From Fibrobacter sp. (GTDB lineage: Bacteria > Fibrobacterota > Fibrobacteria > Fibrobacterales > Fibrobacteraceae): a DNA stretch of 64,000 bases. The notes under the pieces are model-generated. The model did not search any database, was not told the origin of the DNA, and worked only from the letters and a program-made list of their open reading frames with translations. Every line of letters begins with the position of its first letter. The stretch's first letter is position 1. The stretch is from NCBI GenBank assembly GCA_024399015.1, contig JAKSIC010000011.1, positions 1-64,000 on the forward strand, in the 5' to 3' direction. Both the position numbers and the translations under genes were made by a program. This document shows, one piece after another, positions 1 to 64,000 of the stretch.

Positions 1-51
1 TAAAAAAAACGATATTCGGGTGGGTTATTTTGTTATACCCTAAATTACCCT

Positions 52-783
52 CTGAGTAAGCACGACCTTAAAGACTTAAAGGAACGGTGCAACGAGCAGA
101 GCTGGGAACAGGGCTTGCATGTGCCGGAGAAAGGAAAGACATTTGCTGGAGAAGTCCGGGAAGAAACGGTGGCATGGAGCAAAGACACCTACCAGCTTTT
201 GAAACAGGCAGAGCAGGGAAAGGTCAAAAGCTATGTGCAGGATATTGCCCTTGCGGTGCTGGATTGTAAGGAAACAGCGACCAGCCGGGAAACCTTTATC
301 CGGCTGATGAATGAAAGAGGGTACGGGGTGGACTGGCAGGACAGCCACAAGTACATCACATATACCGACTTAGCCAGGGAACAGGCAGGAGAAAAGGCTT
401 GTAAAATCAGGGATAACAAGCTGGAAAAATACTACAATATGGATTTTGGAAAGGAGAGTATGGAGCATGAGTTTGAGAGAAATGCACGAACAGCAGAAGC
501 AGAGCAGTCCAAGAGAGCAGCTTCAAGAGTTAAACCGACAGAGCCGGACAGAGCTGGAAAACAGTCTGCTCAAAGAAGCGTTGGCGATGTCGAGCGAGAA
601 CTGCGAGGAATTGATGAAGCAGTCAAATCAAGAACAAGTGAGGGCAGAGCAGAACAGGCAGAGAGACGCAGAGCAGAACAGGAAGCTCATCAGCGAGCTG
701 AAGCAGAGCGTAGAGCTGCTGAAGAACAGCAACGAATTGCTTCAAGACGCTATATCGGGCGAGATTGGGAGCCTGAAAGATGA
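52..783 (+). CDS. Relaxase / mobilization nuclease, C-terminal part only (5' truncated)
   Basis: Reading from about nt 52 (LSKHDLKDLKERCNEQ) to the TGA at 781-783 gives the C-terminal region of a clostridial relaxase; the N-terminal catalytic HUH domain is missing. The readable part has a helical segment rich in Lys, Glu and Trp (GKTFAGEVREETVAW), then IALAVLDCKETATSRETF, a segment seen in relaxases of integrative elements of Clostridia as I remember them. It ends in an Arg/Glu/Ala-rich coiled tail (about residues 130-240). A relaxase nicks oriT and pilots DNA during conjugation; this fragment cannot do so alone. Its last 317 nt are also read in another frame by the next gene. Confidence 0.65.
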   Translation: MSKHDLKDLKERCNEQSWEQGLHVPEKGKTFAGEVREETVAWSKDTYQLLKQAEQGKVKSYVQDIALAVLDCKETATSRETFIRLMNERGYGVDWQDSHKYITYTDLAREQAGEKACKIRDNKLEKYYNMDFGKESMEHEFERNARTAEAEQSKRAASRVKPTEPDRAGKQSAQRSVGDVERELRGIDEAVKSRTSEGRAEQAERRRAEQEAHQRAEAERRAAEEQQRIASRRYIGRDWEPER

Positions 784-1039
784 GGTTAAGGAAAACACCG
801 TCCAAGAGGTTAGAAAGGCGTTACAGGCGAATATAGAGGCTATACAGAGGGCTACAAAGCTTCTTGAGAAGCAGTCTGATACACTTACGAGCGTGATGAA
901 GCAGAAGATCCGGGAGCTTGAGGAAAGTAAGAACAGTTTTTTTAGATATGAGGGCTTGAAGTTGTACCTGTTTTGGGGCGGTATGGTCTGCAATATTTTA
1001 GTGTTTCTTATGCTGTTGTATGGTATGATTAGTAAGTAA
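467..1039 (+). CDS. Mobilization accessory protein overlapping the relaxase gene out of frame
   Basis: A 190-residue protein starting MSLREMHEQQKQ. ATG 467 is chosen over ATG 446 because AAGGAG lies at 451-456 with a 10-nt spacer. It is almost entirely predicted coiled coil (Gln, Glu, Asn and Lys rich) to about residue 155 and ends with one transmembrane segment (LYLFWGGMVCNILVFLMLLY) near the C-terminus. The first 317 nt overlap the relaxase in the +1 frame, the arrangement known for mbeB/mbeD inside mbeA of ColE1-type plasmids. By position and shape it is likely a membrane-anchored relaxosome accessory protein; I do not recognise a specific family. Confidence 0.6.
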   Translation: MSLREMHEQQKQSSPREQLQELNRQSRTELENSLLKEALAMSSENCEELMKQSNQEQVRAEQNRQRDAEQNRKLISELKQSVELLKNSNELLQDAISGEIGSLKDEVKENTVQEVRKALQANIEAIQRATKLLEKQSDTLTSVMKQKIRELEESKNSFFRYEGLKLYLFWGGMVCNILVFLMLLYGMISK

Positions 1040-1077
1040 AAAGAAATCGATAAATTAGAATTTGACGGGGAGGTCTC

Positions 1078-1176
1078 ATGAGGACAGAATATAAACACAA
1101 TCCGCCCATTCCATATAGTCTGCATGATATGCGGGTCAAAAAGATTATAATTCAAGAAATAAAATCAATCTTATAG
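1078..1176 (+). pseudogene. Truncated small ORF of the mobile element, broken at the junction
   Basis: An ATG preceded by GGGGAGG opens a 32-codon frame beginning MRTEYKHNPPIPYSLHDMRV and ending at TAG 1174-1176. The start resembles a small protein of unknown function that follows mobilization genes in clostridial elements and is normally over 100 residues (from memory). After about codon 27 (QE, near nt 1158) the sequence becomes AT-rich and unrelated, so the gene looks cut at the element/chromosome junction. Confidence 0.5.
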
Positions 1177-1285
1177 GGGTTCTTTTTGAACCAAGTAAAA
1201 CCTACAGCACATTTTCACCAAATTTTCCCGATAATCCTCCCCCATTCCCTTGCCAATTTTTAGGGATATTCATAAATTTTGGCAC

Positions 1286-1345
1286 ATGAAGATGATTAAC
1301 GTGCTTTGCGAAAACTTTGACGGCCGATGGTGGCGCGGACTCTAA
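1286..1345 (+). CDS. trpL: trp operon leader peptide
   Basis: A 19-codon ORF reads MKMINVLCENFDGRWWRGL and stops at TAA 1343-1345. Two adjacent Trp codons (1328-1333) lie just before the first arm of the attenuator hairpin, the hallmark of a ribosome-sensing trp leader. Its role is regulatory: stalling at the Trp codons when charged tRNA-Trp is scarce. No strong Shine-Dalgarno is visible; a second ATG at 1292 could also start it. It is too short for routine gene callers. No convincing promoter was identified in 1177-1285; a TTGCCA (1250-1255)/TAAATT (1273-1278) pair has correct spacing but would start transcription nearly at the ATG. Confidence 0.8.
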   Translation: MKMINVLCENFDGRWWRGL

Positions 1346-1420
1346 CATAGAGTCTGGTTTTTGCGAGTATAGTTGATCAAGGCAAAAGGCTTCCAGACTC
1401 CCTGGAGGCTTTTATTTTTC
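1338..1420 (+). promoter_or_regulatory. trp transcription attenuator (pause hairpin, antiterminator, terminator)
   Basis: Arm 1 GACTCT (1338-1343) pairs with AGAGTC (1349-1354). GAGTCTGG (1350-1357), overlapping arm 2, is an exact 8-bp complement of CCAGACTC (1393-1400) and forms the antiterminator. Terminator: 1385-1396 pairs with 1402-1413 (12 bp with two G-U pairs, 5-nt loop), followed by TTTATTTTT. The terminator 5' arm contains CCAG of the antiterminator, so the two are mutually exclusive. A ribosome stalled on the Trp codons would cover arm 1 and favour the antiterminator, the classic trp logic. Confidence 0.85.
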
Positions 1421-1553
1421 CCAAAGACATTTAGAACTCTCCAGGTAATCCAGGACCTGCGCCTAAAAAGCTATTTTTACGGCGTTTAAAACAGCGGCTA
1501 TGCCGCGCAACCTTAACCTCAAAGGCCGTTGGCCGACCTCGAAGAGAGCGAAG

Positions 1554-1582
1554 CGAACGACCTGAAACCTGAAGACCTGAAT
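1554..1582 (+). repeat. Heptad-like CCTGAA array abutting the trpB start
   Basis: The sequence just before ATG 1583 repeats CCTGAAA, CCTGAAG, ACCTGAA and carries no Shine-Dalgarno. Upstream (1541-1556) is a GAGAGCGAAGCGAACGA stretch like the dispersed GAGCGAAGCGAA repeats seen elsewhere in the window. If the TTG at 1529 were the start, this array would be translated as a low-complexity N-terminus (ANDLKPEDLN). It is related to the AGGTTCG-type heptad family. Confidence 0.5.
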
Positions 1583-2863
1583 ATGGCAAAATCTCTGGTA
1601 GAATCAGATAACGGCTTTTTCGACAAGTTCGGCGGCAAGTATGTAGCTGAAATCATCCGCCGTCCTTTGGACGATCTTGAAGAAGCCTTCAACAAGTACA
1701 TCAAGGATCCGGAATTCCTGGAAGAATTGCGAATTATCCAGCGCGACTACATCGGCCGTGAAACTCCGCTGTACTATGCCCCTACCGCAACAGAACTTCT
1801 GGGCGGCGCACAGATCTACATCAAGTTGGAAGGTCTCGCCAACACGGGCGCACACAAGATCAACAACGCCATCGGTCAGTGCCTCCTTGCAAAGAAGATG
1901 GGCAAGACCCGCATTATCGCAGAAACTGGTGCAGGTCAGCACGGCCTCGCCACTGCAGCCGCCTGCGCAAAGCTTGGCCTTGAATGCGTCGTTTACATGG
2001 GTGAAGTGGACGTTCGTCGTCAGCAACCCAACGTTGCCACCATGGAACTTTACGGCGCCAAGGTGGTGCCTGTCACCAGCGGTAGCCGCACCTTGAAGGA
2101 CGCGGTGAACGAAGCCATGCGCGACTGGGCAACCAACTTTGCTACCACCCACTACGTTCTGGGTTCCGCTCTCGGTCCCGCACCGTTCCCCGATATCGTC
2201 CGTACTTTCCAGAGCATCATCGGTGAAGAAGTAAAGCGTCAGGCTGCAGAACGCAACATCGACATTGCAGCCATCGTGGCTTGCGTAGGCGGTGGTTCCA
2301 ACTCCATCGGCGTGTTCACTTCGTTTATCGAAAATCCGAACGTTCGTCTTATCGGCGCAGAAGCCGGTGGCGTAGGCCCGAAGCTGGGCGAAAACGCAGC
2401 CCGCATGGTGGGCAATGCCGCCAAGGTGGGCATCGTTCAGGGTTACAAGAGCAAGTTCCTGGTAGATGACGATGGTCAGTCCCAGCCCACACGCTCCATT
2501 TCCGCAGGCCTTGACTACATGGGCATTGGCCCGCAGCTTGCAGCCCTCGGCGAATGTGGCCGCGTGGAATTCACCAGCATCCTGGACAAGGAAGCATTGG
2601 AAGCAGTGAACTTCTTCGCCAAGAACGAAGGCATCCTCTTTGCCCTTGAAAGTTCCCACGCCGGAGCCGCCGCCATGAAGATTGCCAAGGAATTCCCCAA
2701 GGACAAGGCCATCATCATCAACATGAGTGGCCGCGGCGACAAGGACATCTTCATCACCAGCCCCGTGTTCCGCCCCGAAAAGTGGAAGGAATTCCTGGCC
2801 GCTGAGCTGAAGCGCCTCGAAAACAATGAAGATATCCACGACGCAGAGATTATGAATAAATAG
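1583..2863 (+). CDS. trpB: Tryptophan synthase beta chain
   Basis: A 426-residue TrpB of the usual TrpB1 length that condenses indole with L-serine in a PLP-dependent reaction, acting as an alpha2beta2 complex with TrpA. LANTGAHKINNA contains the PLP-binding Lys (about K92), AETGAGQHG the catalytic Glu (about E114), and GGGSNSIG (about 236-243) binds the PLP phosphate. ATG 1583 (MAKSLVESDNG) is preferred; a TTG start at 1529 would add 18 low-complexity residues read from a repeat. The gene follows the attenuator directly and trpA follows after a 120-nt heptad-repeat gap. No other trp genes are in the window, so the attenuator appears to govern a trpBA unit. Confidence 0.95.
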   Translation: MAKSLVESDNGFFDKFGGKYVAEIIRRPLDDLEEAFNKYIKDPEFLEELRIIQRDYIGRETPLYYAPTATELLGGAQIYIKLEGLANTGAHKINNAIGQCLLAKKMGKTRIIAETGAGQHGLATAAACAKLGLECVVYMGEVDVRRQQPNVATMELYGAKVVPVTSGSRTLKDAVNEAMRDWATNFATTHYVLGSALGPAPFPDIVRTFQSIIGEEVKRQAAERNIDIAAIVACVGGGSNSIGVFTSFIENPNVRLIGAEAGGVGPKLGENAARMVGNAAKVGIVQGYKSKFLVDDDGQSQPTRSISAGLDYMGIGPQLAALGECGRVEFTSILDKEALEAVNFFAKNEGILFALESSHAGAAAMKIAKEFPKDKAIIINMSGRGDKDIFITSPVFRPEKWKEFLAAELKRLENNEDIHDAEIMNK

Positions 2864-2975
2864 TAGTTAGTAGACAGTGGTTAGTAAGCAGTGAAAATAA
2901 GGCGGCAGCACCGCGATTATAAAACAAACCACTAACCACAAGCCACTAACCACTAATCACTAACCACTAACCACT
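2862..2975 (+). repeat. Heptad repeat element, AACCACT family, two inverted arms (trpB-trpA gap)
   Basis: The left arm reads AGTAGTT, AGTAGAC, AGTGGTT, AGTAAGC, AGTG (2862-2893) in exact 7-bp register. The right arm is seven consecutive units (AACCACT, AACCACA, AGCCACT, AACCACT, AATCACT, AACCACT, AACCACT; 2927-2975). The arms are inverted relative to each other around a non-repeated 33-nt core. The element begins at the trpB stop codon and ends 8 nt before the trpA ATG, so it makes up the whole intergenic gap and leaves no Shine-Dalgarno for trpA. Confidence 0.85.
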
Positions 2976-2983
2976 ATTTTTAT

Positions 2984-3727
2984 ATGAACGCACCTATCAC
3001 TCTCATGTCTCATTTGATCGCCGGCTTCCCCGACGGTGAAACTTCTATTGCCATCGCAGACGCTCTCGTTAAGGGTGGTGCTTCCATTCTGGAAATTCAG
3101 TTGGCCTTCAGCGATCCTAGCGCAGACGGTCCCGCCATCCAGACCGCATCTACCGTGGCTTTGGAAAAGGGCTACTCCACCAAGCAGGGTCTTGAAATCG
3201 TGAAGAAGATTCACGACATGCATCCGGACATTCCCATCTACATCATGACCTACGGCTCCCTGGCATTTACCCCCGGTGTCGAAAACTTCGTGAAGATGTG
3301 CAAGGACGCAGGCGTTAGCGCTTGCATCATTCCGGACCTTCCCTTCGATAACGACGAAGGTCTCACCGCAGCTTGCGCCAAGTACGGCATGGAAAACATT
3401 CCGGTGGCAGCTCCCAGCATGACCCAGGCTCGCCTCGAAGAAATGGCCTCCAAGGGTTTCAAGTACATCTACGCAGCCCTCCGCGCAGGTACGACCGGTT
3501 CCCAGACGGTCATCGACCAGGCGACCCTCGACTTCCTGGACACCGTGGGCAAGGGCGGCGCAAAGGTTCTGGGCGGTTTCGGCATTCGTACCGGCGAACA
3601 GTCCAAGGTTCTCTGCAAGCATGTCCACGCCGTGGTGGCAGGTTCCGTATTCGTGAACATCATGCTTGAAGACCCGAAGAACATCGCAGGCGTCGAAGCC
3701 AAGGCCCGCGAACTGAGCGGTCTGTAA
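2984..3727 (+). CDS. trpA: Tryptophan synthase alpha chain
   Basis: A 247-residue TrpA that cleaves indole-3-glycerol phosphate to indole and glyceraldehyde 3-phosphate, passing indole to TrpB. The catalytic pair is visible in LEIQLAFSDPSADGP: E37 and D48 correspond to E49 and D60 of the E. coli enzyme. GGFGIRTGEQ near residue 200 and VVAGSVFV near 225 are the C-terminal phosphate-binding strands. The N-terminus is about 12 residues shorter than usual. There is no Shine-Dalgarno; a heptad array ends 8 nt upstream of the ATG. A terminator follows at 3755. Confidence 0.95.
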   Translation: MNAPITLMSHLIAGFPDGETSIAIADALVKGGASILEIQLAFSDPSADGPAIQTASTVALEKGYSTKQGLEIVKKIHDMHPDIPIYIMTYGSLAFTPGVENFVKMCKDAGVSACIIPDLPFDNDEGLTAACAKYGMENIPVAAPSMTQARLEEMASKGFKYIYAALRAGTTGSQTVIDQATLDFLDTVGKGGAKVLGGFGIRTGEQSKVLCKHVHAVVAGSVFVNIMLEDPKNIAGVEAKARELSGL

Positions 3728-3754
3728 TTCGCGAATCCTCGCACAGGCAAATTT

Positions 3755-3790
3755 AAAAGTCCAGCGGAAACCCCGTTGGACTTTTTGATT
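3755..3790 (+). terminator. Intrinsic terminator after trpA
   Basis: AAAAGTCCAGCGG pairs with CCCGTTGGACTTTT around an AAAC loop (one G-U pair), followed by a T-rich tail. It closes the trpBA transcript. Confidence 0.8.
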
Positions 3791-3827
3791 TTCTAAATTT
3801 GCCTTCGAAAAACAAAAAGAGTCTAGT

Positions 3828-5207
3828 ATGAAATTCAATCAGCAATACAAGCAGTTTCAAGATCAGTTCGCCGGAATGTCTCCCGAAATGAAGGAGCAAA
3901 TGATGAAGATGGCGAAGGAACAAGCCAAGATTCGCATTACCGGTTTTTTCAAGAAGTGGTTCGCTTTACCGGTGCTCACCATTGTTGCTGTCGCCATGGG
4001 TGCCGCAATCGGCGCATTAATGGCATTTTTCGGCCAGGTGTTGCTTGCTGTGGGTGGACTCCGTGACGCAAATCCGATTTACTTTATTCCGGCACTAGCT
4101 TTAGCAGGTGCAGGCATTGTCCTCCTTTACAAGAAATTGGGCAAAGGCGCAGAACGCGGCATGGGTCTGGTTTTTGCCGTAGGTCAGGGTAAGGAAAACA
4201 ACATTCCTCTCCGCTTGATTCCCTTGGTTGCGGTAACAACTTGGGCAACCCATTTGTTCGGTGGTAGCGCCGGTCGTGAAGGTGTTGCCGTACAGATTGG
4301 TGCAACTTTGGGCCACAACATCAGCAAGAAACTTCCTTTCGAAAACGCCGGCCACATTATGCTGGTGGCAGGCATGGCTGCAGGCTTCAGCGGACTCTTC
4401 CAGATACCTATGGCTTCTACCGCATTCGCCTTGGAAGTTTTGATTGTGGGTCACATGGATCTCGCAGCACTTTTGCCCGCAGCGGCAGCAGCATTTACCG
4501 CCTGCAAGGTTTCCAACATGCTGGGCCTTGAAAAGTTCAGCGTTGACCTGAATGGTTTGCTCAGCACCGACGGCGGCACAACAGTCACAGGCCTTTTCTT
4601 GAACAATGGCGCACTGGACATTAACTTTGTGGTGAAACTCGCCCTGATCGGTGTTCTCTTCGGCATCATCGGAGGTGGTTTCGCAAAGCTTTTGAGTCTG
4701 GCCAAGGATTTCTTCGCCAAGAAGTTCCCCGATCCCGTCAAGCGTATCGCAATCATGGGCGTAAGCCTCAGCCTTTTGTTCCTGTTGCTTTGGCAGGGAC
4801 GTTACTCCGGCCTGGGCACCAACTTGATTGACATGAGTTTTGTTGGAGCAAACGGTTTTGCCACAGACATCGCCAGCTACGATTGGCTTTTGAAGTTGGT
4901 TCTGACCATCCTTACTTTGGCAGCAGGATTCCAAGGCGGCGAAGTCACTCCGTTGTTCAGCATTGGCGCAAGCCTTGGTGCTGTTTCCGCAGTGATGTTC
5001 GGTTTGCCTTTCCCGCTGGCAGCAGCACTTGGTTACGCAGCAGTTTTCGGCAGCGCCACCAACACTTTGTGGGCACCCATTTTGATTGGCTGCGAAGTCT
5101 TCGGTTTTGACTGTTTGCCTGCATTCTTTGTGGTTTGCATTGCTGCTTATGTTTGCAATGGTGGCCAGAGCATTTACAACCAGAAGAAACTGAAGCTGAA
5201 GTTCTAA
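3828..5207 (+). CDS. CLC-type anion channel/antiporter
   Basis: A 459-residue polytopic membrane protein of the CLC family. About 40 polar, Met-rich residues precede the first membrane helix. GGSAGREGVAVQIGA (about 145-159) is the GREGP-type filter motif with the gating Glu at about E151 but Val instead of Pro; GGEVTPLF near residue 372 corresponds to the GXFXP motif. CLC proteins move chloride, or fluoride in the CLC-F subfamily, often with proton exchange. GREGT/V instead of GREGP is a variant I associate with the CLC-F-like bacterial clade, so fluoride export is possible but unproven. It has its own gap and terminator upstream, so it is probably monocistronic or co-transcribed with the next gene. 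Confidence 0.85.
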   Translation: MKFNQQYKQFQDQFAGMSPEMKEQMMKMAKEQAKIRITGFFKKWFALPVLTIVAVAMGAAIGALMAFFGQVLLAVGGLRDANPIYFIPALALAGAGIVLLYKKLGKGAERGMGLVFAVGQGKENNIPLRLIPLVAVTTWATHLFGGSAGREGVAVQIGATLGHNISKKLPFENAGHIMLVAGMAAGFSGLFQIPMASTAFALEVLIVGHMDLAALLPAAAAAFTACKVSNMLGLEKFSVDLNGLLSTDGGTTVTGLFLNNGALDINFVVKLALIGVLFGIIGGGFAKLLSLAKDFFAKKFPDPVKRIAIMGVSLSLLFLLLWQGRYSGLGTNLIDMSFVGANGFATDIASYDWLLKLVLTILTLAAGFQGGEVTPLFSIGASLGAVSAVMFGLPFPLAAALGYAAVFGSATNTLWAPILIGCEVFGFDCLPAFFVVCIAAYVCNGGQSIYNQKKLKLKF

Positions 5208-5212
5208 AGGAG

Positions 5213-5233
5213 ATCCCGGATCACGTCCGGGAT
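5213..5233. repeat. Dispersed palindrome (ATCCCGGA hairpin)
   Basis: ATCCCGGA (5213-5220) pairs exactly with TCCGGGAT (5226-5233) around a 5-nt loop. It belongs to the GTCATCCCGG-type palindromes that recur at 16984 and lies between an AAGGAG (5207-5212) and the radical SAM gene start, whose alternative ATG 5232 is created by the palindrome itself. Confidence 0.65.
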
Positions 5234-5249
5234 GACACCTGGAAAAAAA

Positions 5250-6200
5250 ATGAACGGCGTTTATATTGAAATCACGGATGTTTGCAATTTGCATTGCAGT
5301 TTCTGCCCTTGCGGAACCCGTGCCGTTTCTGCTCCGCGTACTTTCATGCCGTCGGAACTTTTTGAACGTTGCCTAAACGAAGCAGCAACTGTTACAGAAC
5401 AGGTGTACTTCCATGTTCTTGGGGAGCCAACACTTCATCCAGGCTTTGGAATTTACCTAAAGAAATTGGAGCAAGTTTCTTCCGCACGCAACGATGGAAA
5501 AAGTTTATCCCTGACTCTGACTACAAACGGCACCACCATTGAACGCACAGGCAAAACGATTCTCGCCTCCCCCGCAGTTCGCCAAGTGAATTTTTCTACC
5601 CACGCCTACGCGGAATTGCCCTTTGAGGAGGCCGCGGAAAACCTGCAGGATGTTTTGGACTTTTGCCGTATGGCTGCCGTAGAACGAACGGACTTGTACA
5701 TCAATTTACGCCTGTGGAACGTAGGTGACGAAAGTTCCAATACATGGAACAACTACATGCTGGAACAGGTGAACAAGGCCTTTGGTCGCACAGGCTCTGC
5801 AGACGAGAACAGTGCCCCCATCACTTTGGAGCATTTCTGCAGCCGTCACAAGAGTTTCCTTGTGGAAGGTCGCATTTATATTCATCAGGATTCAAGATTT
5901 GAATGGCCCGCGGCCGTCTCCGACGACGATTCCACTTCCGGCAATTCAAGTTCTTGTGCAAACTTTCCGAAGGGAACGTGTCGTGCCTTGGACACTCACT
6001 GTGCCATCCTTCACGACGGCCGCGTGGTGGCCTGCTGTCTGGATCACAGCGGACAAATTACGTTAGGACGAATTCAAGACAACAGTCTTTTAAACATTTT
6101 GCATTCTCCTCTTGCGGTCCAAATCAAGGAAGGCTTTACCAATCACGAGCTGCGCCATCCCTTCTGTCAAAACTGTACTTTCTGCAAACGATTTAAATAA
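5250..6200 (+). CDS. Radical SAM protein with SPASM-like C-terminal cysteine cluster
   Basis: A 316-residue protein from ATG 5250 (MNGVYIEITDVCNLHCSFCP). CNLHCSFC (C12, C16, C19) binds the 4Fe-4S cluster that cleaves S-adenosylmethionine. The glycine motif region is HVLGEPTLHP near residue 70. Towards the C-terminus CRALDTHC, VACCLDHSG and CQNCTFC supply extra cysteines typical of a SPASM or twitch auxiliary cluster domain, common in enzymes that modify peptides. The substrate cannot be told; no obvious precursor peptide gene is adjacent. ATG 5232 is an alternative start inside a dispersed palindrome. Confidence 0.85.
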   Translation: MNGVYIEITDVCNLHCSFCPCGTRAVSAPRTFMPSELFERCLNEAATVTEQVYFHVLGEPTLHPGFGIYLKKLEQVSSARNDGKSLSLTLTTNGTTIERTGKTILASPAVRQVNFSTHAYAELPFEEAAENLQDVLDFCRMAAVERTDLYINLRLWNVGDESSNTWNNYMLEQVNKAFGRTGSADENSAPITLEHFCSRHKSFLVEGRIYIHQDSRFEWPAAVSDDDSTSGNSSSCANFPKGTCRALDTHCAILHDGRVVACCLDHSGQITLGRIQDNSLLNILHSPLAVQIKEGFTNHELRHPFCQNCTFCKRFK

Positions 6201-6235
6201 GACTTTTTCTATAATTCCTCCAGTAGGAGGTTTAT

Positions 6236-6970
6236 ATGAAAAACAGATTCTTATTTGGCTCTGTCCTAGCCTTTTCATTAGCATTCTGGGCTTGCGGAGA
6301 TGATACTTCTAGCACAAGTTGCATAAGCGAATCCTCTGATTCCAACAGTCAAGAAATTTCTTCCAGCAGTGAAGCAACTGCGGAATCATCGAATGAATCC
6401 GAAATTCATAGTTCCTCCAGTAGCGAAGATACATCCAATAAGTTGGGTGTCTGGAGTTTTTACGAAGATAACTGCGACGCCTGCAAAATTTCAGCATCAA
6501 GCGTTTACTACGAAGAATACGACTTTACAGGTTTGAAGGGCGCTGTAAAATGCCAAATGGGAAAATCCACTTATGCCGGCGCAACTATTCGCATTTACGA
6601 AGAACAGCAAGACATAACCGACTGGGGTGGGCTTTGCGCCGTCTTCAAATCAGAAGGTAGATTCTTCCTCGGCATTGTCCCCGAAGATGCAAAAAATTAT
6701 TCGGGAGGAATCAATTATATGGCATGGATGGAAAGTGCAGATTCCCTTGTCATAGCAGACCTTCCCTGGGAAGTTTTCAGTCGTCAGGATGGCTTTGCAG
6801 AACAACGGGTAACAAAGGAAGACTTCCTCACGCGAATCGTGGGATTTATGGTCCAATTCGAAGACAACGGACCAGAATTGGACGGATCCTACAAAGGTGG
6901 ATTTGAAATTCAAAAAATCGGTCCTTTAGGAACATGCGGAACTCCTACCGAAGGTTATACAACTTGGTGA
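6236..6970 (+). CDS. Ser-rich surface lipoprotein of unknown function
   Basis: A 244-residue protein with AGGAGG at 6225-6230 and a signal peptide ending at a lipobox-like Cys ([21 protein letters not shown]20). Residues 23-68 are a Ser/Glu-rich linker ([19 protein letters not shown]) of the kind that tethers Fibrobacter surface lipoproteins. The C-terminal 175 residues form a globular domain with aromatic-rich strands and several Cys ([15 protein letters not shown]), reminiscent of a carbohydrate-binding beta-sandwich. No catalytic motif is recognised. A strong terminator follows. Confidence 0.75.
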
Positions 6971-6984
6971 TAAAAAGTTATCCG

Positions 6985-7014
6985 AGGCGGTCTTGATGGA
7001 CCGCCTTTATTTTT
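6985..7014 (+). terminator. Intrinsic terminator after the Ser-rich lipoprotein
   Basis: AGGCGGTC (6985-6992) pairs with GACCGCCT (6999-7006), followed by TTATTTTT. The fold is perfect over 8 bp. Confidence 0.85.
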
Positions 7015-7032
7015 CTAAATTGCGGTACGCAA

Positions 7033-7076
7033 AGACAGTTCGAAATTCCGCCTGTCTCAAAACAAAACTAGGAGCA
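7033..7076 (+). promoter_or_regulatory. Candidate preQ1-I-type riboswitch in the queF leader
   Basis: AGACAG (7033-7038) pairs with CTGTCT (7052-7057), enclosing a 13-nt loop that starts TTC and ends with C. An A-rich tail follows (CAAAACAAAACTAGGAG). TCC in the loop (7047-7049) can pair with GGA of the Shine-Dalgarno (7071-7073), giving the small H-type pseudoknot of class I preQ1 aptamers and hiding the ribosome site. The downstream genes are queF and a queuosine-precursor transporter, the expected targets. The match to the consensus was judged by eye. Confidence 0.55.
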
Positions 7077-7079
7077 CAT

Positions 7080-7592
7080 ATGACCGACAATACGTCCGTT
7101 AATTCCGGCCGTACCGACGCTGAATTGGAAGGCGTCACCTTACTTGGCAATCAGAACACCAAGTACAAATACGATTACGATCCCGACGTTCTTGAACGAT
7201 TCCCCAACAAGCATCCAGACAATGACTACATGGTCATGCTGAACTGCCCGGAATTTACATCCCTCTGCCCGAAAACCGGTCAGCCGGACTTTGCTGAAAT
7301 CCGCATCAACTACGTGCCGGACCAGTACATTGTGGAATCCAAGTCCTTGAAACTGTATCTCTTCAGCTTCCGTAATCACGGTGACTTCCACGAAGACTGC
7401 GCCAACATCATCATGAAGGATTTGGTAAAGCTTCTGGATCCCAAGTACATCGAAGTGGAAGGCATTTTCACTCCCCGCGGTGGAATTTCCATCTACCCCT
7501 TCGCCAACTACGGCAAGTCGGGTACCGTGTACGAACAGAAGGCAATCGACCGCTTGTTCGCTAGCGTCGACCGCAGAAACTCCTGGAAATAA
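7080..7592 (+). CDS. queF: NADPH-dependent 7-cyano-7-deazaguanine reductase (QueF)
   Basis: A 170-residue short-form QueF that reduces preQ0 to preQ1 in queuosine biosynthesis. [13 protein letters not shown] holds the active-site Cys (C63, which forms the thioimide with preQ0) and Asp (D70). [14 protein letters not shown] (about 86-99) is the QueF motif. ATG 7080 is chosen because AGGAG precedes it by 5 nt; the frame is open further upstream but lacks a site. The transporter gene follows after a heptad-repeat gap, forming a queuosine unit likely under the leader element at 7033. Confidence 0.95.
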
Positions 7593-7674
7593 GTAAGCAG
7601 TAATTAGTTACAGGATTGAACGGAAAAATTCGTTTCTGGCAATCCTAACCACTAATCACCAACCACTAACCACT
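7592..7674 (+). repeat. Heptad repeat element, AACCACT family (queF-transporter gap)
   Basis: Left arm units AGTAAGC, AGTAATT, AGTTACA (7592-7612) begin at the queF stop. Right arm units AACCACT, AATCACC, AACCACT, AACCACT (7647-7674) end 5 nt before the next ATG. The core holds an imperfect inverted repeat (GGATT near 7613 with AATCC at 7641). The element occupies the whole gap between the two genes. Confidence 0.8.
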
Positions 7675-7679
7675 ATCTT

Positions 7680-8384
7680 ATGAAAAAGACTGCTGAGAAC
7701 CTCATCCTTCTCAACATCATTTTTACTGTAGGCCTCGTGATTTCCAACGTGGTCACCGCAAAATTGATGTACACCGGCATTAGCCTCTTCGGCAATCCCG
7801 TCACTTTGCCTGGCGCAGGCGTTTGCTACGCCTTCACCTTCCTCGCCACCGATGTCATCGGAGAAGTCTGGGGCAAGAAAGAAGCCAACACCGCCGTGAT
7901 CTTCGGCCTGGTTGGCCAGGTATTCGCCACCTTCCTGATTTTGTTCACGCAGCACTTGCCCGCAGCCGACGCCGGCATGCAGGAAACCTACGTGAAGCTC
8001 CTGGGCCAAAACTGGGTATTCGTGGTTGCAAGCCTCGCCGGGTACCTCATCGCCCAGAAGTGGGACATCTGGATTTTCCACAAGATCCGCAGCCGCTATA
8101 TCGCAAAGCACGGCGACACAAAGCACCGCTGGATTTGGAACAACGCCTCCACCATGACAAGCCAGATCTGGGACACCATCGTGTTCATTGGCATCGCCTT
8201 CGGCTTTGGCTTCGGTTGGCTGTTCCAGGCAGAAATGCGCCCCGTACTCCTTTCCATGATGGTGGGCCAGTACGTGTTCAAGATGATGCTTGCCGCTTTG
8301 GACACCCCTATTTTCTACCTGCTTACACGTAAGCTGAAAAACAAAGAAATTGATCTGAGCGCTTTAGAACCTCAGCAAAACTAA
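7680..8384 (+). CDS. Queuosine-precursor transporter (YhhQ/VUT_1 family)
   Basis: A 234-residue integral membrane protein with about six hydrophobic segments. The family pattern includes VISNVVTAKL near the N-terminus and YAFTFLATDVIGEVWGKKEA (about 50-69), then NNASTMTSQIWDTIVFIGIAF (about 148-168). YhhQ-type proteins import preQ0, preQ1 or related deazapurines (established for E. coli YhhQ). Pairing with queF supports this role. The start has no Shine-Dalgarno; the array ends 5 nt upstream. Tandem hairpins and a terminator follow. Confidence 0.9.
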   Translation: MKKTAENLILLNIIFTVGLVISNVVTAKLMYTGISLFGNPVTLPGAGVCYAFTFLATDVIGEVWGKKEANTAVIFGLVGQVFATFLILFTQHLPAADAGMQETYVKLLGQNWVFVVASLAGYLIAQKWDIWIFHKIRSRYIAKHGDTKHRWIWNNASTMTSQIWDTIVFIGIAFGFGFGWLFQAEMRPVLLSMMVGQYVFKMMLAALDTPIFYLLTRKLKNKEIDLSALEPQQN

Positions 8385-8405
8385 TCCTCCTAACCCCCAA
8401 GGGGA

Positions 8406-8504
8406 GTGTCGGCGAAAGTCGGCACCACCCCGTATTAAGTGTCGGCGAAAGTCGGCACCACCCCGTATTAGGTGTCGGCGAAAGTCGGCACCACCCCGTA
8501 TTAG
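8406..8504 (+). repeat. Three exact-period 33-bp tandem repeats, each with a GAAA-tetraloop hairpin
   Basis: Units start at 8406, 8439 and 8472; a fourth copy starts at 8505 and is the terminator. Each begins GTGTCGGCGAAAGTCGGCAC, an 8-bp stem (two G-U pairs) closed by a GAAA tetraloop, followed by a 13-nt linker CACCCCGTATTAR. The linkers are identical apart from the last base, so this is a tandem amplification of a terminator-like hairpin and not a spacer array. Confidence 0.85.
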
Positions 8505-8537
8505 GTGTCGGCGAAAGCCGGCACCGTTTTTTATTTT
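8505..8537 (+). terminator. Intrinsic terminator (fourth copy of the tandem hairpin)
   Basis: GTGTCGGC GAAA GCCGGCAC folds into a GNRA-capped stem followed by a T-rich run interrupted by one A. It ends the queF-transporter transcript. The three upstream copies keep the hairpin but lack the T-run. Confidence 0.85.
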
Positions 8538-8543
8538 TGAACC

Positions 8544-9395
8544 ATGCAGTTCTACACCACCATCCAAGACTTTGCAGGCATTTATGGCGAGCAGCCGTTC
8601 ATGCAGGCACTCCGCGCCAACGATAATGTGCGATGGATGGACTGTACCCAAATTAGCGGAACAGACTGCTACTGCGATGACGACGCCCAGGCAGAACTGC
8701 GCAAGTTCATGACTGAAGTTTGCGATAACGCAGGCAACACAGGAAACCAGCCGGGCGTTCACTTTTTCGATAACGGAAATTACCATTACAACAGCAAGCT
8801 TTGGACAGACTACGTTCAGGAACCTTTTGACTTGGTGATTTTTGACCATCATCCGGATATGCAACCTCCCAGATTCGAGGGAATTCTCAGCTGCGGCGGA
8901 TGGGTCAAGGAAGTTCTGGACCATAATCCTAATGTGCGAAATGTGGTGATTATCGGTGTGGCAGACCACCTGGTGGAAGAAATCAAGAACGAACCTTCTA
9001 CGGAATTTGAAAAATACGCGGACAGGGTTGTCTTTGTAACAGAAAGTGGTCATGTTCTTGAATCGCCACGGTGCGACGCACCTCGCGATGACATCGCAAA
9101 AGCAGCAATCCAAGCGCTTAGCACCTTACATTCCGAAAGTGTTTATATCAGCATCGACAAGGACGCCCTCGCTCTTTCTGAAGTGGTGACCAACTGGGAT
9201 CAAGGCTCCTTGACCTTTACGCAACTAGAAGAAATTCTGCGAGAGCTTTTTGCAAGCCATAAAATTCTTGGCGTAGATGTTTGCGGCGAACGAGCCACCA
9301 ATCAAGATTACGCCGATGGCATGGACGAAGGCTCCGCCGACATTCTGAACAACGCGTTTAACGAAAAACTTTTTAACCTGCTGAGGTCATTGTAA
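8544..9395 (+). CDS. Arginase/ureohydrolase-fold protein
   Basis: A 283-residue protein of the arginase-agmatinase-formimidoylglutamase superfamily. FDHHPDMQPP (D101, H102, D105) and SIDKDALAL (D205, D207) supply binuclear Mn(II) ligands, and an overall DxHxD...DxD pattern is retained. It is divergent: the first His motif of classical arginases (GGDH) is not obvious and the N-terminus is short, so the true substrate may not be arginine. The next gene starts immediately after its stop (TAAATG), so both are probably one transcript. Confidence 0.75.
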   Translation: MQFYTTIQDFAGIYGEQPFMQALRANDNVRWMDCTQISGTDCYCDDDAQAELRKFMTEVCDNAGNTGNQPGVHFFDNGNYHYNSKLWTDYVQEPFDLVIFDHHPDMQPPRFEGILSCGGWVKEVLDHNPNVRNVVIIGVADHLVEEIKNEPSTEFEKYADRVVFVTESGHVLESPRCDAPRDDIAKAAIQALSTLHSESVYISIDKDALALSEVVTNWDQGSLTFTQLEEILRELFASHKILGVDVCGERATNQDYADGMDEGSADILNNAFNEKLFNLLRSL

Positions 9396-10259
9396 ATGAG
9401 TTTTAAATCATTTGGCAAAGCCAACAATAAGCCACAGCAGGGTGCAAACAAGTTTGTAGGCAAGGCACACGGCGTCGCCCGTGTTATCAGTAAACGCGGT
9501 TATTGCAGCCGCAGCAAGGCGGAAATGTTGGTGCGAGAAGGTCGCGTCACCCTCAACGGCCGCATCGTGCGAGACCCGGAAACTCCCGCCCGCGAAAACG
9601 ACGAAATCATCATCAACGGCAAGCGCATCGAAGCAAGCGAAAAAGTCTACTTCATGATGAACAAGCCCCGCGGTGTGGTAACTACTGCAAGCGATGAAAA
9701 AGGCCGCGCCACCGTCACCGAGCTTTTCAAGGAACAATACAGCAAGCTTTTCCCGGGTAAGGAAGCGCCCCACATTTCACCGGTAGGCCGATTGGACGCC
9801 GCCAGCGAAGGGTTGCTACTTTTTAGCAACGATACCGAATGGGCTAACAACATTTTGGAACCGAAGGCCGACTCTGCTCAGGTTAACTCAACTTCGATTG
9901 CCACACCTGCGGCTCGCAATGACAAGCAATCGCAACCTGAACACAAAAAGATTTACCGCGTCCAGGTGAAGGGAAAGCCCTCTGCCGACGAACTTCATCA
10001 AATGGAAGTGGGCGTTACCGTGCCGCCTCGCGTGTTTGGCGAATCGGAAGAATTCATGCACGCAGCCTCCGTCACCCTCCACGCCGAAGGCGAAAAGAAC
10101 TGCTGGCTGGAATTCACTTTGACAGAAGGCAAGAACCGTGAAATCCGCAGAATGCTTGCGTTTCTAGGCTACGAAGTCTTGCGCCTCGTCCGCATTCAAA
10201 TTGACGACTTTACTCTGGGCGACTTAAAACCCGGCGAAATCAAGAAAATTCAGCCCTAG
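9396..10259 (+). CDS. 16S/23S rRNA pseudouridine synthase, RsuA/RluB family
   Basis: A 287-residue enzyme that isomerises uridine to pseudouridine in rRNA. A basic N-terminal tail leads into an S4 RNA-binding domain (ISKRGYCSRSKAEMLVREG, about 32-50), then the catalytic domain. GRLDAASEGLLLFSND contains the catalytic Asp (about D134); KNREIRRMLAFLGYEV (about 248-263) is the C-terminal family motif. Whether it is RluB or RluF type cannot be settled by eye. It is co-transcribed with the arginase-fold gene. Confidence 0.9.
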   Translation: MSFKSFGKANNKPQQGANKFVGKAHGVARVISKRGYCSRSKAEMLVREGRVTLNGRIVRDPETPARENDEIIINGKRIEASEKVYFMMNKPRGVVTTASDEKGRATVTELFKEQYSKLFPGKEAPHISPVGRLDAASEGLLLFSNDTEWANNILEPKADSAQVNSTSIATPAARNDKQSQPEHKKIYRVQVKGKPSADELHQMEVGVTVPPRVFGESEEFMHAASVTLHAEGEKNCWLEFTLTEGKNREIRRMLAFLGYEVLRLVRIQIDDFTLGDLKPGEIKKIQP

Positions 10260-10260
10260 A

Positions 10261-10292
10261 TTCCTCGATTCGCTTCGCTCCCTCGGAATGAC
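10261..10292. repeat. Dispersed GTCATTCCGAG/GCGAAGCGAA-type repeat
   Basis: On the minus strand it starts TGTCATTCCGAGGGAGCGAA and continues GCGAATCGAGGAA. Related copies occur at 28274-28300 (inside a gene) and 56727-56756. It fills the gap between the convergent rluB-type gene and ftsE. Confidence 0.6.
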
Positions 10293-10321
10293 AACTGAAC
10301 GTTATTCGAAATGAGTCGCGC

Positions 10322-11011
10322 TTACAGAATATCTCTGTTCAGAAGTTCGCCGTGATCCAAAGTCAGACGGCGGAAAGGACTGTTCAAATAGAAGTCCGGG
10401 TTATGGGTTGCCATGAGTACGGTAGTACCGCGGGCATTGATTTCCTTGAAGATACGGAAAACTTCTTCAGCATTTTTCGGGTCAAGGTTACCGGTAGGTT
10501 CGTCAGCCAGCAGCAGGTACGGATTATGCACCATGGCGCGGGCAATGGCAACACGCTGCTGTTCACCACCAGAAAGGGTATAAGGCATAGCAAAACGCTT
10601 CTGGCTAATTCCCACAAGAGCCAGCGCGTCAAACACGGCGGCGTTAATCTTGTTGCTGGGAGTTCCCACAATGCGAAGGGCCAGCGCCACATTTTCAAAA
10701 ACGTTACGGTCCGGGAGCAGCTTAAAATCCTGGAAGATAATGCCCATCTTGCGACGAAGAGCCTGGATATTCTTATCCGGGGTGTTCTTGCTGTCGTAAA
10801 GGCAATCGCCGGTGAACTTCACCATAACCTGGCCGCCACGCTCTTCATCAGGGCGTTCGTCCATATAAATTAACTTCAACAGAGTAGACTTACCTGCACC
10901 GGAATGACCTGTCAAGAACACAAACTCGCCCTTGCGAATTCGGAAGGACACATTGGAAAGTGCTTTCCAATTGTCTTCATAGGACTTGGTCACATGGTTA
11001 AAGTGAATCAC
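10322..11011 (-). CDS. ftsE: Cell-division ABC transporter ATPase FtsE
   Basis: A 229-residue ABC ATPase. Walker A GHSGAGKST (35-43), signature LSGGEQQ (146-152), Walker B LLLADEP (166-172). The length and the start IHFNHVTKSYEDNWKALSNV fit FtsE, which with FtsX controls peptidoglycan hydrolases at the division site. No ftsX lies next to it: upstream is the surA-like gene, 22 nt away, and downstream is a convergent gene. That is unusual, since ftsE and ftsX are generally adjacent; a related LolD-type role is an alternative. Confidence 0.8.
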   Translation of the reverse strand: MIHFNHVTKSYEDNWKALSNVSFRIRKGEFVFLTGHSGAGKSTLLKLIYMDERPDEERGGQVMVKFTGDCLYDSKNTPDKNIQALRRKMGIIFQDFKLLPDRNVFENVALALRIVGTPSNKINAAVFDALALVGISQKRFAMPYTLSGGEQQRVAIARAMVHNPYLLLADEPTGNLDPKNAEEVFRIFKEINARGTTVLMATHNPDFYLNSPFRRLTLDHGELLNRDIL

Positions 11012-11033
11012 GGTGCGGAACCCTGGTGAGCTA

Positions 11034-12320
11034 TTATTCGGTCAAGCGAATATCGATGTGGACTTCCTTACGCCACTTCTTGATCAGTTCTGTAAGCTTC
11101 TTGTTTTCAAGGTGGCTTGCTGTCAGCTGTTCAATCTTGCCGTAGTCTTCTTCAAGAGTCAAGTCGCGCATCTGGCGGGCATCATCCAAACGGAAGATAT
11201 GGTAGGCACCATCGATCAAGACCGGTTCGGAAACTTCGCCCACGTTCAAGTCGGCAACAGGATCAACGTATGCCGGTTCCATTTCATTCTTCTGGAACCA
11301 ACCGAGACGACCACCGGCAAAGTTACTGGACTTGTCTTCACTGAACTTTCTAGCAGCATCAGCAAATTCTTCAGAAGTCTTAATAGAGTTGTGCAAGGAG
11401 TCTGCGCGAGCGATAACTGCAGCGGAGTCCTTTGCAGTAGGAACCGTGCGGAGCAAGATCTGAGCAGAGCGAACGCCATCTTCCTTACGACCGAGTACGC
11501 GAGGAATGTGCCAACCCAAGTTTGTCTTTATCGGAGCGGAGGAATACTGGCCATTCTTCAAGCCGTCCAACGCACGTTCAAAAGTCGGATCCAACTGGCC
11601 GCGCTTAAAGTAGCCCAGGTCACCACCCTTTTCTGCAGAGCTGTCCTGAGAATACTTCTGTGCAAGAAGTTCAAAACTCATGCCCAAGTTCAAAGTGTCA
11701 ATAAGAGCTTCGGCCACCTGACGGACGGAGTCAATCACCATGGAGTCCGGAGTAATGGGCAACTGGATGTGGCTCAGCAAAACGCAGTTGTACTGCGGCG
11801 GAATGGAATCCTTGTATTCGTTATAGAAGTTATCCACCTGCTTCTTGGTGGGGTTGATCATGCCAACGTGACGCTGACGAACACGGGTCACTTCAATATG
11901 GCCACGAATCTGCTTGGAAAGCTGGTCGCGGTACTGGGCCATGCTCATGCCAAGCTGAGCGCGGATTGCCTTTTCCAAGGTAGCCAGGTTAGTGTTCTGG
12001 CTTGCGGCCAACTGCTGCAAATGGGCGTCCACACGCTGTTCCACTTCTGCGTCGCTCACCACGATGGAATCGCGGTCGATACGGCTTAACAAGACCTTTT
12101 CTTCAATGAGCTGGTCCAGCACGTATTCCTTCTGCTGCTGTTCAGACATAGCAGAACCTTCAGGAGTTTCCTGGAAGTGATAAAGGTTGTTCAGGAATTC
12201 GGAACGCATAATGGGTTTGCCATCAACCACGGCAGCCACACCTTCCATCAGGACAGGTTCTGCCATCACGGCGGAAGCCATTACAAACATCAACAAAGAA
12301 ATACGGCTAAGGAACTTCAT
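11034..12320 (-). CDS. surA: SurA-like periplasmic chaperone with two parvulin domains
   Basis: A 428-residue protein with a signal peptide (MKFLSRISLLMFVMASAVMA). Residues 20-170 form the SurA N-terminal chaperone region (VAAVVDGKPIMRSEFLNNL, QLIEEKVLL). Two PpiC-type domains follow: GGDLGYFKRGQLDPTFE (about 234-250) and GGRLGWFQKNEMEP (about 335-350). SurA escorts outer-membrane proteins through the periplasm. Its ATG overlaps the stop of the upstream lipoprotein gene (TAATG), so the two are translationally coupled and ftsE probably shares the transcript. Confidence 0.9.
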   Translation of the reverse strand: MKFLSRISLLMFVMASAVMAEPVLMEGVAAVVDGKPIMRSEFLNNLYHFQETPEGSAMSEQQQKEYVLDQLIEEKVLLSRIDRDSIVVSDAEVEQRVDAHLQQLAASQNTNLATLEKAIRAQLGMSMAQYRDQLSKQIRGHIEVTRVRQRHVGMINPTKKQVDNFYNEYKDSIPPQYNCVLLSHIQLPITPDSMVIDSVRQVAEALIDTLNLGMSFELLAQKYSQDSSAEKGGDLGYFKRGQLDPTFERALDGLKNGQYSSAPIKTNLGWHIPRVLGRKEDGVRSAQILLRTVPTAKDSAAVIARADSLHNSIKTSEEFADAARKFSEDKSSNFAGGRLGWFQKNEMEPAYVDPVADLNVGEVSEPVLIDGAYHIFRLDDARQMRDLTLEEDYGKIEQLTASHLENKKLTELIKKWRKEVHIDIRLTE

Positions 12321-13129
12321 TATTTATCCTTTTCGCTAAAAACATTGACCTTGGAGAAAATGGGGCGAGCGTTCTTCCATTCCTTCTTCAATCGGTCCAT
12401 TACAACCTTCTGGTGTTCCACCCAGGCACGGGAAGCCACGTCTTCGGCAACTTCGGCGTAAGGCAGAACGTCGGCAGAATCCAAACGAGAAACAACCACA
12501 GCAATCTTCAGTGCGTTACCGCAAACCTTCATGGGGGTAATCTTGCCCACGGTAGCCTCGGTAATGGACGGGAGGATGCAAGTATCCGGGGAAACGGTCA
12601 CAGAGTCAAAAGTTTCAATCTTCTTGATCAAATAGTGGGGATTAGGCATGGAATCATAGACCTGATCCTTATGGCCACGGTAATAGGTGCTACCATTGCC
12701 CCATTCCTTAAAGTAGAGGATAGCGCCGGAGGCCATGGTCTTTCCGCGGAGGAACAACTCAGAATGGCTGGTGTAATAGTCCAGGCGTTCGGCATCGCCA
12801 ACCATCATGGTATCGGCAAAGCTCTGCAGGAAATGATCTACCACCATCTTGCGAACCGTCTGTTGAATCTGGCTCTGAAGCAGGGTATCGCTCATGATAC
12901 CACTTTTTTGAGCTTCCTGGAAAATGGTTTCTTCGTTGATCCAATGTTCCAAGAAAGTCAGCTTGGCACGATCATCCCAGTTGTCCCATTCCGGGGCCAT
13001 GGCACGGATGTCGGATTCATAAAGTTTGGTTTCACCAACAGAAACAACTACCTGACCTTCCTTACCAAGGTCGCAGGCAGCCAAAGCCACAAGGCACAAA
13101 ACACATAAAAAGCGAGAAATAAAATTCAT
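12320..13129 (-). CDS. SurA-N-like chaperone lipoprotein lacking a clear PPIase domain
   Basis: A 269-residue protein with a lipobox (MNFISRFLCVLCLVALAACD, C19). The next segment VVVSVGETKLYESDIRAMAP and the helical part NEETIFQEAQKSGIM resemble the SurA/PpiC N-terminal chaperone fold, but the Gly-rich parvulin motifs of the neighbouring gene are absent. Two Cys lie near residues 185 and 203. By fold and coupling it is probably a partner in outer-membrane protein handling; that is inference. It is first of a three-gene unit with surA and ftsE. Confidence 0.7.
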   Translation of the reverse strand: MNFISRFLCVLCLVALAACDLGKEGQVVVSVGETKLYESDIRAMAPEWDNWDDRAKLTFLEHWINEETIFQEAQKSGIMSDTLLQSQIQQTVRKMVVDHFLQSFADTMMVGDAERLDYYTSHSELFLRGKTMASGAILYFKEWGNGSTYYRGHKDQVYDSMPNPHYLIKKIETFDSVTVSPDTCILPSITEATVGKITPMKVCGNALKIAVVVSRLDSADVLPYAEVAEDVASRAWVEHQKVVMDRLKKEWKNARPIFSKVNVFSEKDK

Positions 13130-13176
13130 CGCTCCAAATTTAGAAAATTACAAGGAGCGAGCCCACATTTAAAGGG

Positions 13177-16100
13177 TTATAAACGACCAAATCGGCCTTT
13201 CAGCTTGGCAAGGGCATCGACTTCCACCACTTCCTCGGAATCATCGCCTTTGCGCTTGAACTTGACAATTTCAAAATCTTCCAGCATGGCCTTTGCCTGC
13301 AGGTAGAGTTCCGGGTATTCCGAGTCGTCGGCGGAAAGTTTATCGATGGAAGCGAGGAGCTCGCGAGCGGCCTTCAATTCGTGGTCCTTCATGAAGCGGG
13401 CCTTCAGGAATGGCCTGAAGGATTCACGGAGGGAGCGAGCGTCCAGCGATACGGCAGCGGAATCGTCGCCAAAGTCCAGATTTTCCACCTTGACGTTGAG
13501 GATTTTTGCGGCGGTGGCGATTCTTTCGTACAAAGTAGCGCACTTAGAATCTTCGCTGTAAACTGCGGCAAGTTTCTGGACAATGAAATCGCGGGCGGCA
13601 GCAGCATGGTCTTTGCCTTGACGCATGGAGATGCTAAAGTCCTTCAGCACGGACCAGCATTTAACAAAAGCTTCCGCTCCCAGCAGGCCCATTTCATAAG
13701 TGGCGCGTACCAAAGAAAGACGGATTTCTTCATCTTCGCTGCGGGTAGTGGCAGCCAAGTTGCGGAAGTCGGAAATCTTTTTACCGCGGGAGAATTCAAG
13801 CCCGGAAAAGCGGGTGCAGCGATTAGCATCCAGATTATCAACGTTCAAGGACTTGGCCACCCAGATTTTCATGGCAGTCTTGTAGCCATCGGCATACAGG
13901 CCACCCGTTTCCAGCATGTTCAAGCGGTCAGCAACAAGGGAGGCATCAGGTTCGAGGTGCGAGGCTCCAGAATGACCATGGGAATCGCGTTCCAAACGCT
14001 TACGGAAGTTCTGCCAGAACAGGGATTCTCCCTGGGACATCAAGGCAGATTCGCCAAGACGCCAACCAAAGCGGAATCCATCCAGCGGGAAATCAATACC
14101 GAAGGTGACCACCACCTGGCGAACCGCCAGGAACAAGCGGAAACTACCCCACTCCGGAGAAAGTTCCAAGGGGAATTTTTCTGCGACACCAGGCTTGAAT
14201 ACGCTCAGATGCAAACGCAAGTGATTTTCCTTTTCGGGAGTCACCGTAGGAATGTCGCAATCCAGCTGCTTGATTTCAGACAAGGCTTCGTACAAACAAA
14301 GGAGCGGAGCCTTGTGAGGATTGTTCAAAAGTTTGTCGCAGAAGGCATCATCAATTTGAGTGCGACGACCTTCCAAATACTTCTTGGCCGCCTTGGGCAT
14401 TTCTCGCACAATGGATTCAATCATCCATTCACGCCACTGGTGGATGGAAAGGGCCAATGTTGCGGGAGACGTTTCTGTGAGCAAATCGAAGGGGAACCTT
14501 AAGGTAATACCATCGCAACTCTTGGTGGCATCAAAGACCATTTCACCAGTGACCACACGTTCCTTGCCGCGGGTCAGCTCCATAATGCGGAACTGTTCTA
14601 CGGAACCACCAAGTTCCGCTTCAGGCTTATCCGTTTGCTTTTTTCCACGCTGATCACGAGAGCCATTCGTTCGGGACTCAAAGAAATCACCAAGTTTTGC
14701 GAAGCCTCTCTCGTCTCTCGTCTGTAGGGCAACGCCCGTACTCTCGTCTAATTGATCCAGCCAGAACTTTTCATCAAATTTCAGCCACTGGTCGCCCTTT
14801 TCCGCCAGATAATTTCTGAGGGTGCGGATGGAATTGACCTTCGGGGCAATTCGCACGTAGTAATCCACCAAGGCGTCTTCGCTGGGAGCGAGACCGAATT
14901 GACGCTTGCGGGCTTCCAACGCATGAAGGTTTTCCACCACACGTTCGTTATGGGTCATGAAGGGGAACGGCCTTGCCATCTCCCCCACCACAACGGCTTC
15001 GCGCCAGAAGATTTCTGCACACTCTTCCGGATTGATGCGGGCATAGTCCACACGGTGACCGCGACTAATTACAAGACCGCGGAAACTGACTTCCTCAACC
15101 GCTTCAACAAAGCCTCGTTCCTTGTTCCATGTGGGCGCAAACCAGCGTCGGGTGCAGAAAGGTTCTGCCACTTGCAAAATCCATTCCGGCTTGATTTCCG
15201 TACCCTTGGTCAAGAAGATTCTGCTGGTCTCGCGGACTTCTGCACTAAAAAGCCATTCCACGCTCTTGCCATAAAGATCGCTTCCCGGGAACACATGAGT
15301 TTCACGGCCGCTTACCAGTCGATAACAACCGTTTTCAATATCGCGGCGGGCAATGCCTCCCAGGAATCCGGAGAGCAAGGCGATATGCAGATTATCTGCA
15401 TGGAAGCTCTTCAAATCGCAAACGCGGTTTTCAAACTTGGCATCAAGAATTCTGCCGAACTGTTCGTACAAATCAATCCATTCGCGACAACGCAGGAAAT
15501 GGAAGGAATTCTTGTCGCAGAACTTGCGAAGCTTATTCCAGGACTTGCCATCCCATTCTTCGCAGAAGGCGTTCCACATGCATACATAAGTCAGGAAGTC
15601 GCTCTTATGGCCTGCGAACTTACGGTGCAAACCGCGGACACGGCCACGTTCCGGTTCTTCATTAGGAACAACTCGCGGATCCTGAATGGACAATGCGGAA
15701 CAAACAATCAAGGCGGGCTGCAAAACACCAGCATCACGGGCTCGCAACAATACCGCGGACAAAGCCACGTCCATGGGCAGCTTCGACATTTCGCGGCCAA
15801 GTTTTGTTACATGGGCAGTTGCATTATCCGCAGTCAGGGCTCCAAGTTCAAACAAGGTCTTGTAGGCGCCACGGAATGCAGAATGAGGAGGCGATTGCAG
15901 GAACGGGAAACTTTCCATTTCCAGGCCAAGACTGCGCAATTGCAGCACCACATTGGCCAAGTTACTGCGACGGATTTCCGGTTCCGTAAAGTCGTCACGT
16001 TTCTCAAAATTCTCGGGAGAATAAAGGCGAACGCAAACGCCAGGCTTCACACGGCCTGCGCGGCCAGTACGCTGACGGGCGCTGGCCTTGGAAACTTCTT

Positions 16101-17301
16101 CCACAGGCAGCCCCTGGATTCGGGCCTGGGCATTGTAACGTGAGATACGCGCCATGCCTGTATCCACCACGTAGGCAATACCAGGAATAGTCAGGGAGGT
16201 TTCGGCGATGTTGGTAGCCAACACCACCCGCGTCTTATTCGTACTCTTGAAAATGCGGCGCTGTTCCTCGGGACTCATGCGTCCATACAGCGGAAGCACA
16301 TCAAAGCTGGCGGCATCCAAGTCGGGCTTCAATTCGTTGGCCAAATCCTGAATGTCACGTTCCGTGGGCAAGAAACACAGCAAGTGGTCGCGATGTCTGC
16401 TTTCCAAATCCAGAATCGCATCGCGGGCTTCCTCAATGAGCCCAGAGTCTCCCTTGCCGGACGCGTCACGAGGACCATCGTCGTCGCTGTCATCGGGGCC
16501 GCGGAACCCCTTTCCCCACGGGTTGCCTGCGCTGCGGGACTCCCCACGGAAATAATATTCCACATCCACAGGGAACGTGCGGCCTTCCGCTTCCAGCACA
16601 CAGCTGCTGTCATAGAACTTTTCAAAGAGGGCTGCATCCAAAGTTGCAGACGCCACAATCAGTTTAAAGTCCGGACGTTCCTTCAGCACCGTCTTGAAAA
16701 TGCCCAAGAGGATGTCGATGTTCAAGGAACGTTCGTGGGCTTCGTCGATAACAATGGCGGAGTACTGCTTGAAAAGCCTGTCGCGGCGGAATTCCTGCAA
16801 AAGGATACCGTCGGTCATCACCTTGATGGGTGCGTCATTGGAGCCCTGTTCCCAGAAACGAATCTTGGTACTGACCAAAGAGTCGTCCTTAAGTTCTTCA
16901 CGAAGACGATCCGCAATGGACATGGCCGCCAAGCGGCGAGGTTCTGTGACACCAATTTTAAAAGTTCCAGGTTCACCCGCGTTGTCATCCCGGCGAAGGC
17001 CGGGATCTCCTTCCTGTTTCTGAGCCTCGGGCCTCGAGCCTCGAGCCTCTTTTCCAAAATCTCGAACCTCGGGCCTCGTGCCTCGAGCCTCTTTTCCAAA
17101 ATCTCGAACCTCGGGCCTCGTGCCTCGTGCCTCTATAAAATATTCCAGCAGGAACTTGGGCAACTGCGTAGACTTACCAGAGCCAGTATCCGCCTTGACA
17201 ATCACCACCTGGTGAGTCTTCAGCAATTCAAAGAAATCCTCCCGTTTTTGTACAACGGGAAGTTCCGGATACTCAATCTTTAACGCAGTCAAATCCATCA
17301 T
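13177..17301 (-). CDS. hrpA: ATP-dependent RNA helicase HrpA (DEAH family) with translated repeat insertions
   Basis: A 1374-residue helicase, slightly longer than E. coli HrpA (about 1300). Walker A TGSGKST (39-45), DEAH (186-189), SAT (218-220), then ATNIAETSLTIPG and QRTGRAGRVKPG in the second RecA domain and a long HrpA-specific C-terminal region. HrpA acts on mRNA and stalled ribosomes. Between motif I and motif Ia (TEPRRLAA, about 119-126) lie about 55 residues not expected in the family: EARGTRPEVRDFGK twice, then EARGSRPEAQK and EGDPGLRRDD. These are read from heptad repeats and a palindrome. A second array (SGASHLEPDAS) is translated near residue 1115. Confidence 0.92.
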   Translation of the reverse strand: MMDLTALKIEYPELPVVQKREDFFELLKTHQVVIVKADTGSGKSTQLPKFLLEYFIEARGTRPEVRDFGKEARGTRPEVRDFGKEARGSRPEAQKQEGDPGLRRDDNAGEPGTFKIGVTEPRRLAAMSIADRLREELKDDSLVSTKIRFWEQGSNDAPIKVMTDGILLQEFRRDRLFKQYSAIVIDEAHERSLNIDILLGIFKTVLKERPDFKLIVASATLDAALFEKFYDSSCVLEAEGRTFPVDVEYYFRGESRSAGNPWGKGFRGPDDSDDDGPRDASGKGDSGLIEEARDAILDLESRHRDHLLCFLPTERDIQDLANELKPDLDAASFDVLPLYGRMSPEEQRRIFKSTNKTRVVLATNIAETSLTIPGIAYVVDTGMARISRYNAQARIQGLPVEEVSKASARQRTGRAGRVKPGVCVRLYSPENFEKRDDFTEPEIRRSNLANVVLQLRSLGLEMESFPFLQSPPHSAFRGAYKTLFELGALTADNATAHVTKLGREMSKLPMDVALSAVLLRARDAGVLQPALIVCSALSIQDPRVVPNEEPERGRVRGLHRKFAGHKSDFLTYVCMWNAFCEEWDGKSWNKLRKFCDKNSFHFLRCREWIDLYEQFGRILDAKFENRVCDLKSFHADNLHIALLSGFLGGIARRDIENGCYRLVSGRETHVFPGSDLYGKSVEWLFSAEVRETSRIFLTKGTEIKPEWILQVAEPFCTRRWFAPTWNKERGFVEAVEEVSFRGLVISRGHRVDYARINPEECAEIFWREAVVVGEMARPFPFMTHNERVVENLHALEARKRQFGLAPSEDALVDYYVRIAPKVNSIRTLRNYLAEKGDQWLKFDEKFWLDQLDESTGVALQTRDERGFAKLGDFFESRTNGSRDQRGKKQTDKPEAELGGSVEQFRIMELTRGKERVVTGEMVFDATKSCDGITLRFPFDLLTETSPATLALSIHQWREWMIESIVREMPKAAKKYLEGRRTQIDDAFCDKLLNNPHKAPLLCLYEALSEIKQLDCDIPTVTPEKENHLRLHLSVFKPGVAEKFPLELSPEWGSFRLFLAVRQVVVTFGIDFPLDGFRFGWRLGESALMSQGESLFWQNFRKRLERDSHGHSGASHLEPDASLVADRLNMLETGGLYADGYKTAMKIWVAKSLNVDNLDANRCTRFSGLEFSRGKKISDFRNLAATTRSEDEEIRLSLVRATYEMGLLGAEAFVKCWSVLKDFSISMRQGKDHAAAARDFIVQKLAAVYSEDSKCATLYERIATAAKILNVKVENLDFGDDSAAVSLDARSLRESFRPFLKARFMKDHELKAARELLASIDKLSADDSEYPELYLQAKAMLEDFEIVKFKRKGDDSEEVVEVDALAKLKGRFGRL
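13941..13970. repeat. Heptad repeat array, AGGTTCG family, inside hrpA
   Basis: Four register-perfect units AGGCATC, AGGTTCG, AGGTGCG, AGGCTCC (13941-13968) lie within the C-terminal half of hrpA. The helicase reads them as SGASHLEPDAS. The same LEP-type peptide appears in the pseudouridine synthase at 54316 and the SurE C-terminus. Confidence 0.75.
16984..17010. repeat. Dispersed palindrome GTCATCCCGGC...GCCGGGATCTCC inside hrpA
   Basis: ATCCCGGC (16987-16994) pairs exactly with GCCGGGAT (16999-17006) around GAAG. The helicase reads it as EGDPGLRRDDN. It directly adjoins the heptad block at 17022-17134. Confidence 0.75.
17022..17134. repeat. Heptad repeat block with 42-bp duplication inside hrpA
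   Basis: Units of the type GCCTCGA, GAACCTC, GGGCCTC and GTGCCTC are grouped in three runs separated by TTTTCCAAAATCTC. A 42-bp segment (six heptads, 14 codons) is duplicated, giving the protein repeat EARGTRPEVRDFGK twice. Because 42 is a multiple of 3, the frame is kept. Confidence 0.85.
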
Positions 17302-17303
17302 TT

Positions 17304-17418
17304 TAATTACGAGTTATGAATTACGAATTACAAGAATCGCTTGCACAAGAGTCACGTTACATGGCCCAGCCATGATTATTTATCTCATAATTCATAATTC
17401 GTACTTTGTAATTCAAAG
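17304..17418. repeat. Heptad repeat element, GAATTAC family, two inverted arms
   Basis: Left arm TAATTAC, GAGTTAT, GAATTAC, GAATTAC (17304-17331); right arm CTCATAA, TTCATAA, TTCGTAC, TTTGTAA, TTCAAAG (17384-17418). The arms are inverted around a roughly 50-nt core that has its own small palindrome (CATGGCCCAGCCATG). It fills nearly all of the gap between hrpA and the zinc-ribbon gene. Confidence 0.8.
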
Positions 17419-17434
17419 ATTAAAATCGAGGATT

Positions 17435-17581
17435 TTAGTCTTTGATGTGTCCGCACTTGTCGCAGGTGAACTTGTAGCTATTATCAGGATCCACCACCAT
17501 GACGCCGTCACATTCCGGACATTCGCAGGGCAGTTCGCCCGGCATCACTTCGCGGTAGGTCTTCTTTTCTTCTTCGTTCAT
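17435..17581 (-). CDS. Small zinc-ribbon protein
   Basis: A 48-residue protein starting MNEEEKKTYREV, with GGAGGA ahead of its ATG on the minus strand; longer upstream starts are not supported. CECPECDG and FTCDKCGHIKD supply two CxxC knuckles of a rubredoxin-like zinc ribbon (PCECPEC...CDKC). No specific family is recognised. Such small ribbons often act as transcription- or translation-associated factors; the role here is unknown. It lies 39 nt downstream of rmlD on the same strand. Confidence 0.65.
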   Translation of the reverse strand: MNEEEKKTYREVMPGELPCECPECDGVMVVDPDNSYKFTCDKCGHIKD

Positions 17582-17620
17582 TTTATGTTCCTCCAAGAGG
17601 CGCGCAGTCCTAACCAGCAA

Positions 17621-18535
17621 CTACTCTGCGATTTCCTTCAGATAACGAGCCAAGGCATCCTGCCAAGTGGGCAGCGGCTTAAAGCCGGCTTCAACCAGTT
17701 TACTCTTATCCAAACGACTATTAAACGGGCGTGCAGCCTTGGAAAGGCCATATTCAGCGGTAGTCACCGGAACCACCTTTGTAGACATTCCGGCCTGCTT
17801 ATAAATTTCACAAGTGAAATCATACCAGCTAATGAAACCACCTTCATTAGTAGCATGGTAGTAACCATACTTTTCAGTTTCGTTCATGTCGATGAGAAGG
17901 CGAGCCAAATCCAAAGTATAGGTGGGAGTACCGATCTGGTCATTCACCACGCGAACAGTATCATGAGTCTTGCCCACATTCAACATGGTCTTGATAAAGT
18001 TCTTGCCATTCAAGCCAAAGACCCAGGCAATACGAACGATGAAATACTTTTCCAAAGTATTGGCTACAGCCAATTCGCCTTCAAGCTTGGTCTGGCCATA
18101 AACATTCAGAGGCTTGTAGTCCTTGCAATCGGGCTTCCAAGGTTCAGTACCCTGACCATCAAACACGTAATCAGTGCTGATATAGGTCATCTTACAACCA
18201 AGATGATGGCAAGCATCTGCGATATTCTGGGTACCGCCGCCATTGATTCCGCGAACCTTAGCCACATTGGCAGGATCTTCAGCCAAATCCACAGCAGTCC
18301 ATGCTGCGCAGTGAATCACGGCATCGGGCTTAATTTCGTTAAGAGCCTTGTCAACAGCCACAGAGTCCGTAATATCCACGGAAACATAGGGCATTTTTGT
18401 TACTGCAGAGCCATCCTGGACACCGCTGTATTCCGGAGCAATATCAGAGCCTACACCTTCGTGGCCGCGCTTTGCCAGTTCATTCATCACGTCATGACCT
18501 AATTGGCCACCAACACCAGTAACAAAGAATTTCAT
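17621..18535 (-). CDS. rfbD: dTDP-4-dehydrorhamnose reductase
   Basis: A 304-residue short-chain dehydrogenase of the RmlD type that reduces dTDP-4-keto-L-rhamnose to dTDP-L-rhamnose for surface polysaccharide. GVGGQLGHDV (8-17) is the nucleotide-binding loop, STDYVFDG the family strand, and VYGQTKLEGE holds the catalytic Tyr and Lys. MKFFVTGVGG is taken as the start; an upstream start would add eight residues. No rmlA, rmlB or rmlC genes are nearby. Confidence 0.88.
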   Translation of the reverse strand: MKFFVTGVGGQLGHDVMNELAKRGHEGVGSDIAPEYSGVQDGSAVTKMPYVSVDITDSVAVDKALNEIKPDAVIHCAAWTAVDLAEDPANVAKVRGINGGGTQNIADACHHLGCKMTYISTDYVFDGQGTEPWKPDCKDYKPLNVYGQTKLEGELAVANTLEKYFIVRIAWVFGLNGKNFIKTMLNVGKTHDTVRVVNDQIGTPTYTLDLARLLIDMNETEKYGYYHATNEGGFISWYDFTCEIYKQAGMSTKVVPVTTAEYGLSKAARPFNSRLDKSKLVEAGFKPLPTWQDALARYLKEIAE

Positions 18536-18566
18536 TGCATAACCTCTTATTTTGTACAAAGATAAA

Positions 18567-18594
18567 AAAATGGTCTCCCAAAGGAGACCATTTT
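18567..18594 (-). terminator. Intrinsic terminator after the first xylanase
   Basis: AAAATGGTCTCC pairs perfectly with GGAGACCATTTT around a CAAA loop and is followed by a T-run on the minus strand. It separates the xylanase from rmlD. Confidence 0.85.
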
Positions 18595-18615
18595 CATTTC
18601 ATTAAGGAGTTCTTT

Positions 18616-20346
18616 TTACTTAACGAGAGTAGAGAAAACGTGACCGTTGCTCTGCTTCAGCATATAAATGCCAGCCTTGTTGAACTGAGCCTTGAGAGCA
18701 TCGTTCAAGGAAGCACCGTTTGCGAGTTCCAAGGAACCGAGCATGCGACCCTGCATATCGAATACCTTGAAGGTCTTGACAGCGTTGACCACGGAGAAGT
18801 CAGCCTTGATAGCCAAGCTCGGATCATCATTACCATTCTGACCTTCGGAACCCGGTTCAGCAGTGGTGAAGACCAGCTTGACGTCACTAATCTTGACTGC
18901 ACCTGTAGCTTGTCCCAAATTGAAGGCAAACTGAGCGGCATCATCAGAATCTTCTTCCATAGCAAAGATAAATGCGTATTCCTGTTCCGTAGTGGTGAGG
19001 TCAAATTCCTTAGTAGCGTATGCACCCCAGGGGTCTACGGATTGTTGGAAAGAGACTTCCATCTTGCGAGCTGCTTCAGCGCTAGCCTTAAAGGACAACT
19101 TGTACTTCATACCCTTATCAAGAGCCACATTGTACTGAACAAGTTGCGGCTGGTAAGTTTCTGCACCAATAGTGGTTACGTCAATCGTAGCAGTGCCACC
19201 AGCAACAGAAGTCTTTGCAGCAGAGCCACCCCAATTTGTACCCTGACCCAGGAACCAAGAAGATGCACCGTTGCTTGTAGAAATCACGCTGCTGCTAGGG
19301 AAATTACCATCCTTGAGAAGGTTCACTGTGGTTTCGCCAACCAATTCAAACTTGGCAACTACAGACTTTTCCTTATCCATGGTTACAGTAATGGTTTCGT
19401 CAGAGCCGGTTGCACCACCTTCCCAACCCACAAACTTCCAGCCTTCGTTGGCTTTGGCGGTGAGCTGTACAGTAGATTTGGGAGCATAATAGTTAGCGCT
19501 GGGGCTCTTTGTCACAGTACCTGCAGCAGCCGGAGATGCAGTTACATTGAGGGCAAGTTCATCGGCACTGCCACCGATTTTCAGCAGGTTCTTCTTAACT
19601 TTAGCATAACCCTTTGCAGTACCCGTATTTCCAGTGTAGGATTCAATTTTCATGGAAGCAACTTCATACAGTTTGCCCATCTTCATACCAGCTTTAGCCC
19701 ATTCGCTGAAGTGCTTGGAAATAGAAATGGTACCCTTGGTACGATGCTGGCTCGTATTCGACGGGATGGACCAATACTGCTTAAAGGTGCTGGTACCCGA
19801 AAGAGAAGGCTGATTAATACGGTCGGTAGTATAGAAATCGTAGCTAATACCATCGATAACGGCAGAACCCCACTTTTTACCGCCCTGGGTAGGATTGTAG
19901 CTTCCGCGATCCTGGACAATGTAGTATTCAATTTCATTGCTGAAGCCACTGGGTTCGTCCCCTCTGTCGTAATAGCCCCAGCCATAGACACTGACATACT
20001 TCACGTTGTCGGTGGAGCTCCATTCCACATCAAATTCGGAGGTAATATTACCCACATTCTGTACGGTAACAGAGGAGTTAGATCCCCAACGCTTTCCGGT
20101 ACGGGCTAACATGTTGATAGTACCCTGCCATTCAACTTCGAAAGCACCACCATTTTCGTCGCTTACGTTAAGCTTCATAGTTGCGGAACCGGCACCATTC
20201 TGGCTCCAGAGTTCGTAATCATAGCCACCGGCGCTACCCATTTTCTGGGATGTACCATTAGAGCAGGTAACGGTCTGCCCCCAGGAAATGGATGTCGAAA
20301 TTGCGGCCATGGCAAAGGCTGTTGTTAAAACTTTTTTGATACTCAT
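18616..20346 (-). CDS. Secreted GH11 endo-1,4-beta-xylanase with CBM and C-terminal Fibrobacter module
   Basis: A 576-residue protein with a signal peptide (MSIKKVLTTAFAMAAISTSIS). Residues 25-250 are a GH11 beta-jelly-roll: EIEYYIVQDRGSYNPT holds the nucleophile (about E140) and YEVASMKIESYTG the acid/base (about E235). An InlB/Flg_new-type repeat follows (WKFVGWEGGATGSDETITV, about 303-321), then a CBM4/9-like carbohydrate-binding domain (about 350-490), then a C-terminal module FKVFDMQGRMLGSLELANGA shared with the next xylanase. It degrades xylan outside the cell. The promoter and a candidate operator are annotated upstream. Confidence 0.92.
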   Translation of the reverse strand: MSIKKVLTTAFAMAAISTSISWGQTVTCSNGTSQKMGSAGGYDYELWSQNGAGSATMKLNVSDENGGAFEVEWQGTINMLARTGKRWGSNSSVTVQNVGNITSEFDVEWSSTDNVKYVSVYGWGYYDRGDEPSGFSNEIEYYIVQDRGSYNPTQGGKKWGSAVIDGISYDFYTTDRINQPSLSGTSTFKQYWSIPSNTSQHRTKGTISISKHFSEWAKAGMKMGKLYEVASMKIESYTGNTGTAKGYAKVKKNLLKIGGSADELALNVTASPAAAGTVTKSPSANYYAPKSTVQLTAKANEGWKFVGWEGGATGSDETITVTMDKEKSVVAKFELVGETTVNLLKDGNFPSSSVISTSNGASSWFLGQGTNWGGSAAKTSVAGGTATIDVTTIGAETYQPQLVQYNVALDKGMKYKLSFKASAEAARKMEVSFQQSVDPWGAYATKEFDLTTTEQEYAFIFAMEEDSDDAAQFAFNLGQATGAVKISDVKLVFTTAEPGSEGQNGNDDPSLAIKADFSVVNAVKTFKVFDMQGRMLGSLELANGASLNDALKAQFNKAGIYMLKQSNGHVFSTLVK

Positions 20347-20397
20347 ACTTTTCCTCTCTGGGAGTTATTTGTGCTCTATTCTAATTTATACCATTCT

Positions 20398-20426
20398 ATA
20401 TAAGTTGTTACACACTACTGGATCAA
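20398..20426 (-). promoter_or_regulatory. Candidate sigma-70-type promoter of the first xylanase
   Basis: On the minus strand TTGATC (20426-20421) and TTATAT (20403-20398) are separated by exactly 17 bp. The palindrome at 20431-20448 ends 4 bp upstream of the -35 element, a position typical of an activator site. Confidence 0.5.
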
Positions 20427-20430
20427 TTCC

Positions 20431-20448
20431 GTTGTAACCTTTTACAAC
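20431..20448. promoter_or_regulatory. Palindromic operator candidate upstream of the first xylanase
   Basis: GTTGTAA CCTT TTACAAC is a perfect 7-4-7 palindrome about 94 bp upstream of the ATG. A closely related palindrome with the same geometry lies upstream of the second xylanase (22292-22309). Confidence 0.55.
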
Positions 20449-20501
20449 AGCTACAACACCCCGAAAAACCTTTTTTTTCGCAAAAAAAGCCCATTTCACA
20501 C

Positions 20502-20530
20502 AAAAAAACGCCCCGCTTTCGCGGGACGTT
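20502..20530 (-). terminator. Intrinsic terminator after the second xylanase
   Basis: CGTCCCGC pairs with GCGGGGCG (one mismatch) around a GAAA loop, followed by TTTTTTT on the minus strand. Confidence 0.8.
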
Positions 20531-20564
20531 CTTAACCACATCGATAGTTAGAAAGGAGATCTTT

Positions 20565-22196
20565 TTACTTGACCTTTGCAGTGAACATGCGGCCGTTTTC
20601 CTGCTTCAGCATGTAAACGCCAGCCTTATTGAACTGAGCCTTGAGAGCGTCGTTCAGAGATGCGCCGTTAGCAAGTTCAATTGCACCGAGGAAGCGACCC
20701 TGCATATCGAACACCTTGAAGGACTTAGCTGCATTCACCAGCATGACATCCTGGAAGATAGACAAGGTTCCAGAGGAAGAGGATGCCGGAGCAACAACCT
20801 GTGCGGAGGAAGAAGATGCAGGAGGAACAACCTGGGCAGAGGAAGAAGAGGAAGCAGGCTTCACAACTTCCGCAGAGGAAGAAGATTCAACGACCTGTTG
20901 CTGCTGAGAACCCTTCTTGGTGAACTTCACATAGTCAACATTGGTGTTATCGTTGTTGATGGTGATGCGAACAGTCTGCTTGCCTGCAGAAAGGGTCATG
21001 GTACCCTTGGCGTCTTCATAAGTATCCCAGTCTTCCCCACCATTAAAGCTAAGCTTTGCAGAAGCAGAGCCAACCTTGACAGAGATAGAACCTGCGCCAG
21101 AACCATTGGAAACGGAAGCGACAACATCATAATCACCAGCTTCAGCAACGTTCACTGTGTATTCCAGCCATTCTTCTGCAGCAGTGTAACCGATAGCACG
21201 GCCGGAACCGCTCTTAACGATGTCAACAGAAGAGTAGTCTTCACCACGATAGTTGTGGTCGCCATCGTCACCAGAAGCGCCCTGAGTACCGGAATAGGTT
21301 ACGCCGTAGTTACCGTTATCGAAGTCTTCAGCTTCGATGGTACCCGGAATGGTCATGGACTTGAAAGCGGAACGTTCGATTTCCTTTGCAGGAGTAGAAC
21401 CTTCGCCCTTATCGCTCATGTAGAAGTAGGTGTAGTCAACAGAACCAGAAGCATTACCACCGGCTTCGTTCATCAGCATCACTTCGGTAACCTTACCGAA
21501 CTTCAGCTGAGTGCTTCCACCGCCCTTGGAGCCGCGGAGCTGTGCAGTCTGGCCATGGAACAGTTCGTCCCACTTGTTGAAGTGAGCAGAAATATCGATA
21601 TGACCGCACTGACGAGCAGACTTACGAATGCTGAAAATCTGCAAGAAGGTGGAGGTACCAGTCTTGGAAGGTTCCTGCTGGCGAAGGAATGCGTGAATGG
21701 TGTAAGTTGCGCCATCAACGGTGATTTCGCCGAACTTGGCACCAACATACTGTTCGTTGGGCTGGCTATACCAGTCGTCAACGATATAGTATTCAACCTG
21801 GGGGTTAACGGTCCAACCGTAAACACCGATATAACCGTACTGAGCAGAACCAGTCTTGGTGTACTTATAATCGACAGTGTAATGCTTGGTGGTATGATCC
21901 ACACCCGGGCCGTTGTCGCCATAGCGGAAACCAACACGAGCCAGGTAGTCCTGGTTATTGGACCAGTTAGCCTTAAAGGTACCGTTATCGTAATAGGTCA
22001 TGGACTGATTACCACCACCAGACCACTGTTCAAAACCCCACGGGGTGCCAGCAATAGAACCAGTCTGGTTATTGCCGATGGTGTGACCAGAACCAGTATG
22101 ACCCATCTGGTCTTTACATGCGTCTGCAGCAAAAGAGGTTGCTGCCATACCCAATGCAAGCACAACACTTGCCTTAGCGAGAGAGGAAAATTTCAT
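20565..22196 (-). CDS. Secreted GH11 endo-1,4-beta-xylanase with CBM6 and C-terminal Fibrobacter module
   Basis: A 543-residue protein with a signal peptide (MKFSSLAKASVVLALGMAATSFA). The GH11 domain covers about 30-265: NPQVEYYIVDDW carries the nucleophile (about E135) and TEVMLMNEAGG the acid/base (about E244). A CBM6 follows (IPGTIEAEDFDNGNYGVTY to VDYVKFTKKG, about 283-425) and binds xylan or cellulose ends. A Ser/Pro-rich linker with three SSSSAQVV-like repeats leads to the terminal module FKVFDMQGRFLGAIELANGA. Both xylanases share this module, probably for surface retention or secretion (inference). Its start has AAGGAG. Confidence 0.93.
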   Translation of the reverse strand: MKFSSLAKASVVLALGMAATSFAADACKDQMGHTGSGHTIGNNQTGSIAGTPWGFEQWSGGGNQSMTYYDNGTFKANWSNNQDYLARVGFRYGDNGPGVDHTTKHYTVDYKYTKTGSAQYGYIGVYGWTVNPQVEYYIVDDWYSQPNEQYVGAKFGEITVDGATYTIHAFLRQQEPSKTGTSTFLQIFSIRKSARQCGHIDISAHFNKWDELFHGQTAQLRGSKGGGSTQLKFGKVTEVMLMNEAGGNASGSVDYTYFYMSDKGEGSTPAKEIERSAFKSMTIPGTIEAEDFDNGNYGVTYSGTQGASGDDGDHNYRGEDYSSVDIVKSGSGRAIGYTAAEEWLEYTVNVAEAGDYDVVASVSNGSGAGSISVKVGSASAKLSFNGGEDWDTYEDAKGTMTLSAGKQTVRITINNDNTNVDYVKFTKKGSQQQQVVESSSSAEVVKPASSSSSAQVVPPASSSSAQVVAPASSSSGTLSIFQDVMLVNAAKSFKVFDMQGRFLGAIELANGASLNDALKAQFNKAGVYMLKQENGRMFTAKVK

Positions 22197-22291
22197 AACT
22201 ACTCCTTGAAAATTCCTGTTGTATTCCCTTTTCCTTGGCGCCTAAATTAGGTTCGTCACGTACAAACTGGAATACTTTCGCAAGACAAAGC

Positions 22292-22309
22292 GTTGTTGCA
22301 TATTACAAC
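22292..22309. promoter_or_regulatory. Palindromic operator candidate upstream of the second xylanase
   Basis: GTTGTTG CATA TTACAAC has the same 7-4-7 geometry as the site at 20431 with two arm mismatches, and lies about 104 bp upstream of the ATG. Downstream on the minus strand a weak TTCCAG, 17 bp, TAATTT pair could be the promoter. Confidence 0.5.
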
Positions 22310-22385
22310 GCATAAAAGTTTACAAAGCTATTGGACGCAGTACAAAACTGCGAAATTTTCAAAAAATCGCAAACTTAGTTTGTTA

Positions 22386-22419
22386 AAAAAAGGCATTCCA
22401 CTTTCGTGGAACGCCTTTA
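22386..22419 (-). terminator. Intrinsic terminator after gyrA
   Basis: AAAGGCATTCCAC pairs with GTGGAACGCCTTT around a short TTTC loop (one A-C mismatch), with T-runs on the minus strand. It lies 46 nt beyond the gyrA stop. Confidence 0.85.
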
Positions 22420-22465
22420 TTCAGTCTAATTTATAAGTAAGACTTTTTTTACCTAGCTAGACCAG

Positions 22466-25168
22466 TTAGCTTTCTTCGCCGCTAGGAATGCCGATCTGCT
22501 GTTCCGGCTTGTCGTCCTTCACAACGGAGTCGTCATCCACTTCAACGCCTTCGACATGATCGAAGGTTTCCTTGGCTTCAGCGGAATCATGCTCGATGTC
22601 TTCAACGCTAGGCAGTGCGGTTGCATCCTGGACGGAGTCGCCTTCGTTCAGGCGGATGCACTTCACGCCGATAGCGCTACGGTTGGTCAAGCGGATAGTT
22701 TCAGCTTCGATACGGATGACCTGACCTTCCTTACTGGTGATGATCAAGTCGTAGTCGTCAGCAACGCTTTCCACGAATACTGCCGGGCCAGTCTTTTCCA
22801 TACCATCGGCACTCAGGTTACGGACACCCTTGCTGCCGCGCTTGGTCACGCGATAGGAGCTGGGCTGAGAACGCTTGCCGAAGCCCTTTTCGGTGATGGT
22901 CACGATCTTGTTGCCTTCCTTGAGCCAAATGAGGGAGATGACTTCGTCACCTTCGGCCAAGGTAATGCCCTTCACGCCGTGAGTGCCACGACCCATGCTA
23001 CGCATGCAGCTAATGGGGAATGTGACAGCCTGACCCATCTTGGTGGCAATCATCAAGAGGTCCTTGGCGATGGGCTGAGCTGCAGTTTCGTCGGCATCTT
23101 CAGATTCGACAACCTGAGTTTCTGCAGCAGCCTGGGCTTCTGCGGATTCTTCAGCTTCGTCACCGGCAGCCTGAGAAGCGTTGAATTCTTCAGCGCTCAT
23201 GCCAACCAGCTGCACCTTCACCAATTCGTCGTCTTCGTCCAAGCTGATGGCGTTGACGCCAGCCTTACGGGGGCGGCTGAACAAGGTGAGATCCATCTTG
23301 TTGACGATACCCTTCTTGGTTGCGAACACCAGGCAGAAGTAGCCACCGAACTTACGGACCGGCACGATAGCCTGAACCTTTTCACCTTCGGTAAGACCGA
23401 TGAAGTTGATAATCGGGCGACCCTTGCTGTTGCGGTTGCCTTCGGGCAGGCGGTAAACCTTGGTCCAGTAAGCACGGCCCTTGTTGGTGAACACCAGCAA
23501 GTAGCTATGGGTGCTTGCGGTAAAGATCTGGTCAACGTCGTCGTCGTCCTTGAGGCCGGTGCCCACAACGCCCTTACCACCACGGGACTGGGCCTTGAAG
23601 GTATCAATCGGGAGACGCTTGATGTAGCCTTCCTTACTCAAGGTAATGACCTGTTCTTCTTCAGCAATCAGGTCTTCATAATCGTAGTCGTCCACAGCGT
23701 CTTCGATGGAAGTGCGACGTTCGTCGCCAAACTTGGCAACCACAGCGTCCAAGCGTTCCAGCATGATGGCAATGCGGCGTTCGCGGCGTTCGAGAATATC
23801 CTTCAAGTCAGCCACGAGAGCGAGGAGTTCGTTGTATTCATTTTCCAACTTCTCCAAGTTCAAGCCGGTGAGCTGAGCAAGACGCATGTCCACGATGGCC
23901 TGGGACTGAATTTCGTCCAAGCCGAAGCGGCTCTGCAAGTTCTGCTTAGCTTCGTCGGTGGTCTTGCTAGACTTGATGATCTGAACCACTTCATCGATGT
24001 TCTGGGTTGCAATGCGCAAGCCTTCGATAATGTGGAGACGGGCTTCAGCCTTGTTCAAGTCAAACTGGGTGGAGCGGGTGATCACGTCGAGACGGTGATC
24101 GATGTAAATCTGGATCAAGTCCTTCAGGGTAAGAACCTTGGGCAGGTTGTTCACCAATGCCAGGTTGTAAATGCTGAAGGTGGTCTGGAGCTGGGTGTTC
24201 TTGAACAGGTTGTTCTGAACCACTTCAGCAACGGCATCCTTACGGAGTTCGATAACAACGCGGATACCTTCCTTGTTGGATTCGTCACGAATGTCGGTAA
24301 TGCCGTCGACGCGCTTGTCCTTCACAAGTTCTGCAATCTTCTTACAGAGTTCAGCCTTGTTCACCATGTACGGAATTTCCGTCACGATGATGCGGGGCTT
24401 ACCGCGGCTGTCTACATCAATTTCGGTGCGGGCACGGAGGCGGACCTTGCCATGGCCAGTGAGGTATGCATCGCGGATACCTGCGCGACCGCAAATGATG
24501 CCACCCAGCGGGAAGTCCGGACCGCTCACATAGTTCAGCAATTCTTCGCCGGTAATATCCGGGTTCATTGCCTGAGCGTGGATTGCATTGGAAATTTCGC
24601 GAAGGTTATGGGGAGCCATGGAGGTTGCCATACCCACAGCAATACCTGTGGTACCATTCACCAACATGTTGGGAATGGCGGAAGGCAGCACGGTCGGTTC
24701 TTCCAAGGATTCATCGAAGTTGGGGCCCATGTCCACGGTGTCTTTTTCAAGATCTTCCAGCATGAGCATGCCCAAGTTGTTCATCTTGGCTTCGGTATAA
24801 CGCATTGCAGCGGCGCCGTCACCGTCGATAGAACCGAAGTTACCCTGACCGAAAACCAGCGGATAACGGAGGGAGAAGTCCTGGGCCATACGGACCAAGG
24901 TTTCGTACACAGCGGAGTCGCCATGGGGGTGGTACTTACCGATCACGTCACCCACGATACGGGCGGACTTCACGGTCGGCTTGTTGGGAACCACACCAAG
25001 CTTATGCATACTGTACATGACGCGGCGATGCACGGGCTTGAACCCGTCACGGGCATCGGGAAGTGCACGTGCCACGATCACGCTCATGGAGTAGCGGAGG
25101 TAGCAGTCCTGCATATCCTTTTCGATCAATGACTTGATCTGGGATCCTGGAACCAATTCTTCTGACAT
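22466..25168 (-). CDS. gyrA: DNA gyrase subunit A
   Basis: A 900-residue GyrA that breaks and rejoins DNA during negative supercoiling with GyrB. AAMRYTEAKM contains the catalytic Tyr (Y124). The quinolone-resistance region reads HGDSAVYETLVRMAQ, so positions equivalent to E. coli S83 and D87 are S85 and E89. The GyrA box is QSRGGKG (a variant of QRRGGKG) near residue 530. The C-terminal beta-pinwheel contains an acidic Ala/Glu-rich insertion (AEESAEAQAAAETQVVESED). The start has AAGGAT ahead. gyrB is not adjacent. Confidence 0.97.
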   Translation of the reverse strand: MSEELVPGSQIKSLIEKDMQDCYLRYSMSVIVARALPDARDGFKPVHRRVMYSMHKLGVVPNKPTVKSARIVGDVIGKYHPHGDSAVYETLVRMAQDFSLRYPLVFGQGNFGSIDGDGAAAMRYTEAKMNNLGMLMLEDLEKDTVDMGPNFDESLEEPTVLPSAIPNMLVNGTTGIAVGMATSMAPHNLREISNAIHAQAMNPDITGEELLNYVSGPDFPLGGIICGRAGIRDAYLTGHGKVRLRARTEIDVDSRGKPRIIVTEIPYMVNKAELCKKIAELVKDKRVDGITDIRDESNKEGIRVVIELRKDAVAEVVQNNLFKNTQLQTTFSIYNLALVNNLPKVLTLKDLIQIYIDHRLDVITRSTQFDLNKAEARLHIIEGLRIATQNIDEVVQIIKSSKTTDEAKQNLQSRFGLDEIQSQAIVDMRLAQLTGLNLEKLENEYNELLALVADLKDILERRERRIAIMLERLDAVVAKFGDERRTSIEDAVDDYDYEDLIAEEEQVITLSKEGYIKRLPIDTFKAQSRGGKGVVGTGLKDDDDVDQIFTASTHSYLLVFTNKGRAYWTKVYRLPEGNRNSKGRPIINFIGLTEGEKVQAIVPVRKFGGYFCLVFATKKGIVNKMDLTLFSRPRKAGVNAISLDEDDELVKVQLVGMSAEEFNASQAAGDEAEESAEAQAAAETQVVESEDADETAAQPIAKDLLMIATKMGQAVTFPISCMRSMGRGTHGVKGITLAEGDEVISLIWLKEGNKIVTITEKGFGKRSQPSSYRVTKRGSKGVRNLSADGMEKTGPAVFVESVADDYDLIITSKEGQVIRIEAETIRLTNRSAIGVKCIRLNEGDSVQDATALPSVEDIEHDSAEAKETFDHVEGVEVDDDSVVKDDKPEQQIGIPSGEES

Positions 25169-25183
25169 TACTTATCCTTTTTG

Positions 25184-25218
25184 AGGTATCAGGCACCAGG
25201 TTCCAGGTTACAGGACCT
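25184..25218. repeat. Heptad repeat array, AGGTTCG family, at the surE 3' end
   Basis: Five units in register: AGGTATC, AGGCACC, AGGTTCC, AGGTTAC, AGGACCT. The surE reading frame runs into it and ends inside it, giving the C-terminal residues CNLEPGA. Its end lies 15 nt upstream of the gyrA ATG on the minus strand. Confidence 0.8.
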
Positions 25219-26082
25219 GGCCCCCATGCCTTTCACTTTTTCATCTATTAACTCCAAACTTTTCAGGTCGGTCTGGTCTATGCGGTGCGGGGTGATGGTT
25301 GCGTACCCCTGATGCAACAGATAGTCGTCACTATCCACAGGGGCCTTGTCCCAAAGCTTATCACCATCCAGCAGCCACAGTTGGCCTTCGGCCGACGGCT
25401 TTACGTCGTAGTGGTCCGTAAACATTCCCAAGGCCATGGTTGTAGCCTTGTAGCCCTTGAATTCTTCCACCGTAGTCTTGGGGAAGTTCACGTTCCAGAA
25501 GGTTCCGGACGCGATACTTTCAAAAAGACGTTCCTTGACTACACGAACGGCAAAATCGATGGCAGTTTCCAGCAGGTCTCCCCCACAACCGCGGAGGGAT
25601 AGAGCAACGCCAGGAACGCCCCACAAGGCCGCTTCACGGGCTCCGGCCACCGTTCCCGAATACAGGGAGGACACGCCGGCATTTTCGCCAACATTGACGC
25701 CCGAAAAACAGACATCGAACTCCCCTGCCGCAGAACTTACACCGGCACAGCCCTCAGGTTCGCTTTCGAGACCGAACTTGGCAAAGTGCCCCAGCCCGAA
25801 CTTGGCGCAATCTGCAGGAGTGCCGGACACGGAATAGAATTCATAAGGCCAGGCTTTTGTACCATCGGTAGCCACGGGGGTGGTTTCATCCACGGGCACC
25901 TGTTTAACGCACAAACCTCGGCGCACGGTAAAGGCCTGAGAAACCCCGCTCTGCTCCGTTTCGGGGGCAAAAACGAACACGTCAGCCACCTTGGACAAGG
26001 CAGCAGCTAAAGCGCGCAGATTGCCGCTCTTAAACCCATCGTCGTTTACGATGAGAACTCGTGTTCTAGGGGTATTTTGCAT
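25189..26082 (-). CDS. surE: 5'-nucleotidase SurE
   Basis: A 297-residue SurE-type survival protein (family length about 250) that removes phosphate from nucleoside monophosphates. LIVNDDGFKSGNLRALAAAL (10-29) holds the metal-binding DD, SGTPADCAKFG and SGVNVGENAG hold the other metal and phosphate ligands, and YSGTVAGAREAALWG is the strongest family block. MQNTPRTRVLIV is taken as start; 37 upstream residues in the open frame look non-coding. The last residues (CNLEPGA) are read from the heptad array. Confidence 0.9.
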   Translation of the reverse strand: MQNTPRTRVLIVNDDGFKSGNLRALAAALSKVADVFVFAPETEQSGVSQAFTVRRGLCVKQVPVDETTPVATDGTKAWPYEFYSVSGTPADCAKFGLGHFAKFGLESEPEGCAGVSSAAGEFDVCFSGVNVGENAGVSSLYSGTVAGAREAALWGVPGVALSLRGCGGDLLETAIDFAVRVVKERLFESIASGTFWNVNFPKTTVEEFKGYKATTMALGMFTDHYDVKPSAEGQLWLLDGDKLWDKAPVDSDDYLLHQGYATITPHRIDQTDLKSLELIDEKVKGMGARSCNLEPGA

Positions 26083-26145
26083 GCTCCGTAAAAAATAGAA
26101 ATTTCTTACAAAGCGGGCTGTAAAAACCTGACATTTTAAAGCAAA

Positions 26146-26176
26146 AAGCGCCCCTTTTGAGGGCGTTTTAGGGGTA
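26146..26176 (-). terminator. Probable terminator of the AAA-14 ATPase gene
   Basis: On the minus strand ACGCCC and GGGCGC form a short GC stem around TCAAAAG, followed by TTTTTGCTTT. The pairing is weaker than at the other terminators here. Confidence 0.45.
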
Positions 26177-26202
26177 ATTTTTGGGGAAAACAAGAACGCA
26201 AA

Positions 26203-27345
26203 CTACGGTCTAAAATTTTTGACTTGAACGCCTTTGAATTCAAAACTTTCGTGGCCTGCATAAACCACAGTTTTTTCGCCACACATTTCGGGATATTCCT
26301 TTTCAAAAACACCAAAGTTTTTGACGAATTCCGAATTGAAAGTTTCCGAAGACTTTATTTCAAAAGGAGTCAGGATCCTTCCAGTTTCTTCAACAAGGTC
26401 AATTTCCTTGCCGTCACTGGTTCTATAATACCAGAAATTTTTCTGCTCCGCACAATTAAAGGAGCGCTTCATTCTTTCAAGAATCACAAGGTTTTCAAAA
26501 AGATTGCCACGCAAAGGATCGCGATTTAATTGCGACTCTTCGGTAATTCCTAGCAAGGCGCATGCAAGCCCAGTATCGTAGAAGTAGAACTTGGGCGATT
26601 TTATCAAGCGTTTAGTCCTATTCATGTACCACGGATTTAACGTAAAGCCGATAAACGAAGCTTCAAGAATCGACAACCATTCCTTCGCTGTCCTAACATT
26701 GATTCCGCAATCGTTAGAAAGGGAAGTGTAATCCAAAATGGAGCCGATTCGTCCAGCGCAAAGAACAAGGAATCTATGAAAAAGAGCCGCATCCTTTATA
26801 TTGACAATTTGGCGAACATCCCGCTCAACATAGGTAGAAATGTAATTCTGGTAAAAGAAGAACCGGTCAGGACGTTCCGTTATATAGCGGGGGTACCCTC
26901 CCGAAAGAATTAGACTGTCGATGGAATCATTTGCGTTCAGTTCCTTGATTTCGTCCAAGGAAAATGGCAGCAGTTTAAGCATAGCGACACGACCGGCAAG
27001 AGTCTGCGTAACAGCCTGCTGTAATGCAAAATTATTACCGCTAGTGATGATGAACAGACCCTTTTGATTTGATTCATCGACAATCTGCAGCATATAGGAT
27101 AACAAATGGGGGACATTTTGAATTTCGTCAAGAATGGCCCCGTTAGGGATACTTTTGAAGAACCCCCGGGGATCCTGCAAAGCTCTTTCCCTGGTGTCAG
27201 GATTTTCTAGAGATATGTAGGGTTTGTCGGCGAAAGTGTCGCGACAAAGAGTAGTTTTTCCGGATTGCCTGGGGCCATGAACCAGAACAACCGGGTATTG
27301 CGAAGCAGACTTTAACAGGAAGTCTTTGATTTGGCGCCTAATCAT
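26203..27345 (-). CDS. AAA-14 / DUF4143 ATPase
   Basis: A 380-residue protein of the widespread AAA_14 plus DUF4143 type. Walker A GPRQSGKTT (24-32), Walker B GAILDEIQNVP (about 72-82), sensor region IITSGNNFAL, then SGGYPRYI and the C-terminal nuclease-like DUF4143 part with YYRTSDGKEIDLVEE and PFEIKSS, resembling restriction-endonuclease-like folds. The cellular role is poorly known; such genes are often present in several scattered copies and sometimes near toxin or mobile loci. Usual GAA-rich codon use suggests it is resident. Confidence 0.85.
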   Translation of the reverse strand: MIRRQIKDFLLKSASQYPVVLVHGPRQSGKTTLCRDTFADKPYISLENPDTRERALQDPRGFFKSIPNGAILDEIQNVPHLLSYMLQIVDESNQKGLFIITSGNNFALQQAVTQTLAGRVAMLKLLPFSLDEIKELNANDSIDSLILSGGYPRYITERPDRFFFYQNYISTYVERDVRQIVNIKDAALFHRFLVLCAGRIGSILDYTSLSNDCGINVRTAKEWLSILEASFIGFTLNPWYMNRTKRLIKSPKFYFYDTGLACALLGITEESQLNRDPLRGNLFENLVILERMKRSFNCAEQKNFWYYRTSDGKEIDLVEETGRILTPFEIKSSETFNSEFVKNFGVFEKEYPEMCGEKTVVYAGHESFEFKGVQVKNFRP

Positions 27346-27463
27346 GCCCTAAATATAAATTTTGTAAAAATGGTAGTCAAGTACACTTTTTACAAAACTC
27401 TCAAATAAAGCAAACGATTTTTGTGGAATTACCTAAAAAATCAGGCTCGGTTATAAGTTTGCT

Positions 27464-28441
27464 TTAGTCCTTGAGGCAACGCAAACTTTGACCGTAGTAC
27501 TTGTAGTAGCCGTTCTGGGCCGCGTCGGCGTCTTCGTAGTAGAAGACCTGGTACCACGCGTAGCCGCTATTGTACTCAGAGGCAGACCACAAGCAGGCGT
27601 CGCGGCCCTCATAGCTGAAATTGCCATTGTCGTCCCTGCAACCGGCGGGGAGCACCGAGAAGCCATACTTGTCGGTACCGTTACCGCTCTTGCCGTTATA
27701 GCCATTATTCCAGCCACTGGTGGATTTCAACATCTTACCGGCAGTGCTGGAACCACCGATGTAGGTGTACAGAGTGCTGTACTCCTCGTTCGTGGGCACA
27801 TGCCAGCCCTCGGGGCAAATGCCGCGGTGGGGGCTATTGGGGGTACAGGTCTTGCCATAGCCACACTCTGTTCCTGCGTTTACGCTGAACTGTGCAGCAC
27901 TATCCATCACGGCACTCCAGGTATAAAGGCGACCGTACTTCTCGCAGTTAGAAGCTTTGTTGTCGTAGCACCAGCTGGTGGAATCGGAAGTGTATCTGCT
28001 GTTATTGAACTTCACGCCAGTGTATGCGTAGTTCAGGTTCTCGGCCATCCAAGTCTGGGTGCCGATGGTTACGGTCTTGTACACTTGGCCATCGCGGGCA
28101 TCGGTAAACTCGCCATAGTCAATGTTTGGGTTCAGGTACTGCCAGGCGAGTTTGGAGTCGCTAGGATCCTCGGTCGGGGCCGAGGATGACGAGGAAGAAC
28201 TTACAACCGACGAAGAAGATGACTTCGCAGAACTAGAGGAAGTTACTGAGCTGGAACTTACTACAGAACTACTGGATTGCTTCGCTTCGCTCGGGATGAC
28301 ACTGGAGGAAGACACTTCAGCGGGATTTTCATCCCCGGACGAACCATTCGCAGAAGTGCTGTCATCACAGGCCACAAGGCCCAAAGCCAGCGCAAACGCA
28401 ACACTTGTCAAGAAATTCTTTTTCATTTTTTCATTTTTCAT
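27464..28441 (-). CDS. FISUMP-domain lipoprotein
   Basis: A 325-residue protein from MKNEKMKKNF (AGGA at 8 nt spacing; a downstream ATG at 28426 is possible). The signal peptide ends at a lipobox (LALGLVAC). A long Ser-rich linker runs to about residue 90 and includes SSSVIPSEAKQSSSS, whose VIPSEAKQ is read from a dispersed repeat. The remainder is the Fibrobacter succinogenes major paralogous domain (PF09603): VYKTVTIGTQTWMAENLNY, GRLYTWSAVM, CPEGWHVPTNEEY, GFSVLPAGCR, LWSASEY and the final LRCLKD. The family is thought to be surface-exposed; its ligand is unknown. Confidence 0.93.
   Translation of the reverse strand: MKNEKMKKNFLTSVAFALALGLVACDDSTSANGSSGDENPAEVSSSSVIPSEAKQSSSSVVSSSSVTSSSSAKSSSSSVVSSSSSSSAPTEDPSDSKLAWQYLNPNIDYGEFTDARDGQVYKTVTIGTQTWMAENLNYAYTGVKFNNSRYTSDSTSWCYDNKASNCEKYGRLYTWSAVMDSAAQFSVNAGTECGYGKTCTPNSPHRGICPEGWHVPTNEEYSTLYTYIGGSSTAGKMLKSTSGWNNGYNGKSGNGTDKYGFSVLPAGCRDDNGNFSYEGRDACLWSASEYNSGYAWYQVFYYEDADAAQNGYYKYYGQSLRCLKD
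28274..28300. repeat. Dispersed GTCATCCCGAGCGAAGCGAA-type repeat, translated in frame
   Basis: On the minus strand GTCATCCCGAGCGAAGCGAA and GCAATCC lie inside the Ser-rich linker of the FISUMP lipoprotein and are read as VIPSEAKQS. Its relatives at 10261 and 56727 are intergenic. Confidence 0.65.
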
Positions 28442-28492
28442 TTTCCATTTCCTTGCAAAAATTTCAGAGAGATTCAAGAACAGCCTCTATTT

Positions 28493-29248
28493 TTATGCAG
28501 AATAGCTCGAGCGAATCTTAAAAGCCATGATGGCAAAAGCTCCGGCCACGTTCATGCTGGCCTTGCGCCCCGCCATGGGAATGGTCACCTTCATGGTGGT
28601 TGCGGCCATGATTTCGGGAGCGATTCCCAACTCCTCGTTTCCCAAGATAATCAGTCCCTTTTCCGGCCACGTTACTTTGTTTATATCGGGAATGTCTTCG
28701 CCGGTTTCAAGGGCGATAATCTCGTAGCCATTTTCCTTATGCCAGTTGATGCAGTCAAAGGGATCTTCCCAGCGCTTGATGGGAATCCATTCCTGGCAGC
28801 CGCGGGCGGCACTTTTCACGGTGACGTGGTCGGGACTGCAGCTGTAACCGGAAAGATGAACGCCTTCCAGGCCGAAGCAATCGGTGCTTCGAATGATGGA
28901 GCCTACATTAAAGGCACTGCGGAGGTTATGAACCAGCACCGCAAACTGAATAGGCTTTTCGTTTGCAACCTCGCGGTCGCCCGGTTCCTGCTCCAGATAA
29001 ACGTCACGTTCAAAGCCAAGGCCTGCCCGAGTACGGAAGGTCTTGTACAAGTCTATCATCTGAGCCTGATTCTTGCCTACCAGAGTTTCTTCTGCAGGAA
29101 GCTTCATCCATTGGGCGTAGGTTTCAAATTCGCGGCGAGCGCGGGGAACGTCATCGCCCAACTGCAAAATGATGACACGCAGAAGTTCCGCCAAGCGCTT
29201 GTACTTGGAGGTTTCCTTTGTGGCAAGAAATTTCTTTTCGGAGAACAT
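28493..29248 (-). CDS. SpoU-family RNA 2'-O-methyltransferase (TrmH-like)
   Basis: A 251-residue SPOUT methyltransferase using S-adenosylmethionine to methylate a ribose in tRNA or rRNA. The N-terminal 100 residues are helical. Family blocks are NLRSAFNVGSIIRSTDCFG (about 108-126), LIILGNEELGI (about 198-208) and IPMAGRKASMNVAGAFAIMAF (about 223-243), the trefoil-knot cofactor site; the last block has SMNVAGA where SLNVSVA is usual. The exact target cannot be told. A heptad array ends 3 nt before its ATG and no Shine-Dalgarno is present. Confidence 0.88.
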   Translation of the reverse strand: MFSEKKFLATKETSKYKRLAELLRVIILQLGDDVPRARREFETYAQWMKLPAEETLVGKNQAQMIDLYKTFRTRAGLGFERDVYLEQEPGDREVANEKPIQFAVLVHNLRSAFNVGSIIRSTDCFGLEGVHLSGYSCSPDHVTVKSAARGCQEWIPIKRWEDPFDCINWHKENGYEIIALETGEDIPDINKVTWPEKGLIILGNEELGIAPEIMAATTMKVTIPMAGRKASMNVAGAFAIMAFKIRSSYSA

Positions 29249-29251
29249 TTT

Positions 29252-29286
29252 AGGTATGAGGTTCCAGGTTCGAGGTACGAGGTTCG
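29252..29286. repeat. Heptad repeat array, AGGTTCG family (complete intergenic gap)
   Basis: Five units in register: AGGTATG, AGGTTCC, AGGTTCG, AGGTACG, AGGTTCG. The array runs from 2 nt after the stop of the propeller protein to 3 nt before the methyltransferase ATG on the minus strand, so the whole gap is array. Confidence 0.85.
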
Positions 29287-29287
29287 C

Positions 29288-30538
29288 CTATTGCGCAGCG
29301 GGAATATGTTCAGCGCCTTCGGCGGCCATGTTCTTGTCCATCTGGGTGCGGGTCAGAGCGTTCACCGCATCGGTCAGGCGGTCGATAGCCTTGATCAACT
29401 CATCCATCTTGGCATCGCTTGCACCACCTGCGATTGCGGCGGCAGCCTGTGCCTTGACTTCGGCGACATTTGCAACGGGCTTAGCGGTTTCGGGAACCTT
29501 GCCCAGCCAAATGTCCGGCCAGCGGTCATTACCGGAATGATAAGTAATACGTGCCGCAGTTTCTACCGGCTCACCAATTTTCCACATATAAAGTTCGTAG
29601 TCGAACATGTCGTGGTCGTGGCCCTTGTCGGTTGCACCCCACACAAGCCACTTGCCATCGGGAGAAAGTCTCGGGAAGTATTCGTGACTGCGGCGGCCCG
29701 GGAGGTCCATCAAGCGGACATTCTTGGGAATACCGAAGAAGCCCACCTTTTCCACCTGCTTGCCATCCTTGGCAGAGAACCAAAGGATTTCGCTGGGAGC
29801 GGCAGTGCCACCATTACCTGTGGGGTTCACACGATAGAGCTTGCTACCATCAAAATTCCAGTCAATCTGGCAGCCGTCACCGGACTTGGTCCAGCTATTC
29901 TTTTCAAGATCCCAGACGCCAGTCTCACGCATGGAGCCGCGGAGAGTAATTGCCAAATGCTTGCCATCAGGACTCATATTCGGTTCCTGGAGGATCACGC
30001 CAGACTTATTGAAAGCCTTTTCACCATCCAGCACCATGGTTTCTGCCTTAGAAGCAATATCCATGGTGAATACTTTGCCTGCACGGCTAAAGACGATGGT
30101 CTTGCCATCCGGACGCCAGGTACCCCAAGTAGCGTTTTCCACAACCTTAGTCTGGTTTGAACCGTCGATATCCATGACCCACAAGTCCCACTTTTCAGGA
30201 TAGTTGGCATCGTTTTCAGGAACCCAGCCACCCTTGCTGCGGTTAAAAAGAACCTTGGAACCATCGGGGGCGATTCGAGGGAACCAGTCCACATTGTCGC
30301 TATTGGTCAAAGCGTGGGCACCAGTACCATCGGCATTCATGAGCCAAATATCGTGATGAGAATTTGCACGGCTGGTAGACCAGGCGATAACACCTTCCAC
30401 CTTACCCTTCAAGGCATCCAAGGCCTTCTGTTCATCGGCGGTGGGGTCCACGGCAGCCCCTGTGGGGGCACCCTGCTGGGCATAAGCGGAACAAGCCAAG
30501 GCAAAAGCGGAAACCAATGCAAATTTCTTCATTTTCAT
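29288..30538 (-). CDS. Secreted TolB-like beta-propeller protein
   Basis: A 416-residue protein from MKMKKFALVSAFALACSAYAQ, with GAGG in position ahead of the ATG. Several PD40-type WD-like repeats are visible: DIWLMNADGTGAHALTN, WFPRIAPDGSKVLFNR, DLWVMDIDGSN, TWRPDGKTIVFSR, MSPDGKHLAITLRG, YFPRLSPDGKWLVWGA. The last 60 residues are an Ala-rich helical tail (EVKAQAAAAIAGG, MDELIKAIDRLTDAVNALTR). The propeller probably binds protein or glycan partners at the cell surface or in the periplasm; no enzymatic motif is seen. Confidence 0.8.
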   Translation of the reverse strand: MKMKKFALVSAFALACSAYAQQGAPTGAAVDPTADEQKALDALKGKVEGVIAWSTSRANSHHDIWLMNADGTGAHALTNSDNVDWFPRIAPDGSKVLFNRSKGGWVPENDANYPEKWDLWVMDIDGSNQTKVVENATWGTWRPDGKTIVFSRAGKVFTMDIASKAETMVLDGEKAFNKSGVILQEPNMSPDGKHLAITLRGSMRETGVWDLEKNSWTKSGDGCQIDWNFDGSKLYRVNPTGNGGTAAPSEILWFSAKDGKQVEKVGFFGIPKNVRLMDLPGRRSHEYFPRLSPDGKWLVWGATDKGHDHDMFDYELYMWKIGEPVETAARITYHSGNDRWPDIWLGKVPETAKPVANVAEVKAQAAAAIAGGASDAKMDELIKAIDRLTDAVNALTRTQMDKNMAAEGAEHIPAAQ

Positions 30539-30755
30539 AAAAACCTCAAAAACAGGCAATATTACCGAAGAATATTACCAAAATTCTTTAAAAAGATAGC
30601 AAGGAGCCATAAAAAAACAGGACAAAACATCCCACATCGTCCAAAAGAAGATGATTTAGAACACATTTGTTTCTTTCCGTAAACACCAAATTACTTACAT
30701 CACGTACTCCTAAAGGTTTATGAATATATCTTTTGAAAAAAAAATGAGGATGTTT

Positions 30756-32219
30756 ATGAAGTTTTTATCTATTCCCGCTCTCGCCTGCGCCATGACCCTG
30801 GGTTTTGGCCTGGCCTCCGCACAGACAATCACCCCCTCCCGCGTGGGTCCCGTTAGCCAGTATGGCCAGCTCATGACCGGCAAGAACTCTGCCGGCGAAG
30901 GTCGCATTTACGGTTCCTGTCAGGGTGTAAAAGACGGCGCCGAAGTCCAGGTCCGCGGTATGAGCCTTTACTGGAGCCTGATGCCCCAGGCTGTAGAATA
31001 CTGGAGCGAAGAAGGCGTTTCCACCATGGTAAGGGACATGAACATCCAGATTGTTCGTGCAGCCATGGCAACCGGCAATGAAGACTGGTCCGGTGAATAC
31101 AATGGACAGAAGCTTCAAGGCTATGGATCTAACCCGAGCCTTCAAAAGAACTTGATGAAGACCGTGGTAGAAGCCGCCATCAAGAACGACATTTACGTCA
31201 TTATCGACTGGCATTCCCACGAAGCCACATCGCAGACTGATGCTGCAAAGGGATTCTTTGAAGAAATGGCCAAGACTTACGGCCAGTACGACAACGTGAT
31301 TTTCGAAGTATTCAACGAACCCACAGACATCGCCTGGGGCAACATTAAGAATTACGCAAACCAGGTTATTTCCACGATCCGTCAGTACTCTGACAACCTG
31401 ATTCTGGTAGGCACCCGTTCTTGGGACCAGCATCCGGAAGAAGTTATCGGTCAGGAAGTCAACGACAGCAAGAAGAACACCGCCTATACCTTGCACTACT
31501 ACGCCAACAGCCACTGTGTCAGCGGCAACTATGACTGGGGTGGAAGTTGCGAAGGCGCCAACGGCGAAAAGGCTATTAAGGCCGGTCTCTCTGTTTTCGT
31601 TTCTGAATGGGGAACTGCCGACGCCAATGGCGGTGGCAACCCGGACCAGGGCAAGAATTCCCAGTGGCAAACATTCATCAACAAGTACAAGCTTTCCTGG
31701 GCTAACTGGTCAGCTTCCTACATTAGCGAAGGCACCGCAGCTTTCGCCAGCGGTTCCAACAAGAATAGTCTCCAGTACACCACGTCCGGTAATTTGGTCA
31801 AGGGTTATCTTGCAACCAACCCCACTACCTACACTGCATGCGCAACTGGCGGCTCTCAGCAGGGTGGTCAACAGCAGGGTGGCGATCAGGGTGGCCAGCA
31901 GCAGGGTGGCGATCAGGGTGGCGATCAGGGTGGCCAGCAAGGCGGACAGCAGCAAGGTGGCCAACAGGGCGGTCAACAGCAGGCTATCAACAGCTTCGTT
32001 CCGGCATCCGCTCTTAGCGTAACCTTCAGCGGCAAGGCTCTGGAAATTTCCGGCGTGAATGCCGCAAACGTTGAACTGTTCGACCTGAAGGGCCACAAAC
32101 TCATGATGATCGACGGCGTAAGCGGCACCCTTTCCTTGGCATCCCTCCCCCAGGGCATGTACATGGTGAAGGTTTCCAGCGGTTCCGCAAGCTCCGTTAA
32201 AGCAATCAGCATCAAGTAA
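30756..32219 (+). CDS. Secreted GH5 endoglucanase (cellulase)
   Basis: A 487-residue protein from MKFLSIPALACAMTLGFGLASAQ; GAGG precedes ATG 30756, so the earlier in-frame ATG 30720 is less likely. GH5 subfamily 2-like catalytic domain (about 25-345): VIIDWHSHE, VIFEVFNEP with acid/base E188, and VFVSEWG with nucleophile E284. It cleaves internal beta-1,4-glucan bonds. A Gln/Gly linker (QQGGQQQGGDQGG repeats, about 367-411) joins a C-terminal domain ending VELFDLKGHK...LPQGMYMVKV, similar in shape to type IX secretion sorting domains (inference) and unlike the module in the xylanases. Confidence 0.93.
   Translation: MKFLSIPALACAMTLGFGLASAQTITPSRVGPVSQYGQLMTGKNSAGEGRIYGSCQGVKDGAEVQVRGMSLYWSLMPQAVEYWSEEGVSTMVRDMNIQIVRAAMATGNEDWSGEYNGQKLQGYGSNPSLQKNLMKTVVEAAIKNDIYVIIDWHSHEATSQTDAAKGFFEEMAKTYGQYDNVIFEVFNEPTDIAWGNIKNYANQVISTIRQYSDNLILVGTRSWDQHPEEVIGQEVNDSKKNTAYTLHYYANSHCVSGNYDWGGSCEGANGEKAIKAGLSVFVSEWGTADANGGGNPDQGKNSQWQTFINKYKLSWANWSASYISEGTAAFASGSNKNSLQYTTSGNLVKGYLATNPTTYTACATGGSQQGGQQQGGDQGGQQQGGDQGGDQGGQQGGQQQGGQQGGQQQAINSFVPASALSVTFSGKALEISGVNAANVELFDLKGHKLMMIDGVSGTLSLASLPQGMYMVKVSSGSASSVKAISIK
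31855..31985 (+). repeat. Coding minisatellite for the Gln/Gly-rich linker of the endoglucanase
   Basis: Repeats of CAGGGTGGYSAWCAG-type units encode QQGG and DQGG runs. The region is internal to the GH5 gene and probably varies in length between strains. Confidence 0.75.
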
Positions 32220-32261
32220 TTGCAAGCTGATTTACATCAAGTTTACTTGAGAGAAAAAAGA

Positions 32262-32287
32262 GGTTCGGCGATATGCCGAGCCTTTTT
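32262..32287. terminator. Bidirectional terminator between the endoglucanase and the membrane-protein gene
   Basis: GGTTCGGC pairs with GCCGAGCC around GATAT (one G-U pair), with TTTTTTT after it on the plus strand and a T-run on the other strand. It serves both convergent genes. Confidence 0.85.
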
Positions 32288-33697
32288 TTACCGATCAAAT
32301 ACTACAAAGTATTCGTCTTCGTGGACTCGATTCCAAGTCCCTTTTTTAGAGTTCAAATCTTCAATCAGTTTACCCCAACGGGCATAATAACGCGTTGGTA
32401 AAATCACTCGGCCGATTTGATTCTGTACAGCATATTCGGCAAATGCTTCTGGATTTTCTGCAAAGCCGAGATACTGTTCAAAGAAATCCGCTGTTTTCAA
32501 AATAAAGCGGCCGTCAATGTACGTGGAATCAGAAGGATTCACAAAGGCCAAGTAACCGCCGGCACGGTCATCATTGAAAAGCCGTCCATCATGAGAATTG
32601 GTCTTCATCCATTCCGCGGCAGCCACAGGCACACGTTGCGCGGAAACCATGGTAGAATCGTAGGCAAGCAAAGACCTCCCCCACAAACCAAGAACGAAGG
32701 CAACCGCAACAAGGTTTGCATACTTGGTAAAGGGTAATTCCGGAATCATCGGAAGCACCACATTCAAGAACACCGGCAAGAACAACACAAAATTTCTTTC
32801 TGCCACCAAAGCCAAGATTGCAGTGGTGCAAAGTACAATCTGTTTGAGAATACGATTTTCAGCGTGCAAGGCCCTATTCTTAATCATCCCTACAAGCTGT
32901 TTTACAGCATAAACCAAGCCCGTCACAACACACGCAAGCATCAGCAAGGATGTCCAGAAATTCTCCCCCTCCAAAAGCAATGTCAAAGGAGAACGATTCT
33001 CCGCAATTTCCTTGGCAAAAATAGTGGCAGAGGGACTCAAACCTACTAAGCGGTTTAACAACTCGAAGGGATAAGCCGCTAACAGCAAACCGTCACTATG
33101 CAAGAACGGCATTCCAAACATGGCAAGAGCAAATAACGCCAGCAAAGCTAGACGATCAAGGTTGTTCCTATCAAAATATGCCGCGACCGTTGCAATTCCA
33201 AAAATCGGTCCCAGAATATACAGTCCCTGGCACCTGCACCAAATCCACTGAAGGAATAAAATTCCGATTGCTCCCGCCCAGCGTTTTTTTGAATCATCAT
33301 ACCCCTGGGCTAGCCAAGGAAGAACATTCCAGTAAATACCCAGGAAAAGCAAGCTGAACACAACGGGACGAATTTCAAACTGGTAGCGGAAAACAAAAAG
33401 AATCACAATTGTTAAAGCTACCGCAATTTTCGAAAGCTTCACCCGTCGCAAGAAAAGGCAGAAGACACTCCCCCACAACAACGCCTTGAAAGCCACCAGC
33501 AGCGGTGCGCCACCTACGTTGTAGATTGCAGCAATGGTCTGTTGGAAAAATTCGTGAATATTCACGACAGGTTCGCGAACAGGGGTCCACGTGGTCACCC
33601 ATTCCCTAGCACAAGCCAAATGCCACCACACGTCCGTATCGGTCAACGGAAAAATTGCAAAAAGAACAACCGCAATGGAGACAATCAAGCAGTACAT
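32288..33697 (-). CDS. Polytopic membrane protein, GT-C-like
   Basis: A 469-residue protein with about ten to twelve hydrophobic segments. Early in the sequence DTDVWWHLACAREW (D20-W33) resembles the first-loop acidic motif of GT-C glycosyltransferases, which use polyprenyl-phosphate sugars. A soluble C-terminal portion (about 370-469) contains NDDRAGGYLAF, DSTYIDGRF and EYFVVFDR. No named family is recognised; a glycan- or lipid-linked transfer role is inference. It is the last gene of a six-gene minus-strand unit; its start codon abuts the stop of the upstream gene. Confidence 0.6.
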   Translation of the reverse strand: MYCLIVSIAVVLFAIFPLTDTDVWWHLACAREWVTTWTPVREPVVNIHEFFQQTIAAIYNVGGAPLLVAFKALLWGSVFCLFLRRVKLSKIAVALTIVILFVFRYQFEIRPVVFSLLFLGIYWNVLPWLAQGYDDSKKRWAGAIGILFLQWIWCRCQGLYILGPIFGIATVAAYFDRNNLDRLALLALFALAMFGMPFLHSDGLLLAAYPFELLNRLVGLSPSATIFAKEIAENRSPLTLLLEGENFWTSLLMLACVVTGLVYAVKQLVGMIKNRALHAENRILKQIVLCTTAILALVAERNFVLFLPVFLNVVLPMIPELPFTKYANLVAVAFVLGLWGRSLLAYDSTMVSAQRVPVAAAEWMKTNSHDGRLFNDDRAGGYLAFVNPSDSTYIDGRFILKTADFFEQYLGFAENPEAFAEYAVQNQIGRVILPTRYYARWGKLIEDLNSKKGTWNRVHEDEYFVVFDR

Positions 33698-36469
33698 TTA
33701 ATCCAAGGATTTCAGCAGGGAATCCAACCGTTCTGTAAAATGTATGGCACCTTCTGTACAAAGATGGTCATAATCTAGAGCCAAGTCATCCGTGTAGTCG
33801 TGGTCCCCAAAATTATATTCATCCATCACAACCAAGTGGGGATACTTTTTAGACATTTCCTGGAAATGGGCAATGGTTTCCTTTGCAAGGCTCTTCTGTA
33901 CGCCATGCCTGCCAAAGGCTCCTGTCTTTGCATATCCCGGAGATTGCGGGAAGATCGGCAAAATAATTTTGATCCCCAAATCAGATGTTCGTTTAATGAA
34001 TGCATCCAAAGAGTCCATTACTGCATCATAGTATTCTCGTTCTTCATCATCAAAGAGAGAATCCTTGTCGACTTCATTACCCTTCCAGCCACCGGCCTCT
34101 GTGCGGAGCAAGCCCATGGTTTCCACGTAATTTTCCTCATCCTCCTCGGAATAGCCAAGGTATTCATCGACAAAGGAAACAAAATATTCCGGCAAGCCAT
34201 CTTTCCAGAAGTCATGATTTTTATCGTACTCGTATCCCGGAGCCTGCTTGAACACCATCAGATCCATAAATTCCGGAGAGTTACCCTGCAAATCAGGAGA
34301 CAATTCAATCAACAGAACCTTCAGATTTTTAGCATGGTTCAAAACATAATTCTTGGCCAAGTACAGTTCACTCCAAAGTTCACTACCAGAGAATCCAAAA
34401 TTAAAGGACTTGTAGGAAGTCAAATAAGCCGGATAGAAACCACGTTCAGTTCTAGAGGAACCCATGGCATAAAGTTCCATGGAATCCTTCGTATCCCAGA
34501 ACATACGCATCTTGACCTTCATGATTTTTTCGCTAGTTTCAGAAATAAAATCATGATAGACACCAGCACTATCCACCGCAAGGAAGACGTCTTCCGTCGC
34601 AAGGATGTTCTGCTTTATCCACACACAGGGATGCCAAAGTTCATCACCATCAACAAGCGTAATGTAGGAGCTATCCTTCGTATCCATCAGAATGATCTTT
34701 GAATGTGCTCCATTTCTATTTGTCAAAGTCGCCGTCAGGATTCCCGATTCCTTAGAGACCTTTGTTGTATCACCCACCACCCATTCTGTGTGATCGAAGG
34801 TATAGCCTTTCGGGGCATGAATTGCCTGTTTGAGGCTACCGTCTTCATCTGCAACAAAAAGATATTCATGAGCGGCGAACTTGGAGCCTACAAAATCTCG
34901 ACCCGGTTCACCACCGAATTCAAGGAACAGGGTCTGCTTGGAACTACCCTTGCTCAAGCTTGCGTTACAAGCCTGCTTTTCATCGTACCAAAGTTTATCC
35001 GACGCAGATTCCATAACAGTGGATCCATTTTCGGCAACTCGGGCACGAAGAGTTCTAGCGCCAGAAACAGCAAGACTGTTATCACTGCTAATGCCATCAT
35101 GATAAGCCCCATCAAAAAGCTTCACCGGCTCACCAAACTTTCCATTGGCGAAAGGAACCTGCCAAGTGCTCATTTCCTTGAATATGGCAAGATCATTATT
35201 TTCTCCGGCATCGGAAACATAGACAATAACAGTATCACCATTGGGAAGAACTCTCCAACGAGGAATTGCAGCAGATTCCACATCCAACTTTACAAGGCCA
35301 TCACCTGCAGAATTCAACTTTCTTACATAAAGTTCGGATGTTCCCATTTGGCCTTCTGGCATGGTGCAGAACGCCACCAGCTTTCCATCCGGGGAAATGT
35401 CAGGATGGTAGGCGTTTATGGTATCGGCAATTTCCTTAATTGCAAGATTTCCTGAGGAGTAATCAATGTAGGCCAAGTTTCCGGTAATATCATTTCGGAA
35501 CACCAGCTTAGTAAGGAAGCTACCCGTAAGTTCCTTCACAGACGAAGCGCCGGAACCAACAGTCAAATTGCTTTCTGCCGCAGAACCATCAGAAGACAAT
35601 CTTACGGGATCAGGAATTTTACCAAATGCTAGACGGAAACCAAGGTAGTCATACCTGCTAATAGACGTAATTGCATACACATCTAAGCGCGAAAGATTTG
35701 AAATGGATTGAGCCTCGTTACGGAAACTGCCGCCCTTTACGATACGTTCGCCAAGAGTTCCGCCATCCGTTGCTCCGACATAGTTCGTGACTGTTGTGTC
35801 CTTGAAATACCCAAGCCAGCCATCGACCCATTCCATCACATTGCCTTCCATATCGCACAGGCCTAAATAGTTTCTAGGCTGAACACATGTGAAATGGGTT
35901 TCGTAGTCAGAAATTTCCGAAGACCAGGCATGTTTTACATTCCAGCCAGGTTTAGAGGCATAGACCCATTCTGCTTCCGTCGGCAAACGGTAGCCTTCAA
36001 CGTCATAATTGACCTTTAAGCCCTCAAGTTCGATGCAATGATAATTGATGTCGAATTTCGCAGAATAGTAACTGTAAACGGTGTCAAATCCATCTCGCTT
36101 ACTGAGGGTATTTGCAAACAAGATTACATCATTGAAATTCATCAAGGATGCAGGCATTCTTTCACCTTCGCAAGGAACAGTAGAACCTACTCTGGACATC
36201 ACAAGATTGAATTCGGAACAAGTAATTTCCTGTTCTCCGATGTAGTAGTTATATGAAAACTCTACTTTCATCGGATTACGTTCTTTGGGATGAGCCTTGG
36301 AATCCGCTTTACCAAGAGTAACACTTTCACCCTTGGCTTTTACGAAAACGAAACCTTCGAGTTCAATCAAGTCCTCATTAGGAGCCACATGGATTCTGCC
36401 AGAATCGCAGGAACCCATAAAGCAGGCAACCATTGCCACTACAAATATTTTCAGGACTTTTAAAAACAC
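33698..36469 (-). CDS. TIGR02171-family lipoprotein (FGE-like, propeller and SGNH-like modules), paralog 1
   Basis: A 923-residue lipoprotein (MFLKVLKIFVVAMVACFMGSC, lipobox Cys at 21). Residues about 35-290 resemble the formylglycine-generating (SUMF1) fold: GYRLPTEAEWVYAS, CDMEGNVMEWVDGW, VKGGSFRN, YLGFRLAFG, without the catalytic Cys pair that I can see. The middle 330 residues are a beta-propeller (YHPDISPDGKLVAFCT, IPRWRVLPNGDTVIVYVS). The C-terminal 300 residues start with MGSSRTERGF and end with DDLALDYDHLCTEGAIHF, resembling block I and the Asp-His block of SGNH hydrolases. This matches the Fibrobacter family TIGR02171; function unknown. Located 5 nt after the sister gene. Confidence 0.85.
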   Translation of the reverse strand: MFLKVLKIFVVAMVACFMGSCDSGRIHVAPNEDLIELEGFVFVKAKGESVTLGKADSKAHPKERNPMKVEFSYNYYIGEQEITCSEFNLVMSRVGSTVPCEGERMPASLMNFNDVILFANTLSKRDGFDTVYSYYSAKFDINYHCIELEGLKVNYDVEGYRLPTEAEWVYASKPGWNVKHAWSSEISDYETHFTCVQPRNYLGLCDMEGNVMEWVDGWLGYFKDTTVTNYVGATDGGTLGERIVKGGSFRNEAQSISNLSRLDVYAITSISRYDYLGFRLAFGKIPDPVRLSSDGSAAESNLTVGSGASSVKELTGSFLTKLVFRNDITGNLAYIDYSSGNLAIKEIADTINAYHPDISPDGKLVAFCTMPEGQMGTSELYVRKLNSAGDGLVKLDVESAAIPRWRVLPNGDTVIVYVSDAGENNDLAIFKEMSTWQVPFANGKFGEPVKLFDGAYHDGISSDNSLAVSGARTLRARVAENGSTVMESASDKLWYDEKQACNASLSKGSSKQTLFLEFGGEPGRDFVGSKFAAHEYLFVADEDGSLKQAIHAPKGYTFDHTEWVVGDTTKVSKESGILTATLTNRNGAHSKIILMDTKDSSYITLVDGDELWHPCVWIKQNILATEDVFLAVDSAGVYHDFISETSEKIMKVKMRMFWDTKDSMELYAMGSSRTERGFYPAYLTSYKSFNFGFSGSELWSELYLAKNYVLNHAKNLKVLLIELSPDLQGNSPEFMDLMVFKQAPGYEYDKNHDFWKDGLPEYFVSFVDEYLGYSEEDEENYVETMGLLRTEAGGWKGNEVDKDSLFDDEEREYYDAVMDSLDAFIKRTSDLGIKIILPIFPQSPGYAKTGAFGRHGVQKSLAKETIAHFQEMSKKYPHLVVMDEYNFGDHDYTDDLALDYDHLCTEGAIHFTERLDSLLKSLD

Positions 36470-36474
36470 GGCTT

Positions 36475-39252
36475 TTAATCTAACAATTTGAGCAAAGAAT
36501 CAATTTTTGCAGTTAGGACCAAACCACCCTTATCATTTAAGTGGTCATAATCATATGCCAATTCGTCGGCATAATCATGATCACCCATTTTGTTTTCATC
36601 CATCATGATAAAGTTGGAATATTGGGATTCCATGTCCTTGATTCTTTCAAGGATTTTTTCTGCATGGGAACGACGCATTCCGTGACGGCCCAAAGCGCCT
36701 GTGGTCTTAAAGTACGGACTTTGCGGGAAAACAATACCAAGCACAAGAACATCCTTATTGCCAGCAGCATCTATGATTTCCTTCAACTCATCAAGAGAAC
36801 GCTCGTAAGAGGAATTGTTGTCACTCCAAGTAGAATCTTCCACCAAGGCTGCAGCGTTAAAACCTCCGGTGGTCCAGGAATTATATTCCTTTTTCTGGTA
36901 CCATCCCATATTTTCATGGAAAATGGCAATATCAGGATAGCCCTCCTCATATGTACGTGCAATTTCCTTTAAAACATCCACATTCTGGTTTTTCCAGAAA
37001 TCATGGTTTGCATCGTAGCGATATCCCGGGAAAGAAAGAATATTGCTTTTCACATTAGTCATGGCCGATTTGGACCACAAGTCAAGATCAAGGCCAACAA
37101 CGAGGACCTTCAAATTTTCACAATGATTCAAGACATAATTCAAGGATAAGTAATAAATCACATCCATGTCAGAAGGAATTGTGGCCATGTTGAAGGAACG
37201 ACCATAAGCCATATTGGATGCGGCAAAGCCTTGGCTCATTCGAGAAGAGCCCAATCCCACAACCTTCAAGGAATCAATTTCCTGCCAGAAAATATTCATC
37301 TTCACAGAAAGCAGCGGATCTTCCGCCAAGTTGTTCAGGTAAACCCCAGCACTGTCCAAATCAAAATCTGAATCGGAGGTCACATGAGAAGAGTTCTTGC
37401 GCCAAAGGCAAGGGTGCCAAAGTTCGTCTCCCTCAACCAATTCCGTTACAGAACCATCATCCACATTAACTGCAACAATCTTTGTATGTGCGGCATTCGA
37501 ATTGACCAGAACGGCTGCAATCACGTTTTCCTTTTGATCAGCTTCATATCCGTTGTTCAAGGCCCATTCGCTATGATCAAAAGTATAACCCTTTGGTGCA
37601 GCGACGTTTCCAATCAGTTCTCCCAAGCTATCCACAATGAAAATCTGTTCGTGGACTCTATATTCAGAACCAATAAAATCCTTGCCCGGACCTTTACCAA
37701 AATCAAGGAACAAGGAACGTTTGGTCAAATCCTTTGCAAGGGATACATTACAAGCCTGGAACCCATCATACCAGGAAGTTTCCTTGACTGCAGAACCATC
37801 GACAATCCTCGATCTAAAAATTGTTGATCCTGTAACTGCCAAATTGCCATCGGCGCTGACCCCACCATGGTAGGAGCCATCAAACAATTTTTCTGGAGTG
37901 CCAAACTTCCCGTTTTTGAAGGAAACCTGCCAAGTAGAATTTTTCTTAAAATCGCTTTCATTGTTACCGGCACTGGATACGTAGACAATAACAGTATCAC
38001 CATCTGCAGTAACTTTCCATCTAGGAATTGCAGCATTTTCAACATCAAGTACAACCCTATTCTTGTCTTCGGCGTCCAGCTTTCTAACGTAAACCTTGGA
38101 TTCGCCTTCAAGCCCTTCGAAACTTGTGGAGAAGGCTACGTAGTTACCATCGGGAGAAATATCCGGATGATAACAGTCTAGGGAATCCTTGATTTCCTGC
38201 ACAGCCAAGGTTCCACGGGAATAGTCTACATAAGCAAGATTTCCAGAAAGATCATTTCTAAAAACAAGCTTTGTTGCGAAAGAGCCCGTAAGACGACGGA
38301 TCGTTCCCGAATTTGCCAACGTTACAAAATGACTTTCAGATACATCGCCTGCGCTATTCATCCAGACTGCATCGGGAATTGCGCCATAGGCTAGACGAAA
38401 GCCGATGTAGCCCTCTTTTTTGTAAGACGCCACCGTATAGAAATCACCACGGCTATGCAACTTTATTTGAGATGCAGAAAGGCTGTAGTAGCCCCCCTTA
38501 ACAACGCGTTCACCAAGAGAGCCGCCATCAGGTGCTCCAACGTAGTTGTAAATCAAGGTATCCTTGAAATTTCCTAGCCAATCATTCACCCATTCCAGGG
38601 CATTGCCGGCCATATCGCAAACGAAATTATTCGAAGCATCCTTCGATTCTTTTGCGGAACATACTTCGTGAAGTTTGTTATCGGAATTTTCTAGAGTCCA
38701 GCCATTTTCCGGTTTCCAATTTTGGCTTGCCACGAGAACCCATTCCGCCTCTGTGGGCAAACGATAGCCTTTCATATTGGGCTTAAAAGAAAGGGCTTCG
38801 AGATTGGTGCAATTTCCTTCTGAATTAAAGGTTGCCTTGCCGTACGTATAAACCGTATCCTGTTTTTCCTTTTTACTACGAGCATTCGCAAAAAGAATCG
38901 CATCGTAATAAGTAACATTGGTCATGGGCAAATTATCATTTTCGCACTTTTCACCAGGGAACTCATCCATCAATTCCCGGAACTCACCACAAGTTACTTC
39001 GTGGGTTCCAATCTGGAAATCGTAATCCAGTTTCACAGACATGGCAGGGCGTTCATTGCTTTTGGAGGATTTATTTGTAGTTCCCAGGACAGCAACCGAA
39101 TTAGTTGCCTCCACTAGGACCATTCCCTCCAAGGAGCCTTCACTGATTTTTACAGTAGAATTTGCGGGATTTTTTCCACCCGTACTATCGCAGGCGTTAA
39201 AAACGCACAAGAGAACAAAAAAGAACAGCAACCTAACCATGAGAACCTTCAA
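36475..39252 (-). CDS. TIGR02171-family lipoprotein, paralog 2
   Basis: A 925-residue sister of the previous gene, same module order. Signal and lipobox: MKVLMVRLLFFFVLLCVFNAC. FGE-like block: YRLPTEAEWVLVAS, CDMAGNALEWVNDWLG, VKGGYYS, YIGFRLAYG. Propeller: YHPDISPDGNYVAFST, IPRWKVTADGDTVIVYVS. SGNH-like C-terminus: GLGSSRMSQGF and DELAYDYDHLNDKGGLVL. The two differ clearly in sequence, so this is an old tandem duplication. It lies 35 nt downstream of the SirB1-like gene. Likely anchored in the outer membrane; the reaction, if any, is unknown. Confidence 0.85.
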   Translation of the reverse strand: MKVLMVRLLFFFVLLCVFNACDSTGGKNPANSTVKISEGSLEGMVLVEATNSVAVLGTTNKSSKSNERPAMSVKLDYDFQIGTHEVTCGEFRELMDEFPGEKCENDNLPMTNVTYYDAILFANARSKKEKQDTVYTYGKATFNSEGNCTNLEALSFKPNMKGYRLPTEAEWVLVASQNWKPENGWTLENSDNKLHEVCSAKESKDASNNFVCDMAGNALEWVNDWLGNFKDTLIYNYVGAPDGGSLGERVVKGGYYSLSASQIKLHSRGDFYTVASYKKEGYIGFRLAYGAIPDAVWMNSAGDVSESHFVTLANSGTIRRLTGSFATKLVFRNDLSGNLAYVDYSRGTLAVQEIKDSLDCYHPDISPDGNYVAFSTSFEGLEGESKVYVRKLDAEDKNRVVLDVENAAIPRWKVTADGDTVIVYVSSAGNNESDFKKNSTWQVSFKNGKFGTPEKLFDGSYHGGVSADGNLAVTGSTIFRSRIVDGSAVKETSWYDGFQACNVSLAKDLTKRSLFLDFGKGPGKDFIGSEYRVHEQIFIVDSLGELIGNVAAPKGYTFDHSEWALNNGYEADQKENVIAAVLVNSNAAHTKIVAVNVDDGSVTELVEGDELWHPCLWRKNSSHVTSDSDFDLDSAGVYLNNLAEDPLLSVKMNIFWQEIDSLKVVGLGSSRMSQGFAASNMAYGRSFNMATIPSDMDVIYYLSLNYVLNHCENLKVLVVGLDLDLWSKSAMTNVKSNILSFPGYRYDANHDFWKNQNVDVLKEIARTYEEGYPDIAIFHENMGWYQKKEYNSWTTGGFNAAALVEDSTWSDNNSSYERSLDELKEIIDAAGNKDVLVLGIVFPQSPYFKTTGALGRHGMRRSHAEKILERIKDMESQYSNFIMMDENKMGDHDYADELAYDYDHLNDKGGLVLTAKIDSLLKLLD

Positions 39253-39287
39253 TCAGTATTTGGACAAAAATACAAAATTCGTCATTA

Positions 39288-40019
39288 TCAAAAACTATCC
39301 GGAAGCTTACTCTTGGCAATTTTCTGATTTACAGAAATTCCAGGATACTCCTTAAAGAAATCTTCTGCCATACGGTACCAAGTCAAAGCTTGATGCGGAT
39401 CCGAATCTAGGTAGAGGTTACCCATATTGAACGCAGCCAAGCCCATAAACTGGCGGGTATTCAAAGGCTTAAATTCAAGACCAGTCCAGTTTCCAGCCTT
39501 GTACTTTTCCCGATATTCAGTATCCGTGTATGAGAAACCTTTGCGATTTGGCTCAAGGTTAACGCATTCTTTTTCACCAGCACAATACTGCAAGAACATA
39601 TGACCCGGTAAAAGAATGGTATTCAGAGGAATCTGACGAGCTTCGGCCACCATCATGGCAAGCCAACTCAAGCCAACGCATCCTGACTTGCGATTACTCA
39701 AAACCCGTAGCGGAAGAATGGATTCCTTTTCAACGGCGGCGTCGCCAGCCCCAGCAAATTCGATATTCCAAAACTTCCACAAAAGATTTTTTAGAGATTC
39801 CAACGTGTCTTTTGTAGCATTCAAACTGCTATCATAAAAAGCAAGGCCACGATGCCAATCGTCAACGGAATCAAGGCAAGTGAGGCTCTTATTTTCAAAA
39901 GCGCAAGCCATTTCCCTATAGGAATCGGCCCTTTCACTTCCGCTCCACAATACGGTAAACAAAGAAATCGCCAGAACGGCAGAAAATACCGGCCAAAAGA
40001 GTTTCCTTACCCACCGCAT
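39288..40019 (-). CDS. SirB1/transglutaminase-like protein with N-terminal membrane anchor
   Basis: A 243-residue protein with one N-terminal hydrophobic segment (LFWPVFSAVLAISLFTVLW). SGCVGLSWLAMMVAEARQIP (about 112-131) and LLPGHMFLQY (about 136-145) carry a candidate Cys and His of the Transglut_core2/SirB1 fold, and LEPNRKGFSY follows. The C-terminal part AAFNMGNLYLDSDPHQALTWY looks like a TPR helix pair. The catalytic role is unproven. It sits between the propeller lipoprotein (6 nt) and the TIGR02171 pair (35 nt) in the six-gene unit. Confidence 0.7.
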   Translation of the reverse strand: MRWVRKLFWPVFSAVLAISLFTVLWSGSERADSYREMACAFENKSLTCLDSVDDWHRGLAFYDSSLNATKDTLESLKNLLWKFWNIEFAGAGDAAVEKESILPLRVLSNRKSGCVGLSWLAMMVAEARQIPLNTILLPGHMFLQYCAGEKECVNLEPNRKGFSYTDTEYREKYKAGNWTGLEFKPLNTRQFMGLAAFNMGNLYLDSDPHQALTWYRMAEDFFKEYPGISVNQKIAKSKLPDSF

Positions 40020-40025
40020 AGTCTT

Positions 40026-41096
40026 TTATTTTTTCATCCAGAACGAAACGTGATACATGTCTTTGCCTTCAACAAATTCATCAACCGTTTCTGTTTCCAT
40101 ATTGATCAGAGCGATACGTGTATGGCGATTCTCATTTTTTGAATCTTCCAACGTGCAAATTTCAAAATTTGCATTAGCCAACCATTCCGTATCATTGAAG
40201 GAAAAACCTTCAGGAGCTTCTACAGCTTGAACCACGGTTCCTGTAGAATCTACGACAATCAGTTTTCTGTGACCAATGTAAGATTCACCGACAAATTCAA
40301 CGCCAGCAGATCCAGTCAAATCAAGAAAAGATGTTCGATAGGTTCCGTCTTGGGACAGGGATACATTACAAACCTGATCCCCATTGTACCAAAGGGAGTC
40401 CTTATACGATTTCGAACTGCCATCGCCTTTTACACGATGGTAAAGATTTGCGCCACCGGTTACCGCGAAAGAGAAATCGCTGGAAAGATTGGTGTAGGCC
40501 GGTTTGAATAAAAATTCCGGTGCAGAAAATTCACCATTGGAAAAACGAACAAACCAAGTGGAATATTCCTTCCAATCATCAAACTGATTCAAGCCTGCAA
40601 AGTCAATATAGGTGATGATTGTATCAGAACCTATCACACGCCAGCGGGGAACCGTCGCATTAAGGGCTTTCAGCATGACAATTTTGCCCGTTTTCAAATT
40701 TTGCACATAAAGATTTGACGCAAAATCGGTTCCTTCAAAAGTCGTACAAAAGGCAACCCACTGACCGTCTGGAGAAATTTCCGGATGATAAACATCAAGA
40801 CTATCTGTCATCTTGTAGAACTTAAGATCTTCCGATTCAGACGACGACAATTCTGTATATATCAAGGATCCAGAGACTTCATCACGAAACGTAATTTTTC
40901 CTTGAGTTGCACCAACGAGTTTCAAGATTTCATCGGATTTCTTTAAAGAATGACATTCATCAAATTCTTCAAACTTTCCGGAATCTTGAACAACAATGGT
41001 GTAAGAAGAAACAGAATCTTCACCAACATCATCGGAACAGGCTGCAATGAGAATTACAGCCATAAGTCCCAGAGTATTTCGCAGAGCCTTCAACAT
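40026..41096 (-). CDS. Lipoprotein consisting of a TIGR02171-type propeller only
   Basis: A 356-residue lipoprotein (MLKALRNTLGLMAVILIAAC). Its propeller lines up along its length with the middle module of the two TIGR02171 genes: GKITFRDEVSGSLIYTE, DVYHPEISPDGQWVAFCTTF, VPRWRVIGSDTIITYID, KEYSTWFVRFSNGEFSAPE, SLWYNGDQVCNVSLSQDG, APEGFSFNDTEW, FVEGKDMYHVSFWMK. The FGE-like and SGNH-like parts are missing. It lies 3 nt downstream of the AlgJ/AlgX-like gene. Confidence 0.75.
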   Translation of the reverse strand: MLKALRNTLGLMAVILIAACSDDVGEDSVSSYTIVVQDSGKFEEFDECHSLKKSDEILKLVGATQGKITFRDEVSGSLIYTELSSSESEDLKFYKMTDSLDVYHPEISPDGQWVAFCTTFEGTDFASNLYVQNLKTGKIVMLKALNATVPRWRVIGSDTIITYIDFAGLNQFDDWKEYSTWFVRFSNGEFSAPEFLFKPAYTNLSSDFSFAVTGGANLYHRVKGDGSSKSYKDSLWYNGDQVCNVSLSQDGTYRTSFLDLTGSAGVEFVGESYIGHRKLIVVDSTGTVVQAVEAPEGFSFNDTEWLANANFEICTLEDSKNENRHTRIALINMETETVDEFVEGKDMYHVSFWMKK

Positions 41097-41099
41097 AGA

Positions 41100-43079
41100 T
41101 TAAAGCTTATCCCATTCCATGGGAGACTGCCAGAAATCACGAGCGGTCATCATGTAGATGACAAGGCGTTTGCTCTGCATATCCTTCTTCATTTTCATCA
41201 TGCGGCTGCGAACGCCAGGGCCGCCGCCCCAGCTGGTAGCCACCTGAACATCAAGACCAGTAGCGTAAGCGAGCAAGGAGCCCGGGCCACCGCTCTTCTG
41301 GTCCACAGATTCGAACACGCCTGTAAAGGAGTCGCCCATCAAGAGGATGGGAGCATTCTTGCCGCCCTTGTAGGTTTCGGTGCCCTTGTACACCTTCATC
41401 ACGTTCAAGGTATCTGCGGGGTACTTGGCTTTTTCGGAATCCGGCAAATGTGCCACCAGGTCACCTTCGCGAAGAGTGTTGGTTTCCTGCAGGTTCAAGG
41501 ATCCAGGCTGTGCGCCGGATTCTTCGTACCAGCTATATTGCGTAACGCGACTAGCCAGAAGTTCCATGGCGGCAAGTTCGCCAGGCAGAGCCCAGTGGGT
41601 ATCGTAACGCTGGAAGCTATAATGAGGCGGTTCATCGCCGGCCTTGGCGGCCATCAATGCGGGGTAAATATCCAGCACATCGATTCCTGCTTCAAGAAGC
41701 TCCTGGGTAAAGGCGCGTCCTTCAGGATTGACGCACTGGTCTGCCGCAGTACCCGGGACAATCTTTTCACCGTAGATTTCTTCCTTCACGGGGACAGGCA
41801 CTACCAAAAGCTGAATGCCAAGGGAATCCAGATACTGCTTCAATTCTACCATACGGGGCAGCGGGTTATGGAGGCTGTCCTGTGCGCTGATTTTATCAGA
41901 AAGCAAGTAATTGGCATTGCGACGGAACCATAGGAAACCTCCTTCCACCTTATTGCCATTGGCATCTACTTCAGCCCAAGCATTCTGTTCCTTGGGAAGC
42001 TTCGCCATTTGTTTGGCGAGGGACTTGCGGAATGCAGCCGTAGCTTCGTTCGCAGGGCAAGAGCCCTTCACTGAATTCAGGGTTTCCAAACGGAACGTAG
42101 AAGTGGTATCCAAATGACGATCCACAGGAATCACTTCGCCGGAATTTGCCAAGGAGTCTGCAACATGCTTAGCACGGATAGCTTCCTCGCTCATACGGAA
42201 TGCAGGAACTTCAAAACCGATCCACATGGGAGTACCCATGGGGTTTCCGCGCATCACGGCAAAAGGCTTACCGTTTTCCCAAGGAGCGCCAGCAGTGTGA
42301 GGTTCCAAGTCCGTATTCAAAGTCGGGTACCAGTAGGAAGAAAGTGTGCGAGCCCAGTTCATGGCGTCGTCAGCATTCATTTCCCCAGTCAGGTAGTAAT
42401 TGAAAATTTCAGCTGTTTCACCGTAGGACTTATAGTTCAAGCGACCATAGAAAGGTGCGCGACCAGTCCATGCTGCAGGAGTAACTTCAACCCACCACTC
42501 CACGGAACCATCGCTCATGGGAACGCCCCACATACGGGTTACATTTTGGAAGGCGCGAAAAACTTCCGGTTCATCCCATTTTACTGCTTCCACGGAATTC
42601 AGCACAATGTTCAAGGAGTCGTTGCCCAACTGAGCGTACATCAACTTGGCAAAGGGCTCCCAGGAAATGGGAGCACGGCCTTCAACAATCGCAGGGCGGT
42701 TTGCAGAAAGGGAATCCAGCATAGGGAACGGATAATCAGCAAGGGACGATCCCGCCATCTTGCCTGTATAATTTTCCGGTTTTTCTTCCTTACCCGCCAA
42801 GCGGATGGGATTATTGAAATAGGCGGCAAAATCCAACGCAGCAAGAGTCGGCTTTTCGACAATGCGAATCTGCTTGTTGTCGGCAACAGTGACCGTTTCA
42901 AAATCGGTTTTCGCATCTACGGGAGCCAAACGAGTGGCAAGTGCCGGAGACTCAACCTTGGAATCCGTGGAAACATTCGGTGTACCGCCGGAAGCACATG
43001 CGGAAAGTCCAAAAGATACAGAACCGATAAGGGCTACCAAACTAGTGGCGAAAATCTTGCTGCGAGAATTCTTGCTCAT
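41100..43079 (-). CDS. AlgJ/AlgX-like SGNH O-acetyltransferase-type lipoprotein
   Basis: A 659-residue lipoprotein (FGLSACASGG lipobox, Cys about 28). The C-terminal half is an AlgX/AlgJ-type SGNH domain: LLVVPVPVKEEIY, RYDTHWALPGELAAMELL (Asp-His motif DTHW) and APILLMGDSFTGVFE (nucleophile Ser in GDSFTG), then DVQVATSWGGGPG. Such domains transfer acetyl groups to exported polysaccharides, normally with an MBOAT partner; no MBOAT gene lies in this window. The N-terminal 330 residues (SYWYPTLNTDLEPH, GTPMWIGFEVPAF) are unrecognised. It is the first gene of the unit and is divergent from dus. Confidence 0.8.
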   Translation of the reverse strand: MSKNSRSKIFATSLVALIGSVSFGLSACASGGTPNVSTDSKVESPALATRLAPVDAKTDFETVTVADNKQIRIVEKPTLAALDFAAYFNNPIRLAGKEEKPENYTGKMAGSSLADYPFPMLDSLSANRPAIVEGRAPISWEPFAKLMYAQLGNDSLNIVLNSVEAVKWDEPEVFRAFQNVTRMWGVPMSDGSVEWWVEVTPAAWTGRAPFYGRLNYKSYGETAEIFNYYLTGEMNADDAMNWARTLSSYWYPTLNTDLEPHTAGAPWENGKPFAVMRGNPMGTPMWIGFEVPAFRMSEEAIRAKHVADSLANSGEVIPVDRHLDTTSTFRLETLNSVKGSCPANEATAAFRKSLAKQMAKLPKEQNAWAEVDANGNKVEGGFLWFRRNANYLLSDKISAQDSLHNPLPRMVELKQYLDSLGIQLLVVPVPVKEEIYGEKIVPGTAADQCVNPEGRAFTQELLEAGIDVLDIYPALMAAKAGDEPPHYSFQRYDTHWALPGELAAMELLASRVTQYSWYEESGAQPGSLNLQETNTLREGDLVAHLPDSEKAKYPADTLNVMKVYKGTETYKGGKNAPILLMGDSFTGVFESVDQKSGGPGSLLAYATGLDVQVATSWGGGPGVRSRMMKMKKDMQSKRLVIYMMTARDFWQSPMEWDKL

Positions 43080-43115
43080 AAATTTTAAAATAGCATTTTG
43101 TATACTTGATGATGT

Positions 43116-44057
43116 ATGTTGCCCATCTATCTAGCCCCCCTCCAAGGTTATACCGACGTCATTTACCGACAAAATCACGCCAAATACGTGGGCGGAATAA
43201 AAAAATATTATTCCCCCTTTGTCCGCGTGGAAAAAGGTGAGGCAAAGGATCGTGATTTATGGGATGTAAAACCCGAGAACAATCTGGGTTATGAATTCGT
43301 TCCTCAAATAATTTTCAATGGAATCGAAGAATTCAATATTCTTGTAGATGCTTTGGAAAAACAGGGCCACAAGGAAATTGATTTGAACATGGGCTGTCCC
43401 TATCCCATGCAAACTGGGCATGGGAGAGGTTCGGGCATCCTCCCCCACGCCGATATTGTTGAAGAAATTGCAAAACGTATCAATAGTTTGTCAGAAATTC
43501 GTTTTTCCGTGAAGATGAGACTGGGTTTGGAAAATCCAGAAGAATCACAAAAAATATTACCGATTTTAAACGACACACACCTCACCCATATCACCATACA
43601 CCCACGCCTGGGAAAACAGCAATACAAAGGCGCACTGGACGGAGAGGGCTTTCAAAAATTCTATGAAGAATGTAAGCACCCCATTGTTTTCAATGGAGAC
43701 GTTCTAAGCGCTAGACGAATCAAGGAACTTGAAACAAAGTATCCTAAACTCGCCGGAGTCATGATTGGTAGAGGAATCCTAACCATTCCCACCATGGCTG
43801 TAGAATACGAAAATGGTGAAACCTGGAATACAGCCCAGCGAAACAAAGTTGTATGGCAATTGCACCAGGGAATTTATCAACAGTCCAAGGAAATTTTGCA
43901 GGATGGCAACCAAATGCTGAACCGGATGCGCTGTTTCTGGGAATACCAAACAGAAACCTTACCATCCAAGTTCCTAAAGCAAATCGCCAAGTGCAAAAGT
44001 TTCGCAAACTATGAAAGTTTAATTCCGGAACTTGTTTCCTTCTTCAAGGATTTCTAA
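43116..44057 (+). CDS. tRNA-dihydrouridine synthase
   Basis: A 313-residue FMN-dependent Dus enzyme that reduces uridine to dihydrouridine in tRNA. MLPIYLAPLQGYTD is the typical start; EIDLNMGCPYPMQTGHGRGSG holds the catalytic Cys (C94); RFSVKMRLGLENPE, ITIHPRLGKQQYKG and FNGDVLSA follow, and VMIGRGILTIP is the FMN phosphate site. Subfamily is not assignable by eye. Only 36 nt separate it from the divergent lipoprotein gene; TATACT at 43101-43106 is a -10-like sequence that would give an almost leaderless mRNA. Confidence 0.92.
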   Translation: MLPIYLAPLQGYTDVIYRQNHAKYVGGIKKYYSPFVRVEKGEAKDRDLWDVKPENNLGYEFVPQIIFNGIEEFNILVDALEKQGHKEIDLNMGCPYPMQTGHGRGSGILPHADIVEEIAKRINSLSEIRFSVKMRLGLENPEESQKILPILNDTHLTHITIHPRLGKQQYKGALDGEGFQKFYEECKHPIVFNGDVLSARRIKELETKYPKLAGVMIGRGILTIPTMAVEYENGETWNTAQRNKVVWQLHQGIYQQSKEILQDGNQMLNRMRCFWEYQTETLPSKFLKQIAKCKSFANYESLIPELVSFFKDF

Positions 44058-44084
44058 ATTTACGGACAAAGATAAGGAGGCGCT

Positions 44085-44276
44085 ATGGCCGCTGAAGGTA
44101 CACACAATAAATGGATTGCACTCGCCCTTTGCATTTTGCTGGGCTATCTTGGATTACATCGTTTTTACGAAGGCAAGATTTGGACAGGCATCCTCTGGCT
44201 TTGCACCGCAGGTCTTTGCGGAGTTGGCGTTGTGGTAGACGCTATCCTCATCGTCATGAAACCGGAACATTACTAA
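44085..44276 (+). CDS. TM2-domain membrane protein
   Basis: A 63-residue protein with two transmembrane helices joined by a short turn (WIALALCILLGYLGLHRFYE and GILWLCTAGLCGVGVVVDAI), the DRF/LHRFY-type signature of TM2 proteins. AAGGAGG precedes the ATG by 6 nt. Its stop overlaps the rdgB start (TAATG), implying translational coupling. Function unknown. Confidence 0.85.
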   Translation: MAAEGTHNKWIALALCILLGYLGLHRFYEGKIWTGILWLCTAGLCGVGVVVDAILIVMKPEHY

Positions 44277-44905
44277 TGAAGCATCTTTTCGTTATCGCCA
44301 CTGGCAGCGCAGGCAAGATTCGCGACTTCGCCCACATCCTGGGTACAGACAACTACGAATTCAAGACCCTCAAGGACATCGGTTTCGATGGAGACATCGT
44401 TGAAGACGGCGATTCTTTCGCAGCAAACGCCATCATCAAGTCCAGCGTTACCGCCCATTGGCTTGCCGAACGCGGCATCGAAGCTACAGTCCTCGCCGAC
44501 GACTCCGGTCTGGAAGTTTTCGCAATCAACAGCGAACCCGGCATCTACAGCGCCCGCTATGCAGGTGGCCACGGCGACGATGACGCCAACAACAACAAGC
44601 TTCTTGCAAAGTTGGAAGGCATCGAAGACCGCGCCGCCCGCTATTTCTGCGCCCTCTCCTACCAGAAAATCGTACCGGACGCAAACGGCAAGCTGATTGT
44701 CTCCGAACCGAAGATTTACGAAGGCGAATGCCGCGGTTCCATCAATCACGCACCCGTAGGCGACATGGGCTTCGGTTACGACCCGCTGTTCGTTCCCAAT
44801 GGCGAGACCCGCACTTTCGCCCAGATGGAACTGGAAGAAAAGAAGGTGATCAGCCATCGCGGAAATGCAATCCGCGCCCTGTACAAGGACTTGACCAGCC
44901 TTTAA
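44276..44905 (+). CDS. rdgB: XTP/dITP (non-canonical purine NTP) pyrophosphatase
   Basis: A 209-residue HAM1/RdgB-type enzyme that hydrolyses dITP and XTP to monophosphates, cleaning the nucleotide pool. FVIATGSAGKIRDFAHIL (5-22), FAANAIIKS, VLADDSGLEVFAINSEPGIYSARYAG (about 72-97) and GFGYDPLFVPNG (about 160-171) with the closing SHRGNAIRAL are all present. It begins inside the stop codon of the TM2 gene. A bidirectional terminator follows. Confidence 0.93.
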   Translation: MKHLFVIATGSAGKIRDFAHILGTDNYEFKTLKDIGFDGDIVEDGDSFAANAIIKSSVTAHWLAERGIEATVLADDSGLEVFAINSEPGIYSARYAGGHGDDDANNNKLLAKLEGIEDRAARYFCALSYQKIVPDANGKLIVSEPKIYEGECRGSINHAPVGDMGFGYDPLFVPNGETRTFAQMELEEKKVISHRGNAIRALYKDLTSL

Positions 44906-44960
44906 TTTCTGCGGAAAACATCCGCCCCGCACGACATTCACAGAAACTGCACGACGCGTT

Positions 44961-44993
44961 AAAAAAAAGTCCCGCCAAAAGCGGGACTTTTTC
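44961..44993. terminator. Bidirectional terminator between rdgB and the CBS/CorC gene
   Basis: AAAAAGTCCCGC pairs perfectly with GCGGGACTTTTT around a CAAAA loop, with A- and T-runs on the two sides. It serves both convergent genes. Confidence 0.9.
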
Positions 44994-45036
44994 AAACGTC
45001 ATCACCAGTTGTGGAACGCAGGAAACTTCGCGAAAC

Positions 45037-46371
45037 CTAGGTCACCTTGAAGGTCTGGGTGCGGGGCGGGTTCTTCGGCTTCGCCTTACCGGGCTGAATC
45101 ATAAGAACCTTTTCCATACGGGTGCCATCCATTTTGAGGACGCGGAAGGTGTAGCCCTTGATGACCACTTCTGCGCCAGGAGAAGGAATAATACCGAGGG
45201 TAGCCTGAATCAAGCCGGACAAAGTTTCCACGTGGGAATTTTCCGGAGCTTCCAGTTCCACGCCTAGTTCATATTCCAGGTCAGACAAAGTCATCAGCGG
45301 ATCCAGAATGTAGCGGCCATCCTTAAGGCGCTGCACATCTTCGTCTTCATCCACGTCGTCTTCGTCGCGAATTTCACCAACGATTTCTTCCAGGATGTCT
45401 TCCAAGGTCACAAGGCCTGCGGTTCCACCATATTCGTCCACAACGATTGCCAACTGGTTACCAGTCTTACGGAGGTCTGTGAGAAGATCGTCAATCTTCT
45501 TGTGGTACGGAACGAAAACCGGTGGCATCACAATTTTCATGATGTCAAAAGGTTCGTCACGATGTTCTGTGTACCATTCCAAAAAATCTCTGTTGGAAAG
45601 GATACCCACAATGTTGTCCACCGTTTCCTTGTAAACCGGCAAGCGGGAATGACGTTCCGTATTCAAAACCTTCACCAAGTCTTCCAGGGCGGTATCCACA
45701 TCAATGGCGCACATGTCCACACGGGGCGTCATAATTTCGCGGACCGGCGTTTCCACGAAATCAAAGATGTTCAGGATCATCTGGCGTTCTTCCTTTTCCA
45801 GACCTTCGCCATCTTCGCCGTTATCATCAGAAAGATCTGCCTGAACAGCGTCGCGACGTTCTTCCGGAAGGAAGCTGAGCTTGGAATCGTAGCCCATGCC
45901 CTTCAATGTTTTCACAAACACCAAGTGGCAAATCTTCGCAGGAATTGCAAAGGGCAGGCGGATCCAGCGGAACAGCGGAATCAACACCACTGCCAAGGTA
46001 TCCGGCTTAAGGTTGCCCAGCAAGTTTGCGGAGAAAACCGTCAAGGTATAAATGACGATACATGCCACCACGATGTAGGCGGCAAAAGCCAGAGCCCAGT
46101 ATTCCTGAACCCATGCCCAGGGAATCATTTCAAACAGATAAAAACCGAGAACACCACTTCCCACGTTGCAGAAAATTCTGCCAATGGAAATGGTTTCATT
46201 AAAACCATCGATTTCTACGAGAGAAGCAACCTTTTCTTCTCGGCCTTCACGGTCCTTGGCGTCACGCTTTGAATAGATGGCGCTGAAGGATGCCTTGACC
46301 AGCGAAAAGCAAAAGGAAGTAAAGAGAAAGAGTACTAAGAAGGCTAACGCCCAACTTTCAGAGGATTCCAT
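45037..46371 (-). CDS. CNNM/CorC-type membrane protein with CBS domains
   Basis: A 444-residue protein with an N-terminal DUF21 membrane domain (about 1-190, several helices), a CBS pair (IMTPRVDMCAIDVDTALEDL and LPVYKETVDNIVGILSNRDF; IVVDEYGGTAGLVTLEDILE, about 322-341), then a CorC_HlyC C-terminal domain (about 365-430). CNNM-type proteins are linked to magnesium and cobalt efflux or resistance. Its ATG overlaps the ybeY stop (TAATG) and is third in the unit with the 94-residue protein and ybeY, a common ybeY-corC neighbourhood. Confidence 0.9.
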   Translation of the reverse strand: MESSESWALAFLVLFLFTSFCFSLVKASFSAIYSKRDAKDREGREEKVASLVEIDGFNETISIGRIFCNVGSGVLGFYLFEMIPWAWVQEYWALAFAAYIVVACIVIYTLTVFSANLLGNLKPDTLAVVLIPLFRWIRLPFAIPAKICHLVFVKTLKGMGYDSKLSFLPEERRDAVQADLSDDNGEDGEGLEKEERQMILNIFDFVETPVREIMTPRVDMCAIDVDTALEDLVKVLNTERHSRLPVYKETVDNIVGILSNRDFLEWYTEHRDEPFDIMKIVMPPVFVPYHKKIDDLLTDLRKTGNQLAIVVDEYGGTAGLVTLEDILEEIVGEIRDEDDVDEDEDVQRLKDGRYILDPLMTLSDLEYELGVELEAPENSHVETLSGLIQATLGIIPSPGAEVVIKGYTFRVLKMDGTRMEKVLMIQPGKAKPKNPPRTQTFKVT

Positions 46372-46874
46372 TAGTCTTTCTCCTTGTAGGGATCAAGACC
46401 CAGGAATTCGCATTCACGGGCACGCATCACCTTGCGATCTGCAGCCTTGATATGGTCATAACCGGAAAGGTGCAGCAGGCCATGAACAATGACGCGCTTC
46501 ATTTCAGCGTAGAAAGTATTGCCGTATTCCGGAGCTTGGCGCTTCACCTGGTCGCGGGCGATGTAGATTTCGCCCAGCATTTCATCGGCACCAGGGATTT
46601 CTTCGTGCCATTCAAAGGAGAGAACGTCGGTCACCTTGTCCAGGCCACGATAGTTCTTGTTCATTTCACGAACAAACTCGTCGGAGCAGAGGACGATGTT
46701 CACATCCTTTTCCTTGTCTTCTTCAGCAAGGAGTTCGCGAGCCATCTTTTCGAACTTGTCCTTATACGGGAAAGCCTCGATTTCCCCCTCGCAGAGGAAT
46801 TCGATATTGTACTTGGGAGCGGCCTTCCTTACAGTTTTCTTGGAGGCCTTGTTTTTACTACTAGCAGGGTCCAT
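46371..46874 (-). CDS. ybeY: Endoribonuclease YbeY
   Basis: A 167-residue metal-dependent RNase needed for 16S rRNA 3' processing and ribosome quality control. HGLLHLSGYDH carries three zinc-binding His (H131, H135, H141), preceded by TDVLSFEW and LGEIYIARD. The ATG at 46874 overlaps the stop of the upstream gene (TAATG) and is preferred over an in-frame ATG 15 nt earlier. Its basic N-terminal extension (KNKASKKTVRKAAPK) is longer than usual. Confidence 0.93.
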   Translation of the reverse strand: MDPASSKNKASKKTVRKAAPKYNIEFLCEGEIEAFPYKDKFEKMARELLAEEDKEKDVNIVLCSDEFVREMNKNYRGLDKVTDVLSFEWHEEIPGADEMLGEIYIARDQVKRQAPEYGNTFYAEMKRVIVHGLLHLSGYDHIKAADRKVMRARECEFLGLDPYKEKD

Positions 46875-47158
46875 TAAATATTGTACCACTTTTTGAGGAC
46901 ATCGATAATTGCTTCAGCCTGAGCCTTTCCAGTAATCTTGAACTTGCCCTGGGCCTTGAACATACCGTTCATCTTGCGATAACGACGGAGAGAAACCTTG
47001 GGTTCGCCGAAATCACCAGTCTTGGGATCCTTTTCCTGGTAGAGGAACATGACGGTAGGCCATGCACCCTTGGAGAGGATTTCCTTGTCCAGTTCCTTGA
47101 TTACGTCTTCGCCAGATTCTTCATCGCTAAAAGCAACGGTCAATTCTTCTACGTCCAT
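46874..47158 (-). CDS. Conserved 94-residue protein of unknown function
   Basis: A small acidic-to-basic protein (MDVEELTVAFSDEESGEDV, LDKEILSKGAWPTVMFLYQE, VSLRRYRKMNGMFKAQGKFKI, ending KWYNI). I recall similar uncharacterised proteins in spirochaetes and deltaproteobacteria, but no function. It is first in the coupled unit with ybeY and the CBS protein, suggesting a role tied to RNA processing or the envelope (weak inference). No signal peptide or membrane segment. Confidence 0.75.
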   Translation of the reverse strand: MDVEELTVAFSDEESGEDVIKELDKEILSKGAWPTVMFLYQEKDPKTGDFGEPKVSLRRYRKMNGMFKAQGKFKITGKAQAEAIIDVLKKWYNI

Positions 47159-47277
47159 AATACATCCATTTTTTCGGAAATGTTATCTTTTTCTTACTTA
47201 GACCGGTTACGCCCGTCCAAGTTATTCTAAATAATAAATATATTTTACATAGTTTGGTTTTTCCCAGATGAGGCAAT

Positions 47278-49167
47278 ATGTCCTTTTCGCGCTTTTTTAG
47301 ACTTTTCAGCATTATTCTAGCCACTTTAGTAGCCTATTCTTTTGCTGCAAAAACGACTTATGGCAAGGTTCGCTCCCGAATTGGCGATGTCGGGCTACAA
47401 AAAACAAATACAAGTGAATGGGTCGAACCTCATGTAGGTACCAAGGTTCACGAAGGGGATTTGCTCCGAACCATGATGGAATCACAGGTCATTGTGGGCC
47501 TCCCCGACGGAAGTTCCATCTCCATCGAAGAAAACTCCATCGTTTCCATGTCCGAACTCATCTCCGAAGACGGAAAAAACATTTCAACCACAGATATTAA
47601 GAAAGGTAAAGTTCGTTTTGACGTTCAAAAGCAGGCCAACAAGGAAAGTTCCATCAAGTTCAAGACCGGCACCGCCGTGGCTGCCATCCGCGGCACCGAA
47701 GGTATCATCGGTCATTCCCGTAACGGAAAGTTGATCGCATCCCTCCGCACCGGCCAGCTGGAAATCTTCACCGGAAACAAGGCAACCACAATCAATGGAG
47801 GCCAAACTGCAGTTCCCAAGGGCGAAGAGCTTGTGGTTCTGGACCTCGTCTCCTCTGGTACAACAGACTTTTTCGATGAATTGGACGAAATCCTTAGCGA
47901 TTCCACCACTAACGTGGATTCTCTCGAAAAGGTGATTACTGAAAAAGATTCCCTCCTTACCCATATGAAGGACGAGTTGAAGGGTAAAGTAAAGTGCGAC
48001 TTCGCACCCCTTCCGGACAAGGTTGCAGACACCCTGGTTGTGGTCAAGGGAAAATGCGCCGCAGCCGACACCGTAGAAATTGCCGGTGAAAAACAGGCTT
48101 CCAACGGCAACGAAATGGAATTCAAGCCTACCTGGGATGTTGGCGCTATTGGCGAAAAGAAGTTCGCCGTAACTTGCCAAATTGGAAAGCTTCGTATTCA
48201 CTGCGGTCAGCTAAACACTTTCTACGTAGGAAAGGCAAAGGAAGAAGAAACTATTGATTCCACCCTCCGCGCTCCCCTCCTCACCGTCGCAACCCAGTCC
48301 CCCATTTCCGTAAGCAACCCGGCAGCATTCACCATTGAAGGTTCTTTCAATACCGGCGACCCGGCAGCAACTTTGTTCGTAAAGATGGGAGCATACACCT
48401 CCCCCAACCTTGTACCGCTGAGCGCAAACGGTTCGTTCACCCATACTGTCAACGTCTCCGAAAAGAAGGGCAACTGGAACGAAAAGAGCGTTTCCGTGGA
48501 ATATAATTCCAGCAAGCTTGGATCAAAGACAATCACCCTGGATCTTGACGTAGACAAGACCAGCAAGTTGGTCAACACAGAAAAGCCGTTCATTGCTGTA
48601 AATTCAGCCGACTCCCTGAAGTGCTACGCAAAGTTGACCTTGAATAACAGCAAGGGTGACGATGTGATATATAAGTCTATCATTGATGACGAGACCACCA
48701 TTGAAAGCTCACACTACAAGAGCAACGCTTCCATTAGGCAGGAATTGACTAGCGGCGTTCACAGGTACGCCTTCACTGCCGAAGACCAAGCCGGAAATAT
48801 CCATCAGGTAACAAAGACTTTGGGATGCTTCCCTCCGAGAAAGCACACCCTTGAAATCACCGGAGGAAACACCTACGAACGAATCCGTTCGCCCAAGCCT
48901 CCTCAGGGATACCAAAGCAATTCCATCTATAGAAACCTGACGTTCAAGATTACAAACATTCCGAATAACGATCCCCGTTATATCAAGATGATTACCATTT
49001 CCCAAAAGGGAAAGAGCAATGTCATTTTGCGTCCAACAGACTTCCAGTCGAACATTTTCGACCATCAGGTGGAATTGCCTCACGGCGCAAAGACGGATAT
49101 CACAATCAAGGTGATCATGAAGAACGGATCCATTCTGTCTGCAACAAAGACTTACGAGGTTAGATAA
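47278..49167 (+). CDS. Secreted FecR-domain protein with Ig-like repeats
   Basis: A 629-residue exported protein (signal MSFSRFFRLFSIILATLVAYSFA). The FecR domain spans about 25-190: GDLLRTMMESQVIVGLPDGSSIS, IKKGKVRFDV, FKTGTAVAAIRGTEGII and GNKATTINGGQTAVP. The rest reads as Ig-like beta-sandwich segments (SPISVSNPAAFTIEGSFNTG; HRYAFTAEDQAGNIHQVTK). FecR domains in secreted proteins often sense or bind partners at the outer membrane. Its stop overlaps the start of the outer-membrane protein gene (TAATG), so they probably act together. Confidence 0.85.
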   Translation: MSFSRFFRLFSIILATLVAYSFAAKTTYGKVRSRIGDVGLQKTNTSEWVEPHVGTKVHEGDLLRTMMESQVIVGLPDGSSISIEENSIVSMSELISEDGKNISTTDIKKGKVRFDVQKQANKESSIKFKTGTAVAAIRGTEGIIGHSRNGKLIASLRTGQLEIFTGNKATTINGGQTAVPKGEELVVLDLVSSGTTDFFDELDEILSDSTTNVDSLEKVITEKDSLLTHMKDELKGKVKCDFAPLPDKVADTLVVVKGKCAAADTVEIAGEKQASNGNEMEFKPTWDVGAIGEKKFAVTCQIGKLRIHCGQLNTFYVGKAKEEETIDSTLRAPLLTVATQSPISVSNPAAFTIEGSFNTGDPAATLFVKMGAYTSPNLVPLSANGSFTHTVNVSEKKGNWNEKSVSVEYNSSKLGSKTITLDLDVDKTSKLVNTEKPFIAVNSADSLKCYAKLTLNNSKGDDVIYKSIIDDETTIESSHYKSNASIRQELTSGVHRYAFTAEDQAGNIHQVTKTLGCFPPRKHTLEITGGNTYERIRSPKPPQGYQSNSIYRNLTFKITNIPNNDPRYIKMITISQKGKSNVILRPTDFQSNIFDHQVELPHGAKTDITIKVIMKNGSILSATKTYEVR

Positions 49168-52100
49168 TGAAAGCGCCCTTTTATCTTTCCGCTATTGCCC
49201 TTACCGCAAGTTTGACGGTTGCCCAGGAAGAAGCTTCCGTTCCGCAAGAAGCCTTTATTCCTGTAGCCACTCCCGTTGCAGAATCCGCTGCTGACACAGT
49301 TGCCGAAGCAGCCGAACCTGCTGTTGAAACAGCAAGCGATTCCGTTGCTGCGCCTTCCGCTGAAACCGCAGCCGAACCTACCGCAGAACAAGTTGCAGAA
49401 CCCGCTACAGAACAAGTGGTTGAAGCCAATGTGGCTGAAACTAATGTGACGGAAGCAAAAGAAGTTGTCGCAAACGAGACAGCAACGAAACTCTCCGGCA
49501 ACCTCCAGGGTTTCTTGAAAGCAGACGCATCCCCCTATTCAATTGAGTCCAACGTCTTTGTTGAAAAGAACGCTGTTCTCGTCGTTGAACCTGGCGTTAT
49601 CCTTCAATTTGCTCCTGGCGCAGGGCTCTATGTGGAAGGCCAGTTGGTCATTGCAGGTAGTGCCCAGCACAAAGTTGTTTTGAAGTCTGCAGTAAACGAT
49701 TCAAAAAATGGAACTTGGAAAGGCGTATTCATTTCCTCCGATAAGGAAAATGAAATTAGAAACGCAGTTGTCACCGGCGCCGAAAATGGCATCGTTGTGG
49801 AAAACAGCAACCTTTCCATGCAGTATTCTTCCGTAAGCAAGACCACAAGCAGAGGCGTCTACGCCAAGAATTCCAAACTCAACATCAGCGATTGTTCTTT
49901 TGAAGAAAACCAGGGCGTTGCACTTCATGTTTCCAACTACTCTGTTGCAGACATCCAGCGAACCTCTTTTACAAAGAACAACGTGGCCTTGGAAAACGAT
50001 TTGTTGGCACAAACCGATGTAGGTTCCAGCAATTTCGAAAACAACAGTTACGGCATTCTGGACATGGGCAACAGCCTGCTTACCTTCGACAATACAAAGG
50101 TAAACAAGAACAAGAACGGAGCCTCCTCTAAGGAAATCCTTGACAAGTCTGTATTGGAAAGCATCGACGCAAACGAAATCAATTTCAGTTCCGATTATCA
50201 GTCCATAGTATCAGTTCTGCCGCCGAACCCAGAAATCCCGGGCGTTACAAGCAGAACCGTAAATCCCAATGACCAGGTCATCGACATCGCCAAGGCAAAC
50301 GACGTAGTCTCCACCGCAGACACAACAAAGAAGCCTTGGTCTGTGATCGGAAACGTGATGTTGGGCGACTACTATCACAAGGTTCTGACCAGACGTAACC
50401 ACAAGAAAGAAAATGTGGTGGTCTACAATGACACCATCAAACCGGGTGAACACTACAAAAACTTTTTCCAGACTCCCGGATTCGGCACAGAAATCAGCAC
50501 CTACTTGCTGATGCAATTGCCCAATGGCGGAACACTTGAATTTGATGCAAACCTGACATCCGATTCCTGGAACCACATTTCTCCTAACCCCATTTCTCTT
50601 ACCTACACCGACAAGTACCACAAGGCCATTCTCGGTGATTTCCAGAAGATCAACGGCGACATCTATATGTCCGCCCTTCCCGTCTTTGGTGCCGACTACA
50701 CTCTTTCTTTGCTGAAAAACAATGGCGACCAGCCTATGTTTGAAATCGAAGCTATGTTCGGTGAAGCTCAAAGATCTCTTGTACCCGGCGAACGCCATCC
50801 GGACATGTACAACAATTATGTTGACTATGGCGAAGCCCAGGCCCAAAGGCAAGTGGTTGGTGGATCTGTGAAATGGTCTCCGGTCCGCCGTTTCGACGCA
50901 AAGTTCGGTGCACTCTATGCCAATGATGCCATTGAAGATCCTTTCATCCGAAAAGGAACCATGGCACCCAACGTCACTAGCGCTCCCTTGCAGGAATCCT
51001 TTACCATGTACGCCGATGGAAACTGGTTGTTCTATCCCGGCGATATCGAGTTGAACGGCCAAGTGGCAATCGGTCGCGCAGACACTGCTGAAGTTTTTGT
51101 TGAACGAGCCATCAACAATGTTTTCCAGGAAGCTGGCGTAAACAACGCAACGTACAGCAACATTCGTCAATTGATGATTAACGAAACGGAAATCTATCGT
51201 TTGACTCCGGCTGAACTTGAAGAAATTTTCGGTGATAACACCTCCATGACCAAGCAGGATATGAGAGACTCCTTAAAGTCCCTCGTTCGAAAGGCTAACA
51301 AGGCACGAAAAGAAGCTATCGAATCAAACGAAGACGATAAGGTTCTGGGAATGCGTTGGAGCGGCCAGAATTTGGCTGTTGGAGCCTCCTTGTTCTGGAA
51401 TATCAACAAGACAACCATCGCAGGCCATTTGAAGTATGTGGGAGAAAACTACTTCAGCGCAGGTTCTGCAGACTTGTTGGCCGACACCCGTGAATTCGGT
51501 GGTTACCTTGAACAAATCATCACCAAGTTCTGGACATTGAATTTCGGTTATCAGATCAATGTTGAAAATGCAGCTTCCGAAGATAAGGCAAATATTTTCG
51601 GCCTTGGCGAAGGCACCACATTAGGTTTCTTCGGCAGCGCATCTGATAGTTGGAAGAAAGAACATGAACTTGACAACGACCGAGCAAAGTATATCCAGAA
51701 CTTCAATCTTTCCAACAAGGTCAAGATCAATGAAAACGTTGACGTAAATGTGGCCTACAATCTTGAATATAGAACTCAGTACCGTCCCTTCAGAATCCAC
51801 GGGGTATTTGCTCTCAGTGAAGAAATTTATAAGGACAGCTGGTTCAAGAAACGCAAGGGAAAGGAAACCCTCACCATTTATCACGATGGCGGCAGCACCA
51901 AGGTAGATAAGGATCGTTGGCAGGAATATATGGAAATGTCAACGGAGCCCTATTTGGGTTCCGAATTCCAGGAACGAATTTTCAAGCACTCCTTGAAAGG
52001 CGACGTTTCTGTGAGAAAGCTCAAATCCCTCTTCAAGGTTGGAGGAGCATGGGTTCTTCGTACAGACCACTCCAAGTTCCACAACGACAGCTTGATGAAA

Positions 52101-52559
52101 AAGTTTGATTTCTCCAACAAGACTTGGGGTAAGATGGGTTACTACTTCGAAGGTGCTGACTACTTTGAACAGAGCTACCCCATTTCCGTAACGTCCACCT
52201 TGCCCAGCCTCCAGAACAAGGTTGCTGTGACACCCCGTTTCAAGAGTTACGAACGCGATGATATGTTTGAAGCAGAAGTCGCTGTTGAAGATGAAATTGA
52301 AGTACCCCTCATGAACCGTTTCATGATTCTTGGAGCCAATGGAACATTCCGTTACTTGACCACCAGCTGGAAGCAGAACGGAAAGAAATCAGGCGAAGAT
52401 GAAATTGACGTAGTAGGCAATGTAAACCTGCACATCAACCATACCAAGCGTTTGAACACTGAATGGTACGCCGGCACAGCAATGTACTACCGTCCGGACA
52501 ACCTCTTCAACGAATATAAGGATATCTTCGGCGGAGTTCGCGTCAATTACGCTTTCTAA
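49167..52559 (+). CDS. Outer-membrane protein with beta-helix domain and C-terminal barrel
   Basis: A 1130-residue protein with a signal peptide (MKAPFYLSAIALTASLTVAQ). Residues 20-105 are an Ala/Glu/Val-rich low-complexity segment (AEPTAEQVAEPATEQVVEAN). A right-handed parallel beta-helix follows (about 120-320; GVILQFAPGAGLYVEGQLVI, SNLSMQYSSVSKTTSRGVYA). The last 600 residues are alternating strands with aromatic girdles and end in VNYAF, the C-terminal Phe signal for BAM-dependent outer-membrane barrels. Translationally coupled to the FecR gene. It may be a surface receptor or adhesin; function unknown. Confidence 0.8.
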   Translation: MKAPFYLSAIALTASLTVAQEEASVPQEAFIPVATPVAESAADTVAEAAEPAVETASDSVAAPSAETAAEPTAEQVAEPATEQVVEANVAETNVTEAKEVVANETATKLSGNLQGFLKADASPYSIESNVFVEKNAVLVVEPGVILQFAPGAGLYVEGQLVIAGSAQHKVVLKSAVNDSKNGTWKGVFISSDKENEIRNAVVTGAENGIVVENSNLSMQYSSVSKTTSRGVYAKNSKLNISDCSFEENQGVALHVSNYSVADIQRTSFTKNNVALENDLLAQTDVGSSNFENNSYGILDMGNSLLTFDNTKVNKNKNGASSKEILDKSVLESIDANEINFSSDYQSIVSVLPPNPEIPGVTSRTVNPNDQVIDIAKANDVVSTADTTKKPWSVIGNVMLGDYYHKVLTRRNHKKENVVVYNDTIKPGEHYKNFFQTPGFGTEISTYLLMQLPNGGTLEFDANLTSDSWNHISPNPISLTYTDKYHKAILGDFQKINGDIYMSALPVFGADYTLSLLKNNGDQPMFEIEAMFGEAQRSLVPGERHPDMYNNYVDYGEAQAQRQVVGGSVKWSPVRRFDAKFGALYANDAIEDPFIRKGTMAPNVTSAPLQESFTMYADGNWLFYPGDIELNGQVAIGRADTAEVFVERAINNVFQEAGVNNATYSNIRQLMINETEIYRLTPAELEEIFGDNTSMTKQDMRDSLKSLVRKANKARKEAIESNEDDKVLGMRWSGQNLAVGASLFWNINKTTIAGHLKYVGENYFSAGSADLLADTREFGGYLEQIITKFWTLNFGYQINVENAASEDKANIFGLGEGTTLGFFGSASDSWKKEHELDNDRAKYIQNFNLSNKVKINENVDVNVAYNLEYRTQYRPFRIHGVFALSEEIYKDSWFKKRKGKETLTIYHDGGSTKVDKDRWQEYMEMSTEPYLGSEFQERIFKHSLKGDVSVRKLKSLFKVGGAWVLRTDHSKFHNDSLMKKFDFSNKTWGKMGYYFEGADYFEQSYPISVTSTLPSLQNKVAVTPRFKSYERDDMFEAEVAVEDEIEVPLMNRFMILGANGTFRYLTTSWKQNGKKSGEDEIDVVGNVNLHINHTKRLNTEWYAGTAMYYRPDNLFNEYKDIFGGVRVNYAF

Positions 52560-52571
52560 TGTTTTCTACAT

Positions 52572-54248
52572 TTGAGCGTAATGTTTACCTACCGCTACAG
52601 AGAATTAGCAGTCCCCCTCCGCAAAAAGGGTGAATACCGGGCAGCCCTTGCCCGGGAACTTCGCGTTCATGAAGAAGAAATTTTCAATCTCGAAGTAGAA
52701 CGTTTTTCTCTGGACAGCCGTAGGAAGGGTGATCCGCACTGGTCCTACAATGTGGTTTTCGACTTGAAGCGTCAGGTTCGTGCCACAGGCAACCACGCAA
52801 AAGGCTTGATTGAATCCAAGCGCGAAAAAGAATCCCTGGAAGACGATCCCCAGCGAAGCTCTGTGCCTGTTGCTGGTCACGTTGATGTAGTTGGCGCAGG
52901 CCCCTCCGGATTGTGGGCAGCACTGCATCTTCTGCGCAAAGGTTTTTCTGTAGATCTTTACGAGCAGGGAAAGCAGGTTGAAGAACGATTCCGCGACATC
53001 CGTCGATTCTTTATGGACCGCAACTATAACGCCTACAGCAACGTCCTTTTTGGTGAAGGTGGCGCAGGCGCATTCAGTGACGGAAAACTGAACACCCGCA
53101 GCAGAAATCTTTTTTCCAACCAAGTCCTGAGAGATATGACTACCTTCGGCGTAGACGAAAGCGTAGTTACTTTTGCAAAGCCCCACATCGGCACGGACCG
53201 ATTGGTCCTGATGCTCCGTCAGCTTCGCGCAGAAATCGCACGACTGGGCGGAAAGATTCATTTCAGCACCATGCTGGAAGATATTGAAATCAAGAGCGGT
53301 CGCATTTGCGCCATCAAGCTGCGGGACGTTTCCCGCCGCAGCCTGGGTGAAGTACCTTCTGCCGACTTTGCTGAAATTTGCCCAAGCCGTTGGCAACCTT
53401 GCGAAGCCTTGGTTCTTGCCGTAGGCCACTCCGCACGTGGCATTTATGAAATGCTCCATGCCCGCGGTGTTACTCTGGAAAGTAAAGCTTTCGCCATGGG
53501 CGTCCGTGTGGAACATCCCCAGATGCTCATCAATGTTCGTCAGCTTGGCCCCAACGTGGATACGAAACTGACGGGCGCCGCAGAATATTTCCTTGCAACG
53601 CCTACACTGAACAAGACCTCCAGCGCCTACAGTTTCTGTATGTGCCCCGGCGGTGTCCTGGTGCCCTGCGCCTCGGAACCCGGCACCCTCGCCACCAACG
53701 GTATGAGCTACAGCAGCCGTAACGGCAAGATCGCAAACGGCGCCATCGCAGTTCCCATTACCGCAGGCGCAGAAGGTTTTGACATCAAGACCGCAGGCAC
53801 CCTCTTTGGCGGCCTTGACCTGCAGCGTAAAATTGAATCCGACGCCTACGCCGTAGGTGGCAAGAACTACGCCGCCCCCGCACAGACCATCAAGAACTTT
53901 TTGGCCAAGCGCGTCGACAAGAATTTACCCAAGTCCACCTATCCCTGCGGCCTCGTAGCATGCAACATGTGGGATTGGATGGACAAGACCATCTGCAAGA
54001 GCCTGGCAGAAGGTTTCCAGAATTTTGACCGCAAGATTCCTGGCTTTATCGAAGAAGGCCTCATCGTGGCTCCCGAAACCCGCACCAGTTCACCGCTCCG
54101 CATTACCCGCAATAACGAGACTATGGAAAGCGTGAACACCAAGGGTCTTTTCGTCCTTGGGGAAGGAGCCGGATACACTGGCGGTATCGTCACCAGCGCC
54201 GCCGACGGCATCCGCCTAGCCCACTACGCCAAAAGAAGTAAACAGTAG
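52572..54248 (+). CDS. FAD-dependent oxidoreductase
   Basis: A 558-residue flavoprotein of the uncharacterised FAD-dependent dehydrogenase type found in many anaerobes. An N-terminal domain (1-100) precedes the Rossmann loop VDVVGAGPSGLWAALHLL (about 104-121). GEGGAGAFSDGKLNTR (about 160-175), ALVLAVGHSARGIYEML, FAMGVRVEHPQ, FCMCPGGVLVPCAS and the closing LFVLGEGAGYTGGIVTSAADGI are family blocks. The substrate is unknown. Its last codons (AGTAAACAGTAG) already belong to a heptad-repeat arm. Confidence 0.88.
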   Translation: MSVMFTYRYRELAVPLRKKGEYRAALARELRVHEEEIFNLEVERFSLDSRRKGDPHWSYNVVFDLKRQVRATGNHAKGLIESKREKESLEDDPQRSSVPVAGHVDVVGAGPSGLWAALHLLRKGFSVDLYEQGKQVEERFRDIRRFFMDRNYNAYSNVLFGEGGAGAFSDGKLNTRSRNLFSNQVLRDMTTFGVDESVVTFAKPHIGTDRLVLMLRQLRAEIARLGGKIHFSTMLEDIEIKSGRICAIKLRDVSRRSLGEVPSADFAEICPSRWQPCEALVLAVGHSARGIYEMLHARGVTLESKAFAMGVRVEHPQMLINVRQLGPNVDTKLTGAAEYFLATPTLNKTSSAYSFCMCPGGVLVPCASEPGTLATNGMSYSSRNGKIANGAIAVPITAGAEGFDIKTAGTLFGGLDLQRKIESDAYAVGGKNYAAPAQTIKNFLAKRVDKNLPKSTYPCGLVACNMWDWMDKTICKSLAEGFQNFDRKIPGFIEEGLIVAPETRTSSPLRITRNNETMESVNTKGLFVLGEGAGYTGGIVTSAADGIRLAHYAKRSKQ

Positions 54249-54310
54249 ACAGTAGAAAGGAATTCACCATCCACTAATCACCAATCACTAACCACTAATC
54301 ACTAACCACT
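54237..54310 (+). repeat. Heptad repeat element, AACCACT family (oxidoreductase-pseudouridine synthase gap)
   Basis: Left arm AGTAAAC, AGTAGAC, AGTAGAA (54237-54257); right arm ATCCACT, AATCACC, AATCACT, AACCACT, AATCACT, AACCACT (54269-54310), inverted to each other. The element starts inside the stop codon region of the upstream gene and ends 5 nt before the next ATG, leaving no Shine-Dalgarno. Confidence 0.85.
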
Positions 54311-54315
54311 AAAAC

Positions 54316-55515
54316 ATGATAACTCGTCAGATTGACCGCAACTTCGCAAATATGCGCCTCGACCGATTCCTCCGTAAGGCATTCCCCGAAGAATCCTTGT
54401 CCGTATTCTTTGCCGTAATCCGCAAAAAGAAAGTCCGCGTCAACGGTGTCGTGGCCAAGGCCAACCTGATGCTTCAGGAAGGCGACCTGGTGAACATCTA
54501 CGAAAACTTCAAAAGCGTAGCCGAAGACGAAAAGGATATGAGCCGCGCACAGTCCGCCCAGATGAAGGCCGACATTGAAGCCGCTTACCAAGCATCTCAA
54601 GAATCCGGGGCTTCAAGCCTCGAACCTGGAGCCTCGAGCCTCGAGCCTCAAAACATTATTGAATTCCCGGGAGCTGTCGCAAGCAAGCCTGTCGTCACAG
54701 GTTTCGCCAAGAAGAAGTCCACCTGGGGCAAGACCATGTCTGGTGCCGAAAAGCAGTCCAACTGGGGCGCCAAGGAATTGGATATTGTCATTCAGACCGA
54801 AGATTACCTTGTAGTGAACAAACCCTCCGGTTTGGCAAGCCAGCCCGGCAGCGGAACAAAGCCCGGCGAAAGCTTGGTAGAATACCTTTGGGAATGGGGC
54901 CGTCAGGAACAGCTGGACTTTAAGCCCACCATCGCCCACCGCCTGGACCAGGAAACTTCCGGCATGTTGCTGGTGGCTCTCCACGGCGATACCCTCCGCG
55001 ATTTGACCCGCCTTATCCGCGACCACGAAGTGGACAAGTACTACTACGCACTGGTCAAGGGCAACCTGGAAAAGGACAAGGGCACCATCAACGAAAAGCT
55101 TACCCGCACCGACGCCGCCAAGGGCAGCAAGATGAAGGTGGGTCAAGATGACAAGGACGCCAAGGAAGCCATCACCCACTACCGCGTGAAGCAACACTAT
55201 ATCGGTTACGACCTGGTTAAGATCAAGTTGGAAACCGGCCGTATGCACCAGATCCGCGCACACTTCGCCAGCATCGGCCACCCTCTGCTGGGCGACTCTC
55301 GCTATGGCGATTTCGCCTTGAACCGCGAAGTCAAAAAGGAACTAGGGCTGCACCGCCTTTTCCTCCACAGCTGCCGCCTTGAATTTGACTGGAAGGGCGA
55401 AAAGAAAGTTCTGGATTGTCCCCTGCCCAAGGAATTGCAGTCCGTCATCGATCAGCTGCAACGCAAGCCTTACGAGCGCAAGGAAAACAACTTCCAACGC
55501 AGCCGTCGCCGTTAA
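54316..55515 (+). CDS. RluA/RluD-family pseudouridine synthase
   Basis: A 399-residue enzyme with an S4 domain at the N-terminus (DRFLRKAFPEESLSVFFAVI) and a catalytic domain: VVNKPSGLASQPGSG, HRLDQETSGMLLVAL with the catalytic Asp (about D216), and GRMHQIRAHFASIGHPLLGD. The linker between the two domains contains SGASSLEPGASSLEPQ (about 96-111), read from a heptad array, and is longer than usual. The target (23S rRNA, RluC or RluD type) is not assignable. No Shine-Dalgarno; the array ends 5 nt upstream. Confidence 0.9.
   Translation: MITRQIDRNFANMRLDRFLRKAFPEESLSVFFAVIRKKKVRVNGVVAKANLMLQEGDLVNIYENFKSVAEDEKDMSRAQSAQMKADIEAAYQASQESGASSLEPGASSLEPQNIIEFPGAVASKPVVTGFAKKKSTWGKTMSGAEKQSNWGAKELDIVIQTEDYLVVNKPSGLASQPGSGTKPGESLVEYLWEWGRQEQLDFKPTIAHRLDQETSGMLLVALHGDTLRDLTRLIRDHEVDKYYYALVKGNLEKDKGTINEKLTRTDAAKGSKMKVGQDDKDAKEAITHYRVKQHYIGYDLVKIKLETGRMHQIRAHFASIGHPLLGDSRYGDFALNREVKKELGLHRLFLHSCRLEFDWKGEKKVLDCPLPKELQSVIDQLQRKPYERKENNFQRSRRR
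54616..54650. repeat. Heptad repeat array, AGGTTCG family, inside the pseudouridine synthase gene
   Basis: Five register-perfect units AGCCTCG, AACCTGG, AGCCTCG, AGCCTCG, AGCCTCA lie in the linker between S4 and catalytic domains and are translated as part of SGASSLEPGASSLEPQ. Confidence 0.85.
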
Positions 55516-55537
55516 TCGAATCCGTCGCCGATAAAAA

Positions 55538-56566
55538 ATGACCACAGGCCTTCTTCTTGTTCAACTGGGTTCTCCCGCCAGCCTCGATGCGAATGACATC
55601 GAAGTATATCTCCACCAGTTCCTTGGTGACTGGCACACCACAGGAAAAAAAAGCCTTTTCTGGCAAATTCTTTTGAAGTACGTCATTCTTCCCAAGGGAA
55701 AGTTCACCAGCCTCAACAAGTACAAGGCTATGTTCGATAAGCACAATTTCTCGGAAATGCCTCTAGTGACCTATTCCGAAGAATTTGTGAATGCGGTCCG
55801 CAAGGAATTCGTTTCCTCCCAGGCACGGGCACAAGGCAAGGTTACAGACTACGCAAGCATTCGCCTAGCTTACCAATTCGGATGCAAGCCTTCCATTGGT
55901 GAAACCCTAAAGCAGTTTGAAGCCGAAGGCATCGATACGGTCCACGTTCTCCCCTTGTACCCCCAACGCGCAGGCGTCACCACCGACGCCGCTACAGACA
56001 ACGTAACTTCTGCAACCAAGGCCGTAAACTTCAAGGGGAACATTCTTTTCGCAGCAGGTTTCTGCCAATACGATGCTTGGAACCGTGAAGTCGCCAAGTC
56101 CATCTGCGAAAAGATCGAAGAAGATGACGTCCTTCTCATTTCGTTCCACGCAATCCAATCCTGGCGCGTAAAAAAAGGCGACCCCTATCGCGACGATTGT
56201 GAACAAAGTTTTAAGGGCATTTGTCAAAGCCTCACAGAAATTGCCGGTAGCAAATTTAGTGGAGAAGCCCACCTGGTTTATCAAAGCAAATACAAGCCCG
56301 GCAAGCTTCCTTCTGGAAAATGGCTGGGTCCTTCCCTGGTGGAGACTTTGCAAAAACTGGGCCAGCAAAAGAAGCCCGTTACCGTGGTAAGTCCCGTCTT
56401 TACCGCAGACAATTTGGAAACAATCTACGAAATCGACGATGAGGTTTCCGAAGTCTACTACAAGGCCGGCGGCACCCGCCTTACGCGAATTCCCTGCCTG
56501 AACAATCGCCCCAGCTGGATTACCGCATTCGTAGAGGAAATCCTACCTGCATTGAAATTCGTCTAA
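55538..56566 (+). CDS. hemH: Ferrochelatase
   Basis: A 342-residue HemH that inserts Fe(II) into a porphyrin, the last or near-last step of heme synthesis. GLLLVQLGSPAS is the start block, VHVLPLYPQRAGVTT the central block, ISFHAIQSWR carries the catalytic His (SFHG motif with Ala), VYQSKYKPGKLPSGKWLGPS and VSPVFTADNLETIYEI complete the pattern, where DNLETI replaces the usual DCLETL. No other heme genes are in the window. ATG lies 22 nt after the pseudouridine synthase stop, so they may be one transcript. Confidence 0.9.
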   Translation: MTTGLLLVQLGSPASLDANDIEVYLHQFLGDWHTTGKKSLFWQILLKYVILPKGKFTSLNKYKAMFDKHNFSEMPLVTYSEEFVNAVRKEFVSSQARAQGKVTDYASIRLAYQFGCKPSIGETLKQFEAEGIDTVHVLPLYPQRAGVTTDAATDNVTSATKAVNFKGNILFAAGFCQYDAWNREVAKSICEKIEEDDVLLISFHAIQSWRVKKGDPYRDDCEQSFKGICQSLTEIAGSKFSGEAHLVYQSKYKPGKLPSGKWLGPSLVETLQKLGQQKKPVTVVSPVFTADNLETIYEIDDEVSEVYYKAGGTRLTRIPCLNNRPSWITAFVEEILPALKFV

Positions 56567-56610
56567 GTTCATTTGGGATTTCTCGAACACGTCCCCAAAA
56601 TACCATTCTA

Positions 56611-56644
56611 AAAGCCGGATTCCAGGAATCGCGGCTTTTTTATT
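56611..56644 (+). terminator. Intrinsic terminator after hemH
   Basis: AAAGCCGGATTC pairs with GAATCGCGGCTTT around CAG (one bulge or mismatch), followed by TTTTTATTT. Confidence 0.8.
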
Positions 56645-56726
56645 TCTAAATTATTCCCCGAAATTTATGAAGCGTCCTTCACAAAGTTTCGCATCGACAT
56701 TCCAAACGGAGCGACTCCCATAGGGT

Positions 56727-56756
56727 GTCATCCTGAGCAGAGCGAAGCGGAGTCGA
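56727..56756. repeat. Dispersed GTCATCCTGAGCAGAGCGAAG-type repeat
   Basis: GTCATCCTGAGCAGAGCGAA and GCGGAGTCGA lie in the gap before pheT. It is the same class as the repeats at 10261 and 28274; similar elements are common intergenic repeats in other phyla. Confidence 0.6.
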
Positions 56757-56830
56757 TATATGAAACTAGGAACTTTAGTTCCGTAGTTGAATTAGGTTCG
56801 AAGGAGAAGGATAAAAAAAAGGAATAAAAG

Positions 56831-59269
56831 ATGAAAGTTTCTTTGAATTGGCTGAAGCGTCATGTGGATCTGCCGGAATCTGTGGCAGAAGTTGAAAAGG
56901 CTCTTACTTCCGTTGGCCTCGAAGTCGAAGGCATCGAGGAACCGGGCAAGGTTTACGACAAGCTGGTCGTAGCCAAGGTTCTCACCTGCGAAAACCATCC
57001 GGATAGCGACCACCTCCACATCACTACCGTCAATAACGGCAAGGAAGTCATCCAGATCGTCTGCGGCGCCCCCAACGTTGCCGCCGGCCAGACCGTGGTT
57101 CTCGCTCCTATCGGTGCAGAACTTCCCATGAGCGACGGCACCGTCCTCAAGATGAAGAAGTCCAAGATCCGCGGCGTGGAAAGTTTCGGCATGATTTGCG
57201 CCGAAGACGAAATCGGTCTTTCTGACGACCACGGTGGCATCATGGTTCTCGACGACTCCATCCCGGCCGGTACTCCTTTTGTAAGCCTGGGCATGTACGA
57301 CGTCTGCTTCGAACTGAACGTGACCCCCAACCGCCCGGACGCACTTTGCCACCGCGGTGTCGCTCGTGAACTTGCAGCAAAGTTCGGTCGCGAACTGAAG
57401 CCCCTGACCTACAACCTGGTCGAAGAAGCTGAAGCCGCAAGCTCCGCAGCATCTCTCGAAGTTGTCCCGGGTTGCGGTTGCTCCCGCTACACTGGTCGTG
57501 TCATCAAGGGCGTGGAAGTGAAGCAGAGCCCCAGCTGGCTTTCCAAGCTCCTCCACACCGTGGGCATGAACTCCATCAACAACGTTGTGGACATCACCAA
57601 CTTTATCCTCATGGACGTGGGCCAGCCCCTCCATAGCTTCGACATGGACCAGCTGAAGGGTTCCATGATCAAGGTTCGCCGCGCAGTGAAGGGCGAAAAG
57701 ATCCAGACCATCGACCACACCGACCACGAGCTCACCGAAGCTGAACTGGTCATTTGCGACGGCGACCGTCCGGTGGCTGTGGCAGGCACCATGGGTGGTG
57801 TAGAATCTGAAATCGTAGACAGCACCAAGAACGTGTTCCTGGAAAGCGCCTACTTCAACCCCACCATCGTCCGTAAGCAGGCCAAGCGCCTGGGCATCGG
57901 TTCCGACTCCAGCTACCGCTTCGAACGTGGCATCGACGTTTCCACTCAGGACGAATACAGCAAGTACGCTTGCGCCATGATCCAGAAAGTGGCAGGCGGC
58001 AAGGTCCTCAAGGGCTGTGTGGAATACACCGGCGAAGACCACCAGAAGGAATTGAACAAGGTTGACCTCCGCGTTAGCCGCGTTGCAAAGATCATCGGCA
58101 TGGACATCGCTGCTGACGTGATCCGCAAGCACCTCACCAGCATCAACCTGAAGTTGGTTGCTGAAAACGGTGAAACCATGACTTTCGAAATCCCGGGCAA
58201 CCGTCCGGACTTGGAACGCGAAGTGGACCTCATCGAAGAAGTGGCCCGCCTCGTTGGCTTCGACAACATTCCGTACAGCCTCCCCAAGTTCACCATGCAG
58301 CCCAACGAACTTCCGGCTGTTGAAGTCATGAACCGCAAGATTCGTAGAACCCTTTCCGCTATGGGCCTCCACGAATGCTTGAATCTCCGCTTTACCAGCA
58401 AGGCTCGCACTGAAGCTCTCTTCGGCGCAGAATCCGACGACCGCCGCACCAAGCCGGCAGCCCTCCTGAATCCGCTGTCCGAAGAACTGGGCGTCGTTCC
58501 CACTAGCCTTCTCCCCAACTTGCTGAAGAACGTTGCTGAAAACGAAAAGAACCGTCCGGGTTCCGTTCGCTTGTTCGAAGTGGCCAAGGGCCAGTTCAAG
58601 CGCGACCGCAAGGACGTTCGCGATCCGGGCTTTGATGAATCCAACCTCGTTGCACTCGCTATCGCAGGTAACTTCGACGTGAACCCGCTGAACGACAAGC
58701 CGGCACAGATCGACTTCGCCGCCTTCAAGGGCTTCGTCCTCTCCTTCTTCAAGCGCCTCGGCCTTGTTGTGGAAATCCGCGTTCCGAAGACTGCAGAAAA
58801 CTTCCTCCATCCGGGCAAGCAGGCTGAAGTTGTTACCACCGACGGCGTCGTCCTCGGCACCATGGGTAACCTCCACCCGTCCGCCATGAAGGCTTTGGAA
58901 ATCGGTTACGAGACCTACGTTCTCGAAGCAAATCTCGACAAGATGATTGAAGCAAGCCACAAGAAGATTATCTTCCAGGCCTTCAGCCGTCAGGTTCCGT
59001 CCAGCCGCGACATTTCCATCGAAGTCGCCAAGGGCATGACTCACGAAGAAATCCTCGGCCGCATCAAGGGACTCAACCCGAAGAACCTGGCCAAGGTCGT
59101 TCTCAAGAGCATCTACGAAGGCGACAAGATCGAAGCCGGCAAGAAGAACATGGTTTACAGCCTTACCTATCAGGCTATGGACCGCACCCTTACCGACGAC
59201 GAAGTCAACAAGGCACACAACAAGCTCCGCGACAAGCTCGTAGCTAACGGCGACATCGTTTTGCGCTAA
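56831..59269 (+). CDS. pheT: Phenylalanyl-tRNA synthetase beta subunit
   Basis: An 812-residue PheRS beta subunit, the usual full length. The EMAP-like tRNA-binding domain is near 40-150 (LVVAKVLTCENHPDSDHLHI), then B3/4 (RGVARELAAKFG), B5 (EVDLIEEVARLVGFDNIPYSLP) and the C-terminal FDX-ACB domain (QAFSRQVPSSRDISIEVAKG, about 717-811). It works as an alpha2beta2 enzyme, but pheS is not adjacent; the upstream neighbour is hemH. GGAA precedes the ATG. A heptad element and terminator follow. Confidence 0.97.
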   Translation: MKVSLNWLKRHVDLPESVAEVEKALTSVGLEVEGIEEPGKVYDKLVVAKVLTCENHPDSDHLHITTVNNGKEVIQIVCGAPNVAAGQTVVLAPIGAELPMSDGTVLKMKKSKIRGVESFGMICAEDEIGLSDDHGGIMVLDDSIPAGTPFVSLGMYDVCFELNVTPNRPDALCHRGVARELAAKFGRELKPLTYNLVEEAEAASSAASLEVVPGCGCSRYTGRVIKGVEVKQSPSWLSKLLHTVGMNSINNVVDITNFILMDVGQPLHSFDMDQLKGSMIKVRRAVKGEKIQTIDHTDHELTEAELVICDGDRPVAVAGTMGGVESEIVDSTKNVFLESAYFNPTIVRKQAKRLGIGSDSSYRFERGIDVSTQDEYSKYACAMIQKVAGGKVLKGCVEYTGEDHQKELNKVDLRVSRVAKIIGMDIAADVIRKHLTSINLKLVAENGETMTFEIPGNRPDLEREVDLIEEVARLVGFDNIPYSLPKFTMQPNELPAVEVMNRKIRRTLSAMGLHECLNLRFTSKARTEALFGAESDDRRTKPAALLNPLSEELGVVPTSLLPNLLKNVAENEKNRPGSVRLFEVAKGQFKRDRKDVRDPGFDESNLVALAIAGNFDVNPLNDKPAQIDFAAFKGFVLSFFKRLGLVVEIRVPKTAENFLHPGKQAEVVTTDGVVLGTMGNLHPSAMKALEIGYETYVLEANLDKMIEASHKKIIFQAFSRQVPSSRDISIEVAKGMTHEEILGRIKGLNPKNLAKVVLKSIYEGDKIEAGKKNMVYSLTYQAMDRTLTDDEVNKAHNKLRDKLVANGDIVLR

Positions 59270-59295
59270 AGCGCTAACGCGCAGAGCGTTTGCGC

Positions 59296-59414
59296 AGTTA
59301 TGAATTACGAATTATGAGTTACGAGATGGCCGTCAAGTAAAAACAGAACAGTCTCTCGTGATTCATAACTGAATCGCCCTGCGACTCTCATAATTCGTAC
59401 ATCATACTTCGTAA
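59296..59414. repeat. Heptad repeat element, GAATTAC family, inverted arms, after pheT
   Basis: Left arm AGTTATG, AATTACG, AATTATG, AGTTACG (59296-59323); right arm CTCATAA, TTCGTAC, ATCATAC, TTCGTAA (59387-59414), inverted. A partial third run (GATTCATAACTGAAT) lies in the core. The pheT terminator follows directly. Confidence 0.8.
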
Positions 59415-59418
59415 TTAG

Positions 59419-59452
59419 AAAAAGCCCCGCAGTTCAACTGCGAGGCTTTTTT
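59419..59452. terminator. Terminator between pheT and the small unknown gene
   Basis: AAAAAGCCCCGCAG pairs with CTGCGAGGCTTTTTT around TTCAA (one mismatch), with A- and T-runs on both sides. It can serve both convergent genes. Confidence 0.85.
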
Positions 59453-59507
59453 CATACTCCTCCCGAGAGACGAGTCTCAACAGCGAAGCATTAAACAGTA
59501 AAAGAAA

Positions 59508-59888
59508 CTATCCTACAAGAGCAGTCTTCACCTGCTGAATGAAAGCCATTTCTTCCGGAGAAACGTTAGTTTCATTATTGTCTTCCTTGGAGGCGCCAGC
59601 CACACGAAGCATAGCTTCCAGAACCTTGCCCTTGAATTCAGCAGATTCACCCTTCAAGGCATTCACGCAAGCCGTGGTGCGTTCCTTGGCATTGATGTAG
59701 CAGCCATAGGTACTGTTAAAATCATCCCAGCTTACATCCGGGGTCAATTCGTCGTGAATCTTGTCCAGTTCATCGCTTTCAGCTTCTGTTGCAGAAGAAG
59801 AACCAGGCAGCAACTTTTCCGTTTCAGTTTCGTGGAAAAGACAAGCCACCTGCCAGGAAAGGACCAAAAGAGCAAGATTCGGATTCAT
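59508..59888 (-). CDS. Small exported or secreted protein of unknown function
   Basis: A 126-residue protein starting MNPNLALLVLSWQVACLFHE: a hydrophobic N-terminus without positive charges and with a Cys at 16, a weak lipobox (QVAC) at best. The rest is acidic with two Cys (TYGCYINAKERTTACVNALKG) and a helical tail (VSPEEMAFIQQVKTALVG). No family recognised. It lies between the pheT terminator and the dnaX promoter region, transcribed away from dnaX. Confidence 0.6.
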   Translation of the reverse strand: MNPNLALLVLSWQVACLFHETETEKLLPGSSSATEAESDELDKIHDELTPDVSWDDFNSTYGCYINAKERTTACVNALKGESAEFKGKVLEAMLRVAGASKEDNNETNVSPEEMAFIQQVKTALVG

Positions 59889-60034
59889 TTACACCTCGTA
59901 TTGTTTTTCTTAAAGATATATAAAATCTTGAAAATTATGAGAATGCAAATCCATAGAATTTGACGATAAATCAAGAAAAGCCCCGTTCATCTATCATCAT
60001 TTTCAATTTTTAACCCCACGATCCACCATTCTCG

Positions 60035-60062
60035 TAATTCATACTTCATAATTCATAATTTT
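60035..60062. repeat. Heptad repeat array, GAATTAC family, upstream of dnaX
   Basis: Units TAATTCA, TACTTCA, TAATTCA, TAATTTT end 16 nt before the dnaX ATG. Only one orientation is present here. Confidence 0.7.
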
Positions 60063-60078
60063 TACTATATTCCAGCAC

Positions 60079-61932
60079 ATGGCATACGTAGCAATGGCCC
60101 GAAAGTGGCGTCCGCAGTCTTTCTCTGACATGGTTGGTCAGGAACATATCGCACAAACCCTTCAGAACGCAATTGAAGGGGGACGTTTGCATCATGCATT
60201 CCTGTTCACCGGAACCCGCGGCGTAGGTAAGACCACCAGTGCCCGTATCCTTGCCCGTACTTTGAACTGCACCGGTGGCGATCCGCTCCACCCCTGTGGA
60301 GAATGCCCCAGCTGTAAGGATTTTGCCGGTGGCAATCCCATGGACATTTTCGAAATAGATGCTGCTTCCAACACTGGCGTGGACAACATCCGTGACGTGA
60401 TTGAACGTGTGCAGTACCCGCCCGTTATCGGCAAGTACAAGATCTTTATTATCGACGAAGTCCACATGCTCTCTACCGGCGCCTTCAACGCATTGTTGAA
60501 GACTCTTGAAGAACCGCCTGAACATGTGATTTTCATTTTCGCCACTACAGAAGTCAACAAAGTGCCGCAGACCATTCTTAGCCGTGTGCAGCGTTTTGAC
60601 TTCAAGCGCCTTTCTGTGGAGCAGGTCCGCAGCCGTCTCCGTTTCATTTGCGAACAGGAGAACATCAACGCCTCCGACGAAACTTTGGACGTCTTTGCCG
60701 AAAAGGCCGACGGTTCCATGCGTGATGGCCTCACCTACTTCGACCAGGCTTATGCATTTACCGGCAGCGAAATGACCGCCGATGCCGTACGTAGCGTCCT
60801 GGGCATTCCTCCCGTAGAACTTTTCTTCACGTTGATTAACGCTATTGAAGCACACGACCTTAAGGCTTGCTTCAAGATGGTGGACGATGCCTGCAAGCGC
60901 GGCATCGAATTCACCCCGCTTCTGGATGGTTTCGGCAAATTCCTCCGCAACTTGCTCTACACCCGCCTGGACGCCTTCACCCCCGACGTGCTCAACGTTT
61001 CCGAAGAACTTTACACCAAGTACAAGAGCTCTGTACCGGGCCTCAAGAACGGCGACCTTCTTCGCATCAGCAAGATGCTCATCGACCTTCAGGCAGCACT
61101 CCGCTACAGCACCAACCCGCGTCTGCTGGTAGAAACCACATTCGCCCGCATGGCTTGGCTTGATCATCTTACGGATCTAAGACGCGCGTTAGCCGCCATC
61201 AACGACCCCACAAAAGCCTCCGGTTCCGCCGACCATGAGGCGTTAAAAAAAAAAGTAACTGAAGTCAGCACCATGTTGGACGCCCAGGAAGAAGCCAAGG
61301 CGCTCCGGCAGAAGAATGAAAATCCCTTTGCAGCAATGCAGCAGGGAATTGCTGGCGGTTATAACGCAAGCAACTTCGATGACCGCAATTCCGACGCCTT
61401 CGGCGACTCTGGTTTCGGTGATTACGGAAGCGGTTCCAGCGGTTACAACGGCACCGTCTACACCCGATACGAAATTGCAGCCGCATGGGATTCCATCAAG
61501 GCACGCATTGCCGACGACAACGACTTCAACTTCTCCGTAACCTTGAACGAAACTGTTCTGGAAACCGGGAACCAGCAGATCACCCCCTTCCCCGTCAGGC
61601 TGACCTTTGTTAGCGACAGAGCAGGGAGCGACAACTGGGGCGTCCGCCAGATGGAGGAACACCCGGATTACTTCGAAAAGGTAAAGCAAATTCTGGAAGA
61701 AAGGCTCCAAACACCCGTAGACCTTTCCATCGGAACCCGCGCCTACACCGAAAGCGAACTCCACCAGAAGCGTCAGGCGCAAATGTCCCCCTTCGAGCTG
61801 GACAAGCAGAACGACCCGGGTCTCGCCCGACTCATCGACGTCTTCAATGCAGAACTGATTTACTCCGCCAAGGTGAAGAAGCAGGTCATTGAGCAGCAGC
61901 CCGACGAGCAGATGCAGGACCAGGAAGACTAG
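60079..61932 (+). CDS. dnaX: DNA polymerase III subunits gamma and tau
   Basis: A 617-residue DnaX, the clamp-loader ATPase and replisome organiser. Walker A GTRGVGKT (45-52), zinc Cys C64, C73, C76 and C79, DEVH (126-129) and KTLEEPP (141-147), then domain III to about 370. After AAINDPTKASGSADHEA the frame crosses an A10 run at codons 389-392 where slippage would end translation at 392 or 394 residues, giving a gamma-sized product. The C-terminal part (394-617) has a Gly/Ser linker and a tau-like domain. ybaB follows. Confidence 0.96.
   Translation: MAYVAMARKWRPQSFSDMVGQEHIAQTLQNAIEGGRLHHAFLFTGTRGVGKTTSARILARTLNCTGGDPLHPCGECPSCKDFAGGNPMDIFEIDAASNTGVDNIRDVIERVQYPPVIGKYKIFIIDEVHMLSTGAFNALLKTLEEPPEHVIFIFATTEVNKVPQTILSRVQRFDFKRLSVEQVRSRLRFICEQENINASDETLDVFAEKADGSMRDGLTYFDQAYAFTGSEMTADAVRSVLGIPPVELFFTLINAIEAHDLKACFKMVDDACKRGIEFTPLLDGFGKFLRNLLYTRLDAFTPDVLNVSEELYTKYKSSVPGLKNGDLLRISKMLIDLQAALRYSTNPRLLVETTFARMAWLDHLTDLRRALAAINDPTKASGSADHEALKKKVTEVSTMLDAQEEAKALRQKNENPFAAMQQGIAGGYNASNFDDRNSDAFGDSGFGDYGSGSSGYNGTVYTRYEIAAAWDSIKARIADDNDFNFSVTLNETVLETGNQQITPFPVRLTFVSDRAGSDNWGVRQMEEHPDYFEKVKQILEERLQTPVDLSIGTRAYTESELHQKRQAQMSPFELDKQNDPGLARLIDVFNAELIYSAKVKKQVIEQQPDEQMQDQED
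61237..61254 (+). promoter_or_regulatory. Candidate programmed slippage site in dnaX (A10 tract)
   Basis: Ten A residues (61245-61254) follow TT and precede GTAACTGA. Gain of one A, or a -1 ribosome shift, reaches TGA after two codons; loss of one A reaches TAA at once. GAGG at 61237-61240 is a Shine-Dalgarno-like stretch about 5 nt upstream, like the stimulator in E. coli dnaX. Thermus dnaX uses an A9 tract for transcriptional slippage. Confidence 0.55.
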
Positions 61933-62005
61933 TGGCGAAATTTCGCCTCTCCGCACCAAATTTTTATAAATTAAAGCAGAAAATCAAAAATAGAGGATTA
62001 TTCTT

Positions 62006-62314
62006 ATGGATATGAGCAAAATGTTGAGAGACCTTCAGAAGATGCAGAGCAAGATGATGAAGGCTCAGAACGACCTCAAGGCTACCAGTTTCGAAGCAGA
62101 AGCCGGTGGTGGCATGGTCAAGGTCGCCATGAACGGAAAGGGCGTGGTCACCATGATCAAGATCAACCCGGATGCCGTGGACAAGGACGACGTCGAAGCT
62201 CTCGAAGACCTGCTCATGGCCGCCATCAACGCTGCTGTCAAGAAGAAAGATGACGCCACCCAGTCCAGCATTTCCGACATTACCGGTGGCATGAAGATCC
62301 CCGGTATGATGTAA
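62006..62314 (+). CDS. ybaB: Nucleoid-associated protein YbaB/EbfC
   Basis: A 102-residue DNA-binding protein of usual length. MLRDLQKMQSKMMKAQNDL is the N-terminal helix, VKVAMNGKGVVTMIKINPDAV the central strand, LEDLLMAAINAAVKKK the dimer helix, and GGMKIPGMM the end. It is the standard neighbour downstream of dnaX; recR, often next, is absent. A clear terminator follows. Confidence 0.93.
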   Translation: MDMSKMLRDLQKMQSKMMKAQNDLKATSFEAEAGGGMVKVAMNGKGVVTMIKINPDAVDKDDVEALEDLLMAAINAAVKKKDDATQSSISDITGGMKIPGMM

Positions 62315-62420
62315 TTTCAAACGGTTCCGACGCGATTATAATTTACGCAAATTTTGCGCAAATCCTCCCGTTCGCCCCGGCAACTTTACACTTTTCGTAA
62401 GCCCTTTGGCTCAACTTTCA

Positions 62421-62448
62421 AAAGCCTCCTTTCAGGGGGCTTTTTTTT
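62421..62448 (+). terminator. Intrinsic terminator after ybaB
   Basis: AAAGCCTCCT pairs with AGGGGGCTTT around TTC (one mismatch), followed by a run of T. Confidence 0.85.
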
Positions 62449-62489
62449 GCGTTTTTTCACCAAATATGACAAAAATCATATTCCCAAGT

Positions 62490-62521
62490 CATTTCATCGG
62501 CTTATACGACATTTCATCGGC
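62490..62521 (+). promoter_or_regulatory. Two 12-bp direct repeats upstream of the TolC-like gene
   Basis: CATTTCATCGGC occurs at 62490-62501 and 62510-62521, exactly 20 bp apart (two helical turns). The second copy ends 4 bp before the -35 element, as expected for an activator binding in tandem on one DNA face. Confidence 0.5.
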
Positions 62522-62525
62522 AAAG

Positions 62526-62554
62526 TTGGCCATTCGCCCTTTTATCATTTATAC
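62526..62554 (+). promoter_or_regulatory. Candidate promoter of the TolC-like gene
   Basis: TTGGCC (62526-62531) and TTATAC (62549-62554) are 17 bp apart. The ATG lies 45 nt downstream with GGAG in position. Confidence 0.5.
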
Positions 62555-62598
62555 AAATTTTTTACATTTGGGCCGTAAAAAATAATATAGGAGATATA

Positions 62599-64000
62599 AT
62601 GTCTAGACAACTTACTATCTCGGCACCTCTAGCTTTTACAATAGCCCTGGGCATGGCCTGCCAGGCCTTCGCAGGTCAGGTTTATACCCGCGAAGATGCA
62701 ATCCGCATCGCCATGGAAAAGTCTTCTGACATCAAGACCGCGGAAGAAGATTTGATCAGCGCAAATTCCCAGGTGGAAGGCGGCTATGGAAACGCCTACC
62801 CCTCCGTTGACTTGAGCGCCACCGTCACCCGTATTTTCGGTATGAAGGATGTGAAGCCATTTACCCAGATGACCGAGGCCTACGATAGGTACCATCCTAA
62901 CGGCTGGATGGTCAATCCTGATGGCACTCCGATGGTGGGCCCCGATGGTAACCCCATGGTCGATCCTTCCGGAAACCCGTTGCCCACAGACTACGACGGC
63001 ATTGTTGCCGCAGCTCTTGACAAGTCCACCACCCAGGCTTTGCAACAGGCTTACCGTTGGCAGTCCAATGTGAACCTTTCCGTGACCCAGGTTCTCTACG
63101 CAGCCGGTAAGGTGGGCGTGGGTATCGACATTGCCAAGACTGCAAAGCGTTTGCAGGAAGTAAACTTGGAGAACACCAAGGCAAAAGTTCGCTACGACGT
63201 AGAAAGCGCCTTCAACCAGCTCCTTTTCCTGGATTCCGCCCTGGCTATCCAGCAGGCAACCATTGAACTGACCCAGACCAACCTGGACTTTGTGGAACAG
63301 TCCCTCAAGAGCGGCATGGCCACTGAACTGGACCTGATCCGTGTGCAGTTGGCTTTGGATGGTTACAAGTCAGACCTGGAAAAGACAAAGAAGTCCCAGG
63401 TTCTCGCCCGTAACGCCCTTTTGAATTCCATGGGTCTTGGTTTCGACGCGGAAGCAACCTTTGTCGGTGAATTCCTGAACCCGGAAGAAGCAATCACCTA
63501 CCCCGACACTTCCATGGCCAACGTGAAGAAGCGTCGCAAGGAATTGCTCATGCTGGAAGAAACCGAAACCATGCTGAACAAGAACATCGAAATCGAAGAA
63601 GGCGGCTACAAGCCCACCATCGTTCTCGGCGGTCAGATCGGCTATAAGAACCTACAGAATGAATTCTACAAGTGGGACGCTCCCAGATGGAGCAAGCTCA
63701 CCAAGGCAGCATTCCTTAGCCTCAACATGAACCTTTTCAACGGTATGCAGACCAAGGAAAAGATTGTTCAGGCTAAATCCAAGCTCCGCAGCACCCAGGT
63801 TCAGAAGGACGCCGCAGAACGCGGTTTCCGTCTGCAGATCGAATCCTGCGCAAACACCTTCGAAGATGCCATCCAGCAGCTGGAAATCCAGAAGCGTCAG
63901 GTGGAACTTGCCACCAAGAACTACGACCTTACCGAAGCAGCTTTCAAGCTCGGCCGCGAAACCCAGCTGAACCTGCTCTCCGCAAACATGAGCCTCCGTG
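62599..64000 (+). CDS. TolC-like outer-membrane efflux protein (3' end beyond the window)
   Basis: An open frame from ATG 62599 (AGGAG at 62589-62593) to the window edge, 467 codons so far and no stop. The signal peptide is LAFTIALGMACQAFA. The pattern is that of the outer-membrane factor: YTREDAIRIAMEKSSDIKTA, long helices with Q/N (VRYDVESAFNQLLFLDSAL, about 195-213), YKPTIVLGGQIGYKN and LNMNLFNGMQTKEKIVQAKS, then the second repeat. An unusual insert with NPDGTPMVGPDGNPMVDP lies near 106-123. It forms a trimeric exit duct for efflux or type I secretion; membrane fusion and pump genes are expected downstream. Confidence 0.9.
   Translation, partial: MSRQLTISAPLAFTIALGMACQAFAGQVYTREDAIRIAMEKSSDIKTAEEDLISANSQVEGGYGNAYPSVDLSATVTRIFGMKDVKPFTQMTEAYDRYHPNGWMVNPDGTPMVGPDGNPMVDPSGNPLPTDYDGIVAAALDKSTTQALQQAYRWQSNVNLSVTQVLYAAGKVGVGIDIAKTAKRLQEVNLENTKAKVRYDVESAFNQLLFLDSALAIQQATIELTQTNLDFVEQSLKSGMATELDLIRVQLALDGYKSDLEKTKKSQVLARNALLNSMGLGFDAEATFVGEFLNPEEAITYPDTSMANVKKRRKELLMLEETETMLNKNIEIEEGGYKPTIVLGGQIGYKNLQNEFYKWDAPRWSKLTKAAFLSLNMNLFNGMQTKEKIVQAKSKLRSTQVQKDAAERGFRLQIESCANTFEDAIQQLEIQKRQVELATKNYDLTEAAFKLGRETQLNLLSANMSLR

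Follow-up and report, generated by a model that had tools for sequence, protein, structure and literature searches.

A six-gene envelope locus of Fibrobacter as a possible part of a dispersed O-acylation and pentose-transfer system

Six genes in the window, the 64,000 nucleotide stretch of contig JAKSIC010000011.1 from Fibrobacter sp. analysed here, are probably a dispersed part of an undescribed MBOAT-SGNH system for the O-acylation of an envelope glycan, coupled to the transfer of a lipid-linked pentose (we estimate a probability of about 0.6). We base this on the gene content, the conservation of catalytic residues, the co-occurrence of the genes, the GT-C fold of the membrane protein C and the acyl-shuttle motif of the MBOAT protein M. 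An orphan-looking locus becomes in this way part of a defined, testable pathway.

The locus and its gene order

We verified six minus-strand open reading frames at 32288-43079, with intergenic gaps of 3, 6, 35, 5 and 0 nt in the order from A to C, confirming the spacing of 0-35 nt given in the original prediction. These genes and the two that follow them are:

41100..43079, minus strand: A, AlgX-like lipoprotein, 659 aa (PF16822, 5.5e-20; lipobox LSAC; permuted SGNH domain)
40026..41096, minus strand: W (gene 5), lipoprotein with the TIGR02171 propeller only, 356 aa (TIGR02171, 305.7 bits)
39288..40019, minus strand: T, membrane-anchored transglutaminase-like protein (SirB1/Transglut_core2), 243 aa (PF13369, 2.4e-10)
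36475..39252, minus strand: F, TIGR02171 lipoprotein, 925 aa (TIGR02171, 1133.2 bits; PF03781, 6.6e-25)
33698..36469, minus strand: second F, TIGR02171 lipoprotein, 923 aa (TIGR02171, 1161.6 bits; PF03781, 2.7e-20)
32288..33697, minus strand: C, membrane protein with a GT-C fold, 469 aa (AlphaFold2 model, Foldseek, VIA-align)
30720-32219, plus strand: GH5 gene, divergent, between C and V
29288..30559, minus strand: V, periplasmic PD40 propeller protein (397 bits to V of genome G016)

A lipobox-like cysteine is found in A (LSAC), in gene 5 (IAAC) and in the two large proteins (FNAC, MGSC), while T has an N-terminal TM segment and no lipobox, which agrees with the predicted four lipoproteins and one membrane-anchored protein. 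The GH5 cellulase is T9SS-sorted.

Gene order was checked across genomes, and the synteny holds in Fibrobacteraceae, in other families and in Myxococcota. The conserved unit consists of A, T, zero to five TIGR02171 copies (F) and C, and V also belongs to it. The order A-T-(F)-C is kept across Fibrobacteraceae, and the layout of C, a divergent gene and V is seen likewise in loci L155, L156, L162 and L163. None of the other mapped loci has W between A and T. Of the six genes proposed as a set, A, T, F and C belong to the conserved unit, gene 5 is outside the conserved order, and the system reaches beyond the six genes to include V.

Elsewhere in Fibrobacterota, A, T, C and V are found together with M (MBOAT), J (AlgJ-like), E1 (a UDP-glucuronate decarboxylase), GT2 (polyprenyl-phosphate-sugar-synthase-like) and E2 (an SDR). 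In G044, G146 and G006 the arrangement is X-M-J-A-T-C, where X is a small protein, and V may be present or absent. G016 and G018 have these genes except T, which in G016 lies beside E1-GT2, and G038 has E1-GT2-E2-X-M-J-A. Ten abutting genes are found in Sorangium cellulosum So0157-2, in the order C-SASA esterase-M-J-E2-V-E1-GT2-A-T, and V abuts E1 in the Sorangium locus L224. In the fetched flanks of A-bearing loci outside Fibrobacterota, E1 is present in 22/24, V in 18/24, T in 17/24 and GT2 in 16/24. Oligosaccharide assembly or flippase genes were not recognised as recurring in the cluster.

Proteins encoded by the operon

A obtains 72.6 bits against PF16822 (ALGX), for which the gathering cut-off is 26.5. 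Its SGNH residues are in circularly permuted order, D493-T-H495-W ahead of G-D-S584, as described for the AlgX family (PMC9487903), and the triad is 100% conserved in 35 homologues. The AlgJ/AlgX-like SGNH domain originally proposed is confirmed in A. A comparison of A with PDB sequences gave no match, even at E 0.01. In T, residues C114, H140 and E156 are 100% conserved among 29 homologues; N154 is also conserved, and N154/E156 are kept where a clear third-triad Asp would be expected. The residue counts of T come from this set of homologues alone, since another T alignment includes a V protein (L214:8569). With its conserved Cys and His, T belongs to the transglutaminase/SirB1 superfamily, in line with the SirB1-like fold suggested for it, and may have a crosslinking or protease activity.

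According to the AlphaFold2 model (pLDDT 82, pTM 0.83), C has a GT-C fold; it gave no match to PDB sequences. The top Foldseek matches are DPY19, AglB and STT3, followed by ArnT and AftA, with a probability of 1.00 for DPY19, AglB, ArnT and AftA. The VIA-align Z-scores are 17.3 for STT3, 16.4 for AglB, 15.9 for DPY19 and 11.8 for ArnT, and the C-terminal periplasmic domain matches the globular domain of AglB (3vu0, Z 9.0). The GT-C-type DxD motif, which had been noticed in this polytopic protein, is D20/D22 in the first periplasmic loop, with D20 nearly invariant and D22 invariant.

Both large lipoproteins exceed the curated cut-off of NCBIfam TIGR02171 (544.35 bits), an already named Fibrobacter family without an assigned function, and they are 43% identical to each other. 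Gene 5 covers profile positions 292-609 and scores below this cut-off. A literature search for TIGR02171 found no papers, and the proposed system gives the family its first functional context.

F is built of an FGE-like domain, a propeller and a C-terminal SGNH-like domain. Formylglycine-generating enzymes (FGE) bind copper through two catalytic Cys residues close to the domain's C-terminal end. A conserved Cys is absent from F positions 200-290 in 51 homologues, and we therefore rejected an enzymatic FGE role: F has the FGE fold, as the PF03781 match shows, but is not an FGE enzyme. For the C-terminal domain, single members match the Pfam families DUF1574, DltD, Lipase_GDSL_2 and SGNH at E 0.001-0.3, and a Gly-x-Ser and an Asp-His are invariant, while the domain profile found no match to PDB sequences at E 10. 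This weakly supports an SGNH domain as the last part of the predicted FGE/propeller/SGNH architecture. The AlphaFold model of F reached a pLDDT of only 52 and was left unused. Copies of F are also present away from the operon and in some system-negative genomes (G066, G132, G150), and in some system-positive ones F is either absent or has diverged too far.

Partner genes and co-occurrence

The window's genome carries M, J and E1-GT2 on contigs other than that of the operon, with the MBOAT and AlgJ-like genes at G000:C2 and G000:C10. The statement that there is no MBOAT partner is true at the locus but wrong for the system, as M is clustered with these genes in outgroup Fibrobacterota and in myxobacteria. 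M (G000:C2) matches PF03062 with 91.4 bits, and its H327 and H287 are 100% conserved in 15 homologues. It ends in NPFLYFQF, and nearly all other M proteins, including each one that is complete at its C-terminus, end in FLYFQF or FLYFRF; this matches the FXYXXF acyl-shuttle motif shown for PatA and DltX (PMC12148441). J also belongs to PF16822, with a Ser-Asp-His triad that is 100% conserved. M, J and A have the gene content of an MBOAT-SGNH system, with putative acyl transfer to an extracytoplasmic polymer.

By sequence comparison, E1 is closest to the plant UDP-apiose/UDP-xylose synthase. E1 proteins match 6h0n, a UDP-apiose/UDP-xylose synthase, above ArnA (242 vs 189, 288 vs 214 and 362 vs 211 bits), and their identity to AXS1 is 38-49%, near the 43-49% of the bacterial UDP-apiose synthases (PMC5607165). 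The equivalent of AXS1 Cys100 is kept in 42/42 homologues (C87 in the E1 of the window's genome, G000:C8:27629-28657), where ArnA has Ala (PMC12820599). At the position of AXS1 Cys140, this E1 and all sampled Fibrobacteraceae have Ser, as in ArnA; the Sorangium E1 has Ala and most other Myxococcota have Cys. Given the Ser or Ala at this position, the product could be UDP-xylose or UDP-4-keto-pentose. E1 was also placed in a tree together with AXS1 and ArnA, but with ArnA as the sole outgroup it cannot prove the grouping, and the argument is carried by the identity and Cys100. E1 could be a UDP-apiose/UDP-xylose synthase-type enzyme, with UDP-apiose as a candidate product. GT2 resembles DPM1, ArnC and polyprenyl-phospho-GalNAc synthase, and its similarity to DPM1/ArnC is modest.

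Co-occurrence was analysed in 89 Fibrobacterota genomes that are at least 90% complete, using A, T, C, J, M and E1 as markers. All six are present in 58/89 genomes, none in 28/89, and 3/89 are mixed, i.e. presence and absence agree in 86/89 although the genes are unlinked in Fibrobacter (Fisher p ~1e-22, uncorrected for shared ancestry). Families f1, f4, f5 and f7 each include genomes of both states, and the markers agree there as well. The marker profile predicts which Fibrobacter species lack the system.

Proposed pathway, alternatives and known systems

The pathway would comprise no fewer than nine components (C, M, J, A, T, V, E1, GT2 and E2), plus X, and F in Fibrobacterota. We infer every reaction, the identity of the sugar and the acceptor. 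UDP-glucuronate would be decarboxylated by E1 to a UDP-pentose of the UDP-apiose/xylose type, and GT2 would move the pentose onto polyprenyl phosphate. Once flipped, the pentose would be transferred by C, on the periplasmic side, to an acceptor that may be a glycan, a lipid or a protein. For the acylation, acyl-CoA would donate an acyl group, probably acetyl, to Tyr469 in the C-terminal FLYFQF motif of M, from which the SGNH proteins J and A would hand it to the glycan. While the product travels to the outer membrane, T, V and F may handle or crosslink it, recognise it or remove acyl groups from it; within the proposal, the functions of T, V, X, E2 and F are the least certain. The donor path, previously called unclear, now has concrete candidates in M for the acyl group and in E1 and GT2 for a lipid-linked pentose. 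For an envelope glycan, the idea that the genes build or decorate it is supported, and the original interpretation as a whole is partly supported.

More tentatively, Fibrobacterota and Myxococcota might share a core surface glycoconjugate made by a dedicated pathway, in which a new GT-C subfamily transfers an apiose-type branched pentose carried on polyprenyl phosphate and MBOAT-AlgJ-AlgX proteins O-acylate it; in Fibrobacter the TIGR02171 arrays would diversify or place it. On the main proposal, major rumen cellulose degraders and myxobacteria should have a surface glycan that contains a pentose and is acylated. Should the sugar be apiose, bacteria would have a conserved pathway for it, whereas the bacterial UDP-apiose synthases reported so far are scattered and lack a conserved operon (PMC5607165).

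The fold of C suggests another role, as an oligosaccharyltransferase-like enzyme of the STT3/AglB/DPY19 type acting on surface proteins, with M, J and A acylating the protein-linked glycan and F, W and V as clients or chaperones. The higher Z-scores to STT3, AglB and DPY19 than to ArnT and the match of its C-terminal domain to AglB favour this, but the fold is common to all these GT-C enzymes, so the differences in Z leave the substrate unfixed. Recurring oligosaccharide assembly or flippase genes were not recognised in the cluster, and GT2 and E1 suggest that a single sugar is carried on polyprenyl phosphate; we consider this role unlikely.

It is less likely still that the operon functions independently of M, J and E1, with A and F as esterases deacetylating plant polysaccharides at the cellulolytic cell surface, C glycosylating the lipoproteins there, and shared ancestry as the only connection to the other genes. 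The T9SS-sorted GH5 cellulase between C and V would fit, SGNH esterases are common in F. succinogenes (the SASA enzymes Axe6A/6B, PMC9487903), and F copies exist outside the operon. However, the residue order of A is the AlgX-type permuted DTHW...GDS and not that of GDSL esterases, the genes are clustered together with M, J, E1 and GT2 in Myxococcota and, in part, among outgroup Fibrobacterota, and the markers agree in nearly all of the good genomes. Finally, A might use the second MBOAT of the genome (G000:C4:35354) instead of M at G000:C2. This protein carries PF03062 and a shuttle-type ending, FIYFQF, but MBOAT paralogues (~1e-48 matches only) persist in genomes without A, J, T, C and E1, where M is absent. 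In G044, G146, G016 and G018 it is M that adjoins J and A, and in Sorangium M lies near both, which makes the second MBOAT a very improbable partner.

The proposed MBOAT-SGNH system coupled to pentose transfer can be compared with several known systems. Literature searches for MBOAT with AlgJ and transglutaminase, and for UDP-apiose with Myxococcota, found no papers, in agreement with the claim that no system with this set has been described, although the two large lipoproteins belong to a named family. As in alginate O-acetylation (AlgI-AlgJ-AlgF-AlgX, Pseudomonas), there is an MBOAT with an FXYXXF ending and two permuted-SGNH ALGX-family proteins with intact Ser-Asp-His. Unlike there, these are linked to a pentose synthase, a polyprenyl-phosphate GT2, a GT-C protein and transglutaminase-like and propeller proteins, and A has a long N-terminal domain and lacks a PDB sequence match. 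PatA-PatB and DltB-DltX-DltD likewise pair an acyl-Tyr shuttle MBOAT with an SGNH partner, and the SGNH-like domain of F weakly resembles DltD/DUF1574, but the polymer, the partners and the extra glycosyltransfer genes differ. The Arn pathway (ArnA decarboxylase domain, ArnC, ArnT) shares a UDP-GlcA decarboxylase, a GT2 like a polyprenyl-phosphate pentose synthase and a GT-C transferase. However, E1 resembles UDP-apiose/xylose synthase more closely, the structure of C is nearer to that of STT3/DPY19, the Sorangium cluster showed neither an ArnB-type aminotransferase nor a formyltransferase domain, and MBOAT-SGNH acylation is added here. The apiose operon of Xanthomonas pisi (XpUAS, XpApiT, XpXylT) also combines a UDP-apiose/UDP-xylose synthase family enzyme with glycosyltransferases, but these are a GT90 and a different GT2 acting on UDP-sugars (PMC6193724). 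In the present system the pairing of E1 with GT2 is conserved in two phyla, whereas an earlier study saw no conserved operon among bacterial UAS genes (PMC5607165).

Gene order at the operon

In the window, the six-gene minus-strand operon of the original prediction is indeed filled by six ORFs, with gaps of 3, 6, 35, 5 and 0 nt. ALGX, Transglut_core2 and FGE-sulfatase domains were confirmed in the proteins using Pfam and NCBIfam.

32288-43079, minus strand: from the 5' end A (AlgX-like lipoprotein), W (propeller-only lipoprotein), T (transglutaminase-like), two F (TIGR02171 lipoproteins), C (polytopic protein)
30720-32219, plus strand: GH5 cellulase with a T9SS tail, divergent, between C and V
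29288-30559: V, PD40-propeller gene, one divergent gene beyond C

T is TM-anchored, and its Cys-His is conserved among homologues; for the third triad residue the conserved candidates are N154 and E156, in place of a clear Asp. To evaluate conservation of the operon, 168 Fibrobacterota genomes were searched and about 60 loci were mapped gene by gene. Gene order in Fibrobacter, which the original prediction named as a check, is kept across the genus as A-T-F(n)-C, where n is one in G094, two in the window, three in G136, four in G070, G060, G101 and G075, and five in G104. W lies outside this order in the mapped loci, and genus g6 has A-T-C-F-F instead. The layout of C, a divergent gene and V is common to the window, G094, G092, G136 and G075, so V is a member of the set, though beyond the coordinates first proposed. 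A divergent gene is found at this place in several Fibrobacter species.

Both F proteins in the window belong to TIGR02171 (1133 and 1161 bits, cut-off 544), labelled 'TIGR02171 family lipoprotein' in NCBIfam with no stated function, and W is the propeller part alone. Across its 43 contigs (3.34 Mb), the genome carrying the window has five full-length TIGR02171 genes. F consists of an FGE fold, a propeller and a C-terminal domain in which GxS and Asp-His are invariant. The catalytic Cys pair of FGE is absent from the FGE-fold domain of the F homologues, which argues for a binding or structural domain. The C-terminal domain looks, on weak evidence from sequence, SGNH-like (DltD/DUF1574-like). 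Tandem arrays of one to at least five divergent paralogues lie inside the operon between T and C (L158, L159, L157, L163), and the two in the window share 43% identity; the variable copy number suggests a diversification of binding or enzyme function. F at E 1e-100 or better accompanies A in 90 genomes, with F only in nine and A only in six.

Partners outside the operon

In Fibrobacterota outside the genus, homologues of A, T, C and V cluster with M (MBOAT, PF03062 6.9e-26), J (AlgJ-like, PF16822 7.1e-31) and X, a 150-aa secreted protein. Examples of the order are X-M-J-A-C-V in G016 and G018, X-M-J-A-T-C-V in G006, and M-J-A-T-C-V in G044, from the same family as the window. In G038, E1 (UDP-glucuronate decarboxylase family), GT2 (polyprenyl-phosphate-sugar-synthase-like) and E2 (SDR) lie upstream of the cluster. 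In the window's genome (G000) these partners are found on other contigs:

G000:C2:49567-51390: M and X
G000:C10:53224-54882: J
G000:C8:27590-29442: E1 and GT2
G000:C2:16399-17262: E2

The claim that there is no MBOAT partner holds at the operon, where it is missing because the genes are dispersed in Fibrobacter, but not for the system, given M on G000:C2 and an MBOAT beside A, T, C and V in the outgroups.

For X (L174:10998-11390 and homologues), Pfam and NCBIfam gave no family. It has the motif NDLYNYVYVxKYxV...VGxYNPLI, usually neighbours M, and is a candidate AlgF-like accessory protein. In the window's genome, E1-GT2 is followed directly by genes that read, from their sequence, as a MoxR-like ATPase, a DUF58-like protein and a TgpA-like transglutaminase membrane protein (L250:11471-15815, G000:C8). 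Upstream of E1/E2 there are two conserved neighbours (L141:1525-3965 and L251:4868-7154), a propeller-like lipoprotein and an outer-membrane-barrel-like protein of ~405-414 aa without Pfam match, possibly further components of the system. A second MBOAT of 617 aa with an FIYFQF end (L175:8514-10364, G000:C4) has another gene neighbourhood and likely belongs to a separate envelope acylation system.

Since the parts are unlinked in Fibrobacter, the presence or absence of the markers A, T, C, J, M and E1 is an independent test; it was scored from search tables with thresholds set by hand. All six are present in 91 of the 168 genomes and none in 61. When only the 89 good genomes (>=90% complete, <=5% contaminated) are counted, the full set is found in 58 and no marker in 28, with 3 mixed. 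The Fisher p values for co-occurrence are near 1e-22, computed ignoring shared ancestry. Both states occur inside the families f1, f4, f5 and f7, and agree there, i.e. several independent changes are concordant.

Scanning GTDB genomes with an outgroup A alignment gave 46 loci. They belong to Fibrobacterota and Myxococcota; among the matching MAGs, some still carry the titles Deltaproteobacteria or Proteobacteria. In Sorangium cellulosum So0157-2 ten same-strand genes abut: C, SASA esterase, M, J, E2, V, E1, GT2, A and T.

L224 2354-3394 (S. cellulosum So0157-2): SASA-family acetylesterase, lipoprotein-like, between C and M (PF03629 1.1e-11)

Outside Fibrobacterota, 24 A-bearing loci were compared, many of which lie on short contigs. 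A has E1 nearby in 22 of them, V in 18, T in 17 and GT2 in 16; C, M and E2 are each nearby in 10. F turned up in none of these fetched loci, the myxobacterial ones included, so the SASA esterase and F may fill the same esterase slot.

Acyl and sugar sides of the proposed pathway

A and J have the AlgX-type permuted order, described earlier (PMC9487903), with DTHW ahead of GDS and every triad residue invariant in the homologue alignments. M conserves the MBOAT histidines, and its nearest solved structures are DltB. Every M copy reaching its end terminates in FLYFQF or FLYFRF, i.e. the acyl-shuttle motif FXYXXF, whose tyrosine is acetylated in PatA (PMC12148441). Judged by sequence, this is an MBOAT-SGNH system under the tested definition.

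E1 is most similar to the Arabidopsis UDP-apiose/UDP-xylose synthase (AXS1), its nearest solved structure, with 38-49% identity versus 30-39% to ArnA. The window-genome E1 scores 242 bits to this synthase, versus 204 to PbgP3 and 189 to ArnA; for G038 the values are 362, 236 and 211. The equivalent of AXS1 Cys100 is kept in 42/42 E1 and lacking in ArnA; at the Cys140 position, Fibrobacteraceae have Ser and Sorangium has Ala. GT2 is DPM1/ArnC-like. Wherever the contig runs past E1 in the Fibrobacterota loci examined, E1 and GT2 form a pair.

C matched no sequence family. For its AlphaFold2 model (pLDDT 82, pTM 0.83) all significant structural matches are GT-C enzymes, with DPY19, AglB and STT3 ranking above ArnT and AftA, so the modelled fold agrees with the GT-C guess made originally. 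D20/D22, R104, R110, E233-N234 and R301-N302 are conserved. The likeness to oligosaccharyltransferases keeps alive the alternative that C glycosylates proteins, the acceptor then being a protein. The economical reading is a pathway with steps for E1, GT2, C, M, J and A, covering pentose supply, lipid loading, periplasmic transfer and O-acylation. From the families of the parts, a UDP-pentose would be made and loaded on polyprenyl phosphate, C would transfer the pentose in the periplasm to an acceptor that may be a polysaccharide, a glycolipid or a protein, and the product would be O-acylated from M to J/A. The F lipoproteins and secreted V propellers would act later, at the envelope.

In agreement with the original prediction, which knew of no described system with this set, we found no description of the combined acyl and sugar sides in the searchable literature. 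The acyl side is like the O-acetylation of alginate, cellulose and peptidoglycan, and the sugar side is like the Arn route, with apiose as one candidate sugar.
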